Shown: positions 1 to 64,000 of the stretch, piece by piece
Numbering within the stretch: position 1 is the stretch's first letter
Layout: each line of letters opens with the position of its first letter
DNA from: Streptococcus anginosus subsp. whileyi MAS624
GTDB taxonomy: Bacteria > Bacillota > Bacilli > Lactobacillales > Streptococcaceae
Length of the DNA stretch: 64,000 bases
Assembly: GCF_000478925.1 (NCBI RefSeq)
Contig: NZ_AP013072.1
Coordinates: 1,962,501-2,026,500 of the forward strand
Reading direction: 5' to 3'
Notes under the pieces: model-generated
Told to the model about the DNA's origin: nothing
The model's database searches: none
What the model saw: only the letters and a program-made list of their open reading frames with translations
Program-made: the position numbers and the translations under genes

Positions 1-316
1 GACCTGCATCACAAGCATTTACTACAGTATCAACATCTTTATCATTCATCAGTTTTTTAAGAGTATTAAACTGCTTTTTAGTAGCTTTTGATACAACATA
101 CTTATATTCTTTTGGAATAATCGGTAAATCCGCCATATTCCATTTAGCGTATTTTTCATCATAACTATCAGGATTTGCCATCTGAATTAAGTGTCCTACA
201 CACCAACTTACCTTATAGCCTTTTCCCTCATAGTATCCGTCTTTCTTATTTGTTGCTCCTATTACTTTTGATATGGATAGGGCAACACTTGGTTTTTCTG
301 CAATTACAAGTTTCAT
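1..316 (-). CDS. topB: DNA topoisomerase III, N-terminal part (cut by window edge)
   Basis: The first 105 codons read MKLVIAEKPSVALSISK..., the signature start of the Toprim domain of type IA topoisomerases. A further conserved stretch is NACDAG, just inside the window edge. An SD-like GGAGG lies 11 bases before the ATG at 316. Plasmid and ICE copies of TopB are thought to resolve DNA during conjugative transfer or element replication. It is the last gene of the conjugation module seen here, 94 bp after the DUF4366 gene on the same strand. Its remaining ~85% lies outside the window. Confidence 0.9.
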   Translation of the reverse strand, partial: MKLVIAEKPSVALSISKVIGATNKKDGYYEGKGYKVSWCVGHLIQMANPDSYDEKYAKWNMADLPIIPKEYKYVVSKATKKQFNTLKKLMNDKDVDTVVNACDAG

Positions 317-409
317 ATATTTTTATCCTCCCTGTAAAAAATAGGGCGAAAGATTTTACTCTCTCGCCCTATATCTTGCACCCAAAATTATATAGTTTTA
401 GGTGCAAGT

Positions 410-2644
410 TTACTCTAACTCATCATCATCTTCTTTATCTTCCGTTTCAACTTCATCTATTTCATTTTCACTTTCCTCAGCTTCTGAAAAGAAACTATCG
501 TCATCTTCTTCAAATGCTTCAAGCTCTTCATTTTCCTTTTTCTTAACTACCTTAAAATAATAGCCTGCTCCTAATGCTCCACCTACTGAAAGAAGTAAGA
601 TAATGTAAGTTCCCATACTACTTTTTTCTTCTTTCTTAACTGGCTTTACTTCTTCTTTCTTTGACTCTTCTTTTGTAATTTCCTGTTTTGGAGCTTCTTT
701 CTTTTCAACCATATTTAACAAATCATCTTCTGAAACTTCTGTTAAAAGCATTACATTCTCGCTATCTTCATCATGGTTAATGATTAGATGAAAAGTCTTT
801 CCATTTTTAGTTGTAAAAGTTACAAACTGTCTTGCGTCTGCTGAATACATATCCGTAGACTTATTATCTTCTCCATCATTATGATGAATAGGATACTTAT
901 TGTTTGCATTATCTACATTCTCTGTAACGGATGCCCTTGCCTTAGAGGGACTTGATGCAACGCCTTTATTGGTATTTGTCGTTGTACTTGTTCCTGTGCT
1001 ACTTCCAGTTGTTCCACTGTTTCCTTGACTGTTTTGTGGCTGTTTAGGTGTTAGCTTATTCGGATAGCGAATTTCTTGCTTTTCTTCTTTTTTACCAGTG
1101 TTTTCAGATGTAGTGTTTCCCTTTTTTGTCGCAGAATTTGAAGCAATTTGTTTTTCGCTACCTGTTTGTGTTCCTTTTCCGCTTGTAAAAGGAATTGAAT
1201 TAGATGTAACTGTCTTTGATGGAGCGTTTCCTGTGCTTGATGATGTATTTTTTAGAGTATCAATTTTACTTTCTAAGCCTTTAATTCTATCTTCAAGCTT
1301 TGAAATATCCTTATCTGATATACCTTTTATCTTTTCATTTTTTCTATTTTCAAGCTTTTCTTCTAAGGATTTAATTTTATCATTAAGCTTATTGATTTCT
1401 TCTTTCTTATCATTAGAAATGTCTGCTTTATCTTTTAGCTCCTTGTTTAGTTTATCCATTTCTTTTTCATAGGCTTTTAGGTCTTTTTCTAACTTTTCAA
1501 TGTCTTTTCCTGTTAAAACAGTTTGCACAGAAACATCTTTTTTCTTCTTTTCCTCAGTTTGAGTAGCACTATCCTTTATATCTTTCTCGGTTTGAGTATT
1601 TTCATCTTTCTTTAGATAAGATACCTTTCTTATAATTTCATCATCTTTTCCCTTTACCTTATATGTGGCAAAATCATCAAGAAATTTCATATTATCAGGT
1701 AACATATCAAGTTCTGAAGCATCAAGAACATAGCCTACATCAAAAGTTTTAGTAAATTCTTTATATACCTTTCCATCTTCGAAAAAGTATTTTACCTTAA
1801 CTTCTGCTTTAGTTTGTGTTGCTGAATCTTTTTTACTTTTATCATCTGTTTGTACTGAACTATCCTTTTTTTCAGTTTTATCAGTTTGCGTATCAACACT
1901 TGCCACTCTTGTAATTAAGTCATCTACATTAAAAGTTATATATGGAAGACCTGTATGGTATCTATTCCAAGTTTCAATGATGAGCTTATCCTTCTCAATC
2001 TTTATTTCTTTAAGATTGTTGATATTAGGATTGGCTTCCTTAACTTTATTTATAATTTCTTTTTTGGACTCTTCTTTTATTTCTCCATCATAATCAATCT
2101 TAGTTTTTACAATATCTCGATTCAGCTTATATACAGGTGTATCTAAGATATGGTAAATCTTATTATCGCTATATGTTCTAATATGCTCCTCAATAGAACC
2201 AACATAGTAGTCTTGATTGTTTTCTGTAAAATCTAAGAATATGCCGCTGCCAATATTTACACCAGTAGCTTTATAATAATTAAATTCTTTTTTGCTTGTA
2301 AATCTTGTATGTCCCGTTCTTTCGGTATCAAAATCAGCTTCTGTAAACATTTCATCATATCTATCAAATGATGTTAAATTACCCTCAAGTTTAAATTCCT
2401 TTAAAATATTTATCTTAAATTTCAGCTTATCCTCATAATATGCCTTACTTATATTCTGATCGCTTGTATTGTCAATCATATTCACAATAAATTTTGTTTT
2501 ATACTGCCCATGATTATTATCGCCTCCCATAGCATATACAATATTTGATTTGTTTAGGTACACTGTTGCCACTAAGCCTACTAACACCAGTAAAGCAAGT
2601 ATACTTGCTAAAATCTTTTTGTTACTCAACAATTTTTTCATCAT
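410..2644 (-). CDS. DUF4366 / CD1107-family mobile-element surface protein, very long variant
   Basis: 744 residues. An N-terminal hydrophobic segment (about 11-31) serves as signal or anchor, and a second transmembrane helix lies at about 678-700, followed by an extremely acidic cytoplasmic tail. The region about 595-650 (FVTFTTKNGKTFHLIINHD) matches what I know of the conserved CD1107 core. CD1107 proteins of Tn1549-like elements are usually only 200-300 residues. Here a long ectodomain is added: seven [ST/A]xQT motifs between residues 251 and 494, a Lys/Glu coiled coil at about 378-470, and a Ser/Thr/Asn/Gly-rich stretch at about 465-570. The ATG overlaps the end of the DUF4315 gene by 23 bp, which suggests translational coupling. 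Exact role unknown; a surface component of the mating machinery is likely. Confidence 0.8.
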   Translation of the reverse strand: MMKKLLSNKKILASILALLVLVGLVATVYLNKSNIVYAMGGDNNHGQYKTKFIVNMIDNTSDQNISKAYYEDKLKFKINILKEFKLEGNLTSFDRYDEMFTEADFDTERTGHTRFTSKKEFNYYKATGVNIGSGIFLDFTENNQDYYVGSIEEHIRTYSDNKIYHILDTPVYKLNRDIVKTKIDYDGEIKEESKKEIINKVKEANPNINNLKEIKIEKDKLIIETWNRYHTGLPYITFNVDDLITRVASVDTQTDKTEKKDSSVQTDDKSKKDSATQTKAEVKVKYFFEDGKVYKEFTKTFDVGYVLDASELDMLPDNMKFLDDFATYKVKGKDDEIIRKVSYLKKDENTQTEKDIKDSATQTEEKKKKDVSVQTVLTGKDIEKLEKDLKAYEKEMDKLNKELKDKADISNDKKEEINKLNDKIKSLEEKLENRKNEKIKGISDKDISKLEDRIKGLESKIDTLKNTSSSTGNAPSKTVTSNSIPFTSGKGTQTGSEKQIASNSATKKGNTTSENTGKKEEKQEIRYPNKLTPKQPQNSQGNSGTTGSSTGTSTTTNTNKGVASSPSKARASVTENVDNANNKYPIHHNDGEDNKSTDMYSADARQFVTFTTKNGKTFHLIINHDEDSENVMLLTEVSEDDLLNMVEKKEAPKQEITKEESKKEEVKPVKKEEKSSMGTYIILLLSVGGALGAGYYFKVVKKKENEELEAFEEDDDSFFSEAEESENEIDEVETEDKEDDDELE

Positions 2645-2858
2645 TAAACTCCTTTTCTTGTTTTTGTTTTTTCTCTTCTTTTACTTTTCTCATTAAATCC
2701 TCAAGCGTGATGTTGTTTTCTCTACAAATCACGATGATTTCTTCGTTTTCAAGTTCTTCTTCTCGAATAAATAAAGGCTCTAATTCTTTATCAATCAGAG
2801 CCTTTTTATCAAGAAGTTTCTTTATTTTATTTTTCGTTAGTTTTAATTCTTTTCTCAC
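2622..2858 (-). CDS. DUF4315 family mobile-element protein
   Basis: 78 residues, highly charged and predicted helical (MRKELKLTKNKIKKLLDKKA...). Its place between the NlpC/P60 hydrolase and the DUF4366 gene is the standard position of the small DUF4315 protein in Tn1549-like elements, and size and composition agree. No membrane segment and no catalytic motif are seen. It overlaps the downstream gene by 23 bp and starts 12 bp after the upstream stop. Function unknown; identification rests mostly on synteny and general sequence character. Confidence 0.75.
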   Translation of the reverse strand: MRKELKLTKNKIKKLLDKKALIDKELEPLFIREEELENEEIIVICRENNITLEDLMRKVKEEKKQKQEKEFNDEKIVE

Positions 2859-2870
2859 ATTCTGCCCTCC

Positions 2871-5165
2871 TTATCTGTTTACATTTGGTGGAAAGCCAAA
2901 GCCTACTGGATGATGTTTACAAAATGTTGCTATCCAATCATCCAAAGTTGTAACTCTAACAACACCGATGTTATCCATTACCTTACCATCACCAATATAA
3001 ATGCCAACATGACCATAAGTAAGTCCGGCTTGACCACCACTGCTACTACTTTCAACAGCTACAAGCATTCCTACTTTTAACTTTGATCTATCAGAAGTAA
3101 ATGTATGATTTCGATACATATCATTAGCATTTCCTCCGATATATCCAAGACCTGCATTTTGATAAACTTGTGAAACCCACATTGCACACCAACCTGCTCC
3201 AGGTGATGGAGTAATATATGCTGCATTTACAATTTTCTTTTGAGCATCAGACGATGCTTCATATTCTTTTCCTCCACCAATGCCACCATTTTCAGTAATG
3301 AGATTGGTGTTTCCAAACATTTCACCCATATTTCCCTGTGCAAGGAATAGTGCTTCATAGTGTTTTAAATTATCTGGATAATCTCTAAAGACTTCTCTAA
3401 TGACACTATCCATTTCCCTTTTATTTAGGGTAACAATGAGCTTTCTATATTCATAAGGTTCTTCGTGGCTCTCGGTATGTTCATTCCCTTCTTCATCGGT
3501 GTAAGTTTCAGTTACAGTCTTATATCTTATCTCTATTTCCTCTTTATAATCGACATGGTACATAGTCTTAAACAAATCATCTAGGATATTACTAACTTCA
3601 GACAAACTCTTTACTTCACCACATCTTGAGGTGATATAGGATAAAAGCTCATGAACATTATGACCAATATCTCCATTTTTATTTATGATGTACTCATCAT
3701 ATCCGGGATTATTCTTTTCTATATTTTCAAGCTCGCTATATAAGTCATTCTCCTTGTTTGAAAAACTTTGGTTAATCTCAGTTAAAACATTTGGTCTTGA
3801 TAAATACGATGTTGTTAAAATGCTACTTGTAGAATTAGCAAATCCACCCATTGTCATGCTTGCAAAGTTAAATACAAAAGTTCCAAAAATAATTATGGCA
3901 GCTACTACTATTGCTGCTACTTTCGTTTTTCTTATGATAAAGTCTTTAGATACCTTGAATGTATCCATCAGTGTCTTTTTAACTCTATCTCTAATTCTTG
4001 TCTTATTTTGCTTATAGATAGCTGACTTCATCTGTTTCTTCTTTTGAAACTTCTTATAAGCATTTGCTTTTTTATATTGGTCAGTCTTCTTAACCTCGTC
4101 CATGCTTTTTCTAAACTCAAGCTTGGACTTTCTACTTTGAATTTTCCTATCGCTCTTTTCTAAATCATATAGCTTCTTACTTTTTCTCTTGTCCGAATAA
4201 TTCTTTACGCCATGAATAAGTTTAGATGAACTTACTAAACCTTTTTCGGCAGCTTCAACCGATGCATTTTCATCACTACCAGATGATAGATAATCACTTG
4301 TAACCTCACCAAGTTTTGCGGCTCCAATCACACTCCCACCGACTAGGGTTTCTTTGTTATACCTTTTATAGAGCTGATTTTTCTTTTCCCTATCTTTGAT
4401 GGCTTCTTTACCAGTTTTAGAAACTTTAGTATTATCTTCTTTTTTCTTATCTGTCCCTTTTCTTGTAAAGAGCTTATCAGAATAGTTCTTTCTTTTAAGT
4501 GACCTTTTCTGCTTTTCATAAAGTTTGGATTTTTTATTACCTAAAGGCTCATAGGATACATCGCTATCTCTAAAATCATTATCGTATCTATCAATGACAC
4601 CATCACCATCTTGGTCTTTTGCCAAAGGATCATAGATACGATTTTCTTTAACCTCTGTTTGATAATCTGACTTAGCTACTTCCGTTTCAGCAAAATCACT
4701 CACAAGTTTTTTAGAATGTTTTCGCTTATTAACATTTACGCTCTGACTATTCAAACCATTATTAGTATTACCTACTTCTCTATTCCTATGAGTTTCTTTA
4801 GAAGCGGTATTTTCAAAAACTCTATAAGCATCTGAACTAACTTCTATCCTTTGGTTTTTCTCTGCAGACTCTACAATAGGCTTCATTCCACTATCAGTTT
4901 CAAAACTGTTACATTGAAGATTTCTTTTTATAGCATTTTTGCTCTTGTTACTTGTGTCTATTTCACTAGTAATATCAGCCCTTTTACTTATCTTCTCGTG
5001 AATCTTATCTTGAAACCTATTTTCTTCTTTAACAACCTTGTCTCTATAATCATCTCCAGTTTTTCTTTTGTAATCTAGGACATCATCTGTTTCAGCCTTT
5101 GTGATTATTTTTTCTTCTCTTGCTCTTAACTTTTCATTTAAATCTCGCTTTCTTTTTTTACTCAT
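2871..5165 (-). CDS. CD1108-family T4SS protein with C-terminal NlpC/P60 cell-wall hydrolase domain
   Basis: 764 residues. A long basic, hydrophilic N-terminal region (1-410) precedes a single transmembrane helix (about 416-438) and an extracellular part. The C-terminal ~110 residues are an NlpC/P60 (C40) peptidase: catalytic Cys at about 660 in GWCAMWVS and His at about 719 in YGHVGIYIG. This VirB1-like enzyme would open peptidoglycan for the conjugation channel. An Asp-rich calcium-loop-like motif (DQDGDGVIDRYDND, about 184-197) sits unusually on the predicted cytoplasmic side. It starts 6 bp after the VirB4 stop, so the genes are tightly coupled. Confidence 0.88.
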   Translation of the reverse strand: MSKKRKRDLNEKLRAREEKIITKAETDDVLDYKRKTGDDYRDKVVKEENRFQDKIHEKISKRADITSEIDTSNKSKNAIKRNLQCNSFETDSGMKPIVESAEKNQRIEVSSDAYRVFENTASKETHRNREVGNTNNGLNSQSVNVNKRKHSKKLVSDFAETEVAKSDYQTEVKENRIYDPLAKDQDGDGVIDRYDNDFRDSDVSYEPLGNKKSKLYEKQKRSLKRKNYSDKLFTRKGTDKKKEDNTKVSKTGKEAIKDREKKNQLYKRYNKETLVGGSVIGAAKLGEVTSDYLSSGSDENASVEAAEKGLVSSSKLIHGVKNYSDKRKSKKLYDLEKSDRKIQSRKSKLEFRKSMDEVKKTDQYKKANAYKKFQKKKQMKSAIYKQNKTRIRDRVKKTLMDTFKVSKDFIIRKTKVAAIVVAAIIIFGTFVFNFASMTMGGFANSTSSILTTSYLSRPNVLTEINQSFSNKENDLYSELENIEKNNPGYDEYIINKNGDIGHNVHELLSYITSRCGEVKSLSEVSNILDDLFKTMYHVDYKEEIEIRYKTVTETYTDEEGNEHTESHEEPYEYRKLIVTLNKREMDSVIREVFRDYPDNLKHYEALFLAQGNMGEMFGNTNLITENGGIGGGKEYEASSDAQKKIVNAAYITPSPGAGWCAMWVSQVYQNAGLGYIGGNANDMYRNHTFTSDRSKLKVGMLVAVESSSSGGQAGLTYGHVGIYIGDGKVMDNIGVVRVTTLDDWIATFCKHHPVGFGFPPNVNR

Positions 5166-5171
5166 AAGACG

Positions 5172-7604
5172 CTACCTCACTTCTTCAGGTTTTGTAGTCA
5201 TCTTTTGATATAGGATTGTGTCTTTAGGAAAGTTATCTACAAAGGGAACAATGGTGTTCCCAAAGAAAATCAGACCTTCACCAGCTCTCGAATTGGTAAC
5301 GAATTTTTCCTGATCTTTTGAGATTTTAAGCTTTACAACAAGCCAGTCTCTATCACCTGTTGCTTGATTAAGCATTAGAATAAAATCTGTATTATCGAAA
5401 ATATTTTCAATTTCTTTACTTGCAAGTAGGTCTTTAACATTCTGTGTAATGCCTGTTGGAATACCTCCCCATTTTCTAAATCTCTTCCAGATTTCTACCG
5501 AATACTGTGAAGTCTGTTCATCTTTTAAAAGCAAATGAAACTCGTCAATGTAATACCTTGTGCTTTTGCCGGTATTTCTGTTTTGAGAAACTTTATTCCA
5601 GACCTGGTCTTGAATAACAAGCATTCCTATTTTCTTAAGCTGCGTTCCAAGTTCCTTAATATCAAAACAAATTAACTGCTTATTTAAGTCCACATTTGAC
5701 TGATGATTAAAGACATTAAGACTTCCTGAAACATAGATTTCCATTTCTGTTGCAAGTTTCTTTCCTACCTTTTCTTCTTGTCCTTTTAACATATTGTAAA
5801 GGTCTTGAAGTATAGGCATATTTTCTGGTATTGGATTTTCAAAATACTTCTCATAAATTCTAGGTAAGCACCTATCTATAACAGATTTTTCTTCTGCTGT
5901 AAGACCACTACCACCAACCACAAGTTCAAGCATAGACATAATAAAATTCGCCTTATCCTTAAGTGGTGCATCACCATCTCCATAATTCATATTTATATCT
6001 AGTGGATTGAGATAGTCTTTACTCTTTGCACTAACCTTAATGACTTCTCCCTTGAACTGTTTAACAAGATTGCCATATTCACCCTCTGGATCACAGATAA
6101 TGACATCATCATCGGTTGTAAGAATAGCATTTGCCATTTCACGCTTTGCAGAAAAGGACTTACCAGAACCAGGCGTACCTAGAATCAATCCATTTGGATT
6201 TTTAAGCATTTTTCTATCTGCCATAATCAGGTTATGACTTAGGGCATTTAATCCATAGTACAAGCTATTTGATGAGTTTATGAAAAGCTCCTCTGTTGTA
6301 AATGGTAAGAAGACTGCTGTTGATGATGAGGTTAACCCTCTATCTATTTCAATCTTATTTACTCCAAGAGGTAATACACTGATAAAACCTTGTTCTTGAC
6401 TATGATCTAAGCGTTTAATCTTACAATTATGCTTACTTGCAATAGATGAAATTTGAGAAATAGTCGTATCAAGCTTTTGTACTGTCCTTGCAAAATTCAT
6501 AAAGACAATCGTTACGATAAACATACGCTCATCTCTTGTCTGGAGATCTTTTAAAAGCATCTTGATATTATCTCCATAGGTAATTAAATCACTTGGCAAG
6601 ATATCCATATCATAGCCACTTCTAACTGCCTTTTTATTTTCCTCAATTTTCATCTTATCAATATCTGTATTTTTTCTTTTCACCATCTTGATAGCTTCTG
6701 TCTGCTCAACTGCCTTGATATGAAAAGAAATATTGATGTTATCATCTATATCTAAAAATTCTGCAAGCATTCTATCCGATAGCTCACTTGCAAGTATTTG
6801 AAGATGACTTACAGCTCCAATATATTTACCAAACTTAAAATACTTACTCGGTACAAAATTAAAAGAATCTGGTGTAATCACCGTCTTTGTACTTTCTCTT
6901 GGTTTTAAGTCTTTATATGAAAAAGAAAAGAGTTTATCTGGATTTAAAATATCATGTAAGACTTTTAGTCTTTCTGTTCCAGTTAAGCCCTCAGCACGAA
7001 CTCCCATACTCTTTAGATTTGACAATATATCAATCTCAAGTCGCTCAAGTTTTGCAGTCGCTTGCTCCAAACTATCCGCTTCAACTCCAAAGGTGATATA
7101 CTTCGATTTCTTTAACCCATTATTTCCCTTTGCAAGCTGACTTTTTAACATCTCACGAAACTCTAATCGAATATCATCATAACCATCATTTTTATCCGGT
7201 ATCTGAATAGCTGCTTTTAATTCATTATTTCTTCCAAGCTGATTGATATATGAAAACTCAATATCTACACTTGGATCAAACGAATTTAAGACATTCGCAA
7301 ATTGATTGAAAATCAAATCCTTATCTTCTTCTAATGCAAGCTGATAGTTTATATCCTGAAATGCAATACACTTATTAAAGTGCTTTTCATCAAGCTGACA
7401 TATCCCACTTTTTAGCATTCTCATATAAGGTATTGTGTCTTCAACAGTGTATCTCTTAGGCTCTTTCTTAAATATTAAGTCGATTAGAGAAGCTTTTTTC
7501 TTCTGCTTAGTCAACTTTTCTTTTTTCTGGTTTCTTTTGTTTTCCTTTAATACTTTTTGATTTTTTTCTAACTGCATTTGCTGTATTTTTCTTTTCTTGT
7601 TCAA
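5172..7604 (-). CDS. VirB4/TraE-like conjugation ATPase
   Basis: 810 residues. Walker A GTPGSGKS at about 476-483; Walker B-like regions at about 499-510 (VIICDPEGEYG) and about 675 (YYIDEFHLL). VirB4 ATPases energise assembly of the type IV secretion channel and DNA transport at the membrane. The first ~40 residues are very basic and coded in the overlap with the PrgI gene: the two reading frames share 98 bp, an arrangement I associate with Tn1549-type operons. Full length for the family. Confidence 0.93.
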   Translation of the reverse strand: MNKKRKIQQMQLEKNQKVLKENKRNQKKEKLTKQKKKASLIDLIFKKEPKRYTVEDTIPYMRMLKSGICQLDEKHFNKCIAFQDINYQLALEEDKDLIFNQFANVLNSFDPSVDIEFSYINQLGRNNELKAAIQIPDKNDGYDDIRLEFREMLKSQLAKGNNGLKKSKYITFGVEADSLEQATAKLERLEIDILSNLKSMGVRAEGLTGTERLKVLHDILNPDKLFSFSYKDLKPRESTKTVITPDSFNFVPSKYFKFGKYIGAVSHLQILASELSDRMLAEFLDIDDNINISFHIKAVEQTEAIKMVKRKNTDIDKMKIEENKKAVRSGYDMDILPSDLITYGDNIKMLLKDLQTRDERMFIVTIVFMNFARTVQKLDTTISQISSIASKHNCKIKRLDHSQEQGFISVLPLGVNKIEIDRGLTSSSTAVFLPFTTEELFINSSNSLYYGLNALSHNLIMADRKMLKNPNGLILGTPGSGKSFSAKREMANAILTTDDDVIICDPEGEYGNLVKQFKGEVIKVSAKSKDYLNPLDINMNYGDGDAPLKDKANFIMSMLELVVGGSGLTAEEKSVIDRCLPRIYEKYFENPIPENMPILQDLYNMLKGQEEKVGKKLATEMEIYVSGSLNVFNHQSNVDLNKQLICFDIKELGTQLKKIGMLVIQDQVWNKVSQNRNTGKSTRYYIDEFHLLLKDEQTSQYSVEIWKRFRKWGGIPTGITQNVKDLLASKEIENIFDNTDFILMLNQATGDRDWLVVKLKISKDQEKFVTNSRAGEGLIFFGNTIVPFVDNFPKDTILYQKMTTKPEEVR

Positions 7605-7905
7605 GGTAAACCTCCTTTCTCACTCGCTTTTGTGGTTGATAAAACTTATGCAAATATATGTGCTTAAAATATTTCTCAAAGGTAAGTCCATCCTTTTCAA
7701 ATAGTGTTACAAAGAAGATTGGAAGAGTTGATACAATTAAAAACAGTATCGCTATATCATTAGGCATAAACTTTCTCATAAATAAATAGACTGGTATACC
7801 AACCAGTCCAGCAAGTGTAAATCCAATTAATTGTCTTCTTGTAAGATTAAAGGCTACCTTTGTTTTTACCTTTTTTAAGTCCTTGGGAATTGGTACATAG
7901 CCCAT
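7507..7905 (-). CDS. PrgI family conjugation membrane protein
   Basis: 132 residues. It starts MGYVPIPKDLKKVKTKV, then has two hydrophobic segments (about 27-45 and 50-69) and a basic C-terminal tail. This is the VirB3-like PrgI family that always precedes the VirB4 gene in Gram-positive T4SS operons and is thought to anchor or partner VirB4. Its basic tail is encoded in the 98-bp overlap with virB4. It starts 3 bp after the stop of the upstream small gene. Confidence 0.88.
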   Translation of the reverse strand: MGYVPIPKDLKKVKTKVAFNLTRRQLIGFTLAGLVGIPVYLFMRKFMPNDIAILFLIVSTLPIFFVTLFEKDGLTFEKYFKHIYLHKFYQPQKRVRKEVYLEQEKKNTANAVRKKSKSIKGKQKKPEKRKVD

Positions 7906-7908
7906 AGC

Positions 7909-8175
7909 TTACCTCCCATCTTCTTTTTCCTTTGAAAATACTTCAAAATGCTCATAGCATGAAGCAACTTCATTTCTCATCTCTTCTAATTCCGATTCAA
8001 TTAGTGCATTTTTCTGCTCTTGATAACAAAGAATAGATTTCACATCATTTCTTGTACTTTTTACTTCATCTTCTAAATTCTTTAATTTATTACTGTTAAA
8101 AATTGAGATAGTAAATGCTCCAATCCCTACTGCAATAATTGAAACAGGAAAAAACTTTTTCTTTACTTCTATCAT
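7909..8175 (-). CDS. small membrane-anchored coiled-coil protein of the T4SS operon
   Basis: 88 residues. One N-terminal transmembrane helix (about 10-26) is followed by a charged heptad-like helix (about 30-80). I do not recognise a named family. Its position between the VirB6-like and PrgI genes, with 12-bp and 3-bp gaps, makes it part of the secretion operon. A structural or accessory subunit of the channel is possible, but nothing in the sequence proves it. Confidence 0.6.
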   Translation of the reverse strand: MIEVKKKFFPVSIIAVGIGAFTISIFNSNKLKNLEDEVKSTRNDVKSILCYQEQKNALIESELEEMRNEVASCYEHFEVFSKEKEDGR

Positions 8176-8187
8176 TAAAAATCCTCC

Positions 8188-9051
8188 TTAATGTGCGTTT
8201 AATACACTCTTTGCAAGCGTTCCACTCTTTAACATCATTAGACCAAGAAGTAATGCATAGCCTAATATCATAAAGGTACTTGCATGTATGTCCGTTATCT
8301 TTATCGTCTTTACTAAAACTGCGTAAATACCCAAGCATATAATCAAGAATAAGCCTTGAAGCCCAATAGCAAATAGACCTTTGATATAGTTTGTTCCAAT
8401 TTGTCCCCACTCCTTATTTCCCATAGTGGCAAATGGAATTGCTGAAACCGAACAGTAAACATATATCTCAAACATTCTGCCATAGACAACTAGCATAATG
8501 ACTACCGACATAACCTGTATTGCAACTTTAACAAGCGAGGTTTCAAAGAGTATCATGACCAGTTCTCCAAGTCCTTTGTCTTTTAATCCCTCAACCATCT
8601 GAACAATTTGATCACCTGAAACGGTGGCAGAAGTATTGATTACTCCTGCCGCCTGATTTACAAGATGTTGTGCAACATCAAAGACTGCCATTGAAAATGT
8701 AAAGGCATGAGATACTAACCACACCGCTATCCACATCTTTATCATGTATTTAAAAAACTCAAAGGTATCTGTATCGTGCATATTGTTCTTTTGCATAACC
8801 ATATTTATCAGCTCAATACATAAAACTGCTGTAATGATTAAACCCGCAATTGGAATAATGACACTATCATTGATACTCTTAATAAAGTTAAATACCTCTG
8901 AGTTCCATCCCATTGGTGTCTTTCCTATATCGGTTGCAACTGATCCGACTTTATCATTAATGTCGATAAACATTGACTCAAGATTTGCTTGGATACCTCC
9001 GAGAAGAAGCTCTTTAAAAAATTCCTCTATCTTATCGAAAATACCAAACAT
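8188..9051 (-). CDS. VirB6/TrbL-like conjugation channel protein
   Basis: 287 residues with about six hydrophobic segments spread from residue 60 to the C-terminus. An N-terminal amphipathic part (MFGIFDKIEEFFKELLLGG) is typical of the TrbL/VirB6-type proteins of Tn1549-like elements. Such proteins form the inner-membrane channel through which DNA passes. It lies directly downstream of the Maff2 pilin-like gene, in the standard order. Confidence 0.85.
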   Translation of the reverse strand: MFGIFDKIEEFFKELLLGGIQANLESMFIDINDKVGSVATDIGKTPMGWNSEVFNFIKSINDSVIIPIAGLIITAVLCIELINMVMQKNNMHDTDTFEFFKYMIKMWIAVWLVSHAFTFSMAVFDVAQHLVNQAAGVINTSATVSGDQIVQMVEGLKDKGLGELVMILFETSLVKVAIQVMSVVIMLVVYGRMFEIYVYCSVSAIPFATMGNKEWGQIGTNYIKGLFAIGLQGLFLIICLGIYAVLVKTIKITDIHASTFMILGYALLLGLMMLKSGTLAKSVLNAH

Positions 9052-9063
9052 AGGCTACTCTCC

Positions 9064-9279
9064 TTACTTCAATACATTTGAAAGTAATGGAATTAGTTTT
9101 AAGCCGATTAGAACGATGCCTCCTCCAGCCATTAACTGCTTAATACCCTGAGATTTTGCTCCAGGATTATCATTACCATATCCCTCCATAAGGTTGATAA
9201 CACCCCATGCTCCAAGACCAGCACCTACTGCCATTACCAAAATCTTTAATACATTAACTGCTTGTACGAAAAAATCCAT
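9064..9279 (-). CDS. Maff2 family, VirB2-like small membrane protein
   Basis: 71 residues with two hydrophobic helices (about 8-28 and 49-69) around a Gly/Asn-rich loop. The pattern AVGAGLGAWGVINLMEGYG is characteristic of the Maff2 family found at this position in Tn1549-type elements. The size and two-helix layout resemble VirB2 pilins, so a channel or surface subunit is likely. It is 3 bp from the ssb stop and 12 bp before the VirB6-like gene. Confidence 0.85.
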   Translation of the reverse strand: MDFFVQAVNVLKILVMAVGAGLGAWGVINLMEGYGNDNPGAKSQGIKQLMAGGGIVLIGLKLIPLLSNVLK

Positions 9280-9282
9280 TAT

Positions 9283-9594
9283 TTATTCCTCCTCGTTTTC
9301 TTCTTTCTTTTCAATTTTGTTCATAGACATAACCACAAAATTCTTATATGTCTTTCCATTTTTAGTTCGTTTATTGAAGTAGCCATATACATGAATGAAA
9401 TCACCTTCTGAAAATTCCTTAGCCACTTCAGATTTATTGCCATAGGCTGCACAGTTGATATACTCTCTACCTTTTCCATATCCTTTCGAAAGAGCAAAAT
9501 TTACAACTTGAACCTCTTCATTACCTCTTGTAAAAGTTCCAAAAGTAGGTTCTTTTAACAGATTGGCATTGATATTAATCATCTCTTTATCCAT
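9283..9594 (-). CDS. ICE single-stranded DNA-binding protein (OB fold)
   Basis: 103 residues with the OB-fold pattern of bacterial SSBs (VQVVNFALSKGYGKGREYINCAAYGNKSE begins at about residue 28; only part quoted: FALSKGYGKGRE) and an acidic C-terminal tail (EKKEENEEE) like the protein-interaction tail of SSB. It would coat the transferred single strand. It is the first gene of the T4SS operon, preceded by GGAGG and by a terminator hairpin that ends 15 bp before the ATG. Confidence 0.85.
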   Translation of the reverse strand: MDKEMININANLLKEPTFGTFTRGNEEVQVVNFALSKGYGKGREYINCAAYGNKSEVAKEFSEGDFIHVYGYFNKRTKNGKTYKNFVVMSMNKIEKKEENEEE

Positions 9595-9608
9595 TTTTTC
9601 CCTCCAAT

Positions 9609-9641
9609 TAAAAAAGCGACTGAAAAGTTAATTTCAATCGC
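9609..9641 (-). terminator. intrinsic terminator hairpin in the leader of the ssb-T4SS operon
   Basis: On the minus strand GCGATTGAAA - 6 nt loop - TTTCAGTCGC pairs over 10 positions (one wobble) and runs straight into six T residues. It lies between a tiny leader ORF and the ssb RBS, so it would stop transcripts before they enter the conjugation operon unless antitermination occurs. Confidence 0.75.
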
Positions 9642-9667
9642 CAAGTATTTGTATATTTAGTTATCTA

Positions 9668-9694
9668 TTAGGTAGGGCTTCTTATCCTTATCAT
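9668..9694 (-). CDS. candidate leader peptide MIRIRSPT
   Basis: Eight codons plus TAA, preceded by a strong SD (AAAGGAG, 5 nt before the ATG). The stop lies 26 nt before the attenuator hairpin. It contains the Arg-Ile-Arg pattern; R/K-x-R/K is a known macrolide-dependent ribosome arrest motif in erm-type leader peptides. It is too short to be judged as coding on its own; the strong SD plus the downstream terminator is the argument. It would sense translation state, possibly antibiotic stress, and control the operon. Confidence 0.45.
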   Translation of the reverse strand: MIRIRSPT

Positions 9695-9699
9695 CTTTT

Positions 9700-9830
9700 C
9701 TCCTTTACTTTCTGTAACATGTTTAAGGGAACTAACATTTTGTCGTGTATATATTAGTGAGCGGCATTTGAAATACTAGTTAGCAACTCTTGCGAGTTTT
9801 TCCTATTTATTGATCGCAATATAAATTGAA
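9700..9830 (-). promoter_or_regulatory. 5' leader region of the conjugation operon
   Basis: This stretch lies between the araC terminator and the leader ORF and codes for no other protein I can support. It holds a small GCAA-loop hairpin (AACTC-GCAA-GAGTT on the minus strand, about 9785-9799) and an upstream TTTTCAAT segment that could pair with ATTGAAA of the terminator stem as an antiterminator. A promoter must lie here, but I see no consensus -35/-10 pair. Confidence 0.35.
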
Positions 9831-9841
9831 AATAGGCATGA

Positions 9842-9876
9842 AAAAAGACGATAGATTTTTTCTTTCTATCGTCTTT
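9842..9876 (-). terminator. intrinsic terminator after the araC-type gene
   Basis: Minus strand AAAGACGATAGA - short A-rich loop - TCTATCGTCTTT followed by further T residues. It is a perfect 12-bp stem, 33 bp after the regulator stop. It separates the VirD4-araC transcript from the ssb-T4SS operon. Nearly the same stem is used again at 14,243-14,280. Confidence 0.85.
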
Positions 9877-9908
9877 GATGTTTTATATTTAATTAGACAA
9901 GCTGAGAT

Positions 9909-10751
9909 TTATCCCTTAACAATCGGAATCCACAGCTCCATTTTATAATCAGGACTATGCATATCACCTTCAAAGTAATATTCAAAGTCAGGCTTTCCTG
10001 AATGGACATAACCATGCTCTGGGAAAAATACTTCCATCACATATTTCCAACCTTTATGAATACACTCTGGAACACTTCCTGTCAGCTCTACGATGGCATA
10101 TTCTGCTTCTTCAACTTCTAAAACCTCTAAGCCCATATTTATTGCTTTATCTACATCCGTGATGATGTATCCCGCCATATAATTTATAGAATTCGGACTT
10201 TCTACATCATGGCAAATACCTACGCTTCGTCCTCCTCCAAGCATTGCTAATTCATCATGACTATATTTTTCAAATAGTTTATCCCAAACACTCGGACATA
10301 ATGATGAATTGATGTTTTGTTCGTTTAAACCTGCAACTGCAAATGCTTGTTTCTTTTGAATTGTAATATTCATACTTCTTCCTCCTTTTACACTTAGTGC
10401 CAACTGCACTCGTGAAACTAATTTGAATGGTTTCCCATTTCTTACCTCTGAAGGAGTAAATCCATGAAAATTCTTAAATGCTGTTCCAAAAGAATCTGAT
10501 GACTCATATCCAAACTTGAATGCAACATCAATGATTTTTTCATCTGTATCTCTTAATATAATGGCTGCTTCCGTTAATCTTCTACTCCTTAAATATTCTG
10601 AAAGTGTTGTTTCAGTCAAAATAGAAAATAAACGACTGAACATTGAATAAGAATATCCAGATAACTGACTTACTCTCTTTTCATTGATTTCATCATCAAG
10701 AACGGTTTCAAGATAATCAATCGTGCTGTTAAATGACTTAATAATATTCAT
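9909..10751 (-). CDS. AraC-type regulator with C-terminal GyrI-like effector-binding domain
   Basis: 280 residues. The N-terminal ~105 residues are two helix-turn-helix units of the AraC/XylS class (FKFGYESSDSFGTAFKNFHG...P). Residues about 125-280 resemble the GyrI/SOB domain that binds hydrophobic or cationic ligands, as in Rob and BmrR. It is likely a ligand-sensing transcription activator. It sits between virD4 and the ssb operon with its own terminator, and its strong RBS (AAAGGAGG) is 7 nt before the ATG. This gene is not part of the core T4SS set I know, so it is probably cargo or an element-specific regulator. Confidence 0.85.
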   Translation of the reverse strand: MNIIKSFNSTIDYLETVLDDEINEKRVSQLSGYSYSMFSRLFSILTETTLSEYLRSRRLTEAAIILRDTDEKIIDVAFKFGYESSDSFGTAFKNFHGFTPSEVRNGKPFKLVSRVQLALSVKGGRSMNITIQKKQAFAVAGLNEQNINSSLCPSVWDKLFEKYSHDELAMLGGGRSVGICHDVESPNSINYMAGYIITDVDKAINMGLEVLEVEEAEYAIVELTGSVPECIHKGWKYVMEVFFPEHGYVHSGKPDFEYYFEGDMHSPDYKMELWIPIVKG

Positions 10752-10782
10752 TTCATTTACCTCCTTTCGGTCGGTTTATTTT

Positions 10783-10788
10783 AGTATA
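10783..10788 (-). promoter_or_regulatory. probable -10 box of the araC-type gene
   Basis: TATACT on the minus strand, 32 bp before the start codon. No good -35 (TTGACA-like) is found at 16-18 bp, which would fit an activator-dependent, possibly autoregulated promoter. Confidence 0.4.
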
Positions 10789-10911
10789 GAGGAAGATTTC
10801 TTTTACTACCCTACAGTATCCGTACAAATTTTATAGGTTTATTCTCCACAAATTCAAATTTGTTCTATTATACCAAATATACCCATGCCACATAAGCTAT
10901 AACAGAAAATA

Positions 10912-12693
10912 TTACAATCTTGTAATTACTGTATTTCTATTCATCTTAACTTTGCCTTTTCTTCTGATGTATTCTTCAATATCAAACACATTCTTTTTAT
11001 CATAGTCTTCCAAGAGCTTGTAATTCTTGTGCTTTGTAATATCGAATTTATCCGACAAAAATGGTCTGACACCTCGAAGCTGAAAAATACATTTACTGCC
11101 ATCCATAACCGTTATCTCATCTTGGCTCATCAGCTCTTTTCCTGTCTTTTGGTAATTGAGTCCATAGCTATTGGCATTGGATCTTGTTTCAGAAGTGTTA
11201 TACAGGTCTATGGTTTCTTTACCCAGTGTTTCAGATAATTCTTTTAGCGTAGTTTTCTCTTTACCTCCAAGAAACAAGGTACTATCACAGTTACCTACAA
11301 TGGTATCTGCATTATCCTTGTAGATTGCCTTTAACTGAGATTGTGCTTGCAAAATAATGCTTGCCGAAATCTCTCTTGAACGAATTGTCGCAATCAATTT
11401 CTCAAATTTGGGAATTAAGCCTATATTTGCAAACTCATCAAGAAGGCATCTTACATGAACAGGTAATCTTCCCCCGTACTCGTCATCTGCCTTATCGCAA
11501 AGTAAGTTAAATAACTGCGAGTACATGATAGACACCACAAAATTAAAGGTATCATCTGTATCAGAGATAATAACAAAGAGTGCTGTCTTTCTATCTCCAA
11601 GTGTATCAAGCTCAAGTTCATCTTCTTTCATCAAGTCCCTAAGTTCCTGAATATCAAAAGGAGCAAGTCTTGCACCACAGGATATTAGAATAGACTTCGC
11701 TGTTTTTCCCGCAGCCAATTTGTACTTTTTATATTGCTTCACTGCAAAATGTGTTGGTTCTTTCTTTTCTAACGCTTCAAAGAGTCTATCAATTGGATTC
11801 ATGTAAGTTTCATCATCTTCTCTTACCTCTGAAGCATCTATCATGTCAAGGAGTGTTGCAAAGTTCTTTTCTTCTCTTGGAGCTTCATAAAAAATATAAC
11901 CTATCAAAGCCGTATAGTAGAGCTTTTCGGCTTTCACCCAAAAATCTTCTCCTACTTTTTCACCCTCTCCCTTTGTGTTTGCAATGATTGTCTGCACTAA
12001 TTTGAGTATATCTTTTTCACTTCTAAGGTAAGCAAAGGGATTGTATTTCATACTCTTTTTGAAGTTGATGGTATTTAAAATTTTTATCTCATAACCGTTA
12101 TCTTCAAGCATCTTACCACATTCAATGACTATCGTTCCCTTAGGATCTGTTACACAATATGACGAGTGCATTTGCATTAGATTCGGTTTTACATAAAATC
12201 TTGTTTTTCCAGACCCTGAACCACCTATAACAAGTACGTTCTTATTTCTTGCATACTTTGGATTTGCCAGTCTGCCATTCATGGTTAATCGCTCAGTTTG
12301 AGTAAGCAAGATATTGTTTTGGAATTTTTCATCCATATACGGCTCTATATCTTTTCTTGTTCCCCATCTTGCTGAGCCATACTCTTTACCTTGTCTAAAT
12401 TTTTTTGCATTTTTGCCTTTGGTATAGACGATAAATTTAATTAAAGCTGCCACGCCCACACCCATTAAAACATCTATTGGATGAACGCTTGGAATAAAAC
12501 TCATGGTATTAAGTTCTAATATCCCTTGAAAGATTTTGTCTATCACATCACCGCCAGTATAGGCTCTTACATGGTGAGAAAAGATATTGCCAACATAGAA
12601 AAATGCAAGATAGGGAATATTCTGCTTTAGAAACTTTGCCTTATCCTGCACCTTAAATAAGCCTTTGATGTCCTTTAGTATCTTATCTATCAT
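10912..12693 (-). CDS. VirD4/TraG type IV coupling protein
   Basis: 593 residues. Two N-terminal membrane segments (about 26-42 and 70-90), Walker A GGSGSGKT (about 157-164), Walker B-like LLDEFANIG, and the conserved QAQSQL region that follows. The coupling protein recruits the relaxosome to the secretion channel and drives DNA export. It overlaps the pcfB stop by 4 bp (ATGA), so the two are translationally coupled. Full length. Confidence 0.94.
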   Translation of the reverse strand: MIDKILKDIKGLFKVQDKAKFLKQNIPYLAFFYVGNIFSHHVRAYTGGDVIDKIFQGILELNTMSFIPSVHPIDVLMGVGVAALIKFIVYTKGKNAKKFRQGKEYGSARWGTRKDIEPYMDEKFQNNILLTQTERLTMNGRLANPKYARNKNVLVIGGSGSGKTRFYVKPNLMQMHSSYCVTDPKGTIVIECGKMLEDNGYEIKILNTINFKKSMKYNPFAYLRSEKDILKLVQTIIANTKGEGEKVGEDFWVKAEKLYYTALIGYIFYEAPREEKNFATLLDMIDASEVREDDETYMNPIDRLFEALEKKEPTHFAVKQYKKYKLAAGKTAKSILISCGARLAPFDIQELRDLMKEDELELDTLGDRKTALFVIISDTDDTFNFVVSIMYSQLFNLLCDKADDEYGGRLPVHVRCLLDEFANIGLIPKFEKLIATIRSREISASIILQAQSQLKAIYKDNADTIVGNCDSTLFLGGKEKTTLKELSETLGKETIDLYNTSETRSNANSYGLNYQKTGKELMSQDEITVMDGSKCIFQLRGVRPFLSDKFDITKHKNYKLLEDYDKKNVFDIEEYIRRKGKVKMNRNTVITRL

Positions 12694-13175
12694 AGGCTCT
12701 GCTCCTTTTGTTTGTTCTTGACTTTATCTTTAGAAATAGTATTCTTTGCCATCTCCTTGAATTTTTCTATGCTTTTATGAATGGACTCCTTATTTTTCTC
12801 TTTTTTCTCAATTTTAGAAAGAACATTTTGAAAAGCTTTGTTTAAAACCTTAGTATCTTTGGCTTGAAAAAATACTGAATGTATTCCTGTCTCCTTATCT
12901 TTCATCACTGAGAATTTAACACCATGTTTATTTAGTTCTTTTTTGAGTTCTTTTAGCTCACCATCTTTAACATTGATTTCTTCAAGCTGACCTTTCTTAA
13001 CCATATCTTTTAGTTTGATTTCATTTCCCTCAGCCTTGATAAGTTTATCTAAGCCACCATGTTGTTTAGATCTCTGTTGTAACTTCTTTACCTGGCTTAA
13101 GATTTCTTGGTAGGTTGCCTTTAAGACATTCACTTCAATATTAACTACTCTATTAGAAATTTCTTCATTTATCAT
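12690..13175 (-). CDS. PcfB family (DUF3801) conjugation protein
   Basis: 161 residues, highly charged, no membrane segment. The pattern LNKHGVKFSVMKDKETGIHSVFFQAKD (part) is that of PcfB proteins. PcfB of pCF10 links the relaxosome to the coupling protein PcfC, and the gene lies immediately before virD4 here too. It overlaps its neighbours by 1 bp and 4 bp. Confidence 0.85.
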   Translation of the reverse strand: MINEEISNRVVNIEVNVLKATYQEILSQVKKLQQRSKQHGGLDKLIKAEGNEIKLKDMVKKGQLEEINVKDGELKELKKELNKHGVKFSVMKDKETGIHSVFFQAKDTKVLNKAFQNVLSKIEKKEKNKESIHKSIEKFKEMAKNTISKDKVKNKQKEQSL

Positions 13176-14212
13176 TAGTAACCTCCTTCCCTCATATCAT
13201 AACTAACAAGTGCTGTATAATAGGCATCCATATTGCTTGGTGCATTATATGCTGCCGTTAAGATAAATGCTCTTACATTTCTTATTTTTGATTCATTCTC
13301 TGATAAAGCATTTACAAGATACTCCATATGTGAAGAATCTAATTTTCTAAATCTCTCTTGAACAACATATGCTGGTAATTTTGTTTGATTTATTGTGACT
13401 GTATCCTCTCCATTTAACACCATAACATCAGCTAAAACTTTAATTATTTCATCAAAGGTTTTAGCGATCATCTTATTACCCAGCTTCATGTGTTCGTTAT
13501 ATCCTGTACTTTCTCTTAATTCTTCTAAACAAGATTTATATGATTTTATTTTTTTACATCTTTCCTCCATTCCGTCCCTTAAATAAAATGTGTCTTTTTC
13601 ATAGATGGGTAGGTGGGAGGAATTCTCTGTAGAAATATATGAAGTAATCTTTGATGAATTATTTGTAGTAATCTCTGGTAATGGTTCATGCAAGTTGCCA
13701 TAATGCACTGGTAGATTTTCATCAAATGCATCGGTGCTAAATGCCTCATTGCATTGGTTGATTTTGCCCTCTTCCATTGGTGCATTTTGCCCTAATGCAT
13801 TAGGCATATCTCTTTTACTTACTTGTTCTAATATTTCTCTTTCTTTCTCTTGTTTTCTTTGATTTAATTCGAGATAAAGTTCTTCTAATTTCTTGTCATT
13901 TATTGTGTACCACTTTGTTTTGTCTCTAGGATCTTTATTATAGTTTCCAACTAAAAGATATCCCGCTTTTTCAAGCTTCGAAAAAGTTCGTTTCACTGTA
14001 TCGACACTTAAATAGTCGAAATCTTTTTCTTGCCATGCTCTTATTGAGTTATATGTCCAATATTTACCATCATGATAATTATTGCCAGACTTCTTATTTA
14101 TCTCAATCCAGTAATTTATTTGTTGAAGCACAAGGGCTTCATTTAAGCCTAATTCTCTGGCTAATGCTTTATTTGCCAGTATAGGTTGTTCATCAAATAA
14201 ATACATACTCAT
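13175..14212 (-). CDS. ICE replication initiator-like protein (winged helix + DUF6017)
   Basis: 345 residues. The N-terminal ~115 residues resemble replication initiators with a winged helix (LFDEQPILANKALARELGLNEA, part), and the C-terminal ~110 residues resemble the DUF6017 region of Tn1549-type RepA (VVQERFRKLDSSHMEYLV, NAPSNMDAYYTALV). Between them lies a linker about residues 135-180 whose DNA carries a cluster of TGCAT/ATGCA pentamers. It probably initiates replication of the excised circular element. It is the first gene of the pcfB-virD4 operon. Confidence 0.8.
   Translation of the reverse strand: MSMYLFDEQPILANKALARELGLNEALVLQQINYWIEINKKSGNNYHDGKYWTYNSIRAWQEKDFDYLSVDTVKRTFSKLEKAGYLLVGNYNKDPRDKTKWYTINDKKLEELYLELNQRKQEKEREILEQVSKRDMPNALGQNAPMEEGKINQCNEAFSTDAFDENLPVHYGNLHEPLPEITTNNSSKITSYISTENSSHLPIYEKDTFYLRDGMEERCKKIKSYKSCLEELRESTGYNEHMKLGNKMIAKTFDEIIKVLADVMVLNGEDTVTINQTKLPAYVVQERFRKLDSSHMEYLVNALSENESKIRNVRAFILTAAYNAPSNMDAYYTALVSYDMREGGY
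13688..13800. repeat. cluster of ATGCA/TGCAT pentamers inside the rep gene (possible iterons)
   Basis: ATGCA or TGCAT begins at 13688, 13703, 13726, 13750, 13781 and 13795 (several within AATGCA or ATGCAT). Six copies in 113 bp is far above expectation for AT-rich DNA. RepA_N plasmids carry iterons inside the rep coding sequence, so this could be the element's replication origin. Confidence 0.4.
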
Positions 14213-14242
14213 TTCATCGTCTCCTTTCTCTTAAATTTAGGC

Positions 14243-14280
14243 ATAGAAAAAGACGATAGATTTATGTTCCATCGTCTTAG
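14243..14280 (-). terminator. intrinsic terminator after the CD1845-family gene
   Basis: Minus strand AAGACGAT - loop - ATCGTCTT followed by T residues. It stands between the CD1845-like gene and the rep gene. Its stem nearly duplicates the araC terminator at 9842-9876. Confidence 0.8.
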
Positions 14281-14285
14281 ATCCC

Positions 14286-14567
14286 TTATATTTCCTTTAA
14301 TGTATCCTTCGCTACTTCAAGGTATGCTGTAATCCACAGTGCAATTTTAGGTAGTCCATAAGGACTTATTAAGAAAGATAGTAGTAATGCTACCATTCCT
14401 GTTGCCATATCTTTTTGTATGAAGCAAGCTACTGCTCCAATAAATACTAGAAAAGATATTATACCTAAAATCATTCCACTAACTTTTATAATAAATTTTA
14501 GAAAAGCAATTAGTATCGACAAGAGCAATATTATTGGAAATAAGATAATTTTCAATGCCCATCTCAT
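14286..14567 (-). CDS. CD1845-family small membrane protein
   Basis: 93 residues with three hydrophobic stretches and the motif LLSFLISPYGLPKIALWI, typical of CD1845 proteins near rep in Tn1549-like elements. Function unknown; it may anchor replication or transfer proteins at the membrane. It follows the KilA-N gene by 11 bp and is closed by a terminator. Confidence 0.75.
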   Translation of the reverse strand: MRWALKIILFPIILLLSILIAFLKFIIKVSGMILGIISFLVFIGAVACFIQKDMATGMVALLLSFLISPYGLPKIALWITAYLEVAKDTLKEI

Positions 14568-14578
14568 AACAGACCTCT

Positions 14579-15427
14579 CTATTTCTTTGACTTATCTTCT
14601 AAGCTCTTAATTCCTGTATTGTTCAACTTTTCAATTGACATCAGCTGAGTTCTGGCAAGCTTTCTAAGTTCTATCATTCTTTCTTTTTGTTCCATACCTT
14701 TACCGATAAGAACTGCATTATAGCTTTCCATATTCGCAAGCACCAGCAACTCATTTAGACTTGCATAGTCTCTCATGTTACCCTTTAAGTCAGGATTTTC
14801 TTCACGCCACTGTTTAGCTCTTTTATTAAATAAAGCAACATTTAGCATATCTGCTTCACTTGCGTACTTATAGGATAGCTGTTCGTTGGTAAGATCCTTT
14901 AAGAGATACTCTTTGATTGCATCCGTATGAATTTTATAGTTAATCTTGGAAATTTCTCTATTCAGATTCCATCCTAGTGACAATCTTGAATTTTCATCTG
15001 ATTTAAGTCTCTTATAATCTTGAATAATGTAAAGCTTAAATTCTGGTGAAATCCATGAAGCAAATTCCATTGCTATATCACTATGAGCAAATGTACCTCC
15101 ATATCGTCCTGACTTAGAAACAATACCTATCGCATTTGTCTTTTCAATCCATTTTTGTGGTGATAGTGTAAATGCGTTACTACCTGCTTCATTTCTAAAC
15201 CTATCGAATTCGATAGGTTTAAAATCAGGATTATGCATTGATTCCCATAAACCTAAAAATTGAATATTATCTTTGCTTCTCAACCAGTTATTAATAACAA
15301 TAAATGGCTCATCACTTTTATATCTAGCAATATCTGTTAGACTTATATAGTCGTTTTTAAAGTCTTCAGTATAAATTTGAATAGCAAAACCTTTTGCTTC
15401 AATCGTCTCTTTTTTCGCCTTAGACAT
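14579..15427 (-). CDS. KilA-N domain protein
   Basis: 282 residues. The first ~130 residues match the KilA-N DNA-binding fold (DYISLTDIARYKSDEP, VINNWLR, GRYGGTFAHSDIAMEFASWISPEF in part). The domain is common in phage and mobile-element proteins and is implicated in DNA binding. The remaining part is helical with no named motif. It is the outermost intact gene of the element, preceded by AAAGGAGG. It may be a regulator or anti-phage protein; this cannot be resolved from sequence. Confidence 0.85.
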   Translation of the reverse strand: MSKAKKETIEAKGFAIQIYTEDFKNDYISLTDIARYKSDEPFIVINNWLRSKDNIQFLGLWESMHNPDFKPIEFDRFRNEAGSNAFTLSPQKWIEKTNAIGIVSKSGRYGGTFAHSDIAMEFASWISPEFKLYIIQDYKRLKSDENSRLSLGWNLNREISKINYKIHTDAIKEYLLKDLTNEQLSYKYASEADMLNVALFNKRAKQWREENPDLKGNMRDYASLNELLVLANMESYNAVLIGKGMEQKERMIELRKLARTQLMSIEKLNNTGIKSLEDKSKK

Positions 15428-15479
15428 ACGAGTTCCTCCTTTATGCTGATGTACTGTTTACAACATTTATTATCGTAAT

Positions 15480-15596
15480 AACTGCTCTAAACAGCACACC
15501 AACGATTCATTTTTTTGATTTTAAACTTTGGTAGAAGCTCTAAAACCCTTGTATCTACTTGACTATTTGCCTGTGTCATTATTATGACACGAAACC
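15480..15596. mobile_element. right end of the Tn1549-like ICE
   Basis: The chromosomal queH reading frame is lost at about 15,597, so the element boundary lies there. The terminal ~115 bp carries a perfect inverted repeat GTGTCAT-TATT-ATGACAC (15573-15590), 7 bp inside the junction, a plausible recombinase-binding site. The left end is outside the window, so the target duplication cannot be checked. The element spans at least 1-15,596. Confidence 0.6.
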
Positions 15597-15776
15597 CGCA
15601 TACTGGGTCAAATACTCCAGCGTATAAGTTGAGCAAGGTGCACAGCAGGTGTGCACTAAAATCGTAGGACGCTTCTGGTCTGCTTCCCAAACTTTGACCA
15701 TTTTTTGCATCACGCGGTCGTAATTGATCTTTTGATTGGGATTCATCTTACTCAGAATTTCTTCAACATCAATCAT
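15597..15776 (-). pseudogene. queH: epoxyqueuosine reductase QueH, 5' fragment (cut by the ICE)
   Basis: The first 60 codons match QueH (DUF208), including the Cys-rich motif HTCCAPCSTYTLEYL that supports the iron-sulfur/catalytic centre. The family is about 250 residues long. After residue 60 the reading frame runs into unrelated sequence and stops 4 codons later at 15,582. A good RBS (AAGGAGG) precedes the ATG. The missing 3' part should lie beyond the other end of the ICE. Insertion would abolish the final step of queuosine synthesis or salvage. Confidence 0.85.
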
Positions 15777-15975
15777 CGTTTCCTCCTTGGAAATGTATCA
15801 CTATTTTACCACAGAAAGGGAGTGGAGACAAATAGGCAAAAGAGAGTGGCTTTGTCAAACAGAACTAATTATTAAGTAACAGCAATAAATTCCTAATATT
15901 CATCGAACATTTTTGGAGCTTCTATTTTTACTTTGTATCCTTTTTGTCTTCTCTATGAACCCAAGCTAAAAAATA

Positions 15976-16200
15976 GGTTGGGACAGAAATTCCCAACCTC
16001 ATGTATTTTATCGTTCAGCTTGCAAAACGCAGTGGTTAGTTGGATAACCTTATCCCTGACTATACCGGCGATAGTGGCTACCCTAACCATCTGTGCGGAG
16101 GTGGGAGTAAAACAGTCCAGTGAACTGTTTTAGGTCAGCAACTAGAAACTAGGACTTGCTGAAAAATCAAATTCTTCGAATGATTGATTTCTGTCCCACT
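15976..16200. repeat. dispersed intergenic repeat, copy 1
   Basis: Starts with a perfect hairpin GGTTGGGA...TCCCAACC (15976-15998), continues with AAAACGCAGTGGT and ends with GATTGATTTCTGTCCCA. The head, the ACGCAGTGGT block and the tail recur at 35,487-35,800. It fills the gap between queH and the recombinase relic, which holds no gene. Confidence 0.6.
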
Positions 16201-16221
16201 CTCAAAATTGAACATGGTTAA

Positions 16222-16419
16222 GAGCTGCATTTCAAAAAGCATTTAACTAGCCACATATTCAGACATTCTCACATCTCTTTATTGTCCGTGCTAAACCTGT
16301 CACTTAAGGTAATTATGGAGCGAGTAGGACACTCTGACCCTGAAACTACTCTAGCTATTTATAATCACGTCACAAAAAACGCAAGAAAGAATGCTATAGA
16401 CGCTCTAAACAAGTTATAA
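16222..16419 (+). pseudogene. tyrosine recombinase/integrase, C-terminal remnant
   Basis: 65 codons in frame: a HIFRHSH box (the H-x-x-R of the catalytic site), then ERVGHSDPETTLAIYNHVT with the catalytic Tyr, ending ...AIDALNKL. The N-terminal ~80% is missing, with an in-frame stop just upstream, so it is inactive. It points toward the groEL terminator and is a scar of a phage or ICE different from the Tn1549-like one (opposite strand, outside its boundary). Confidence 0.85.
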
Positions 16420-16472
16420 TCTTTTGCCCCTTTTTTGCCCCTCCTTGCCTTTAATCGTGTTTCAGACAATAG

Positions 16473-16500
16473 TAAAACCCTTGATATTACAAGGGTTTTA
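16473..16500. terminator. bidirectional terminator between integrase relic and groEL
   Basis: Perfect 11-bp stem TAAAACCCTTG / CAAGGGTTTTA with a 6-nt loop. It serves groEL on the minus strand, 8 bp after its stop, and would also stop plus-strand transcription from the relic. A 14-bp part recurs near the ICE end (15540-15553). Confidence 0.85.
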
Positions 16501-16508
16501 GTTATATA

Positions 16509-18158
<1,650 letters not shown>

Positions 18159-18162
18159 TTAT

Positions 18163-18444
18163 TTATTCAACAATCGCTAAAATATTTGCTTCATTGACAA
18201 CGAGGTACTTTTCTTCGCCGTCTTTGACTTCAATTCCCGCATGGCTTTCAACGAGAACGGTATCACCAGCTTTTACGCTTGGAGCAACGAGTTCACCGTT
18301 GAGTGTACGAATTCCATCCCCGACAGCTACAACTTTTGCTGTCTTTGTTGCGTCTTGTCCTGCACCTGCAATGACAAAACCACCAACTTTTTGTTCTTTT
18401 TCTTCTACTTTTAAGACCACACGGTCGCCTAATGGTTTAAGCAT
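18163..18444 (-). CDS. groES: co-chaperonin GroES
   Basis: 93 residues from the ATG at 18444 ([17 protein letters not shown]). I chose this start over an in-frame ATG 10 codons upstream because a GGAGG lies 8 nt before it and the family starts here. The mobile loop region [14 protein letters not shown] is present. It caps the GroEL chamber. Confidence 0.97.
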
Positions 18445-18467
18445 TTGTTTACCTCCAATATCTTGTT

Positions 18468-18494
18468 TTAGCACTCTACAAGTGCGAGTGCTAA
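18468..18494 (-). promoter_or_regulatory. CIRCE operator (HrcA) of groESL
   Basis: Perfect TTAGCACTC - 9 nt - GAGTGCTAA, 24 bp before groES. HrcA binds CIRCE and represses under non-stress conditions. No CtsR-type direct repeat was found next to it. Confidence 0.97.
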
Positions 18495-18508
18495 TATTTA
18501 CATTTTCT

Positions 18509-18536
18509 ATTGTATCACTTGGTCAGAAATAGTCAA
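18509..18536 (-). promoter_or_regulatory. groESL promoter
   Basis: Minus strand TTGACT (18531-18536), 16-bp spacer, TACAAT (18509-18514). It lies immediately upstream of the CIRCE. Confidence 0.85.
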
Positions 18537-18539
18537 GAA

Positions 18540-18572
18540 AAAAACTCTGTCAAACGACAAAGTTTTTAGGGG
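18540..18572 (-). terminator. terminator after the PTS operon
   Basis: Minus strand AAAAACTTTGTC - GTTT - GACAGAGTTTTTTT: a stem with one mismatch followed by a T run, 17 bp after the small membrane gene. It ends the PTS transcript before the groESL promoter. Confidence 0.75.
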
Positions 18573-18588
18573 GAAAGCAAATAAATTT

Positions 18589-18879
18589 TTATCGAACCAA
18601 TCTTAATTTTTCTTCAAAATCATCAATGACTCTTTGAAGATTCAGTCGTCCTTTGTAAATACCATAACCAAAGACAAGCATGGCTAATATTCCCAACACT
18701 GCTAGGATTATTCCAAGAACAAAGGCAATGAGATTGGTTTGACAGAAGAAATAGATCAGAACAAGACCGATACTAGCAATAGTAAAGAAGAGACTAAACC
18801 AACGTCCGAGATTTTCAATCATGTGTTTTTGATATTGAATTTCCGTTTCATATCCTTGAATCAATTCTTGTTCTGTCAT
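18589..18879 (-). CDS. small two-helix membrane protein at the end of the PTS operon
   Basis: 96 residues: a polar N-terminus, two transmembrane helices (about 27-46 and 50-72) and a charged C-terminus. I do not recognise the family with certainty. It starts 15 bp after the IID gene and ends at the operon terminator, so it is co-transcribed with the PTS. Its role is unknown. Confidence 0.7.
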   Translation of the reverse strand: MTEQELIQGYETEIQYQKHMIENLGRWFSLFFTIASIGLVLIYFFCQTNLIAFVLGIILAVLGILAMLVFGYGIYKGRLNLQRVIDDFEEKLRLVR

Positions 18880-18894
18880 AATTTTCTCCTATTT

Positions 18895-19725
18895 TTAGTA
18901 TTTCAATCCTGGGTTGAAGAATCCAACCAATACACCAAGGAAGGCTACTACAACGAGAAGTAACATTACTTTAATTGGTGAAAGGTTTTTCTTCGCCATC
19001 AACCACCAGCAAAAGACGATAAACAAAGCTGTCAATAGACCTGGATAAACGCCGTCTAATTGATCTTGCAATACCAAGAAAGCTTTTCCTGAAGAGTCTT
19101 TCAATTTGAAAGCTGTCTTAACAGGTACCCATGTTGCTGCAACAGCACCGATAACCATACCACCAATGATAGAAACAGACTTACGGATAGCTTGTCCTTG
19201 AGGTCCGACAAGAAATTCAACTGCTTTGTCACCAAGTTCATAGCCTTTAAAGTAGGCAAATTTCATACCGAAATAAGCGAGCAAGTTCCAAACAACGATA
19301 TAGAAAATGGCACCAAGTGGCGAACCACCGTTTGACAAGCCAAGAGCAATACCTAGTATAATCGGAATCAAGGTACCAACAATCAGTGAGTCACCAATTC
19401 CTGCAACAGGTCCCATCAGCCCCGCACGAAGACCGTTAATCGTTTCGTCGTCTACTCCATCAGCACCGTTAGCACGCGCTTCTTCTAAACCTGCTGTAAT
19501 CCCTACAATCAATGCACCTAATTGCGGCTCCGTGTTAAAGAATGCGGTGTAGGTGTGCATTGCTTTTGCTTGGTCTTCTTTTTTAGGATACAATTCTTCC
19601 ACGATTGGCAGCATTGAAGCTAGGTAACCAAATGTTTGCATGTGTTCTTGCGAGAAGCAAGTTAAGTTCCCATAATACCAATGATGGAAAGATTTTCCTA
19701 ATGTTTTTTTCGTTAATTTAACCAT
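18895..19725 (-). CDS. PTS mannose-family transporter subunit IID
   Basis: 276 residues starting MVKLTKKTLGKSFHHWYYGN. This start is preferred to the longer frame because GAGGAGG lies 7 nt before it and the extra codons lie inside the IIC gene. Residues about 60-130 hold the conserved IID core (FFNTEP, VGITAGLEEARANG, GIGDSL); membrane helices follow. With IIC it forms the sugar channel of a mannose/fructose/sorbose-type PTS. The substrate cannot be read from sequence. Confidence 0.93.
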   Translation of the reverse strand: MVKLTKKTLGKSFHHWYYGNLTCFSQEHMQTFGYLASMLPIVEELYPKKEDQAKAMHTYTAFFNTEPQLGALIVGITAGLEEARANGADGVDDETINGLRAGLMGPVAGIGDSLIVGTLIPIILGIALGLSNGGSPLGAIFYIVVWNLLAYFGMKFAYFKGYELGDKAVEFLVGPQGQAIRKSVSIIGGMVIGAVAATWVPVKTAFKLKDSSGKAFLVLQDQLDGVYPGLLTALFIVFCWWLMAKKNLSPIKVMLLLVVVAFLGVLVGFFNPGLKY

Positions 19726-19726
19726 T

Positions 19727-20578
19727 TTAAATATCCTCCTCATCATCGTCATCATCAAAACTTGCACTTGCGGCTGCTTGTGCTCTTACATTTTTAGCCA
19801 TTTGAATTTCATAGAATAATACTGCAAAAATCAATGAAATCACTGCACAAGATACAAGGTTAAGTCCTAATGAAGCTGCTAATGTAAATCCAACAAAGAA
19901 TGGAATGAAATCGACAGCTTTTTCAACAATTTGTTTCAAGAGGATTGCAATTCCGACACATGGAAGGAGAGAACCGACTGTAAAGAGGGTTTTCATTGGA
20001 ATACCGTCCAATGGAAGTGCCGTTTTCAGAGCAGTAACTGCATCTGCACCTAATTTACACATAATAAGTGTTGGCAAGAATGAGAATACTAAGTGTGAAA
20101 TCCAAGGGAAGCCCCAGTCTACCATATACAGGCGTTTAAATTCACCTTTTTCAACAGCTTTCCAGCCAATATGTTGCCAAAGCAAGTTCATAGTAGCGGT
20201 ACCATAGAAAAGAACTGTACCGACTGTACCAACGAGTGTTCCCATTGACTTAGCCAAGTTAGCAGCATCTGCAGAGTCAAGTGATAGTCCTTGCGATTGA
20301 ATGGCAACCATTGCCAGAGGAATCCCAATATAAGAAACCGCACGAACGTCAGCTGAAACAGTACCGCCAGGTGTTACCAAAGCGATGTAAACAAGTTGCA
20401 TCGCAACCCCACAGATGATACCTAATTTCACATCTCCTAGGATCAGTCCTGAAACGAGACCACCTACAAGTGGGCGTCCAAGAGTATAGTTACCAATGGA
20501 TGTACCACCTAGGCCAGGCATGGATGATAGACAGGCAAATAACCCTAGTAAAGCGGCTTGAAACCACGAAATTGTCAT
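19727..20578 (-). CDS. PTS mannose-family transporter subunit IIC
   Basis: 283 residues, polytopic, with the family pattern PGGTVSADVRAVSYIGIPLA at about 71-90. It ends in a strongly acidic tail (DDDDDEEDI) whose DNA contains the IID Shine-Dalgarno. It is part of the IIA-IIB-IIC-IID operon. Confidence 0.94.
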   Translation of the reverse strand: MTISWFQAALLGLFACLSSMPGLGGTSIGNYTLGRPLVGGLVSGLILGDVKLGIICGVAMQLVYIALVTPGGTVSADVRAVSYIGIPLAMVAIQSQGLSLDSADAANLAKSMGTLVGTVGTVLFYGTATMNLLWQHIGWKAVEKGEFKRLYMVDWGFPWISHLVFSFLPTLIMCKLGADAVTALKTALPLDGIPMKTLFTVGSLLPCVGIAILLKQIVEKAVDFIPFFVGFTLAASLGLNLVSCAVISLIFAVLFYEIQMAKNVRAQAAASASFDDDDDEEDI

Positions 20579-20610
20579 AATAAAGCCTCCTTAATGCTTA
20601 TTATATTTTG

Positions 20611-21105
20611 TTAAAAACCAAATTTAGATTTGAAATCATCCCAATAACCGATAGACACATCTGGTAAGAGTTGGAATTTCACTTTATAGCCAGCTTTTTG
20701 AATCGCTTCAAGCGCTTCCGCTTCCTCTTGTGTAATGGATTGGTTATTTCCTAATTTAATAGCTCCTGGACGGTCATTGGCTGGACCAACAATAATTTCT
20801 TTGATATCGCCAGGCACAAAACCTTGATCAACTAGTATTTCTTTCATGTCAATTGGATTTTTAGTAATCACGAAATAGCGACTATCGGAATCCAATACCT
20901 TTTGTGATTTTTCTTTCCATGCTTCTTTTGTCCAAACGAATGTTTTTTTATCAGAAGCTGCTTTGTAGGCTTGTTTCAAAACTGCATTTCCTGCTGCAGC
21001 ATTATTGACAGCAACTAAGCCGTCACAAGGATATTCTTTTGCCCAACGAGTTACTGTTTGACCGTGAATCATACGGTCATCAATACGTACAAATGAAATT
21101 GTCAT
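20611..21105 (-). CDS. PTS mannose-family subunit IIB
   Basis: 164 residues with the phosphorylated His in DDRMIHGQ (about residue 14), typical of IIB(Man). It passes phosphate from IIA to the incoming sugar. It lies between IIA (24 bp) and IIC (32 bp). Confidence 0.95.
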   Translation of the reverse strand: MTISFVRIDDRMIHGQTVTRWAKEYPCDGLVAVNNAAAGNAVLKQAYKAASDKKTFVWTKEAWKEKSQKVLDSDSRYFVITKNPIDMKEILVDQGFVPGDIKEIIVGPANDRPGAIKLGNNQSITQEEAEALEAIQKAGYKVKFQLLPDVSIGYWDDFKSKFGF

Positions 21106-21129
21106 GATAAATCTCCTTTTTAATCTTTT

Positions 21130-21564
21130 TTAAATATCGTCTTCATCCTCTTCGTCACTAGCAACTACATCAAATTCTTGCAGCGCTGCGGATGCTTCTG
21201 AGAGAATGGCTTGTGCCAATTCTTTTCCTTCCAACATATCTTTCATCACTAAGCCTGTGAGTGCCATTGTCAAATTGAGACCACCAAGTACGACTGCAGT
21301 GTTTAACTTGCCAAGTTCTGACAAAACGTTGCAAGCTGTCGTCAAAGGGCTTCCTCCGACAATGTCTGCCAACACCAAAACCGTATCTTCTGTTCCCAGA
21401 TTTGCTAACGCTTGACGAAAGTCAAGAGCGAAATCATCAACAGACTTGCCTTCTTTCAGACCTACTGCAATGACTTGGTCGGTCTTATCACCAGCAAACA
21501 TCTTCAATGAGCTTTGCACACCTTCTGCTAGTCCACCATGACTGACTAGTACTAGATATTTCAT
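21130..21564 (-). CDS. PTS mannose-family subunit IIA
   Basis: 144 residues. The active His lies in LVSHGGLAEG (residue 9), and DIVGGSP is a conserved IIA(Man) motif. It takes phosphate from HPr. It is the first gene of the operon, with GGAGG 9 nt before the ATG and an acidic tail (DEEDEDDI). Confidence 0.95.
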   Translation of the reverse strand: MKYLVLVSHGGLAEGVQSSLKMFAGDKTDQVIAVGLKEGKSVDDFALDFRQALANLGTEDTVLVLADIVGGSPLTTACNVLSELGKLNTAVVLGGLNLTMALTGLVMKDMLEGKELAQAILSEASAALQEFDVVASDEEDEDDI

Positions 21565-21599
21565 GTTCTTTCCTCCTTCATTTCCTAGCCTTATTTTAC

Positions 21600-21628
21600 T
21601 AAATATGGAACCGGTTTCACATTGTCAA
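21600..21628 (-). promoter_or_regulatory. promoter of the PTS operon with embedded cre
   Basis: Minus strand TTGACA (21623-21628), 17-bp spacer, TATTTA (21600-21605). The spacer contains TGAAACCGGTTCCA (21606-21619), which fits the CcpA consensus TGWAANCGNTNWCA with one mismatch. A CcpA dimer here would block RNA polymerase, giving glucose repression. Confidence 0.7.
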
Positions 21629-21680
21629 ATGTCACTTTGTAAAGATGACATTTGTTAGTTAAAATATGACAAATGTCATA
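21622..21680 (-). promoter_or_regulatory. three TGACATTTGTCA-like boxes upstream of the PTS promoter
   Basis: Near-palindromic boxes are centred at about 21628, 21651 and 21672 (ATGACATTTGTCAT is the best copy). They are spaced 21-23 bp, about two helical turns, so they lie on one face of the DNA. The proximal copy overlaps the -35. They are likely binding sites of the adjacent NarL-type response regulator. Confidence 0.55.
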
Positions 21681-21696
21681 TAGTTTTTCAAAAGAA

Positions 21697-21738
21697 AAAT
21701 AGCCAGCTTTGAGCTCAATCTCTCATCTGACTATTTTG
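21697..21738 (-). terminator. terminator after the sensory operon
   Basis: Stem AAAATAGTCAG / CTGGCTATTTT (one wobble) around a ~20-nt loop, 23 bp after the solute-binding protein stop, with T residues following on the minus strand. Confidence 0.65.
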
Positions 21739-21760
21739 ATATTTATTCTTCGTTAAATCT

Positions 21761-23047
21761 CTATTTGCCTGTTTCTTCTATTTCCCTTTGAATGCTTGGT
21801 AAGATACTGTCTATTTCATTGTTTTTGAGAGCATTTCCTAGTAAATAATCTAGGCGTTCCAAAGAATGATAATCTAAGTCTCTGCTAATATCTAACACCG
21901 AATGCTTCATCATATGATCCAGTCGTTGCGATGTCAGCGAATCCAGTCCAAAGTCATCTGCCTGTAAAATCTTTTTCGTCTGACTGCTTTTAACTACGGA
22001 AGTCAAGACAGAGGTCCCTTGTGATTTTGCAAATAGCTCTTGCTGATTTTTATGATTTTGACACAATAATTTCATAAATTCCCAAGCTAATTTATCTTGT
22101 TTTGTCTTTGAAGACATGGCAAAAAGGGACGTTTTCACTTGTGTTGCAGGAATGCCTGCTTTAGCAGCTGGCATGGGAATACAAGTCCAAGAAAATCTAG
22201 AATACTTTGCTACATGATAAGGATAAGGTTTATAAGTCCGATATTGCGCCAAACTCATAGGATAAAAGGCTACCTTACCTTCATCAAAATCATTTGACGT
22301 TACCTTGTACCGTTGATTCAATGAAGTTAATTTGCTGATAAAGGACAACGCTTGATGCATTTCTGCGCTATCAACATTGACACCACTTTGATTTCTCAGA
22401 TGACCATTATAAGCTACTAAGGCCTGCTTCCAGGTATAATCCGTAATACCATACTGGTCAATCAGACCGTCCCCGTTTGTGTCCTTTGTGACTTTTTGAC
22501 AAATCGCATACAAGTCTTCTAAAGTCCAATTAGAATCGGGAATCGAAACTCCTTCCTTTTCCAGTAAATCCTTATTGACACACATCATGACAGGATTGCT
22601 TTCAATCGGCAAAGCATAGCTGTGCCCCTGATATTGTCCGGCTTGATAAGCAACTGGATAGTAAGCGGCAACTTCATCTTTGCTAAGTAAAGAGTCTAAG
22701 GATTTGAAAGCCCCGGAAGCCGCTAACATCGAAAAATCATTTTCAGGCACCATAAACACATCTGGCTGTTCCCCTTTTAAAATTTTTTCAGCTAGCCAAT
22801 TGTCATAGTCCTTTTTAGGAATGCCGCTCTCATAGACGACTTTGACATTGGGATATGACTTTTCAAATTGGCGGATAATATTGTCTAATACTCTATTCTC
22901 ACGACTATTCAGAACGTCCCAGCTGCTGCCTGCATACACTCCAATTCGCAAAATCTTTTTTTGATTGGAAGTCCATAAAACAAAGCTAAGGGGCACTAAA
23001 AGGAGAGACGAGACGAACATCGTCAAATACCTCATCCGCCACTTCAT
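21761..23047 (-). CDS. membrane-anchored family 1 sugar-binding protein (probable sensor)
   Basis: 428 residues. An uncleaved-looking N-terminal helix (about 6-25) has no lipobox Cys; a family 1 extracellular solute-binding fold follows (IGVYAGSSWD, QPDVFMVPEND, YALPIESNPVMM). ABC-transporter binding proteins of this class in Gram-positives are normally lipoproteins. Here the Cys is absent and no ABC permease or ATPase is nearby, so a sensory role is inferred. It starts within the response-regulator stop (4-bp overlap). Confidence 0.82.
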   Translation of the reverse strand: MKWRMRYLTMFVSSLLLVPLSFVLWTSNQKKILRIGVYAGSSWDVLNSRENRVLDNIIRQFEKSYPNVKVVYESGIPKKDYDNWLAEKILKGEQPDVFMVPENDFSMLAASGAFKSLDSLLSKDEVAAYYPVAYQAGQYQGHSYALPIESNPVMMCVNKDLLEKEGVSIPDSNWTLEDLYAICQKVTKDTNGDGLIDQYGITDYTWKQALVAYNGHLRNQSGVNVDSAEMHQALSFISKLTSLNQRYKVTSNDFDEGKVAFYPMSLAQYRTYKPYPYHVAKYSRFSWTCIPMPAAKAGIPATQVKTSLFAMSSKTKQDKLAWEFMKLLCQNHKNQQELFAKSQGTSVLTSVVKSSQTKKILQADDFGLDSLTSQRLDHMMKHSVLDISRDLDYHSLERLDYLLGNALKNNEIDSILPSIQREIEETGK

Positions 23048-23727
23048 TTGTCATTGTCCTTACTAAAATCACGTTGGGTAACACCTGTCTGCACAGCCCA
23101 AATAGCTAATTGCGTGCGATCTCGCAAATTTAATTTCGCCAGAATGCCTGACAAGTAATTCCGCACTGTCCCTTCAGACAAGAACAACTTCGCTGCAATT
23201 TCCTTGTTTGAAACTCCAAAACCAATTTGTTGGATAATCTTCCACTCAGTCTGACTCATGTCTTCCACATTTTCTTCGGCAACAGAAATAGCAAAATTGG
23301 ACTGTGCCATTTGTGAAAAGATTTTAAACACTTTGGTAGCAATGTTAGGGTTAATCATAGCACCACCTTTGTAAACCGTTTGAATGGCTTGGTGCAATTC
23401 TTCAGTAGAAACTCCTTTTAAAATGTAACCAGAAGCTCCGTATTTCAATGCTGAAAAAATGAAATCATCGTCATCGAAAGTTGTTAGAATAATAATTTTG
23501 ATATCTGGATAGTGTTCTTTGACTGCCTTTGTACAGAGAACGCCATCCATAACAGGCATTCGAATGTCCATCAAAATCACATCTGGATGTATATGGTGAA
23601 GTTTTTCGAGCACTTCCTTGCCGTCACCGACTGTTCCCACTACTTCAATATCTGAATGAGCCGATAAAATAATTTGTAAAGACTCACGAATCAAGGCTTG
23701 ATCATCTGCAATTAAAACTTTAATCAT
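23044..23727 (-). CDS. NarL/LuxR-type response regulator
   Basis: 227 residues: receiver domain with the phospho-acceptor Asp in VILMDIRMPVMDG (about residue 55) and a C-terminal LuxR helix-turn-helix (GVSNKEIAAKLFLSEGTVRN, about 175-194). It is partner of the histidine kinase just upstream (8-bp overlap). It probably activates the neighbouring PTS promoter through the repeated boxes there. Confidence 0.93.
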   Translation of the reverse strand: MIKVLIADDQALIRESLQIILSAHSDIEVVGTVGDGKEVLEKLHHIHPDVILMDIRMPVMDGVLCTKAVKEHYPDIKIIILTTFDDDDFIFSALKYGASGYILKGVSTEELHQAIQTVYKGGAMINPNIATKVFKIFSQMAQSNFAISVAEENVEDMSQTEWKIIQQIGFGVSNKEIAAKLFLSEGTVRNYLSGILAKLNLRDRTQLAIWAVQTGVTQRDFSKDNDK

Positions 23728-25033
23728 TCTTTCCTCCTATTTTCGGAATTTCAATATGAGTATAGAAACCGTTGCGATTTTCAAAATGAACACTCCCACC
23801 AATAATCGCCAAACGCTCCTGCATTTGTTTGAGACCATAACCATAGTAAAGCTCATCAAAGCCGACTCCATCGTCTTGAATGGTCATGATATAATTTTCT
23901 TTTTCCAATAATTCAATCCAAATCGTCTTGGCGTGTCCATGCCGCACCGAATTTGTAATGGATTCTTGAATCACCCGAAAGACAATATCTTCTTTTGCAA
24001 CATCCAAATCAATTGTGGCCCATTCATAGCGAAAATGAATTTCCAAATTAGAAATGGCTTCATATTCTCGAATAATTTTGAACAACGCTTCCTTTAAGCT
24101 ATTATTTTCTAAAGCACCAGGTCGCATTTTATTGAGTGAACCTCGTACATCACGGATACCATCTCGTACAACCACAGAAACATTTTCTAACTGTTCCTTA
24201 GCACGATTTTTGTCAATATCCACCAATACTTTAACTGCATCAATCCCCGCAGAAATCCCTGTCAAAGCATGCCCTAGCGTATCATGAATTTCTCTAGCGA
24301 TTCGCTTTCTTTCACGGTCTTCTGCGATTTTTTCAGATAAGGCTAAATAACTATTCAACTCGCGATTGGCTTGTGCGGCCATGCGTAGCTCTTCTTCAAT
24401 ATGGTGTTTTTCGGTCATCGCAGATAAAATATAGAATAGTAGAGAAATCATAAAGACAACTAGATTCAGTGAAAAGAGAAAATTCTTTCCAAAAAGGAGA
24501 GCCATGCGAATCGATTCTGGACAAAAGCGAATATAAGTATCTAACGAAGGCAATTTAACAAAAAGCGACATTAAATCATAGTTGGATAAGAGCAACATGG
24601 TAAAACTCAAAATGATAAAGGAAAACCAGTATTTCCGATCTTTTGAAGTGTTAAATTCTTTGGAACCATAAAAAATATCTGCAAAAACTAAGAGAATCAG
24701 ACCATTATAAGAAGAATGCAAGACAGAAAAGATAACTAACATCAGCAAAATCTCAATAATAGTTACTTTATCATAAACGGATAGCTGATTTGGATGCTTC
24801 TCACGGTAATAAAAAACCAATAATAAGCAAGCATAAAAGGCAATCGACATCCAAAAACTAAAGCTCGGCGAGCCTGGGATAGCATCCAAACGCCCCAATA
24901 GTGAATGAGCATAACCTCTTGCGACCACGTAATTTGTTGCAAAAAGATAAATAGAGGCATTATAAACAATGGCAATGAAATTGATGACCATTAAAGCAAT
25001 CTTGCTATAAAAAATACTTTTATTTCGTCTCAT
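23720..25033 (-). CDS. sensor histidine kinase (HisKA_3, NarL-partner class)
   Basis: 437 residues from the ATG at 25033, which overlaps the upstream stop (TAATG) and has an AGG-type SD; an ATG three codons upstream is possible. About six membrane helices (15-205) have no large extracellular domain. Then come the phospho-His in REIHDTLGHALTGI (about residue 250) and an ATPase domain with DDGVGFD and GYGLKQMQERL. With no ligand-binding domain of its own, it likely receives its signal from the anchored sugar-binding proteins encoded beside it. Confidence 0.9.
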   Translation of the reverse strand: MRRNKSIFYSKIALMVINFIAIVYNASIYLFATNYVVARGYAHSLLGRLDAIPGSPSFSFWMSIAFYACLLLVFYYREKHPNQLSVYDKVTIIEILLMLVIFSVLHSSYNGLILLVFADIFYGSKEFNTSKDRKYWFSFIILSFTMLLLSNYDLMSLFVKLPSLDTYIRFCPESIRMALLFGKNFLFSLNLVVFMISLLFYILSAMTEKHHIEEELRMAAQANRELNSYLALSEKIAEDRERKRIAREIHDTLGHALTGISAGIDAVKVLVDIDKNRAKEQLENVSVVVRDGIRDVRGSLNKMRPGALENNSLKEALFKIIREYEAISNLEIHFRYEWATIDLDVAKEDIVFRVIQESITNSVRHGHAKTIWIELLEKENYIMTIQDDGVGFDELYYGYGLKQMQERLAIIGGSVHFENRNGFYTHIEIPKIGGKND

Positions 25034-26019
25034 TATTGCCATCCTGTAATTGTATATTGCCCAATGTTATCTTTATTCACCAAATGAACAGGAATCAGGT
25101 ACTCCTTTTTGTAAGATTGATGCTTCATCATGCGCTCAATCACTTCTGTCACCTTTCTGCCCATTTGAATCGGAGACTGGGCAACCGTTCCTTGAATATC
25201 ATTGGTGTTGGCAAGGAAATTCTTAATATCAGGCGAGCCATCTACGCCATAAATTGCAATCTTGTCTGTCACACCTTGATCTTTTATGGCTGCGAGAGCT
25301 CCGATTGCAGCACGATCATTTAAAGACATGACCACATTAAATTGCATTCCTTCGTTCAATGCTTTTTTTACTTGAGGCATACTTTCTTCCGTCTGCCCCA
25401 ATGTTTCTCGCTCAGAAACCACTTGATAGGCAGAGTTCCCCTTAATCGTGTCTAAAAATCCTTGAATCCGATCCATAGCAGATACTGCGTTATGGTGCTC
25501 CAACAGCAAAATATTCGCACTAGACAAACGTTTCATCATGTCTTTAGCTATCAACACACCAGCCTGATAATTGTCTGACACAATAGTAGTATCAACTTTA
25601 GCGTCTTTGCTAACAGGTGCATCCACGACAATGATCTTAATTCCCGCTTTTCTGGCTTTATTTAAAGAAGTCAGAATCTTTGGACTGTCACTCTTAACTG
25701 GGTTTATAACAATCACATTCACTTTTTCTTGAACAAAATAATCAATCTGCTGGCTTTGCTTGTCTTCGTCTAGTTCTGGGTCTCGTACATAAAGTCGACT
25801 TCCCTGTTGATTGGTTTTTTTCTCAATTTCAGCATTCAAGGTTTTATAAAAATCATTGTTCATCGTCATATAGGTCACTCCTATCTTGACCTGCTTGATA
25901 TCTGATGAATTTCCTTTTACATAGAGGAAAATTAACCCTGTCAATACAAGGACAAACAGAGAAAATAATAGATATTTGCGATAATAGCGACATTGCTTTT
26001 TTCCCTTACCTACTCCCAT
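25033..26019 (-). CDS. membrane-anchored RbsB/LacI-type periplasmic binding protein
   Basis: 328 residues. One N-terminal helix (about 12-30), no lipobox Cys, then a Peripla_BP_4 fold (VKIGVTYMTMNNDFY, VNVIVINPVKSDSP, IYGVDGSPDIK). It is the first gene of the sensory operon, followed directly by the histidine kinase. In other firmicutes similar proteins present sugar to a kinase; that role is inferred here because no transporter is linked. Confidence 0.85.
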   Translation of the reverse strand: MGVGKGKKQCRYYRKYLLFSLFVLVLTGLIFLYVKGNSSDIKQVKIGVTYMTMNNDFYKTLNAEIEKKTNQQGSRLYVRDPELDEDKQSQQIDYFVQEKVNVIVINPVKSDSPKILTSLNKARKAGIKIIVVDAPVSKDAKVDTTIVSDNYQAGVLIAKDMMKRLSSANILLLEHHNAVSAMDRIQGFLDTIKGNSAYQVVSERETLGQTEESMPQVKKALNEGMQFNVVMSLNDRAAIGALAAIKDQGVTDKIAIYGVDGSPDIKNFLANTNDIQGTVAQSPIQMGRKVTEVIERMMKHQSYKKEYLIPVHLVNKDNIGQYTITGWQ

Positions 26020-26045
26020 TTTTTCTCCTTATTAACACCAGTCTC

Positions 26046-26063
26046 AAACAGAAAACTCTGTTT
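26046..26063 (-). promoter_or_regulatory. inverted repeat in the 5' UTR of the sensory operon
   Basis: AAACAG - 6 nt - CTGTTT, 27 bp before the first ATG. It may be an operator or a small hairpin. No known family consensus recognised. Confidence 0.35.
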
Positions 26064-26074
26064 CATCTAGGTTT

Positions 26075-26102
26075 ATTATATTATATTTATACAAAAAAGC
26101 AA
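26075..26102 (-). promoter_or_regulatory. promoter of the sensory operon
   Basis: Minus strand TTGCTT (26097-26102), 16-bp spacer, TATAAT (26075-26080), within a very AT-rich tract. Confidence 0.55.
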
Positions 26103-26117
26103 AACCTTGTATAAAAA

Positions 26118-26226
26118 AGAGCCTGAGATAAAAATATTCCAGACTCGTATATTTCTTTTAAAATATTCAATATGCAATAGTGAAATGACAAAATCAATTT
26201 CTTACGAAATACCTATTCTCCTCTTC
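26118..26226. repeat. dispersed intergenic repeat, copy 2 (short form)
   Basis: GAGCCTGAGATAAAAATATTCC...AGACTC head and an ATCAATTTCTTACGAAAT tail match the 35.5-kb copy (tail there ATCAATTTCTTGCGAAAT). The central ACGCAGTGGT block is absent. It occupies the gap between the ssbB stop and the sensory operon promoter. Confidence 0.5.
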
Positions 26227-26230
26227 ATCA

Positions 26231-26626
26231 TTAAAATGGCAATTCCTCTTCTTCCAGAACCAAGTCTGCCAAATCTGCACCAGCATTATTCTCACGAAGA
26301 GCTCGCTGTGCACGGCTTTCTAATAGCTGAAAGCCATTGCAAAGTACTTCTGTGACATAATGCGTCACTCCGTCCTTTTCATAGCGGCGAGTGCGAAGTT
26401 CACCATCTAGCGAAATTAAGCTGCCTTTACTTGCATAGCTTGCTAAGGTTTCAGCTAACTTGCCCCAAACAACGACATTGACGAAGTCTGCTTCTCGTTC
26501 ACCATTTTGTCCTTTGTAGCGACGATTGACAGCAAGTGTTGCACGCGCCACAGATTTATCATTAGCTGTTTTGTTTAATTCTGGTGTATTCACCAAGCGA
26601 CCGATTAAAATTACTTTATTATACAT
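26231..26626 (-). CDS. ssbB: competence-induced single-stranded DNA-binding protein SsbB
   Basis: 131 residues, shorter than the housekeeping SSB (~160). OB-fold pattern MYNKVILIGRLVNTPELNKT at the N-terminus and the acidic tip EEELPF, used to recruit partner proteins. In streptococci SsbB protects DNA imported during transformation. A ComX box lies 22 bp upstream. Confidence 0.92.
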   Translation of the reverse strand: MYNKVILIGRLVNTPELNKTANDKSVARATLAVNRRYKGQNGEREADFVNVVVWGKLAETLASYASKGSLISLDGELRTRRYEKDGVTHYVTEVLCNGFQLLESRAQRALRENNAGADLADLVLEEEELPF

Positions 26627-26647
26627 TTTCTTTTCCTCCTAACTATT

Positions 26648-26655
26648 TATTCGTA
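26648..26655 (-). promoter_or_regulatory. ComX (SigX) cin-box of ssbB
   Basis: TACGAATA on the minus strand, an exact match to the late-competence -10-like box, placed 22 bp before the ATG. Confidence 0.88.
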
Positions 26656-26666
26656 AGAGAAAAGAA

Positions 26667-26690
26667 AAAATCGTGAAAATTCACGATTAA
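26667..26690 (-). terminator. terminator after ytpR
   Basis: Perfect stem AATCGTGAA / TTCACGATT followed by six T on the minus strand, directly ahead of the ssbB cin-box. It isolates the competence promoter from ytpR transcription. Confidence 0.85.
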
Positions 26691-26705
26691 AACTTAATTT
26701 CTATT

Positions 26706-27332
26706 TTACCCTTGCCAATGCTTAGCTGGATCAAATGCTGTTCCTACTACTTCTGAACTTGCTAATTCAATAATCCCACGTTTTTGCGGAGCATTGGGCA
26801 ATTGTAATTCACGAGGGCTGCACATCATACCAAAACTCTTTTCTCCACGCAACTCACCAGGGAAAATCAAGTTTCCTTTTGGCATCATAGCACCCGGAAG
26901 CGCCACAATCGTCTTGAGACCTACTTTAGCATTAGGCGCACCTGCTACGATTTGAACCACTTTATCTGCTGCTACTTTTACTTGACAAATATTAAGGTGA
27001 TCACTATCTGGATGAGCTACCATTTCCACAATTTCACCTACTACAAATTTTGGGGAAAGATCATTGACTAATTCTGGTTCAAAACCTGCTTGGCTCAATT
27101 CTTGATTCAGAATTGAAATTTCTTCATCTGTCAGAAAAACTTGCCCACGTTCGGTAATATTAAAAAGATTAGAAACCTGAAAAATATTCCAAGCAACTGT
27201 TTCTCCATTGTCCAAACGATAAATACGCGCTACGTTTCCCTTGCGCTCAGCAGCTAACTTAACTCCTTGACCGTCTGCAACAATCACCATCAGCACGTCT
27301 CCAACGTGCTCTTTATTATATGTAAAAATCAT
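26706..27332 (-). CDS. ytpR: YtpR family tRNA-binding domain protein
   Basis: 208 residues. The C-terminal ~110 residues are an EMAP/tRNA-binding OB domain (VGEIVEMVAHPDSDHLNIC, IVAGAPNAKVG, FGMMCSPREL), as in the N-terminus of PheT. The N-terminal ~90 residues are the conserved YtpR extension. Role not settled in the family. It follows the thioredoxin gene by 16 bp. Confidence 0.93.
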   Translation of the reverse strand: MIFTYNKEHVGDVLMVIVADGQGVKLAAERKGNVARIYRLDNGETVAWNIFQVSNLFNITERGQVFLTDEEISILNQELSQAGFEPELVNDLSPKFVVGEIVEMVAHPDSDHLNICQVKVAADKVVQIVAGAPNAKVGLKTIVALPGAMMPKGNLIFPGELRGEKSFGMMCSPRELQLPNAPQKRGIIELASSEVVGTAFDPAKHWQG

Positions 27333-27348
27333 TATTTCTCCTATATGT

Positions 27349-27666
27349 TCAGTTTAACTGGGCTAAAAATTCATTGATTTGCGTCTTCGTTTTTCGCTCG
27401 CGATTAACAAAACGACCAATTTCTTGTCCATTTTCTAGGACTACTAGGCTAGGAATCCCATACACATCCCACTTTTTGGCAACTTCCATATAATCGTCAC
27501 GATTGACCTCAACAAAGGTAAAATCAGGATTTTCTGCTTCAATCTCAGGCAAAAAAGGTTTAATAAAACGACAATCTCCACACCACTCGGCTGTGAAAAA
27601 GAACACAACCTTTCCTTCGCGTTTCACAAATGATGCCAATTCTTCTATATTTGCTGGAATAATCAT
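27349..27666 (-). CDS. thioredoxin-like protein (WCGDC)
   Basis: 105 residues with a thioredoxin fold; active site AEWCGDC at about residues 27-33 and cis-Pro in YGIPSLVVL. WCGDC differs from the classical WCGPC and is typical of the YtpP-like proteins at this locus. A thiol-disulfide role in the cytoplasm is likely. It overlaps the upstream DUF4651 gene by 4 bp. Confidence 0.9.
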   Translation of the reverse strand: MIIPANIEELASFVKREGKVVFFFTAEWCGDCRFIKPFLPEIEAENPDFTFVEVNRDDYMEVAKKWDVYGIPSLVVLENGQEIGRFVNRERKTKTQINEFLAQLN

Positions 27667-27950
27667 TGTTCTTCCTCATAGGTCAATTCACCGTTTTCAT
27701 ACACAAATGTGAGGTGTCGATTATCTTCATACACCACACCACCAACCAATCGATGCTCATCTGACTTGTATAATTGCACATATAGTGTGGCAATATCGCC
27801 TAGCTCAGACAAACTTTTCCGAATTTCCGCAACTAATTGCTCACGCCGCTCAGCTTCTTTTCGCTCGTCCAACGTTTTTTTAGTAGCATAAGCTGCAAGC
27901 CCTACTCCCGCAAGTGCAGCCGTTGTTAATAGAATCTTTTTAGCTTTCAT
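27663..27950 (-). CDS. DUF4651 family protein
   Basis: 95 residues with an N-terminal hydrophobic helix (about 6-22) and a small basic/acidic domain. It matches the short DUF4651 protein found between pepA and the thioredoxin gene in streptococci. Function unknown. It is divergent from pepA. Confidence 0.8.
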   Translation of the reverse strand: MKAKKILLTTAALAGVGLAAYATKKTLDERKEAERREQLVAEIRKSLSELGDIATLYVQLYKSDEHRLVGGVVYEDNRHLTFVYENGELTYEEEQ

Positions 27951-28069
27951 GACAATATTTTAACACAAAAGATAAATTGGGACAAATCGAAACACTACTG
28001 TTTTTTATCTTTGAATGCTACCCAACTATGATAGAAAATGATAAAATAAGAACAGAAAGAAGGTTAATG

Positions 28070-29134
28070 ATGTCAGAATTATTTTCAAAAATCAAAGAAG
28101 TAACAGAAATTGCTGCCGTTTCAGGGCATGAAGCGCCTGTTCGCAATTATTTGCGTAAAAAAATCACTCCTCATGTAGACGAAGTCATAACCGACGGCTT
28201 AGGTGGTATTTTCGGAGTAAAACATTCAGAAGCTATTAATGCACCACGTGTCTTGGTAGCTGCCCACATGGATGAAGTTGGCTTCATGGTGAGTGAAATC
28301 AAACCCGATGGAACGTTTCGTGTGGTACAAATTGGTGGCTGGAATCCACTCGTCGTTAGCAGCCAACGGTTTAAATTATCTAATCGTACAGGAGATGAAA
28401 TTCCTGTTATTTCAGGATCTGTTCCTCCACATTTGACTCGTGGAACAGGTGGACCAAGTCTACCAAGGATTGAAGATATTGTTTTTGACGGTGGATTTGC
28501 TGATAAAGCAGAAGCTGAAAGCTACGGCATTCGTCCAGGCGATACGATTGTACCAGACAGCTCTGCTATTCTCACAGCTAATGGGAAAAACGTTATCTCA
28601 AAAGCTTGGGACAATCGTTACGGTGTCCTCATGGTGAGTGAACTGGTTCAAGCTCTGGCTGGACAAAAGCTTAACAACGAACTTTATGTTGGAGCCAATG
28701 TCCAAGAAGAAGTCGGATTGCGTGGAGCCCATGTTTCAACGACTAAGTTTGACCCAGAAGTTTTCTTGGCAGTAGACTGTTCGCCTGCTGGCGACATTTA
28801 CGGAGATCAAGGAGCTATCGGAGAAGGGACTCTGATTCGTTTCTTTGACCCAGGTCACCTCATGTTGCCAAATATGAAAGATTTCCTTCTAACAACGGCA
28901 GAAGAAGCAGGCATCAAGTATCAATACTACTGTGGCAAAGGCGGAACCGATGCAGGCGCTGCTCATCTCAAAAACGGTGGTGTGCCTTCTACAACTATTG
29001 GTGTTTGTGCACGTTACATTCATTCTCATCAAACACTCTACGCAATGGACGACTTTCTACAAGCTCAAGCTTTCTTACAAGCTCTTGTTAAGAAATTGGA
29101 TCGTTCAACCGTTGATTTGATAAAAAACTATTAA
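28070..29134 (+). CDS. pepA: glutamyl aminopeptidase PepA (M42 family)
   Basis: 354 residues from MSELFSKIKEVTEIAAVSGHEAP. I preferred this start because GAAGG lies 6-7 nt before it and the family starts here; the frame is open further up. Metal ligands of M42 enzymes are visible: AAHMDEVG, EEVGLRGA, VDCSP, and the late H in YIHSHQ. It removes N-terminal Glu/Asp from peptides. It is the only intact plus-strand gene in the window. Confidence 0.95.
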   Translation: MSELFSKIKEVTEIAAVSGHEAPVRNYLRKKITPHVDEVITDGLGGIFGVKHSEAINAPRVLVAAHMDEVGFMVSEIKPDGTFRVVQIGGWNPLVVSSQRFKLSNRTGDEIPVISGSVPPHLTRGTGGPSLPRIEDIVFDGGFADKAEAESYGIRPGDTIVPDSSAILTANGKNVISKAWDNRYGVLMVSELVQALAGQKLNNELYVGANVQEEVGLRGAHVSTTKFDPEVFLAVDCSPAGDIYGDQGAIGEGTLIRFFDPGHLMLPNMKDFLLTTAEEAGIKYQYYCGKGGTDAGAAHLKNGGVPSTTIGVCARYIHSHQTLYAMDDFLQAQAFLQALVKKLDRSTVDLIKNY

Positions 29135-29147
29135 AAAATGCATATTT

Positions 29148-29183
29148 GAAAAGGCTGTAGACAGTGATGTCTCAGCCTTTTTC
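29148..29183 (+). terminator. pepA terminator
   Basis: AAAAGGCTG - loop - CAGCCTTTTT, 14 bp after the pepA stop. It may also serve folT coming from the other side. Confidence 0.85.
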
Positions 29184-29196
29184 TGCTCTCGTTTTT

Positions 29197-29757
29197 TCAC
29201 TTATTGTTTAATCCCATTAACTTACGTAATTCGGGGATTCGTTGCAACTGTGGAACAACAAGCATCGTCACAACTACTCGTAAAGGAATTTCAAAAACAG
29301 ACCATGCCCGAGTAGCGTATAGTGCAACAAAGGGTACTCCATATTGTAAATGGAGAGCTAAGGGCGTTAAGGTAAAGGTTCCCACTCCCATAACAGCGAT
29401 AGTTGCTAGTGTCACCCACAGCCAGTCTTTCTTCCGTTCAAATCGTAATTCTTTGCCATAAAAGAAATAACCATAGAGAACCCCCTGCAAGCCCTCAATT
29501 AATGTAAACCAGATAATGAATGGTTGCCCCTGACTCAAAAAGAAAAAGGAAAGCATATCATATACGGCAGAAACCAGACCAGATAAAATCGGACCAGCGA
29601 CACTTCCCATAAGGGTATAACCAATGAAAGCCGGGCTCAGCTTCAACAAACGAGGGATGACAAAGATTGAGAATTTCTCTAAGACAAAGCAGAGAGCTAC
29701 AATCATAGCAAGGACAACTAACAGTTGCACCGACAACTTAGGCGAGTTTTTTCTCAT
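29197..29757 (-). CDS. folT: folate ECF transporter S component FolT
   Basis: 186 residues from MRKNSPKLSVQ (an AGGAGC SD lies 6 nt before; the longer frame starts inside the regulatory hairpin). Five to six membrane helices and the S-component pattern LSPAFIGYTLMGSVAGPILSG (in part) are seen. It captures folates for the shared ECF energy module. Assignment to folate is supported by the upstream THF riboswitch and the neighbouring folC. Confidence 0.9.
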   Translation of the reverse strand: MRKNSPKLSVQLLVVLAMIVALCFVLEKFSIFVIPRLLKLSPAFIGYTLMGSVAGPILSGLVSAVYDMLSFFFLSQGQPFIIWFTLIEGLQGVLYGYFFYGKELRFERKKDWLWVTLATIAVMGVGTFTLTPLALHLQYGVPFVALYATRAWSVFEIPLRVVVTMLVVPQLQRIPELRKLMGLNNK

Positions 29758-29760
29758 ATT

Positions 29761-29782
29761 CGCTCCTTTTCTTTCGGGAGCC
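29761..29782 (-). promoter_or_regulatory. SD-sequestering hairpin of folT
   Basis: Minus strand GGCTCC - 10 nt - GGAGCG. The second arm is the folT Shine-Dalgarno, so closing the stem blocks initiation. It follows the THF aptamer by 12 bp, pointing to translational control. Confidence 0.65.
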
Positions 29783-29793
29783 GTCAAAATGAC

Positions 29794-29880
29794 AGCGGAT
29801 GCAATGGTCTACCGCACAAATGTTTCGTTGTATGGCAACATCCCATCCATACACACTTAACGCAGACCACTTACTCTGTG
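29794..29880 (-). promoter_or_regulatory. tetrahydrofolate (THF) riboswitch
   Basis: The minus strand carries the THF class signatures in order: AGAGTAAGTGGTCTGCGTT, AAGTGTGTATGGATGGGA, TGTTGCCATACAACGAA, then GTGCGGTAGACCATTGCATCC. P1/P2 arms GGTCT/AGACC and GTATGG/CCATAC pair. Binding of THF would shut off folate uptake. Confidence 0.88.
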
Positions 29881-29938
29881 CAAATGAATTGCTCTTTCAT
29901 TCTATCACATTTTAACTATTTAGAAAACCTCCTTTTAC

Positions 29939-31240
29939 CTAATCGCTTATTAGATATTTTCTCACATTTGCAAGGAAATAGAGAGAGCCTGTGATGAGCA
30001 GCAGCTCTTTCTCTCCATGCTTGACTTTTTTGTATTGCTCCAAATAAGGCAACCACTCTACATATGCTAACTTTTCTCGCTTTGCCAAACCTTGCATTTC
30101 TTCTGTTGAAAAACTCCGTGAATCCTCAAATGTAGTGAGAAATAACTGAGATTTGGAAACAGTTTTTAACAAAGCAACCATTTCATCCAAGGCCTTGGTC
30201 TGAATACAAGAAAATAAAATGTGCTTTTGATAATCTGGGAAATAGCTTTCTAGGGAAGCTATCAGAGCTTTCATTGCATGAGGATTGTGCGCACCATCTA
30301 GCAAAATCAACGGTGCATTTGTAATTTTCTCCAAGCGAGCAGGCCAATACGTTCGTTTCAATGCCCGTCGCACCTCATTTTCACTCAACAATGGTAAACC
30401 TTTCACGCTGCAATATTGATCACACAGTTCAATCGCCAGTCCCGCATTTTCAACCTGATGAATGCCCAAAAGAACAGTTTGATAGTCTTCTTTCTGCCGA
30501 AAGGCATTGGAAAAGAGGAAGTCTTCTCCCTCTTCTAAGCCTTGCACAGACTCCACTTGATAATCTTTCCCATAGCAGACATGAGAAGCCTGACGTTGCT
30601 GAGCAATAGTGTGAATAACTGCCAGTGCTTCTGAAGAAATCTTGCCTGTCACCACTGGCACCCTCTCTTTGATAATACCTGCCTTCTGCACTGCAATGTC
30701 TGCCAGTGTGGTACCTAAAATAGCCATGTGATCAAGCCCGATTGTCGTAATAGCTGTCAAATCCGGTTGACACACATTAGTACTGTCCAATAAACCACCC
30801 AGACCTACTTCCATTATGACCACATCTACCTCTTGCTGGCAGAAATAATCATAAGCCAATGCTGTGATAATCTCAAACTCTGTTATTTCCTGCAATATCG
30901 TATCATCTGCCTGCTCTTTTAATAACCTTTGATAAGATTGCAACAAAGAACAAAAGTCTTCGTCTGAAATAAGCAAACCATTGATTGCAATTTGCTCATT
31001 ATAGTTAAGAAGATAAGGCGATGTAAACGTTCCAATACACAACCTCTTTGCTTGCAATAGCTGACGTAAATGCGCAATCGTTGATCCTTTTCCATTGGTA
31101 CCTGCAATGTGAATGACCGAGATTTGTAAATGCGGATTACCTCGCAATGCTAATAGTCGTCTCACTCGTTCTAAGCCTAAATGCGGCTCTTTTGTTTGGT
31201 GTTGGTGCAACCATTCTAACTGTTCTTCCTTTTGTATCAT
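29939..31240 (-). CDS. folC: folylpolyglutamate synthase / dihydrofolate synthase FolC
   Basis: 433 residues from the ATG at 31240 (GAAGG SD immediately before; an upstream GTG is possible). ATP loop GTNGKGSTIAHL, Mur-ligase-like FTSPYL, VMEVGLGGLLDSTN and LLDGAHNPHA are all present. It adds glutamates to folates, which keeps them in the cell. It is followed by folT on the same strand. Confidence 0.94.
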   Translation of the reverse strand: MIQKEEQLEWLHQHQTKEPHLGLERVRRLLALRGNPHLQISVIHIAGTNGKGSTIAHLRQLLQAKRLCIGTFTSPYLLNYNEQIAINGLLISDEDFCSLLQSYQRLLKEQADDTILQEITEFEIITALAYDYFCQQEVDVVIMEVGLGGLLDSTNVCQPDLTAITTIGLDHMAILGTTLADIAVQKAGIIKERVPVVTGKISSEALAVIHTIAQQRQASHVCYGKDYQVESVQGLEEGEDFLFSNAFRQKEDYQTVLLGIHQVENAGLAIELCDQYCSVKGLPLLSENEVRRALKRTYWPARLEKITNAPLILLDGAHNPHAMKALIASLESYFPDYQKHILFSCIQTKALDEMVALLKTVSKSQLFLTTFEDSRSFSTEEMQGLAKREKLAYVEWLPYLEQYKKVKHGEKELLLITGSLYFLANVRKYLISD

Positions 31241-31306
31241 TGTCCTTCTCACCCAATCTATAATGCTCTCATTTTATCATAGAAGTGAGATTTCTACAAA
31301 AGGAAT

Positions 31307-31945
31307 TTACCAAAAAATGAGCAAGAAAAGAAGAGAAAAGCTATTGCGCACCAAATGACTGAAAATGGAGAACTCCAAACGAGGAAGTGACTTGGGAATA
31401 AAGAGTGAAAACAGAAATCCTAAGCCCGTATAAACGATAAAACAACTGATATCAGCTGGATTTCGTAAAAGGATAAAAAACAAACTCCCTATCACAAAAC
31501 TCATTCTTGCTTGATCTTTTGAAACAAAAAGATGAATAATAGATGACCGTACTTCAGGCACGAGAGCTATCACATCAACACCCAGCAAAAAAAGAGAGGA
31601 GTGGATGAACAGGCTCATAAATAATTGTTGACTTTCTGAAACAGCAGCCGTCCCTTCTAGAATCATCAGATAAACTCCTATCGCATTGATAAATACCATC
31701 ATGAGATAGGATAATCGCAGTAGAGGCCAGTAACGAGCCGTTAAGATTTCTGATTTAAAATCTGTTAACTCTCTGGAAAAATAGCGAAAATAAAGCAAGC
31801 CAGCAAAAAATAGAATGAACAAAAATACAAAACTTGACTGCTGAAAGGTCAATGATTTGGACAATGGCGTCGTCAGCAATACCAAGGCAATCTGTGTCAG
31901 AACGATTAGCAAACTCATTTGAAGAATATTTTTTATCTTTCTCAT
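31307..31945 (-). CDS. polytopic membrane protein of unknown family
   Basis: 212 residues with about six hydrophobic helices and few charged residues; no catalytic motif stands out. It resembles the membrane core of CPBP-type proteins only in general layout, and the diagnostic EE and H motifs are not seen, so I do not assign it. It is 66 bp upstream of folC. Confidence 0.6.
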   Translation of the reverse strand: MRKIKNILQMSLLIVLTQIALVLLTTPLSKSLTFQQSSFVFLFILFFAGLLYFRYFSRELTDFKSEILTARYWPLLRLSYLMMVFINAIGVYLMILEGTAAVSESQQLFMSLFIHSSLFLLGVDVIALVPEVRSSIIHLFVSKDQARMSFVIGSLFFILLRNPADISCFIVYTGLGFLFSLFIPKSLPRLEFSIFSHLVRNSFSLLFLLIFW

Positions 31946-32123
31946 TTCAACTCCTTTTTCTACCTTTTTAGTATAAAATATTTCAAAGGTTTCCTCAGAA
32001 GATGCCCTAAAAAGTTATTTTTTATCTTCAAATAGTAAAAAATGAAAGCAAAGTAAAACACATTTCCCTCAACAGTCCTTCTTTGTCCCACGCCAACAAG
32101 TCGACGCAAAATATCAACTCAAA

Positions 32124-32177
32124 AAAACAGGCAAAATCTCTTTCGGATTGTCTCCAATTAAGATTTTTCCTGTTTTT
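32124..32177 (-). terminator. proS terminator
   Basis: Long stem AAAAAACAGG-AAAATCT / AGATTTT-CCTGTTTTTT with a ~20-nt loop, 34 bp after proS. The rest of the ~265-bp gap to the membrane gene shows nothing else clear. Confidence 0.8.
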
Positions 32178-32210
32178 TGAATGATAATTTAGCTCTTGTT
32201 TTAGACCTAT

Positions 32211-34082
<1,872 letters not shown>

Positions 34083-34107
34083 TTATTTATTATTTAGAAT
34101 TCACCTT

Positions 34108-35379
34108 TTAAAAGAAGGTTCTCATAATATCATTCCAGGTCACCGCAATCAGCAACACCACCATAATGGCGACACCTGCTAAAGTGACATAGGTTTCTGT
34201 TTCCTGTTTCAATGGCTTGCGACGAATGGCTTCAAGAAGATTGAGCACAATCTTTCCACCGTCAAGCGCTGGGATAGGAATGAGATTAAAAATACCAATA
34301 TTTAGAGATAGCATAGCTAATAAAGCGATAACACTTTCAAGACCGCCTTTAGCAGCGTCACTACTGGCTTTGTAAATCGCCACAGGACCGCCTAGTTTAT
34401 TGATGTCTGGGTGGAAAATTAAATTTTTTAAAGCGTCAAAGATGCGGAAACTAGCGTTCCAAGCCATGCTAAACCCACCCGCGATCATAGACGGAAAATC
34501 TGATTTCAAGCCCGGCATCACTCCTAATAGATATCTTCCTCGCTCTTTTTTAGGCTTAACTGTCAGCTCTCGAACTTTATTTCCGCTTTTAACCGTCACA
34601 TTTAGTTCTGATTGCCCTTTACTGTTTTTCGTCTCAGACTGAACAGCTTGGGTCAAATCCGACCAATTCTTAATTTCGGCTTGACCAACTTTTAAAATCT
34701 GGTCGTTATTTTTTACACCAGCTTGTGCCAAGGCACCGTCCTGTAAGACACGAATGTGATTTGTATTGGGATTGGCAACGCCACCCTGCATGAAAATCAA
34801 CAACAGAAAAGCTACAATCCCCAAAATGAAATTGTTCATCGGTCCTGCAAAGTTGGTAATGAGGCGCCCGCCTAAACTAGCATTTTGATACTGCACATCA
34901 AGCGGAGCAATCCGAACCTCTGTGCCGTCTTCTTCTACGATTGTTGCATCATGGTCAACCGCATAGGTCTTTTGTTCATCTAGTACCAAACCAGTGATTT
35001 CAAGCTTGTTTTCTAAATCAAAGCCCGTCACATTCATCGGCAGAGCAGTTTGATCAATTTTCTTGCCCGAAAGGTTGATTCGGACGACCTTGCCTGCTTC
35101 ATTTAAAGTCAAACTAGCAGGTGTTCCGGTTTTAATCTCGGTCGAATCTTCGCCCCAACCAGCCATACGAACATAGCCACCCAGCGGTAACATCCGAATA
35201 GTATAGGCCGTGCCGTCTTTTCCGATATGAGCAAAAATTTTCGGGCCCATTCCAATAGCAAACTCCCGCACCAAAATGCCCGATTTTTTCGCAAAATAGA
35301 AATGTCCAAACTCATGAACAACTACAATAATTCCAAAAACAATGATAAAGGTGATAATTCCTATAATACCAGACTGCAT
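34108..35379 (-). CDS. rseP: site-2 zinc metalloprotease RseP/Eep
   Basis: 423 residues from [11 protein letters not shown] (AAAGG SD 8 nt before). Zinc motif HEFGH at about 22-26, PDZ domain in the middle, second catalytic motif [11 protein letters not shown] near the C-terminus. An intramembrane protease; in streptococci and enterococci (Eep) it also processes peptide pheromones such as those from lipoprotein signal peptides. Confidence 0.93.
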
Positions 35380-35486
35380 TACACCAACCTTTCTACTTTC
35401 TGACATGATCATCTTACTGAATTGTACCCAGCAAATCAAGATTACTTCACTCGGCTTAAGATTTCCTTATAAAGTTCATTCACAAA

Positions 35487-35800
35487 GAGGCTGGGAGGAA
35501 CGTTTCCCAGACTCTTACAATAATTATTTTTACAACAAAACGCAGTGGTGAGAAACTCTGTTGACTTTAGTCAATTTAGAGTTCCTATGCACAATTGATT
35601 AGGTACTTTAGTGCCAAGCAATCACTGTTGAGTGGCAGTTCTAATCCCTTGCTACGCAAGGCATGACGACCAAACCCTAGTCAACTGCACAAAGTAAAAT
35701 GATAAAATCAATTTCTTGCGAAATATTGATTTTTTATGTCATCTTCTCAGATTTCATTTTTCTGTGAGTGATTACAAAACAATCACATTAGTCTGTCCCA
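35487..35800. repeat. dispersed intergenic repeat, copy 3 (longest)
   Basis: Fills the ~440-bp gap between cdsA and rseP, which has no gene. Head GAGGCTGGGA...TCCCAGACTC (imperfect hairpin), block AAAACGCAGTGGTGAG, inner palindrome CCTTGCTACGCAAGG (about 35648-35662), tail ATCAATTTCTTGCGAAAT and final CTGTCCCA. It shares head, block and tail with copy 1 at 15,976. Confidence 0.65.
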
Positions 35801-35819
35801 CTTCATTTTACCATTCTCA

Positions 35820-36623
35820 TTAGAACAATCCAAAGAAATGCATCAAGGGAAAGACAAACAGCATGCTGTCAAAACGATCTAACACACCACCATGTCCGGG
35901 TATAAATTTACCAGAATCTTTGACTCCAAAATGGCGCTTAATCGCACTTTCTACCAAATCCCCAAACTGTCCTGCAATACTAAAGAATACTGTGAAAAGA
36001 AGCATGACAAACATATGATGAGGTGCGGCAACGTTTCTATCAAACAACATAAAAATAAATGTTACAAGGACTGCTGAAGCAATGCCTCCTAGGCTGCCCT
36101 CAACAGTTTTATTTGGTGAAACTCGCGGAGCTAAGCGACGTACGCCATATCTCCGTCCGACCAAGTAAGCTCCGCTATCCGTTGCCCAGACGATAAACAA
36201 GGCTAAGAGCACTTTGTCAAAACCAGCCACCCGTGCATCTAGCAAAGCATTGAAGCCAATTCCCACGTAAAAACTCGCAGCGATTGGATAAGCCGCATCT
36301 TCAAAACTGTAATTTTTCCCTAGAACAGTTGAGCCTAATAGAAGAAAAACAACTAAACTATAGGCCACAACATTTCCGTCTACCGGCAAAAATTTCAAAT
36401 AGTTTTCGAGTGGAATCGTCAGCACAAAACCTGCTAACATGGCTAAGACACCTTCTAGTGTGGTACTTCTCAGCCCTTTCATTTGCAGCAATTCATGAAC
36501 ACCCAACATGGCTAGAAGCCCCATTCCAATTTGCAGAAGAGCGCCTCCTATCATCAAAACTGGAATGAAGATAGCAAGTGCCACTCCGCCAAAAATAACA
36601 CGTCTTTGTAAATCCTTATCCAT
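35820..36623 (-). CDS. cdsA: phosphatidate cytidylyltransferase CdsA
   Basis: 267 residues, seven or eight membrane helices, and the CdsA signature SPNKTVEGSLGG...D (about 169-180) with DRFDSML near the C-terminus. It makes CDP-diacylglycerol for phospholipid synthesis. It lies 8 bp after uppS. Confidence 0.95.
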   Translation of the reverse strand: MDKDLQRRVIFGGVALAIFIPVLMIGGALLQIGMGLLAMLGVHELLQMKGLRSTTLEGVLAMLAGFVLTIPLENYLKFLPVDGNVVAYSLVVFLLLGSTVLGKNYSFEDAAYPIAASFYVGIGFNALLDARVAGFDKVLLALFIVWATDSGAYLVGRRYGVRRLAPRVSPNKTVEGSLGGIASAVLVTFIFMLFDRNVAAPHHMFVMLLFTVFFSIAGQFGDLVESAIKRHFGVKDSGKFIPGHGGVLDRFDSMLFVFPLMHFFGLF

Positions 36624-36631
36624 AAATTCTC

Positions 36632-37381
36632 CTACACGCCGCCAAATCGACGATTTCGTTTACTATATTCTTCAATAGCTGCTTTCAAAGCTTTCTCATC
36701 AAAATCCGGCCATAAAATGTCTGTAAAATACAGCTCACTATATGCACTTTGCCAAGGTAAGAAATTACTCAAACGCAATTCTCCGCTCGTTCGAATGACC
36801 AAATCCGGATCGCGCAATAATCGAGGTAGATTGCTGGTTTGTAGATAATTGGCAATTATCTCTTCATCAATCTCGCCCGGACTGAACTTGGCATCTAACA
36901 CATCTTGAGCAATCATTTTAACCGCCTGAACAATCTCAGCACGACCACCATAATTTAAAGCAAAATTAAGAATTAGACCTGTATTGAGTCGTGTCAATTC
37001 TTCTGCCTTACAAAGTGCCTCATAAGTTGCCTTAGGCAGACGTTCTGTGTCTCCGATCATTTGAATTTTTACGTTATTTCTATGCAACTCAGGCACATAA
37101 CGGTCGTAAAATTCAACCGGCAAGTTCATGATAAAGCTGACTTCTTTTTCAGGACGCGACCAATTTTCTGTGGAGAAAGCGTAAACCGTCAATACTTGGA
37201 CACCCAACTCTTTAGCTGCAATGGTAACGTTTTGCAAAGCTTCCATTCCAGACTTGTGTCCGAAAACGCGCGGCTGCATTCTCTTTTTAGCCCAACGACC
37301 ATTCCCGTCCATAATAATACCGATATGTCTCGGTATTTGTAATGGAACTTCAATTTTTTCTTTTTTCTTAAAACTAAACAT
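36632..37381 (-). CDS. uppS: undecaprenyl diphosphate synthase UppS
   Basis: 249 residues with catalytic Asp in IMDGNGRWAKKR (about 24-35) and the RTSGELRLSNFLPWQ motif. It makes the C55 lipid carrier for peptidoglycan. First gene of the uppS-cdsA-rseP-proS block. Confidence 0.97.
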   Translation of the reverse strand: MFSFKKKEKIEVPLQIPRHIGIIMDGNGRWAKKRMQPRVFGHKSGMEALQNVTIAAKELGVQVLTVYAFSTENWSRPEKEVSFIMNLPVEFYDRYVPELHRNNVKIQMIGDTERLPKATYEALCKAEELTRLNTGLILNFALNYGGRAEIVQAVKMIAQDVLDAKFSPGEIDEEIIANYLQTSNLPRLLRDPDLVIRTSGELRLSNFLPWQSAYSELYFTDILWPDFDEKALKAAIEEYSKRNRRFGGV

Positions 37382-37454
37382 CTGCTTGTTTTCCTAATAA
37401 AGTTTTACATTTCATTATATCATAAATCCTCTAAAAATGGGATTTATGCTAAAT

Positions 37455-37508
37455 TTCAGATAAAAAAGAAGCCGAAACATAGAAATTTTTGGCTCCAACT
37501 TCTTTTTC
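37455..37508 (-). terminator. hairpin upstream of uppS
   Basis: AAAAAGAAG - 24 nt - CTTCTTTTT. A terminator-like stem in the 344-bp yajC-uppS gap. The rest of this gap shows only AT-rich sequence in which I find no gene. Confidence 0.45.
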
Positions 37509-37675
37509 ACATTATTTTACGATAAAAATTAAATACTTTATCTTTTTTAAATTCCTATTCTGCTAAGGGAATATTTGTTACTTAGTTAGCTTTGGCATCA
37601 AAATAGCTAATTGACAACGTCAAAGTAGTAAAAGAATTATTCTTATAAGTTGTAAAAGAAACCTTTCAAACAAAA

Positions 37676-37713
37676 ATAAAAAGAACTGGAGAAACTCCAA
37701 TCCCTTTTTCTAG
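37676..37713 (-). terminator. yajC terminator
   Basis: Minus strand AAAAAGGGATTGGAG - TTT - CTCCAGTTCTTTTT, 13 bp after the yajC stop. Confidence 0.8.
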
Positions 37714-37725
37714 CTTAAAACACTA

Positions 37726-38064
37726 CTATTCTTCTTCAATAGCTGTATCTTCTGACATATCAACACTTCCGTCTGCACCAGCAACTGCTGTGATTCCCTC
37801 TGTGAGAGGTAATACGGTCTTGATAGCTGTTAATTCAAATGTCAAGTAAACACCGTCTACATCAAGAACAACTGTTTTCTTTTCAGTATCAACTTCATCA
37901 ACCGTACCATACAAGCCACCAATTGTGATAACTTCATATCCTTTTTGTAGTTTGTTCAAGCTTTCCATCCGTTTGTCTGCTTGTTTCTTTTGAGAACGTT
38001 GCATGAAGAACATCAAGCCCATCATCACAACCAACATGATTAAAATTGAAAAACCGTTACCCAT
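37726..38064 (-). CDS. yajC: preprotein translocase accessory subunit YajC
   Basis: 112 residues: an N-terminal membrane helix (about 5-22), then the YajC core (RSQKKQADKRMESLNKLQKG, YEVITIGGLYGTVDEVD). Part of the SecDF-YajC complex. It stands alone with its own terminator. Confidence 0.93.
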   Translation of the reverse strand: MGNGFSILIMLVVMMGLMFFMQRSQKKQADKRMESLNKLQKGYEVITIGGLYGTVDEVDTEKKTVVLDVDGVYLTFELTAIKTVLPLTEGITAVAGADGSVDMSEDTAIEEE

Positions 38065-38166
38065 TTTAGTCTCCTTTAGATTTCATATATTATCTACTAT
38101 AGCAGATTCCTAGAGAATTTACAAGGAGGGGCTGAAATTTCTAAAAGGATTCCTCCTTAAGTCTGA

Positions 38167-38661
38167 CTAGCAGCGAATTCTTTTGACAGTATGCTCTGCT
38201 TTTTCCAAAAAACGTAAAAAGTCAGCATAAGCGATATTGAGCGTTGTTGTATTGACAAAAGGATGAAAACCCACGGTCAAGTTCGGATCAACCTCCTCGT
38301 CCACAATCAGCTGGACTTTCTTTTCCTTATCAAAAAGCAACCCAAAAGGTGTAACCGCACCTGGTTCTACCTGTAAAAGCTCCTCCAGCTCCTTATCATT
38401 GGCAAATGATAATCGTTTTTCATCAAGGATTTCTGCCAAATGCTTGATATCTGCCGTTTTTTCGTCCCGCAAAATGACCAAATAAAATTGACGCCCCTTT
38501 TTATTTTTCAAAAAGAGATTTTTGACCTGTTGCCCCGGTAGGACAATTCCCTTTTCAGCAGCCTCAATAACGGAAGAAATTGGTTCATGATCCAGACGAT
38601 CATAAGAAATTTTCAATTCATTCAACAGCTGATAAATCATACTTTCCTTTGTCATCTTCAC
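38167..38661 (-). CDS. YbaK/ProX-type aminoacyl-tRNA deacylase
   Basis: 164 residues, the editing-domain fold related to the ProRS insertion (SSVIEAAEKG, LFLKNKKGRQFYLVILR, VEPGAVTPFGLLFD). It hydrolyses mischarged tRNA, most likely Ala-tRNA-Pro (PrdX-type). Single gene between tkt and yajC. Confidence 0.87.
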   Translation of the reverse strand: MKMTKESMIYQLLNELKISYDRLDHEPISSVIEAAEKGIVLPGQQVKNLFLKNKKGRQFYLVILRDEKTADIKHLAEILDEKRLSFANDKELEELLQVEPGAVTPFGLLFDKEKKVQLIVDEEVDPNLTVGFHPFVNTTTLNIAYADFLRFLEKAEHTVKRIRC

Positions 38662-38750
38662 ACCTCCAAGCTAAAATTTCCTATTTTCATTATAGCATTT
38701 CTAGTTAGAAAAACCGAAGCAAAGCAAGCCTCGGTTCTTCTTGATAGTTA

Positions 38751-40727
38751 CTATTTCAAATTTTTCACAACTTCTACGACATGAGCAACGGTGAAGCCAT
38801 ATTCTTCCATTACCTTAGCAGCTGGAGCAGAAGCACCGAATTTGTCAATGCCGATAACAGCTCCGTCAAGTCCGACATATTTGTACCAAGACTGGGTTGC
38901 AGCCATTTCGATTGCAACACGGCGACGAACTGCATTTGGTAAAATTGCTTCTTTGTAAGCAGCGTCTTGTGCATCAAAGATGTCTGTTGACGGTACGCTG
39001 ACAACGCGAACCTTTTCTCCTTGCGCTTCTAACTCTTTTGCAGCTGCAACAGCTAAGTTGACTTCAGAACCAGATGCTAGAAGGATTGTATCAAAACCAT
39101 CTGTTGTCTCATACACAACATAGGCGCCTTTCGCTACCTTGTCAAAGTCTGTTCCAGCTTCAACAGTCAAGTTTTGACGCGTGAGAACAAGAGCTGTCGG
39201 GGTTGTTTTGCTCTTCAGCGCCAAGTACCAAGCGGCCTGCGTTTCACGCGCATCTGCTGGACGCAAAACATTGAGGTTTGGAATGGCACGAAGTCCTGCT
39301 AAATGCTCAATTGGCTCATGAGTTGGACCGTCTTCACCAACTGCGATTGAGTCATGTGTAAAGACATAGGTCACAGGCAAACCTTGCAGAGCTGACAAGC
39401 GAACAGCCGCTTTAACATAGTCTGAGAAGACAAAGAACGTACCGCCATAAACACGAAGTCCTCCGTGAAGTGCCATACCATTCAAAATAGTCCCCATAGC
39501 AAATTCACGCACACCGAATTGAATATTGCGGTTAAGACGGTGGGCATCATCTTGCAAACCATCTTCTTTGATGTAAGTCATATTAGAATGAGCGAGGTCA
39601 GCAGAGCCACCAAGGAAAGTTGGGAGAACTTTTGCGGCAGCATTCAAAGCATCTTGGCTAGAATTACGAGTAGCTTGTGAAAGACCTGTTTCTTTTACTG
39701 GGAAATCTTCTGGTTTGATCTCAACTGGATCTTTTCCAGCAATAATGGCAGCAACTTCATCAGCTAAGTCAGGATAGGCTTGTTTGTATTCTTCAACGAG
39801 TTTTTCCCAAGCATCATAGGCAGCTTTGCCGCGTTCTGCAACATTAACCCGATAATCTTCGTAGACTTCTTCTGGAATTTCAAATGGTGCGTAATCCCAA
39901 GAAAGAGCTTTGCGAGTAGCGGCTGCTTCTTCTGCACCAAGAGGAGCCCCATGAACAGCATTGGTTCCCTGTTTATTTGGCGAGCCATAGCCAATGACCG
40001 TTTTGACTTCAATCAAGGAAGGTTTGCCAGAAACTTTTGCGGCTTCAATCGCTGCATTGATCGCTTCTAAGTCTGTTCCGTCTTTAACCAAAGCTGTGTG
40101 CCAACCGTAAGCATTGTAACGGTCACGAACACTTTCTGTAAAGGAATCCTTCGTTTCTCCGTCCAAATTGATATCGTTTGAATCATAAAGAACGATGAGC
40201 TTATCTAGCTTTTGCAGTCCAGCATAAGAAGCCGCTTCAGCAGACACGCCTTCCATCAAGTCTCCGTCACCACAAATGACATACGTATAGTGGTCAAAGA
40301 TAGTATAGCCTTCACGGTTGTACTTAGCAGCTAGGAAACGTTCTGCTTGCGCAAAACCAGTTGCCATCGAAATTCCTTGACCAAGGGGTCCAGTTGTCGC
40401 ATCTACACCAGCCGTGTGTCCAAATTCTGGATGTCCAGGCGTCTTAGAACCCCATTGACGGAAGTTCTTGATTTCGTCCATTGTGACATCTTGAAAACCA
40501 GACAAGTGAAGAAGTGCATAGAGCAGCATAGAGCCGTGGCCTGCTGATAATACAAAACGATCGCGATTGACCCAATTTGGTACTTCTGGATTCACACGCA
40601 TTTGCTTGGTAAACAAGTCATAAGCCATCGGAGCTGCGCCCATGACAACACCTGGGTGACCAGATTTTGATTTTTCAATAGCATCAATTCCCAAAAAACG
40701 AATGGCATTGACAGATAAATTTGACAT
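38751..40727 (-). CDS. tkt: transketolase
   Basis: 658 residues. TPP-binding [13 protein letters not shown]...(about 153), [15 protein letters not shown], and the catalytic [12 protein letters not shown] region. Moves two-carbon units in the pentose phosphate pathway. It sits after ulaG, where it would consume the D-xylulose 5-phosphate produced from ascorbate. A strong own promoter is visible. Confidence 0.97.
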
Positions 40728-40780
40728 TGAATTCTCCTTTTATAATACTACCCTTTCAGTAGCAATTATTCTACACTATC

Positions 40781-40824
40781 ATTATATGAAAATTATCCGC
40801 ATATCGCAATGTATACGGATAATT
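40781..40824 (-). promoter_or_regulatory. tkt promoter inside a palindrome
   Basis: Minus strand TTGCGA (40804-40809), 17-bp spacer, TATAAT (40781-40786). A perfect 9-bp inverted repeat AATTATCCG / CGGATAATT (40791-40799 and 40816-40824) encloses the -35. It is either an operator or the tail hairpin of ulaG. Confidence 0.65.
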
Positions 40825-40837
40825 CCCACTTAATTTT

Positions 40838-41929
40838 TTATAGTAAAGCCTTAAATTGAATATTTGAATCGTGCTCGAAGCAATCATCAAAACCACGTGG
40901 ATGGTGGTATTCAATTCTGTCTTTGTCTTGCGGATAAGTGTATTTACCGCCGACTTCCCAAATGAATGGATGGAATTGATATTGCAAGCGCTCTTTGCGC
41001 ATTTTCCAGAGGGCAAGAATCTCATCTGTTGAAGCCATGAAATTAGACCAGATGTCGTAGTGAACTGGAATAATGACTTTGGCACGCAGATTTTCAGCCA
41101 TACGAAGCAAATCAATCGAAGTCATCTTGTCTTGAATACCGATTGGGTTGTCACCGTAGTTGTTAATCGCTACATCAATATTGAAATCTTTTCCATGTTT
41201 GGCAAAATAGTTTGAGAAGTGAGAATCTGCGCCATGATAGATGGTACCACCTGGTGTTTCAAAAATATAGTTAACAGCTTTGCGAGCCATGTCATCATCT
41301 GTGATAGCTAAACCTGCTAAATCACCATCTTGAGCATCAGCTCCTTGTATTGGGAGAGTTACCAGACAGGTGCGGTCAAACGACTCTACAGCGGTGATCT
41401 TAATATCTTTGAATTCAAAGATATCACCTGGCTTTAAGATCATAATACGATCTTTTGGCACACCCCAATTTTTCCAAACTTCACCACATTCATAAGGTCC
41501 TACAAATTTAACATGATTAAGTTTTGGGTTATTGATAATGGCTGCCGCAGTATTAATATCGATGTGGTCACTATGATAATGAGAAACCAAATAATAATCC
41601 AACTCATTAATCATAAATGGATCAATCACCATTGGTTGGGCCCTAAGATTGGGCTGTAATTTACGAGCTCCTGCCATATTAGCCATTTGATGTCCACGAA
41701 CCATATCCTTAACTTGCTTGGTCGCTTTCCCACGATTTGACCATAAGTCCATGACAACATTAGCACCGCCTGGTGTCTTAATCCAGATACCACAGTTTCC
41801 TAACCACCACATCGCAAAGTTGTCAGCTGGCACGACTTCTTGCTCGATTTCTTCATTTAACCATGTTCCCCATTCTGGGAAAGTACTTAAAATCCAAGAT
41901 TCCCGAGTAATTTCGTTTACGTTTGGCAT
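40838..41929 (-). CDS. ulaG: L-ascorbate-6-phosphate lactonase UlaG
   Basis: 363 residues from MPNVNEITRES (GAGGAGG lies 8 nt before; the ATG two codons earlier would sit on the SD). Metallo-beta-lactamase fold with metal motif SHYHSDHID (about 114-122). It opens L-ascorbate 6-phosphate to 3-keto-L-gulonate 6-phosphate, the first cytoplasmic step. It has its own promoter with an ula operator. Confidence 0.96.
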   Translation of the reverse strand: MPNVNEITRESWILSTFPEWGTWLNEEIEQEVVPADNFAMWWLGNCGIWIKTPGGANVVMDLWSNRGKATKQVKDMVRGHQMANMAGARKLQPNLRAQPMVIDPFMINELDYYLVSHYHSDHIDINTAAAIINNPKLNHVKFVGPYECGEVWKNWGVPKDRIMILKPGDIFEFKDIKITAVESFDRTCLVTLPIQGADAQDGDLAGLAITDDDMARKAVNYIFETPGGTIYHGADSHFSNYFAKHGKDFNIDVAINNYGDNPIGIQDKMTSIDLLRMAENLRAKVIIPVHYDIWSNFMASTDEILALWKMRKERLQYQFHPFIWEVGGKYTYPQDKDRIEYHHPRGFDDCFEHDSNIQFKALL

Positions 41930-41968
41930 GATCATTCCTCCTCAAGATAATATTATATTTCTATCTTT

Positions 41969-42034
41969 AGTATAAGCTGCTCTAAGAGAGAAAAAAAGAC
42001 CAAATAAAGCACACGGTTGTGTTCAAGATTGGAC
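41969..42034 (-). promoter_or_regulatory. ulaG promoter and ula operator
   Basis: -10 TATACT at 41969-41974, no consensus -35 (T run instead), then a 37-bp dyad element at 41998-42034 that begins GACCAA and ends TTGGAC on the plus strand. The same element stands at the same distance (23 bp) upstream of the ulaA -10. Typical of an activator-dependent promoter. Confidence 0.7.
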
Positions 42035-42090
42035 TATTTTTAGTACCTAAAAAAGTCGGGAATTCTATCCCTAGCTAGTCATCCATTCTT

Positions 42091-43764
42091 TCAGTCTTCT
42101 GTTGAAGTTGATAATAATTCTTCGTTTACAAGCTTTTGAATTTTATTTTTCAACTCTTGTGTACGAGTTGAATCCTTGAGGTATTGTGACAAAAGTCGTT
42201 CTAAATCTTGACTAAATCGCACTCCTTTAGTAGAAAGGGTTTGATCTTTGACAAAAGAAGTAATATTCAATACGTCCTCGTAATCCAAAATGGGCTGAAT
42301 CTGGATCGTTGGCAGAGTGGTTTCCAAGCCGTCATTTGTCGTAATTAATAAATCCACATCTAAAATGTCTTCGACGCTTTTGAATTGTTCTGTCGTAAAA
42401 ACAGCACTTAAATTTTCATTTGGTAAATGATACAAGCACTGTTTGAGTAGCAATTTCTGCACAGCTACTCCCTCGTCACAAACTAAATAAATTCGTTTAG
42501 CATCTCGTTTTTCAGCATGATTATGCTTTAAAAATCCACCCATGTGAAGAGCAAGATAAGCCACCTCATCATCGGTTAGTGAAATAAGCCACGCTTCCTC
42601 CAAAATCACAGCGCAAGACTTGGTGACCGCAAACAAATCTGCATATTTTTCCTTGATCTGTCTTGTCAATGGATTTTTAGACAGAATGCCGTAGGTTTTA
42701 CGAAATAGTAGAGCTTTGCAATGCGTCAATAAATTCCGCAACAAATCTTCTTTATTTTCAATTTCAAAGTGCGAACTAACTTCAAAACGCCAGATAAACT
42801 CATCAATCGCTTCTTTTAATTGGACATAATCTTGACTGGTTGCATGAATATCCCGATCTTTCCGGTAAGAAAGCAAAAGAACAGTTAAGAGTGAAATCTC
42901 AATATCATTTAATTTCAAGCCAAATGTCGCCCCTAAATTGTTGTTCAAATGTTTAGCTGCTTGATATTCAATCCGCTTGCGAATCAAGGTAAACTCACGC
43001 TTCAAATCTTCCTGTTCTTCCTCACTTAAAGCCATATTTCGACAGCTCAACAGAAGATATGGTAAGACTTGCAACATAAATTTGATTTCATGGCGATTGA
43101 TTTTCTTACCTAAGTCTTGCTCTACATCTTGTACCCTTTGGTTAAGAAAGTCTTGTAAATCATCCGACAGAAGAATCTCATCACCAACAAAATTCCTTAT
43201 CTTCTTTGTTAAAATCGTAACAAAACTATGATTTCCCTCTGCAAAAATGTGATACAAGAGAGAATGTACATATTGGATTTTATTGAGTGGATGACATTTC
43301 AAAAGATATCCTTGCGCTTTTGTGGATGTAAGGTTGACTTGATACTGCTCTGAAGCTAACTGATTGCGGATTTCGTTCAAATCATTAAGAACGGTATTCC
43401 GAGACACCTCGGTCAATTCCATCAGTTTTTCAATGGTGACACGCTTATTTGCAACACAAATATACAGAACGGTCAACTGCATGCGCTCGGTCATGCTCAT
43501 GACATAACTATAAGAATCGACTCCTTCCAGCAAGGATTGGCATAATTCCTTTTGCTGTGCAGTTAAGACAATCCCTACCCTCGGACGACTGCTAATCATT
43601 TCACCAACCTCTGCCAAAGCGTCATTGATTTTTTCCAAATGATAATAAATCTTCCTCCGCGATTGATTGGTTGCTCGTGAAATCGTCATAATCGTTTCTG
43701 GCTCTTTCAACTGAATGAGGTATCTTAGTAAGTCACAACTTGTCTGGTCCAATAGTATCATCAT
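42091..43764 (-). CDS. BglG/MtlR-type PRD regulator of the ula genes
   Basis: 557 residues. N-terminal helix-turn-helix domains (MTISRATNQSRRKIYYHLEK; VTIEKLMELTEVSRNTVLND), two PRD modules with conserved His (about 180-400), then an EIIB-like region (RIYLVCDEGVAVQKLLLKQC). PRDs are phosphorylated by the PTS, so activity follows ascorbate transport. DNA-binding domains rather than an RNA-binding CAT domain make it a transcription activator. It lies between ulaF and ulaG and is the probable reader of the 37-bp operator. Confidence 0.88.
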   Translation of the reverse strand: MMILLDQTSCDLLRYLIQLKEPETIMTISRATNQSRRKIYYHLEKINDALAEVGEMISSRPRVGIVLTAQQKELCQSLLEGVDSYSYVMSMTERMQLTVLYICVANKRVTIEKLMELTEVSRNTVLNDLNEIRNQLASEQYQVNLTSTKAQGYLLKCHPLNKIQYVHSLLYHIFAEGNHSFVTILTKKIRNFVGDEILLSDDLQDFLNQRVQDVEQDLGKKINRHEIKFMLQVLPYLLLSCRNMALSEEEQEDLKREFTLIRKRIEYQAAKHLNNNLGATFGLKLNDIEISLLTVLLLSYRKDRDIHATSQDYVQLKEAIDEFIWRFEVSSHFEIENKEDLLRNLLTHCKALLFRKTYGILSKNPLTRQIKEKYADLFAVTKSCAVILEEAWLISLTDDEVAYLALHMGGFLKHNHAEKRDAKRIYLVCDEGVAVQKLLLKQCLYHLPNENLSAVFTTEQFKSVEDILDVDLLITTNDGLETTLPTIQIQPILDYEDVLNITSFVKDQTLSTKGVRFSQDLERLLSQYLKDSTRTQELKNKIQKLVNEELLSTSTED

Positions 43765-43790
43765 TTACTCCTTGAAAGGGACTGTAAATT

Positions 43791-43799
43791 ATTATAACA
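43791..43799 (-). promoter_or_regulatory. extended -10 promoter of the ula regulator
   Basis: TG-T-TATAAT on the minus strand, 26 bp before the ATG. No -35. Suggests low independent expression besides read-through from ulaF. The 204-bp gap also holds an inverted repeat GGGGTGGAAC / GTTCCACACCC (43885-43939 region). Confidence 0.5.
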
Positions 43800-43968
43800 T
43801 CTTTTCACACATCTTCCTACGAGATTGAAACGAGTCCATCTGTTATTTTGGTTATCTTTGAGTTTGTTGCGGAAGCAGAATGAGAAAAGCAGGGTGTGGA
43901 ACTGCCAACCATGACACTCTGAATCATAGTAATCGTTCCACCCCTTGATAGGTTTCTTATCGTCGTTC

Positions 43969-44670
43969 TTACTTTTTCTGTCCGTAGTAAGCATTCTTGC
44001 CATGTTTCCGCAGGTAATGCTTATCTTTGAGCTCTTGCGGTACTTCTGCAACAGTTGGATTGATAGCTTCCGTATAGCGTGCCATGCGAGCAGCTTCTTC
44101 AAGTACAACTGCATTATAAACAGCAGACTTTTCATCCTTCCCCCAAGCAAATGGTCCGTGGTTGCGGACGGTTACACCTGCTACTGCGAGTGGATCTAAG
44201 CCACGCTTGGCAAATTCTTCAACAATGACTTTACCAGTTTCTTTTTCATACTCGCCATTGATTTCTTCAGTTGTCAAAGCACGAGCGCAAGGAATAGCAC
44301 CGTAGAAAGTGTCAGCATGCGTCGTGCCATAACAAGGAATATCACGTCCTGCTTGAGCCCAAGCCACACCTTCTGTCGAGTGCGTATGGACAATACCGCC
44401 AACCTCTAGGAATGCTTTATACAACTCAACATGCGTCGGCAAATCTGATGACGGATTGAGATCACCTTCGACAATATTGCCATCCAAATCTGTCACAACC
44501 ATATTTTCTGGAGATAGATTTTCATACGCCACACCAGAAGGTTTGATGGCAATCAAACCTTTCTCGCGGTCAATCGCCGAGACATTACCCCAGGTAAATT
44601 TCACCAAACCATGCTCTGGAAGTTCCATATTGGCTTTATAGACACGTTCTCGTAATTCTGGTACTAACAT
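43969..44670 (-). CDS. ulaF: L-ribulose-5-phosphate 4-epimerase UlaF
   Basis: 233 residues from MLVPELRERVY, one base after the ulaE stop. Class II aldolase fold: GNVSAIDR, THVELYKA, Zn-binding HTHSTEGVAWA, and HADTFYGAIPC. Converts L-ribulose 5-phosphate to D-xylulose 5-phosphate, the last step before the pentose phosphate pathway. Confidence 0.95.
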   Translation of the reverse strand: MLVPELRERVYKANMELPEHGLVKFTWGNVSAIDREKGLIAIKPSGVAYENLSPENMVVTDLDGNIVEGDLNPSSDLPTHVELYKAFLEVGGIVHTHSTEGVAWAQAGRDIPCYGTTHADTFYGAIPCARALTTEEINGEYEKETGKVIVEEFAKRGLDPLAVAGVTVRNHGPFAWGKDEKSAVYNAVVLEEAARMARYTEAINPTVAEVPQELKDKHYLRKHGKNAYYGQKK

Positions 44671-44671
44671 T

Positions 44672-45532
44672 TCATAACCCCGCTTTCTCAATGAGTGGAT
44701 AAAGGAAATCTTGCGCTTCTTTGATAGCAGCTTTGGTTTCTTCCACCGTTTCACAATTTTCAGACCACATTTCAATCAAAAACGGTCCTTGGTAATTGGT
44801 TTTCTTCAAAACGGCAAACATTTCTTCCCAATTGACACAACCTTTACCAAAAGGTACATCGCGAAATTGCCCTTTAGAATGCTCCGTCACGGCATAGGTA
44901 TCTTTTAAGTGCAGCGCAGCAATTGCCTGATGACCAAGGTAAAATTCACTCCAAAGGTCATTATGCCAAGCAGAAACATTGCCCGTATCTGGATAGACAA
45001 AGAGATAAGGCGAATTGATTTCTTTTGCCACAGCCAAATATTTTTCAATGCTGTTGATAAATGGGTCATCCATAATCTCAATAGCCAACATGACTTGCGC
45101 CTGCTCAGCCCAATCACAAGCTCGTCGCAGATTTTTTAAGAAACGAGCGCGCGTGGTTGGGGATTTTTCTTCGTAATAAACATCATACCCTGCTAATTGA
45201 ATGACCCGCACACCTAAATCTTGCGCTAACTCAATACATTGTTTCATCGTTTCAAGCGATTTGGCTTCTAGCTCAGGATCATTTGAGCCCAAAGGATAGC
45301 GCCGATGACCGCTAAAGCAAATGCTTGGAATCCGCACACCTGTATCATAGATGGCTTTGATAAGTTCTAGACGTTCTTCTTTGGACCAAGTGAGACGTGC
45401 CAGCCGAGCATCGCTTTCATCAACCGACATTTCCACAAAGTCAAATCCCATTTCCTTAGCAAATTCTAACCGTTCCCGCCAAGAAAATTGCTTCGGCGTC
45501 GCCTTTTCATAAATTCCAATTGGACGTGCCAT
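44672..45532 (-). CDS. ulaE: L-ribulose-5-phosphate 3-epimerase (L-xylulose-5-P 3-epimerase) UlaE
   Basis: 286 residues, TIM barrel (xylose isomerase-like) with FVEMSVDESDARLARLTW, HRRYPLGS, and metal-site EIMDDPFI...YPDTGN...HLKD...E. Full length for UlaE. It is 3 bp after ulaD. Confidence 0.95.
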   Translation of the reverse strand: MARPIGIYEKATPKQFSWRERLEFAKEMGFDFVEMSVDESDARLARLTWSKEERLELIKAIYDTGVRIPSICFSGHRRYPLGSNDPELEAKSLETMKQCIELAQDLGVRVIQLAGYDVYYEEKSPTTRARFLKNLRRACDWAEQAQVMLAIEIMDDPFINSIEKYLAVAKEINSPYLFVYPDTGNVSAWHNDLWSEFYLGHQAIAALHLKDTYAVTEHSKGQFRDVPFGKGCVNWEEMFAVLKKTNYQGPFLIEMWSENCETVEETKAAIKEAQDFLYPLIEKAGL

Positions 45533-45535
45533 GAC

Positions 45536-46204
45536 TTACCCCCAGATTCGTTTGATTTCGTCTTTGAAAGCACGCGCTGCTGCTGCTGGATTTTCAGCTT
45601 CTGTAATGCCGCGTCCAGCAATAAAGGTAAAGACATCCACTCCTTCAAAAAGTTTGAGTGTGTCCACATTCAAACCACCCGTCACAGACACACGGAAGCC
45701 CATTTCAATGAGTTTTTTAACCTTGTTAAGGTCTTTTTCACCCCACGTTTCACCTGCAAGCAGAGCGTCACGTGATTGGTGATAAATAGCTTGAGAAATA
45801 CCAGCATCAAGCCATTGCTGTGCTTGCTCAAAAGTCCAATCTCCATAGAGTTCTACTTGAATTTCGCCACGGTCACTACGTTCTTCTTTAATAGCTTTAA
45901 GAGCTGCTTTCATGGTAGGAATCGTAGCACAACAGATACAAGTCATCCAGTCAGCACCGCGTACGGCATTATTTTTAGCAACTGTCCCACCAGCATCAGC
46001 ACATTTCGTATCGGCAACGATGATTTTATCTGGAAAAAGACTGCGTAAGACTTCTACCAACTCGCTACCCACCTGCAAGAGACAAACTGTCCCTGCTTCA
46101 ATGACATCTACTTCATGGCCAACCGACACAGCCGCTTTAATGGCTCCTTGCAAATCAGAATGATCCAGTGCTACTTGTAAATTCGGTAATCGTTTTGACA
46201 TCAT
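45536..46204 (-). CDS. ulaD: 3-keto-L-gulonate-6-phosphate decarboxylase UlaD
   Basis: 222 residues of the OMP decarboxylase superfamily: LQVALDHSDL, catalytic ADTKCADAGG (about 64-73), VELYGDWT, VTGGLNVD. Decarboxylates 3-keto-L-gulonate 6-P to L-xylulose 5-P. An ATG one codon further in is equally possible. Confidence 0.95.
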   Translation of the reverse strand: MMSKRLPNLQVALDHSDLQGAIKAAVSVGHEVDVIEAGTVCLLQVGSELVEVLRSLFPDKIIVADTKCADAGGTVAKNNAVRGADWMTCICCATIPTMKAALKAIKEERSDRGEIQVELYGDWTFEQAQQWLDAGISQAIYHQSRDALLAGETWGEKDLNKVKKLIEMGFRVSVTGGLNVDTLKLFEGVDVFTFIAGRGITEAENPAAAARAFKDEIKRIWG

Positions 46205-46248
46205 TTTCTCACTTTCTATTTTCTAATATATTGAAACACAACCATTTA

Positions 46249-46734
46249 CTAACTATCTAAATCCAATCCTTCTAAATAAGGACTATTTTTTGACTCATCA
46301 ATCAAAGCTAGAACTTCTGCTTCTGTTTGACAAGCTAACAAACGATCAATAGAATTTTCCAATTCAAAGAGGGCAATAATCTGCGGAATGGCAACACTCG
46401 TATGAATTTTTGAACTCGTTGCTGCAAGAGCTAACAAGACACTCACGCCTTTCCCGTCTGAGAAAGTTACAGGCTCTTTCAACGTCACCAAAGAGAAGGC
46501 ATCTTTTTGTACACCAGCTTCTGGACGAGCATGTGGCATCGCCATACCGGGCATCAAAATATAGTAAGGACCATATCCTTCTGTGGATTCGATGATAGCA
46601 TCATAATATTCAGGCTTAACAGCTCCGCTTTCAATCAAAGGGTCAACAGAAAGTTTGACCGCTTCTTGCCAAGTCGAAGCAGAAAGCCCTAAACGAATGG
46701 ATTTGTTTTCAATCAATGCTTGCTTTAAATTCAT
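46249..46734 (-). CDS. ulaC: ascorbate PTS subunit IIA (UlaC)
   Basis: 161 residues from MNLKQALIENKSIRLG (AGGAAG SD). The longer reading frame upstream is non-coding repeat. The phospho-His is in MAMPHARPE (about residue 68). Donates phosphate to UlaB. Confidence 0.94.
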   Translation of the reverse strand: MNLKQALIENKSIRLGLSASTWQEAVKLSVDPLIESGAVKPEYYDAIIESTEGYGPYYILMPGMAMPHARPEAGVQKDAFSLVTLKEPVTFSDGKGVSVLLALAATSSKIHTSVAIPQIIALFELENSIDRLLACQTEAEVLALIDESKNSPYLEGLDLDS

Positions 46735-46862
46735 GGCTTCTTCCTTTCGTAGAAAATGGAAACTCAAAACGGATTGGCAAAGAGAAATCTTCTGCTTCTT
46801 TAAAAGCACAATAGACTTGAACTTCCCTATGTTTTCAGTTTCACCTATCCTTTTAAGCGAAT

Positions 46863-46935
46863 GAGGCTTGGACAAACGTCCAAAGCCTCTATATCAATTT
46901 CTTAAGCGACGAGGCTGAGACAAACCTCTAGCCGC
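46863..46935. repeat. dispersed intergenic repeat, copy 4, inside the ula operon
   Basis: Strong hairpin GAGGCTTGGAC - AAAC - GTCCAAAGCCTC (46863-46889), then ATCAATTTCTTAAGCGA and a second GAGGCTGAGACAAACCTC hairpin. It lies between ulaB and ulaC and could act as a processing or attenuation site that lowers expression of the downstream genes. Confidence 0.55.
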
Positions 46936-46936
46936 A

Positions 46937-47218
46937 TCATTCCAGTACTTGTGATAGTTTTTCAGTAATTTCTTTATTGTCCATCAAATTATCTAGACCA
47001 ATCAATTGACCGTTTGTCCGCCCATCCAATTCATGAATCAGATGCAGAGAAGCGATGACAATATCATAACCTGAAGCAAGGCTTTTTGCTTCACCTACAC
47101 TGCATGAATTGACAGTAAAATCTGTTTGCCCCAGTTTACGTAGAGCGTTTTCTACTTTCATCTTAATCACCATAGATGAACCCATGCCATTTCCGCATGC
47201 TGTTAATACCTTAACCAT
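46937..47218 (-). CDS. ulaB: ascorbate PTS subunit IIB (UlaB)
   Basis: 93 residues with the phospho-Cys in LTACGNGMGSSMV (residue 8). Receives phosphate from IIA and hands it to ascorbate. 30 bp after ulaA. Confidence 0.95.
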   Translation of the reverse strand: MVKVLTACGNGMGSSMVIKMKVENALRKLGQTDFTVNSCSVGEAKSLASGYDIVIASLHLIHELDGRTNGQLIGLDNLMDNKEITEKLSQVLE

Positions 47219-47248
47219 ATTATTTTCCTCCGTTAATTAAATCTATTT

Positions 47249-48709
47249 TTATTCTTCTTCCGCTTGGACATCACCACGGTAGTATGCTTCCTTGTCTTTT
47301 GCTTTGGCAAATTGCAACTGCGGAATAATCAGCAAGAATACACAAACAAGAATGTAACCTACAATGCCAAGATATTTGAAAAGATAACCAAAACCAAGCC
47401 AAGGGAATTCAAAGTCAATATTTCCATGGTAACCACCGTAAGAAGCCAGACCGAGAAGTGCCACACAGAGAGCACCAAGCGCTACTTGCAATACACCTGA
47501 AATAAAGGACAGGATAACCGCCGCTTTCCAGCCGCCGCGCTTATCTGCATAAACTGCAATCGCTGCATTGTCAAAGAATACTGGAACGAAACCAGTGATA
47601 ATCAGAATTGGATTCTTAAAGATAATTAAGAGCATAATAGTAATCAATTGACCAATTAAGCCAAAAGCAAATCCTGAAAGCACCGCATTTGGTGAACCAA
47701 AACCATAAGAAGCTGCAACGTCCACAGCTGGGAATGAACCAGGAAGCAATTTGTTAGAGATACCTTGGAAGGCATTCGTCAATTCTGCTACAAACATCCG
47801 CACCCCTTGCATCAAGACAAAGAGATAAACGGAGAACGTGAAGGCTGTTTGAATGATATACATGTAAAAATCTTGCTTAGCAGGGTTGTAAACTGTACCT
47901 GATGTGATAACTTTTGCATTTGACATGATATCCGGACCCAAAATTAAGAGAATAGCTCCAAAGAAAACCAACATCAACGTCGCCGAAGCAACCACTGTAT
48001 CGTGGAAAATAGACAAGAATTTTGGTAATTTCAAGTTGTCAAGATTTTCTTCTTTCTTGCCAAATTTGTCTGCAACTTTATCCACAAACCAGATAGCAAA
48101 TTGTTGTTGGTGACCAATCGCAAAACCACCGCCACCTGTCAGACGTTGTGTTGCTTCTACTGTCATATTGGAGCTGACTGCCCAGTAAAGTCCACAGATG
48201 ACACCGATTGCCAGCACGCCCCAGCTATTACGCAATTGAGGAATAAGGAGAAGAACCATCAATGAAACGGTTGCTGCTTGTTGCACCATGATATGACCTG
48301 TAATGAACAGCGTCCGCACTTTCGTAATTTTCCGAAGAGCAACGAGCAGGATATTGACACCAAAACCAATCAAAAGTGCTGTTGTTGCTGCTCCGACAAA
48401 GTTTGGAAATTCTTCTGCAATCTTTGTATTTGCCGCTGTTAGTCCAAAGTATGGGTCAATAACCGCCGCACCAATCTTAAACTTAAAGTTCAAAGCCGCC
48501 AAAATCGGACGGAAAGTTGTTACCAAACCTCCAGCACCAACGTTCAACAGCATATAACCAACTGTCGCTTTGATTGAAACCGGCATAGACATCTGCGCTG
48601 GCTTTTTCAACAGAGCATAGCCAATTAGAACCAAGAGACCTACAAAGAAGGCCGGATTCTGCAAAATGTTTTGCGAGAACCAGTTCAGAATGTTTAAAAT
48701 GATGTTCAT
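47249..48709 (-). CDS. ulaA: ascorbate PTS membrane subunit IIC (UlaA)
   Basis: 486 residues, about 11 membrane helices, family motif GFGVNILLVALRKITKVRTLF (in part) and QQQFAIWFVDKVADKFGKKEE (in part). Takes up L-ascorbate and phosphorylates it at C6. First gene of ulaABCDEF. Confidence 0.96.
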   Translation of the reverse strand: MNIILNILNWFSQNILQNPAFFVGLLVLIGYALLKKPAQMSMPVSIKATVGYMLLNVGAGGLVTTFRPILAALNFKFKIGAAVIDPYFGLTAANTKIAEEFPNFVGAATTALLIGFGVNILLVALRKITKVRTLFITGHIMVQQAATVSLMVLLLIPQLRNSWGVLAIGVICGLYWAVSSNMTVEATQRLTGGGGFAIGHQQQFAIWFVDKVADKFGKKEENLDNLKLPKFLSIFHDTVVASATLMLVFFGAILLILGPDIMSNAKVITSGTVYNPAKQDFYMYIIQTAFTFSVYLFVLMQGVRMFVAELTNAFQGISNKLLPGSFPAVDVAASYGFGSPNAVLSGFAFGLIGQLITIMLLIIFKNPILIITGFVPVFFDNAAIAVYADKRGGWKAAVILSFISGVLQVALGALCVALLGLASYGGYHGNIDFEFPWLGFGYLFKYLGIVGYILVCVFLLIIPQLQFAKAKDKEAYYRGDVQAEEE

Positions 48710-48751
48710 TTTAACTCTCCTTTTTCTATTTTATTTGTTCTTTATAAGCCT

Positions 48752-48776
48752 ATTATAAACCATGTAAGCGGTAACA
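48752..48776 (-). promoter_or_regulatory. ulaA promoter with cre site
   Basis: -10 TATAAT at 48752-48757. The plus strand TGTAAGCGGTAACA (48763-48776) is a perfect match to the CcpA consensus TGWAANCGNTNWCA and covers the -35 region. Glucose should therefore switch the ula operon off. Confidence 0.85.
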
Positions 48777-48780
48777 AAAA

Positions 48781-48817
48781 GACCAAGAATTACACAAGCA
48801 ACTGTTCACTCTTGGAC
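48781..48817 (-). promoter_or_regulatory. ula operator upstream of ulaA
   Basis: 37-bp dyad element beginning GACCAA and ending TTGGAC, with TGTTCA in the right half. It has the same length and same distance to the -10 (23 bp) as the element before ulaG. Probable binding site of the PRD regulator. Confidence 0.7.
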
Positions 48818-48836
48818 CTGAAAATTAAGCACACTT

Positions 48837-48866
48837 AAAAAACGCCGGAAATCTGCTCCGGCGTTA
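48837..48866 (-). terminator. clpL terminator
   Basis: Perfect 9-bp stem AACGCCGGA / TCCGGCGTT followed by six T on the minus strand, 10 bp after the clpL stop. Confidence 0.93.
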
Positions 48867-48875
48867 CTCTTCTGT

Positions 48876-51005
48876 TTATTTTTTAGTTTGATGCTCTTTC
48901 GCTTCTTCGATAACTAATTCATCATCTTTCAAATCTGCAAGAAGATGTTTCGCATCTAAATGATCAAGATGATAGTCTGTTACCTTATCACGGATTTGTT
49001 GCTCAATCACACGACGAAGCGGACGAACACCCATAACTTCATCATATCCCTCTTCTGCTAGATAATGTTTGGCTGCATCTGTTACTGTTAACGTGATGTC
49101 TTTCTTGGCAAGTGTTTGGTTGACTTCATCCAACATCAAGTCGACGATTTCAGCTAAATCCTCTTTACCAAGATGAGAGAATTCAATAACCGCATTGAAC
49201 CGGTTCAAGAATTCTGGACGGAAGTATGGTTTCAACCGATCCATAATTTTCATATCCTTTTCTTCGTCGCCTGTAAAGCTTTCATAACCAAATCCTGCGT
49301 TAGAAGTAGCGATAATAACCGTATTCTTAAAGTTGACAGTGTTTCCTTGACCGTCTGTCAAACGTCCATCATCTAAGACTTGCAGTAACAGCGTGATGAC
49401 TTGTGGATCGGCCTTTTCAATTTCGTCTAATAAAATGATTGAGTATGGATTCCGACGAACACGTTCTGTCAAGGTATTGCTGTTGTCATCATATCCCACA
49501 TAACCAGCTGTTGTACCAATCAACTTCGACACAGCCGTGCGGTCAGAGTATTCAGACATGTCCAAACGGATAATGGCTTCTTTAGTACCAAACATATCAA
49601 GCGCTAATTGCTTCGCTAGCTCTGTTTTTCCAACACCAGTCGGGCCGACAAAGAGGAAGCTACCAATTGGACGGTTTCCTTCATCAAAACCTGCACGATT
49701 CCGACGAATAGCGCGCGCCACCGCTTCAACTGCTTCATTTTGTCCAATGACTTTTGTCTTCAAGCGCGCATTCAGTTCTTTCAAGCGCTCAATATCGCTG
49801 CTGCCCATTTGAGAAACAGGAATACCCGTCATGCGCTCTACAGACTCTGCCACATCATTGACAGTTGCTGTCACTTTCATGTCTTCTGTATGATTTTCAA
49901 TTTTCTTTTCCAGCTCTTCAATGCGCATCTTAGCATTCAAAGCCGTTTCAAAATCTTCTTTTTCAACTGCAGCTTCTTGTTTGGCCTTTTGCTCTGCGAT
50001 TTCACGTTCCACGGCGTGTACGTCTGTAACAGGGTGTTGAGCTGCCAAATGAGCTGCTGTCACATCCACTAGGTCAATCGCTTTATCTGGCAAACTGCGT
50101 TGCGGAATATATTGAATCGAATAGTCCACGGCCGCTTTTAACACTTCATCTGGCAAGATAACATTGTGGTGTTTTTCGTACAAATCACGAATTCCTAGCA
50201 AAATCTTATAAGTATCTTCTGCAGACGGAGCAATTACTTTTACTTCATTGAAACGGCGAGCCAAAGCCGCATTTTTCAAAATGGTATTGCGGTATTCATC
50301 TTGCGTCGTCGCACCAATCACCGTTAAATCCCCACGAGAAAGAGCTGGTTTCAAAATGTCTGCCAAACCTTTAGAGCCGCTGTCTCCACCTGTGCTTCCA
50401 GCACCAAGGATTTGATGAATTTCATCAAAGAAGAGAATGACATTACCCGCTTCTTTCACTTCAGATACCAGATTTTGAATATTCTCTTCAAAACTGCCGC
50501 GATATTGCGTACCTGCTTCTAAGCCAGAAATATCTACAGAAATAATTTCCTTATTTTTAATAGCAGCAGGGACATCGCCGTTGACAATCGCTTGTGCCAA
50601 ACCTTCGACAACTGCGGTCTTACCAACCCCAGCATCTCCGACTAGCACTGGATTATTCTTCGTCCGACGAGACAGAATTTCTGCTGTTTCTTGAATTTCC
50701 TTATTGCGCCCAATAACAGGATCTAGCATATCTTGGCGCGCTTCTTCTGTCAAATTGCGACCCAATTTTGCTAAAATGCCGTCTTGTTTTGGAGCACCTG
50801 CTTGCCCTTGCATTTGCGGATTTTGACCCTCTACTGCTTGTTTCGGCAGTTTTCCCGTTGCTCGGTATTGTGCAAATTCTTCTGGTGTTACTTCACGTCC
50901 ATTGATGAGATAACGTCGATTTTCACTATTAAAACCGCCCATTCTTCCCATCAATTGGTTGAAAAGATCATCCATGTTATCAAAGTTGTTGTAGTTGTTG
51001 TTCAT
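48876..51005 (-). CDS. clpL: ATP-dependent Clp ATPase ClpL
   Basis: 709 residues. Two AAA+ modules: Walker A GDAGVGKT (about 122) and GPTGVGKT (about 447). A short Asn/Gln-rich N-terminus ([10 protein letters not shown]) replaces the repeat N-domain, and a coiled middle region is present. The N-terminus lacks the zinc finger of ClpE, and no ClpP-binding IGF loop is apparent. ClpL works as a heat-tolerance chaperone. Regulation is unclear: no CtsR box found upstream. Confidence 0.93.
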
Positions 51006-51024
51006 ATCTGTACCTCACTTGTTA

Positions 51025-51370
51025 TTTTACATAATTTTTGCAACTGCTTAAAATATAAGACAAAGTGAGCAACTCTATCTTTTGGATTTATATTTATAAA
51101 AGGCAGTCAATAGTTTACATAATTTTAAACCTCTCCCAAAATAGAGATGAAATCCCTTTAACTGAGCGCAGCTAAGAATTTCATCTTGTTTGGACGAGTG
51201 TAACGGATTTTATTCCTTTCTGTTTACAAATGTAATTATATACTATAAAAATAAAAAAGTCAATAGATTTTTAGAAAAAAATTTACATAATTTTTGTTTT
51301 TCTTTTCTGACTGGCTTTACTTTAATATTAGTCTTTCTAGTTTAAAATTTTATATTTTACATAATTTTTA
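51025..51370. repeat. four copies of TTTACATAATTTT upstream of clpL
   Basis: Copies at 51025-51040, 51114-51126, 51282-51296 and 51355-51370 in the 450-bp clpL-glmS gap. AGTCAATAG precedes two of them (51105, 51259). The gap holds no ORF I can support. Candidate regulator-binding or promoter repeats. Confidence 0.6.
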
Positions 51371-51444
51371 AAAATCAAACTTCCCCTTTATCTCAATGGA
51401 ACTAAAAAATCACCAAGCCAACACTTGATGATTCTTCATAGGTA

Positions 51445-53259
51445 TTATTCAACTGTCACAGACTTAGCTAAATTCCGTGGTTTATCTACGTCAAGTCCAC
51501 GATGCAAAGTTGCAAAATAGGCAATCAACTGTGTGGGCACGACCATAGAAATTGGTGACAAATATGGATGAACAGACATTAAAACAATATCGTCTCCTTC
51601 TTTTGCTACATTTTCTTCTACAACGGTCAAAACATTTGCACCACGCGCCACCACTTCTGATACATTCCCACGAGTATGACTGGCCAATTGCTCATCGGAC
51701 GAAATTAAGGCGATTACTGGCGTACCGTCTTCAATCAAGGAAATGGTGCCGTGTTTTAACTCTCCCGCAGCAAATCCTTCACACTGGATATAGGAAATTT
51801 CTTTTAATTTCAAGCTGGCTTCCATGGCAACATAATAGTCTTGCCCTCGACCAATATAGAAAGCATTGCGTGTTGTAGCAAGCAGATCACGCACTTTTTC
51901 GTCAATGCTATCTTTTTCAGATAGCGTCGCCTCAATCGCTTGCGCTACAATAGATAATTCATGTACTAAATCAAAAGTTTTCGCTTTTTCATTGCCATTG
52001 GCATCGCCAACTGCTTTCGCAAGGAATGCTAGAGTCGCAATTTGTGCTGTGTAGGCTTTTGTAGAAGCAACCGCAATCTCTGGTCCTGCATGAAGCAACA
52101 TCGTGTGAGTCGCTTCACGAGACAAAGTTGAACCCGGTACATTGGTCACCGTCAAACTTGGAATCCCCATAGCATTGGCTTTGACCAAAACCTGACGGCT
52201 ATCGGCTGTTTCGCCAGATTGGCTAATCAAGATAAACATTGGTTTCTTGCTAAGCAATGGCCATCTGTAGCCCCATTCAGAAGAAATGCCTAGTTCAACT
52301 GGTGTATCTGTCAATTCTTCTAGCATGCGCTTGGTCGCAAAACCAGCATGGTAAGATGTCCCAGCCGCAAGAATATACAAACGATCCGCTTCTTGAACAG
52401 CTTTGATAATGGCTGGATCTACTGAAACTTGATCATTTTCATCGGTGTAAGCTTGAATGAGTTTGCGCATCACAGTTGGCTGCTCATCAATTTCCTTCAA
52501 CATGTAGTAAGGATAAGTGCCTTTACCAATGTCTGACAAATCAAGCTCTGCTGTGTAGCTTTCACGTTCAATAGGATTACCATCATAATCTTGCACGTGA
52601 ACACTATCTTTTGTCACAATAACCAATTCTTTGTCGTGAATCTCCATAAATTCACTTGTTTCACGGATCATTGCCATAGCATCCGAGCAGACCATATTGT
52701 AGCCTTCTCCTAAGCCAACCAAAAGAGGGGATTTATTTTTGGCAACATAAACTGTATCTGCATCTTCAGCATCCATCAAAGCAAAGGCATAAGAGCCTTC
52801 AATAATATGAAGAGCTTTTTTGAATGCTTCAAGAACTGATAAATTCTCTTCCTCAACAAATTTTCCAATCAAGTGAACCGCAATTTCTGTATCCGTTTGA
52901 CCTTTCAAGTCATGTCCAGCAAGATAAGTGTTCTTGATGTCTAGATAATTTTCAATCACACCATTATGCACCAAAACAAAGCGTCCCGTTTGAGAAGTAT
53001 GCGGATGCGCATTGCTTTCGCTTGGTTTTCCATGCGTTGCCCAGCGTGTATGCCCAATACCAGCAGTTCCAGCCACGTCAATCCCGATTTTTGCACGAAG
53101 ATCAGCTATGCGACCAACTGATTTCACCAAACTAGATGTTTTCCCATTAGTCACAAAAATCCCAGCCGAATCATAACCCCGGTATTCTAATTTTTCTAGA
53201 CCTTGCATTAAAATATCTGTTGCATTTCGATTTCCAACAACTCCAACGATTCCACACAT
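51445..53259 (-). CDS. glmS: glucosamine-6-phosphate synthase GlmS
   Basis: 604 residues from [10 protein letters not shown]. This ATG must be the start because Cys2 is the N-terminal nucleophile of the glutaminase domain, although the nearest SD lies about 40 nt upstream. Glutaminase domain 1-~235; two SIS sugar isomerase domains follow ([17 protein letters not shown]). Makes glucosamine 6-phosphate for cell wall synthesis. Own promoter with two NagR-type boxes. Confidence 0.96.
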
Positions 53260-53316
53260 ACTATTATTTATAGCAAACAACTTTCAGAAGTCTGCTATCT
53301 CCTCCTTCGTTTTATA

Positions 53317-53406
53317 AATTGGTATAGTCTAATCATAGCTATCCAAAACAAGCGAAATCAGTATATAATTTTATTGTGAATTTGTCAACAATAAAATTGG
53401 TATAGT
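53317..53406 (-). promoter_or_regulatory. two NagR-type (dre) boxes flanking the glmS promoter
   Basis: AATTGGTATAGT on the plus strand at 53317-53328 and again at 53395-53406. This is the half-conserved core of GntR/NagR operators (TGGTATAGACCA-like). One copy lies directly upstream of the -35 and one downstream of the start of transcription, so a repressor could act on both. The expected ligand is GlcN6P or GlcNAc6P. Confidence 0.75.
53360..53388 (-). promoter_or_regulatory. glmS promoter
   Basis: Minus strand TTGACA (53383-53388), exact 17-bp spacer, TATACT (53360-53365). Confidence 0.9.
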
Positions 53407-53582
53407 TCAAAATAGAAGGGCGGTACAAGCAAAAGACTTTAAAAGCAAATTTAGTTATCTTCTGTAAATAATGAAGCAATCTGCTCTATATGTTTTCTGT
53501 ACAAGATCAAAGTATACTTTTGCCATCGTCTCTTGAACATTCAATCTATAATCTAAATAATCTGCTACTTCATAACTAGAAA

Positions 53583-53612
53583 TAAAAAGACTGGATAAAG
53601 CCAGCCTTTTCT
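53583..53612 (-). terminator. ackA terminator
   Basis: Minus strand AAAAGGCTGGC - TTTA - TCCAGTCTTTTT, about 37 bp after the ackA stop. The rest of the glmS-ackA gap (53,407-53,580) holds no gene I can support. Confidence 0.85.
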
Positions 53613-53648
53613 GCCCTATGATTGCTCTAAGTTCAATCTTTTAACATT

Positions 53649-54848
53649 TCATTTTTGATTTTTAAATCGTTCGACATCACGCGCAATAACCAATTCTTCA
53701 TCCGTTGGAATAACCAACACTCGAACCTTGGAATCTGGCATTGAAATATCTCCATAGTTACCAAAGACATTCTTTTCCGGGTCAAGTTCACAGCCAAACC
53801 AAGAAATTCCCTCAATAACTAATCGACGAATCGTCACAGAATTCTCACCAATTCCAGCAGTAAAGATAATGGCGTCTGCTCCGTTTAAAACAGCCAAATA
53901 TTGACCAATATATTTTTGAATACGATCAACAAAGATGTCATTCGCCAACTGTGCTTTGGCATCACCAGCTCGCATAGCGGCATGAATATCACGCATGTCG
54001 CTGGATTTCTCAGATACCCCTAAGAGGCCTGACTCACGATTTAAAATACGATTAATATCTTCTGGTGTGTTAAAATCTTCTGTATGCTCTATCAAATAAG
54101 GAATAATCGCTGGATCAATATCTCCTGTGCGGCTTCCCATCATTACTCCCCCTAGCGGTGTAAAGCCCATTGAAGTATCAACAGATTTACCTTCTTTAAC
54201 CGCTGTAATAGAAGCGCCATTTCCAATATGACAAGTAATTAGCTTCAACTCTTCAAGTGGCTTACCAAGCGTTTTGGCGGCTTCCTTGGCAACATACTGA
54301 TGACTTGTACCATGAGCGCCATATTTGCGAACCTTGTTCTCCGTATAGTACTTAGTCGGTAATGGATAACGATAGGCTTTTTCTGGCATTGTTGTATGGA
54401 AAGATGTATCAAACACAACGACACTTATAATGTCTGGCAACAATTCTTTAAAGGCACGAATTCCTGCTGCATTTGCTTTGTTATGAAGCGGTGCAAGAAG
54501 CGCTAATTCTTCTACTTTTTGAATCACTTCTTCGCTATCAACAAGTGCAGATTCTTTAAAGTATTCACCACCTGCAACAACACGATGACCGACACCTGTG
54601 ATTTCTTCATAGGATTTGATAATACCAAAGCGCATCAAGTCATCTAACAAAATTTTTACAGCTTGCGTATGATCATCAATATCTAAAATTTGCTTTTCTG
54701 CACGACTATCAAATTTTACTGTTGAAATGGAGTCCTTGAGACCAATCCGTTCAATCAGCCCTTTGGCAATAACCTTTTCAGCTGGCATTTCGTATAATTG
54801 CCATTTTAGACTTGAACTTCCAGCATTGATTGAAATTGTTTTTGACAT
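53649..54848 (-). CDS. ackA: acetate kinase AckA
   Basis: 399 residues, starts [20 protein letters not shown] with the ATP-binding Asn. [29 protein letters not shown], and the late [11 protein letters not shown] are present. Makes ATP and acetate from acetyl phosphate, the energy-yielding end of pyruvate oxidase or Pta metabolism. GAGGT SD 7 nt before the ATG. Confidence 0.97.
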
Positions 54849-54894
54849 AAATTACCTCTTTTAAGCGTTTTCATTTATTATATCAAAAACTTGT

Positions 54895-55848
54895 TTAAAT
54901 TTCACTTTCTCTGCTCCAATTTTGAAACTTTTCGCTAAATTCCAATAAATCGTCCTGATCTCGCAAATCAGACAAAGCATAAACAAACAGTTAAACAGCT
55001 TGTTCTTCTTGCTTTTGCAGCACAAAAATTGTCTTGGCATAAGCGGCATTTCCAAAAAGTGCTTCTGGCAATGCAATCATCGCAACTATCTGGGCATGCT
55101 TTTGCAGCCAAGTTTTCAGCAAATCACTTTGCGAACTAGTCAATAAATCATTTGGTGCAAGGAAAATAGCATAACCGCCTGATTTGAGATACTTGAGCGA
55201 TTGTTCCATTAACAAATGATGAGCATAAGTATGCTCCTGTCTACTAGCCACTTCATAGCGCGTCGCAATGTTATCATCAGGATAAAAGCCAACTGGTAAA
55301 TCACTGATAATCACATCGCTTTCTTTCAATACTTGCGGACGCACTGCATCACCTTGCACAAAACTAACTTTTGCATCCATCACATCTGCGATACTGGCTG
55401 ATATATCAATTAGCAGATCGTCCAATTCCAGTCCTAGATAATCCACATTTTTTTGTGTATTATTGAGAATCGTCTCAGCTAAATTCCCCATTCCGCTACC
55501 AATTTCCAAAATATCAATGTGTTCTTTTTTACTCAATTGGTCAATGAGAAAAGTTAAGATAAACCCGATAGAATCTGGAGTAAATTGATGATTGGCTTGC
55601 AAAGGCTCTGTTTGAGCTGCTTTCATCAGCAAAAATTGGTAGGCTCGGCGCCATTCTTCTTTATCTAATTTCAAAGATTTAAGTGTTTCATTATTTTTTT
55701 TGACAATAGCTAGCTCTGTATTTCCATCCAGATAAACCCCATTTTGCTCGACCAAAGCATCATAAAAATTCGTCAAAAGAGTATTTTGGAGCTCCTGGAC
55801 ATTTTCTAACAAAAGCGAATAAGCCTGTTCTATTTTTTCAAAATTCAT
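54895..55848 (-). pseudogene. class I SAM-dependent methyltransferase of the comG-ackA locus, in-frame stop near the C-terminus
   Basis: The open frame ends at 54,991 after 285 codons (SAM-binding DILEIGSGMGNLAETIL at about 112, catalytic-type SDLPVGFYPDD at about 183). It is an N-6 adenine methyltransferase-like (YtxK) protein. Beyond the TAA the same frame continues for 31 sense codons (LFVYALSDLRDQDDLLEFSE...) to a second TAA at 54,895-54,897. Restoring one codon gives 317 residues, the length I expect for the family. The C-terminal 10% is thus cut by a single nonsense change; the core is intact, so it may still work. It starts 84 bp after comGG. Confidence 0.85.
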
Positions 55849-55932
55849 AGCATCCTCCGCTCCCTATCATACCAAAATTTATCTCTTTTTGCGAGCGAGT
55901 CCTCAGTTGCTCACATCTAGTTCTATTCTCAC

Positions 55933-56259
55933 TTATTCGTCTAAATTGTCATTGGTTTGATTGGAATGCATAAGTGGGAAGCGAAATTGATAACGGCGAC
56001 CAGTGTTCATTGTTACTGTCAGGATGAACCCTTTCTCATCTTTCTGATCTTGCACATACCCCTGTTCAAAATTCCTTTGTTTAGGATTTTCATTTGCTAC
56101 AGCTGCCATTGCATAAGCCTGTATTCGCTCTCGGTTTAGGGTGAAATTCCTGTGATTTGCAGTTTGCCGATGAAGGTAAAATTGCAAAAGTAAGCTAAAG
56201 ACAGCTGTTATAAAAAGGGCATAGAGCATAATACCTGCTTTAACTCTTTGTTTCCACAC
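55933..56259 (-). CDS. comGG: competence pseudopilin ComGG
   Basis: 108 residues with an N-terminal hydrophobic helix (about 7-29) and a small polar domain. The least conserved comG protein; assignment rests on its position as the last gene after comGF, with a 20-bp overlap. Confidence 0.87.
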
Positions 56260-56683
56260 GATAGACGAACTCCCTTTCCAATCCTCGCTTAAATGTCATT
56301 CTGATATGAATCAGCTCATTTTTCTGTGAGATTTCTGCTTTTTTCACATTATAAATCATAGGCTGATAGCCTTTCCCATTTGCATTGGTTTTTCTGAAAT
56401 CTTGTCCACTTGACTTTCCAAATGCAATCGTCTTACCGTCCTGCTTCATGTATAAACGATTATTCTCCACTTTTTCAAATGAAGAACGAATCAATTCCGC
56501 TTCTAATTGATGGGCAAACAAAAGCCATTCTCGTTGTTCACTGTGTTGTCGAGCTCGGACCTCCGAAGCCAGAAGACGCGTCATCGATTGAAATAATAGC
56601 ACACTCCCGCTGATTACAAAGAGGGCAACCAGAGCCTCTAAAAGTGTAAAAGCTTTCACTTTATTTGCCTTGAACACCGACAA
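56240..56683 (-). CDS. comGF: competence pseudopilin ComGF
   Basis: 147 residues. Prepilin-like start [19 protein letters not shown] with the type III cleavage signature (A/FTLLEAL), then a soluble domain. A minor pilin of the transformation pilus. Overlaps comGE by 23 bp. Confidence 0.9.
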
Positions 56684-56954
56684 TCAGCTCCTTCCCATGA
56701 TAAATCTGGATGCCTTGTTGACTTTTTTTAACACGAACTTCAATACCGTTTATTGTTAAATGGCTTTGCTTTGTTTGTAATGCCATATTAGCCACTCTTA
56801 GAACTTCTTCTTTTTTCAGTAAATCATTTTCTGTCTGTCGAGACTGATGGATCTGCCCCAATAACAAGGTCACAATAAACGCAAAAACAGCCGATGCCAA
56901 TAAAGCTTCTAATAAAATCGTTCCTCTAACGTATTGTTTTCTTAAATTTTCCAT
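56661..56954 (-). CDS. comGE: competence pseudopilin ComGE
   Basis: 97 residues. [18 protein letters not shown] is the prepilin helix with Glu at position 5 after the processing site. Minor pilin. Overlaps comGD by 29 bp. Confidence 0.88.
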
Positions 56955-57354
56955 TTCCTAGATATAATTGATACGTAATTGTTTGCTTTTTTGTCTGAAA
57001 GATAACCTTTCCGAGCGATGAATTGCCGCCTGCCTTGTCAAAATGAAGTGTCAGGTCTTCCGGAGCCTGAATCGAGCGAGGAACTGCCAAATAGCTGTAA
57101 CCATTGGAAATCCTCTCGCGAGAAAAATTCATGTCCAACTGACTTTGAGCTGCACTACTCAACTTCTGACTTTCCCGATAAAAATGCTCAAACTCTAGAA
57201 AGAAAATTTGCTGTTCTACTTGCTCAAACGATGAACGTACTGAACCTGACACAGCAAGCAATAAGAGACTCGTCATAAATAAGGTCAGCAAACTTTCCAA
57301 AAGCGTAAAACCTTTAATCTGCAACTGTGCGAGCTTCTTTTGTATGTTTTGCAT
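56926..57354 (-). CDS. comGD: competence pseudopilin ComGD
   Basis: 142 residues from MQNIQKKLAQLQIKG (AAGG SD 6 nt before; an upstream start lies deep inside comGC). Prepilin motif KGFTLLESLLTLFMTSLL. Overlaps comGC by 41 bp. Confidence 0.88.
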   Translation of the reverse strand: MQNIQKKLAQLQIKGFTLLESLLTLFMTSLLLLAVSGSVRSSFEQVEQQIFFLEFEHFYRESQKLSSAAQSQLDMNFSRERISNGYSYLAVPRSIQAPEDLTLHFDKAGGNSSLGKVIFQTKKQTITYQLYLGNGKFKKTIR

Positions 57355-57631
57355 AATAAGCCTTGTATGATACTGCTTGCTTGTCTGTAATAGTTCCTTC
57401 ACTGACTAATTTTGAAAGCGTCGCTTTTTCATTAGTATGATTCACTTCAAAAAGCTCTGCCTGACTTTCGACAACCTTCACAACAGCTGCATTTCCTTTT
57501 TCCGTTACAGCTTCTTTTTGTTTGGTCAAATTCGGAACAAACAAAAGCATCAAAACACTGATGATTAGAAGCACCACTAACATTTCTACCAAAGTGAAAG
57601 CTTTTACCTTTATATTTTTAATTTTTTTCAT
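57314..57631 (-). CDS. comGC: major competence pilin ComGC
   Basis: 105 residues. Prepilin peptidase site KAFTLVEMLVVLLIISVL with Glu+5; after cleavage the subunit polymerises into the transformation pilus. C-terminus ...SYKAYYAKHTKEA is typical. It overlaps comGB by 4 bp. Confidence 0.95.
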   Translation of the reverse strand: MKKIKNIKVKAFTLVEMLVVLLIISVLMLLFVPNLTKQKEAVTEKGNAAVVKVVESQAELFEVNHTNEKATLSKLVSEGTITDKQAVSYKAYYAKHTKEARTVAD

Positions 57632-58650
57632 AATTGAACCTCCATATTTTGATAAATTGGCAGCAACATGGCCGCATACAACAATACAATCATCAACGCC
57701 ACAAAGACAAATACTAATGGCTGAATGATATTCATCGCTTGATGAACACGTTTAAAAAACACCTCCCACGTTTTTTGAGCATAAACTTCTAATTCGCACC
57801 CCAATTTGGATTTCACTTCCCCATATTCAATCATCAACCCCAATTCTTTTTTAAAAAATGGATAATGCTTAACTACTTGTGAAAATTCCTGACCATTTTG
57901 CAGTGCTACTTCTAAATCTTTTCCAATCTCTTGAAACATAGCAGAGCGCTGTCCTTGCATCATCTGGAAAATCTGACTGAGTTCTAAGCCTTGACCAATC
58001 ATATTTCCCCATTCTCTCGCATAATAAGCTGTCAAATAGGTTTGAATAAAAGTGCCCCAAAAAGGAAGTCGAGACAACAAACTAAATACTCTTATTTGTG
58101 ATCTTTTTCTAAACCAATAAAAACCTATCGCAAACAAAGCAAAAACAACTCCTACTGAACCCAGAAAAATTTGCGGCAACTGACTAATCAGCTGCGTTGC
58201 ACTGTTTTGGCGTTCTAACTGCGGAAGTAAATAATTGCGCAGCCCTAACATAATGAATACTAAAAAAATAAGTAAAATGAATGGATAAGTGGCTACCTCA
58301 ATTAACTTTTTCTTGACTGTTGAGACATTTTCCAAGTATTCCTCAATCTTATTCAGGCTGAGTGAGAGATTCCCATGTAGCTCTGCCAGTGAAAGCTGGG
58401 TGACAACACTATCTGAAAATCCTAAACTAGCCATAATTTCTGAAAAAGGTTTTCCTGTTGCTAAACCCTCTTTCATCTTTTCCACATAGGTTTTTTCTAG
58501 CAGGGCACTCCGCTTCAAAAAATCAATCATTTCTGCTAAATGAAAGCCGCTAGAAAAAAGATTATTCAGCAACTCTACGACTTTTTTCTGCCTAACTATG
58601 GATAATTTTTTCCGTTTCTGCCTGCTCAAAAGTGATATGTCCTGCTGCAT
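57628..58650 (-). CDS. comGB: competence pilus platform protein ComGB
   Basis: 340 residues from the Met of MQQDISLLSRQKRKK; a start 21 codons upstream is possible but would overlap comGA by 122 bp. Type II secretion F domain with three membrane helices (two in the middle at ~140-195, one near the C-terminus). Membrane platform for pilus assembly. Confidence 0.88.
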   Translation of the reverse strand: MQQDISLLSRQKRKKLSIVRQKKVVELLNNLFSSGFHLAEMIDFLKRSALLEKTYVEKMKEGLATGKPFSEIMASLGFSDSVVTQLSLAELHGNLSLSLNKIEEYLENVSTVKKKLIEVATYPFILLIFLVFIMLGLRNYLLPQLERQNSATQLISQLPQIFLGSVGVVFALFAIGFYWFRKRSQIRVFSLLSRLPFWGTFIQTYLTAYYAREWGNMIGQGLELSQIFQMMQGQRSAMFQEIGKDLEVALQNGQEFSQVVKHYPFFKKELGLMIEYGEVKSKLGCELEVYAQKTWEVFFKRVHQAMNIIQPLVFVFVALMIVLLYAAMLLPIYQNMEVQL

Positions 58651-59533
58651 AAAGCTGATCAATCTGCTTATTCCAGTCACTTGGCTCATGCTCTTGATAC
58701 CTTTCACTGACAAAATCCACTATTCCTCCTTTCGCAATTAACCGTTGGTAGCAAATTCCTTGCAAAACAATTTTCAGCTCTGCTTCTGTCACTCCCAACT
58801 CCAGCAACCGTTCATAGACACCTCGTACGCTTTTAGCATGAATAGTTGAAAAAACAGTCACTCCCGTTAAGCTAGCTCGAACAACTGCCCGTGCTGTCTC
58901 CGCATCACGAATCTCTCCGATAATCAATAAATCTGGTCGATGCCGAAGAGAAAGTTTAATCAAACTTTCATAAGTTAAACCAATCGCTTCGTTCAGCTGC
59001 AGCTGTAACATCCCTGCTTGTTTGATTTCAACCGGATCTTCAATTGACATGATTTGCTGATTGGCAAAACGCTCTTGAGCCAACTGGTGCATGAGAGTAG
59101 TTTTACCACTTCCTACCGGTCCTGAAAAAAGGTAAAGCCCTCGCTGTTTGAAACGTTCTTTCAACTCCGGAATTTGAGCAAACCAAAACTTCAGCTCTGC
59201 TTCTTCATCATGCAATAGACGAATCACTAGACTTTCATATCCGCGATAATCCCCCACTGTTGATAACCGTAGCGACGTTTTCTTGTCACTATATTGATAA
59301 TCGCAAGAGCCCAGCTGACTGCGACGTTTTTCTCCCACATTCATCCCAGCAGTAAACTTAAAATGACTGATTACAGCAGCTAGCTCTTCAAATTCATAAT
59401 TGCGTATAAAACGGCGTTCATCTCCAATTCGCATATACAACTCGTAAACATTTTCCTTCGGAACAAAATAAATGTCCTGTGCTCGTTCTTCCTTAGCCTG
59501 ACAAATAATAGCCTGTGCAATGTTTTGAACCAT
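58592..59533 (-). CDS. comGA: competence pilus ATPase ComGA
   Basis: 313 residues. Walker A GPVGSGKTTLMHQ (about 138), Asp box/Walker B LLIIGEIRDAETA and the His box ...TIHAKSVRGVYERL. Powers pilus extension and DNA capture. First gene of the comGABCDEFG operon under a ComX box. Confidence 0.95.
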   Translation of the reverse strand: MVQNIAQAIICQAKEERAQDIYFVPKENVYELYMRIGDERRFIRNYEFEELAAVISHFKFTAGMNVGEKRRSQLGSCDYQYSDKKTSLRLSTVGDYRGYESLVIRLLHDEEAELKFWFAQIPELKERFKQRGLYLFSGPVGSGKTTLMHQLAQERFANQQIMSIEDPVEIKQAGMLQLQLNEAIGLTYESLIKLSLRHRPDLLIIGEIRDAETARAVVRASLTGVTVFSTIHAKSVRGVYERLLELGVTEAELKIVLQGICYQRLIAKGGIVDFVSERYQEHEPSDWNKQIDQLYAAGHITFEQAETEKIIHS

Positions 59534-59553
59534 ATCTCCTCCTCACTTTATAT

Positions 59554-59561
59554 TATTCGCA
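59554..59561 (-). promoter_or_regulatory. ComX (SigX) cin-box of the comG operon
   Basis: TGCGAATA on the minus strand, 21 bp before comGA, one base from the TACGAATA box of ssbB. Confidence 0.88.
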
Positions 59562-59572
59562 GAAGAAAATAA

Positions 59573-59598
59573 AAAAATGATGAAAAATCACCATTTTG
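59573..59598 (-). terminator. terminator between DUF1033 gene and comG
   Basis: Minus strand AAAATGGTGA - TTTT - TCATCATTTTTTT, placed just before the cin-box, mirroring the ytpR-ssbB arrangement. Confidence 0.75.
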
Positions 59599-59602
59599 TA
59601 AA

Positions 59603-59977
59603 TTATTTAAACGTTAGAGAGCAAGCACGATGTTCCTCTTCACTATTTTGTTTATTATAGCCCGGTCTCCATTTCTCTTTAGGAATGACACCATCATTTT
59701 CCAATAAAGCGAGAGAATGGTATTGCTGGACAGAATCACTACATTCTTCACACCAGCGCAAATCTTCTGCATCCCAAAAAATGGACATTAAATCACTTCG
59801 ACTTTTATAGAAAGGAAAAGCAGCTACCAACTTCAGCCATTGGCGCTTATAATACTTTAAAGCAGTATAATAGTCATCAAAATGTTGTATAGATACGATA
59901 TTAGCTTCCCAGTCATCAAAAAACCACCAAGGCTCATCTTTGCCATACATTTCAATCACACAATACACCTGCTTCAC
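59603..59977 (-). CDS. DUF1033 family protein
   Basis: 124 residues, soluble, rich in Trp/Tyr (DEPWWFFDDWEANI, CEECSDSVQQYHS). It matches the DUF1033 protein that usually lies just upstream of comGA in streptococci. Function unknown; it is separated from comG by a terminator. Confidence 0.85.
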   Translation of the reverse strand: MKQVYCVIEMYGKDEPWWFFDDWEANIVSIQHFDDYYTALKYYKRQWLKLVAAFPFYKSRSDLMSIFWDAEDLRWCEECSDSVQQYHSLALLENDGVIPKEKWRPGYNKQNSEEEHRACSLTFK

Positions 59978-60117
59978 CTCCCTTTGTTCTGTTTATTATA
60001 TCGGGAATGCTAAATTTTTTAAACAGATATGCTCCATTATACAAGTTTTTCGCCATTTGCTCAAAAATGTAGAAAAAGTGGCATTATTTTGATTAGTACT
60101 TTTTCATTCATCAAATA

Positions 60118-60152
60118 AGAAAACGAGACTCTTCTTAAGCCTCATTTCCAAT
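60118..60152 (-). terminator. possible glnA terminator
   Basis: Minus strand GAGGCTTAAG-AAGAGTCTCGTTTTC, a weak stem-loop with T residues, just after the glnA stop. Confidence 0.5.
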
Positions 60153-60155
60153 TTA

Positions 60156-61502
60156 TTAATACAAATCAAGGTAGTTATCTACTTCCCATTGGGAAACGAA
60201 AGTGGCATAGCTTGCCCATTCGATGCGTTTTGCTTCTACAAAACTTGTATAGATATGACTACCCAAGGCAGCTTTTACAACTTCATCTTCTGTTAGTGCT
60301 TTCACAGCATTGTGGAGAGTAGATGGAAGATCCGTAATCCCTGCTTCTTTGCGTTCTTCTGCTGTCATCACATAGATATTTTCTTCAATTGGATCAGGAG
60401 CCTCAATTTTATTTTCAATCCCATGAAGTCCAACTTCAAGAAGGACAGCCATAGCAATATAAGGGTTTGCCATTGGGTCAACCGAACGCAATTCCAAACG
60501 AGTCCCCATACCGCGTGAAGCTGGCACACGAACAAGCGGAGAACGGTTCCGTCCAGCCCAAGCAATATAAACAGGCGCTTCATATCCCGGAACCAGACGT
60601 TTGTATGAGTTAACAGTTGGGTTCATAATCGCTGTATAATTGTAGGCATGTTTAATCAAGCCACCAAGAAAATAATAAGCTGTTTGTGATAATTGCATAC
60701 CGTTTGGATCTGCTGGATCAAAAAATGCATTTTGACCATCTTGATCAAAAAGTGACATATTACAGTGCATACCTGAACCTGCAATACCAAATTTTGGTTT
60801 TGCCATGAACGTTGCGTACAGACCATACTTACGAGCAATTGTTTTAACAACCAGTTTAAACAACTGAATCTTATCACAGGCACGAAGTACTTCATCATAT
60901 TTGAAGTCAATTTCATGCTGGCCAATAGCTACTTCATGATGACTAGCTTCTACTTCAAAGCCCATTGTCGTTAAAACATTGACAATTTCACGACGTGTGT
61001 TATCCGCAAGATCCGTCGGAGCAAGGTCAAAATAGCCCCCCTTATCATTTACCTCAAGAGTTGGATCACCATTTTCATCCAATTTGAAGAGGAAAAATTC
61101 TGGTTCAGGACCCAAATTAAAGGATTTGAAACCAAGTTCTTCCATATGTCTCAAAGCACGCTTCAAGTTTCCACGCGGATCACCTTTAAAGGGAGTTCCT
61201 TCTGTTGTATAAACATCGCAAATTAGCCCTGCGACACTGCCATTTTCATCTCCCCAAGGGAAAACAGTCCATGTATCCAAGTCAGGATAAAGGTACATAT
61301 CTGACTCATTGATACGCACAAAACCCTCGATAGAAGAACCATCGAACATCACTTTGTTGGACAAAACTTTATTCAGCTGTTCATCTGTCGCCGGAATTTC
61401 GACATTTTTCATCGTTCCTAAAACATCTGAAAACATCAGACGGATAAAGGTAACATTTTTTTCTTTCACTTCGCGACGAATGTCAGCTACTGTAATTGAC
61501 AT
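60156..61502 (-). CDS. glnA: glutamine synthetase GlnA (type I)
   Basis: 448 residues from [15 protein letters not shown] (AAGGAG SD 6 nt before; the ATG 14 codons earlier lies in the glnR end). Catalytic regions: [31 protein letters not shown], and NRSPLVRVP. Short alpha-type enzyme, feedback controlled through GlnR. Second gene of glnRA. Confidence 0.98.
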
Positions 61503-61540
61503 GAGTATCTCCTTATGAAATTTTAAAGAATTGATATTGG

Positions 61541-61900
61541 TCAATGCATACGACCAAATGGTGGAAGGGAAGAAGCAAAGCGACCTTGTTGTAAAATGTC
61601 GTTATGAAGGGCTCGACGAACATCTTTCTCGCTCACCGGTTTTTTGTATTTCGCTTCACGCTCAGCATATTTCCGTTTAATAGCAGCAATATTGTAACCT
61701 TCTGAAATGTAATCTTTAATTTCCAACAAGCGATCCATATCATTTAATGAATACATGCGCCGATTTCCTTCATTTCGATCAGGCTTAATCAATGCTTGAT
61801 CTTCATAATAACGAATCTGACGTGCCGTCAAATCTGTTAATTTCATAACGCTACCAATGGGAAAAACAGCCATATTGCGACGAAATTCCTTTTCCTTCAT
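61541..61900 (-). CDS. glnR: nitrogen regulator GlnR (MerR family)
   Basis: 119 residues from [16 protein letters not shown] (AAAGGA SD; an in-frame ATG 6 codons upstream lacks one). MerR helix-turn-helix [25 protein letters not shown] (in part). Represses glnRA in the presence of glutamine. A GlnR box lies upstream of its promoter. Confidence 0.95.
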
Positions 61901-61923
61901 TGCAAATTCCTTTCTCATGCTCT

Positions 61924-61952
61924 ATTATAGTCCGAAAAAATTTCTATGTCAA
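61924..61952 (-). promoter_or_regulatory. glnRA promoter
   Basis: Minus strand TTGACA (61947-61952), exact 17-bp spacer, TATAAT (61924-61929): full consensus. Confidence 0.95.
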
Positions 61953-61959
61953 GGGATCA

Positions 61960-61976
61960 TGTTATATTTTCTAACA
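61960..61976 (-). promoter_or_regulatory. GlnR operator
   Basis: TGTTATATTTTCTAACA matches TGTNAN7TNACA. It ends one base before the stop codon of the upstream ArAE gene and sits 7 bp ahead of the -35. Confidence 0.9.
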
Positions 61977-62507
61977 TTAATTTTTGCTTTTTAATTTCAC
62001 TACTTTTCGCAGGCGATCAACATCAGAATTAACCATCATGGCAACAAAAACTCCCATAAAGGTTTCAAATACTCTCGCAAATACATACAAAACAGTTTCT
62101 CCTGTCGGAATCGACAAGGTAATAATTAACATAGCAGAAACACCGCCAATCACACCTGCTTTATTGTTCATCGCAACATTTGTCATAATCGTTAACATCG
62201 TACAAATAGGAACGACCAGTAAGGTCACCCAAAACTGCTCATGAAACAGGTTATTGGTGAGAAAGAAGAGCAAGGCATACAAACCACCAATGCTATTCCC
62301 TAAAATACGAGAGGTTCCAAAATGGACGCTTTTATCAAAATCTTCGCGCAAACTGAAAACAGCCGTCAGAGCACCAATCTGTAACCCTTTCCAGCCAAAA
62401 AGCCCAAAGACAAGCAGGACAATAAAAACCGCGACCCCCGTTTTAAAGGTTCGCATTCCTAATTTAAATTTCGCCTTATCAAACTTATACTTCTTAAAAT
62501 AACCCAT
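61977..62507 (-). CDS. ArAE/FUSC-type (aromatic acid exporter family) membrane protein
   Basis: 176 residues with four to five membrane helices and the pattern GLQIGALTAVFSLREDFDKS...G, GGLYALLFFL. Matches the N-terminal membrane part of ArAE-like proteins such as YqjA. Substrate unknown. The pgk-this gene-glnR-glnA order is what I know from pneumococcus-like genomes. Confidence 0.82.
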   Translation of the reverse strand: MGYFKKYKFDKAKFKLGMRTFKTGVAVFIVLLVFGLFGWKGLQIGALTAVFSLREDFDKSVHFGTSRILGNSIGGLYALLFFLTNNLFHEQFWVTLLVVPICTMLTIMTNVAMNNKAGVIGGVSAMLIITLSIPTGETVLYVFARVFETFMGVFVAMMVNSDVDRLRKVVKLKSKN

Positions 62508-62694
62508 TCATGCATTTCCTTTTACCTTTATTCTAACATATTTTAGAGAAAAGATAATAATGATTACAAGAAATGAAAACAATTTCTTTTCATTCTAAAA
62601 GGTTGAAGCTTGTGCCACAAATCCTAACTGCAACCTTCAAGTACTGCTGTGAGCAATCAGCTACTGCAGTCATCATTTATGATTACATAAATTT

Positions 62695-63010
62695 GAGACT
62701 GGAAATTTTTTGTTCCAGTCTCCTTTAGAATTATTGTTCCGTAAGTGCTGCAAGAGCTGGCAGTACTTTATCTTTACCTCCACTGATTTTCTTAGCTCAC
62801 TTCGTTTCGCAGAAAATCTAGCGTGTGCACTAGAAAAGAGCTGACATCCAGCTCTTTTCATCTACTTATAGCGCAATAGCTGAATGGCAGTTCACTTCGC
62901 TAAGCTCGTGACCAACCTATTCAGCCTTGCAGGGTTCAACTCTTCCAGTGGATGAGTTGAAGTTGTTCCCTAAAAATCAGAAATGACAATCAACGAAATC
63001 ATAGATTTCT
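62695..63010. repeat. gap after pgk: repeats, hairpins and a pgk-like 3' end
   Basis: 514-bp gap. Perfect 10-bp hairpin GAGACTGGAA / TTCCAGTCTC (62695-62722), then a diverged copy of the last codons of pgk (62728-62775), then an 11-bp perfect hairpin GAAAAGAGCTG / CAGCTCTTTTC (62833-62859), and AGAAATGACAATCAACGAAATC before the pgk stop (63,022). No gene besides. Confidence 0.55.
62728..62775 (-). pseudogene. degenerate second copy of the pgk 3' end
   Basis: The minus strand encodes GKDKVLPALAALTEQ then stop, against [15 protein letters not shown] in the true pgk. About 33 of 45 bases match. It lies ~290 bp beyond the real stop. Confidence 0.6.
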
Positions 63011-63021
63011 GACTGACCGCC

Positions 63022-64000
63022 TTATTTTTCTGTAAGAGCAGCCAATCCTGGCAATACTTTACCTTCAAGAAGCTCCATGCTTGCGCCTCCGCCTGTAGAA
63101 ATCCATGAGAACTTATCTGCACGGCCAAGGTTGATAGCTGCTGCTGCAGAGTCACCACCACCGATGATTGATTTCACGCCTGGTTGTTTCACGATAGCGT
63201 CCATCACACCAATTGTACCAGCTTGGAAGTCAGGGTTTTCAAAGACACCCATAGGTCCGTTCCAAACAACTGTTTTCGCACCAGTCAATTCTTGATCAAA
63301 TTTAGCGATAGATTTTGGACCGATATCCAAACCAAGGAAGCCTGGATCCACTGCTTCACCTTCAGTATCTTTCACTTCAGTGTAGTCAGCAAATGCGTTT
63401 GCTTCTTTTGAGTCAACTGGCAAAATGAGTTTACCGTTTGACTTTTCAAGGAGAGCTTTTGCAATGTCTAATTTATCTTCTTCTACAAGTGAGTTACCGA
63501 TTTCGATACCTTGTGCTTTGTAGAAAGTATAAGTCATACCACCACCGATAAGCACTTTATCAGCTTTTTCAAGAAGATTTTCGATAACACCAATCTTATC
63601 TGATACTTTAGAGCCACCTAGGATTGCTACGAATGGACGAACTGGATTTTCAACAGCTTCTTTGATATAAGCAATTTCGTTTTCAAGAAGGAAACCTGCA
63701 ACTGCTTTCTCAACGTTTGCTGAGATACCTACGTTAGATGCGTGAGCACGGTGAGCTGTACCAAAAGCATCGTTTACAAAGATACCGTCTCCAAGTGAAG
63801 CCCAGTATTTACCAAGTTCTGGATCGTTTTTAGATTCTTTCTTGCCATCAACATCTTCAAAACGAGTATTTTCAACAAGAAGGACTTCTCCATCTTTCAG
63901 GTTATTGATAGCTGCTTCAAGTTCTGCTCCACGAGTTACTCCTGGAAGGAAAGCAACATCTTGACCTAATTTTTTAGCTAAATCAGCCGCAACTGGTGCA
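63022..64000 (-). CDS. pgk: phosphoglycerate kinase, C-terminal ~80% (start outside window)
   Basis: The frame is open to the window edge. Motifs: [61 protein letters not shown] and [13 protein letters not shown], ending [12 protein letters not shown]. Glycolytic enzyme making ATP from 1,3-bisphosphoglycerate; the full protein is ~398 residues, so about 72 are missing here. Confidence 0.97.

Follow-up and report, generated by a model that had tools for sequence, protein, structure and literature searches.

A LevQRST-type sensor operon and its mannose-family PTS in Streptococcus anginosus subsp. whileyi MAS624

Nine-gene locus and its neighborhood

The locus lies within a 64,000-nucleotide stretch (the window) of the genome of S. 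anginosus subsp. whileyi MAS624 (2,122,284 bases, one contig). From 26019 to 18589 on the minus strand, nine genes follow one another in the order levT, levS, levR, levQ, levD, levE, levF, levG, and a small gene. Percentages below are amino acid identities to the proteins of an S. mutans-type reference locus, whose choice is described in the next section.

25033..26019, minus strand: levT ortholog, RbsB-type sugar-binding protein, 328 aa (Peripla_BP_4, 2.1e-42; 52.2% to S. mutans-type LevT)
23720..25042, minus strand: levS ortholog, membrane histidine kinase (HisKA_3 and HATPase_c; 57.2%)
23044..23727, minus strand: levR ortholog, NarL-type response regulator (Response_reg and GerE; 74.8%)
21761..23047, minus strand: levQ ortholog, family 1 sugar-binding protein, 428 aa (SBP_bac_8/SBP_bac_1; 53.0%)
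21130..21564, minus strand: levD ortholog, PTS EIIA, mannose family (69.2%)
20611..21105, minus strand: levE ortholog, PTS EIIB (86.6%)
19727..20578, minus strand: levF ortholog, PTS EIIC (89.4%)
18895..19767, minus strand: levG ortholog, PTS EIID (86.3%)
18589..18879, minus strand: small membrane protein, 96 aa, at the end of the PTS operon (72.6%)

Domain matches agree with a preliminary description of the first four genes as coding for an RbsB-like protein, a histidine kinase, a NarL-type regulator, and a family 1 binding protein, and the start/stop overlaps said to couple them measure 10, 8, and 4 bases for levT/levS, levS/levR, and levR/levQ, respectively. A gap of 196 bases separates levQ from the mannose-type PTS, which together with the small membrane protein was expected downstream and occupies 18589-21564, outside the interval originally described. 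As had been stated, the cluster is devoid of an ABC permease or ATPase: none is encoded by the nine genes. The EIIB and EIIC genes are 32 bases apart in the window; in the S. mutans-type locus, L121, the corresponding gap is 369 bases (7799-8169). No Pfam or NCBIfam family matched the 96-aa membrane protein, whose S. mutans counterpart is presumably the gene named levX. Among the literature matches listed, no paper combined levX with levDEFG, and the levX titles there were not streptococcal (one concerned Leuconostoc).

As judged by eye, ssb lies upstream of the locus and groES-groEL downstream. All 14 named loci (S. anginosus, S. intermedius, S. sanguinis, S. gordonii, and others) show the order T-S-R-Q-D-E-F-G plus small protein; 11 of them have ssb immediately upstream, and 13 have groES a short way downstream. 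In the further lev loci tabulated, levT to levG stand in the same order in 16 of 16, and the small protein was detected in 13. Given this recurrence, the arrangement is not a matter of chance. Elsewhere in the window, a gene for a KilA-N domain protein (282 aa; 14579-15776, minus strand) adjoins a 64-aa frame in which the QueH domain is limited to its first 20 positions, as if queH had been truncated there.

Relation to LevQRST of S. mutans and distribution

According to the available excerpts of Zeng, Das and Burne 2011 (PMC3043104), levDEFG of S. mutans lies immediately downstream of levTSRQ, all four Lev proteins are needed for efficient activation of fruAB and levDEFG, and the inducers are fructose and mannose. 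Loss of levQ brings levD expression to baseline, and a levT null mutant keeps 10 to 20% of expression on inducing sugars. The same excerpts assign LevQ, with an outward-facing binding domain, to the membrane fraction, report no functional ABC transporter encoded near the lev genes, and list similar operons in S. gordonii, S. sanguinis, two lactobacilli, Clostridium acetobutylicum, and Dorea. In excerpts of two other papers, the S. mutans arrangement is repeated and the system is given as absent in S. sobrinus (PMC3353171), and competence peptide is said to raise both operons (PMC5209530).

The reference locus was chosen by scoring 99 loci, some of which cover the same place more than once, for 17 residues whose positions are given in the excerpts of PMC3043104. 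To be kept, a locus had to match the kinase over nearly its full length with at least 45% identity, a requirement that removed L114 and L120 among others; 20 further loci, outside the gene-order tally, entered the scoring, and L075 and L089 were left out. Locus L121 (genome G223, 2.02 Mb) carries 17 of the 17 residues without offset (six in LevS, three in LevT, eight in LevQ), and the positions of these residues identify LevT as the RbsB-type and LevQ as the family 1-type protein. L128 and L138 have 16 residues without offset, and four more loci reach 16 with small shifts. G223 also contains adjoining GH32 frames of 1457 aa and 522 aa, as fruA-fruB would be, and we infer that it is S. mutans or a very close relative.

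The nine window proteins are 52-89% identical to those of L121. By sequence, each of the four overlapping genes has its ortholog in the S. mutans levTSRQ operon, with gene order unchanged, and the PTS that follows is levDEFG. The two systems share the order T-S-R-Q then D-E-F-G and both classes of binding protein (PMC3043104, available excerpts), as well as N-terminal anchors, kinase topology, a LevR-type operator, a cre-like site, and the lack of an adjacent ABC transporter. They differ in that no fruA-sized gene was detected in MAS624, LevT and LevQ are only 52-53% identical, and the TGACA half sites before levD are spaced differently. Orthologs in the same order are found in S. gordonii and S. 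sanguinis (LevS 88-89% identical); LevS of the window shares 97% identity with its counterpart in S. anginosus J4206 and 96% with the one in S. intermedius.

Residues F292, E170, and C161 of S. mutans LevQ are all conserved in the window's LevQ, F292 aligning with F285 and E170 with E165. Counting against the identification are LevT N60 and C149, which are not conserved (K and I in the window), the undetected fruA, and the link to levDEFG, which outside the genus is not absolute. We are nevertheless highly confident that the four genes and the PTS are the local LevQRST four-component system with levDEFG, a system already known. The pairing of two different binding-protein classes had been called unusual; it is indeed uncommon, but it is not new, LevQRST having already been published. 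Reportedly, such a pairing with a two-component system has been in print since 2006. In the mainly open-access literature searched, none of the papers listed was, by title, on LevQRST of the anginosus group; PMC12077213 mentions levQRST and S. intermedius.

Within the family, 42 of 147 genomes encode a nearly full-length LevS ortholog with at least 51% identity, and LevT was found at E ≤ 1e-50 in 118 of 284 Streptococcus genomes. At E ≤ 1e-70, LevS was found in 51 of 395 genomes of the order, including 17 from outside the genus. Among the loci of these 17 genomes, the full set of four sensor genes is present in 16, and levDEFG is adjacent in 14, nine in the same direction and five divergent. 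There is no levDEFG within the stretch that holds L217, and L219 has only a low-identity PTS of the family. In L217, the position directly after levTSRQ, from which levDEFG is missing, is occupied by an ISL3-type transposase gene (4781-6088, plus strand). L218 (3832-7723; Lactobacillales) is a remnant lev locus in which levT and levS are partial and levR and levQ were not found; the kinase match runs into an EIIB fragment, followed by EIIC, EIID, and the small protein, as if a deletion had taken out the regulator and spared the PTS. In L210, levS and levR are about 1.4 kb apart, and in L215 the distance between levT and levS is 1.8 kb. In the Streptococcus genomes G113 and G127, one stop codon lies within each LevS match, so LevQRST may be inactive there.

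Membrane anchoring of the binding proteins and the kinase

In a simple hydropathy scan, LevS has five to six hydrophobic segments. Since the longest stretch between them is about 30 residues, there is no large loop outside, and the kinase is without an extracellular sensor domain, as had been proposed. LevT and LevQ each have one N-terminal hydrophobic segment (residues 16-34 and 8-26, respectively, by hydropathy only). Neither window protein has a lipobox, the only early Cys being residue 10 of LevT, ahead of the helix; the hydropathy and pattern scans thus bear out the earlier view of two binding proteins held by N-terminal anchor helices without a lipobox Cys. Among family members, a lenient lipobox pattern matches the N terminus in 2 of 100 LevT and 5 of 50 LevQ proteins, the window's not among them, so that lipid-free anchoring is not proven for every member.

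LevT and LevQ belong to ABC-receptor families, and most of the proteins of solved structure nearest to them in sequence are ABC receptors as well (7e7m for LevT and 6rjy for LevQ). They could therefore serve in transport, as the usual receptors of an ABC importer whose genes lie elsewhere, and be linked to the two-component system only incidentally. The MAS624 genome does contain five BPD_transp_2 permease matches and three other SBP_bac_8 proteins. It also has five further PF13407 matches. Among the permeases, the full neighborhood was viewed for permease L176 only, and this permease has its own binding-protein-like ORF and ATPase. Several further observations speak against a transport role: the window's binding proteins lack a lipobox, their genes overlap translationally with those of the kinase and regulator, 16 of the 17 loci outside the genus keep the four sensor genes together, and loss of LevQ in S. 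mutans abolishes levD expression (PMC3043104, available excerpts). We consider a transport role very improbable, and a role in sensing is preferred.

The solved relatives of LevT include the "sensor protein" 2x7x (E 2.1e-14; 26 chains score better), in which an RbsB-type domain serves sensing. We take it to be the fructose-binding domain of a Bacteroides hybrid two-component protein, where it is part of the kinase itself, unlike the separate LevT. YycH and YycI are not known to be sugar-binding proteins. Together with YycG they form a somewhat similar system, in which, as proposed here, a kinase is governed by membrane-anchored partner proteins (PMC3043104, available excerpts).

Predicted LevR operator and the targets of the system

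Five elements were predicted between levQ and levD, the LevR operators from the sequence only.

21667..21678, minus strand: predicted LevR operator 1, palindrome TGACATTTGTCA
within 21646..21656, minus strand: predicted LevR operator 2, half site AATGTCA
21623..21634, minus strand: predicted LevR operator 3, TGACATTTGACA
21606..21619, minus strand: predicted CcpA site (cre-like), TGAAACCGGTTCCA
21593..21598, minus strand: likely levD -10 element, TAAAAT

The site at 21606..21619 was called against the cre consensus. The three-site TGACA array, searched as a spaced pattern, occurs once in the MAS624 genome, before levD (control, 0). Of 50 levD upstream regions, a set that includes many close relatives and the window as one of the 50, 49 contain the palindrome TGACAnnTGTCA; in the lone region without it, L129, the start may have been called too far downstream. 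At least three half sites (TGACAWW or WWTGTCA) were found in 45 of the 50, as against 49 for the full palindrome. When four regions were subjected to mononucleotide shuffling (2000 shuffles each), the observed half-site count was never reached. Outside the genus, a palindromic site of this kind was found in 13 of the 17 loci, in every case located after or before the sensor genes on the side facing levD, in the space between the two. In loci L220 to L224 (Lactobacillales), levDEFG and the small protein gene are divergent from levTSRQ, and TGACAnnTGTCA lies in the shared intergenic region of four of these five.

The sequence TGACAWWTGTCA occurs at three places in the genome. One of the two non-levD sites stands before a LivJ-like ORF beside an IS30-type transposase-like ORF, the other between ABC ATPase and ISL3-type transposase-like ORFs (names by eye); both are single, without an array, and were regarded as chance occurrences rather than further targets.

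Exact copies of TGACATCTGTCA, read in the gene direction, are found upstream of five of the nine fruA-sized genes examined, namely, those of the S. mutans type, of G270 and G273 (S. sanguinis type), of the similar G278, and of G238; the remaining four have imperfect versions of the palindrome, as judged by eye. In the available excerpts of PMC9241797, a dyad at -72 to -59 is needed for fruA expression and is the likely LevR target. The S. mutans-type fruA palindrome falls at this published dyad by a hand count from a -10-like element, with the start assumed 7 bases beyond. Orthology, synteny, and the LevR-type operator together support the initial suggestion of a dual-input sugar sensor controlling PTS expression, which the S. 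mutans ortholog has been shown to be (PMC3043104, available excerpts).

A PF00251 search of the MAS624 genome returned a single GH32 gene, a 507-aa frame that by size and neighborhood appears to code for sucrose-6-phosphate hydrolase; no fruA-sized GH32 gene was detected. None longer than 507 aa was found in S. anginosus J4206, S. intermedius SK54, G132, or G156, S. intermedius having a second GH32 gene of 488 aa. S. sanguinis-type genomes, in contrast, have a GH32 frame of 1421-1424 aa that is absent from MAS624. Under this size screen, which would overlook a gene broken up between contigs or a smaller GH32 enzyme acting as a fructanase, a frame above 1000 aa is present in only 2 of the 42 genomes with a LevS ortholog and in none of the other 40; 23 of the 42 have at least two GH32 matches, nearly all of them frames below 520 aa. 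Another genome set, partly chosen for likely fruA carriers, contains seven distinct GH32 frames above 1000 aa. S. gordonii DD07 (L015) has one GH32 match only, a 408-aa frame, although the species is reported to have fruA, and fruA presence may hence vary by strain or assembly.

The lack of a detected fruA is not taken to disqualify the locus as LevQRST, because fruA is a target and not a component, and 40 of the 42 LevS-containing genomes have no GH32 frame above 1000 aa. With no fruA-sized GH32 gene in the MAS624 genome, the regulon there probably shrinks to the PTS, its main target. The low frequency of large frames across the 42 genomes indicates that a fructanase is not a constant partner and that the PTS appears to be the core target.

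The same architecture might serve another PTS sugar if specificity in the fruA-less anginosus group had moved off fructose and mannose. Such a shift would fit the lack of a fruA-sized GH32 in five anginosus-group genomes, the lower conservation of the binding proteins (52-53% to the S. mutans type) compared with EIIB, EIIC, and EIID (86-89%), and the finding that single residues of S. mutans LevQ, F292 among them, change its specificity (PMC3043104, available excerpts). The high identity of these three PTS proteins and the conservation of all three LevQ residues nonetheless point the other way, and we judge a shift unlikely. Amino sugars and oligosaccharides, which had been put forward for growth tests, find no support here as ligands, the S. 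mutans inducers being fructose and mannose.

With fructose and mannose retained as the preferred ligands, and by analogy with S. mutans genetics, LevT (RbsB fold) and LevQ (family 1 fold) would sit at the cell surface, anchored in the membrane, and sense the extracellular sugars. The signal would pass through the membrane segments of LevS, a kinase without a sensor domain of its own, and LevS would phosphorylate LevR. LevR would then bind the TGACA array before levD and activate the mannose-family PTS, and the cre-like site would allow CcpA to repress it.

For a broader proposal, we see the chances as evenly divided: that LevQRST is not primarily a fructan regulator, its core being the sensor, levDEFG, and TGACAnnTGTCA, from Streptococcus to other Lactobacillales, and fruA a lineage-specific add-on. 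The anginosus-group circuit would then be a stand-alone scavenger switch for free fructose and mannose or for a related sugar from host or diet, and its specificity might be altered. The comparison suggests that the constant target of the system is the PTS and not the fructanase, and it yields a testable LevR operator motif. It also corrects what would be the likely annotation: in this group of opportunistic pathogens, two orphan binding proteins from families of ABC receptors would be sensor subunits.
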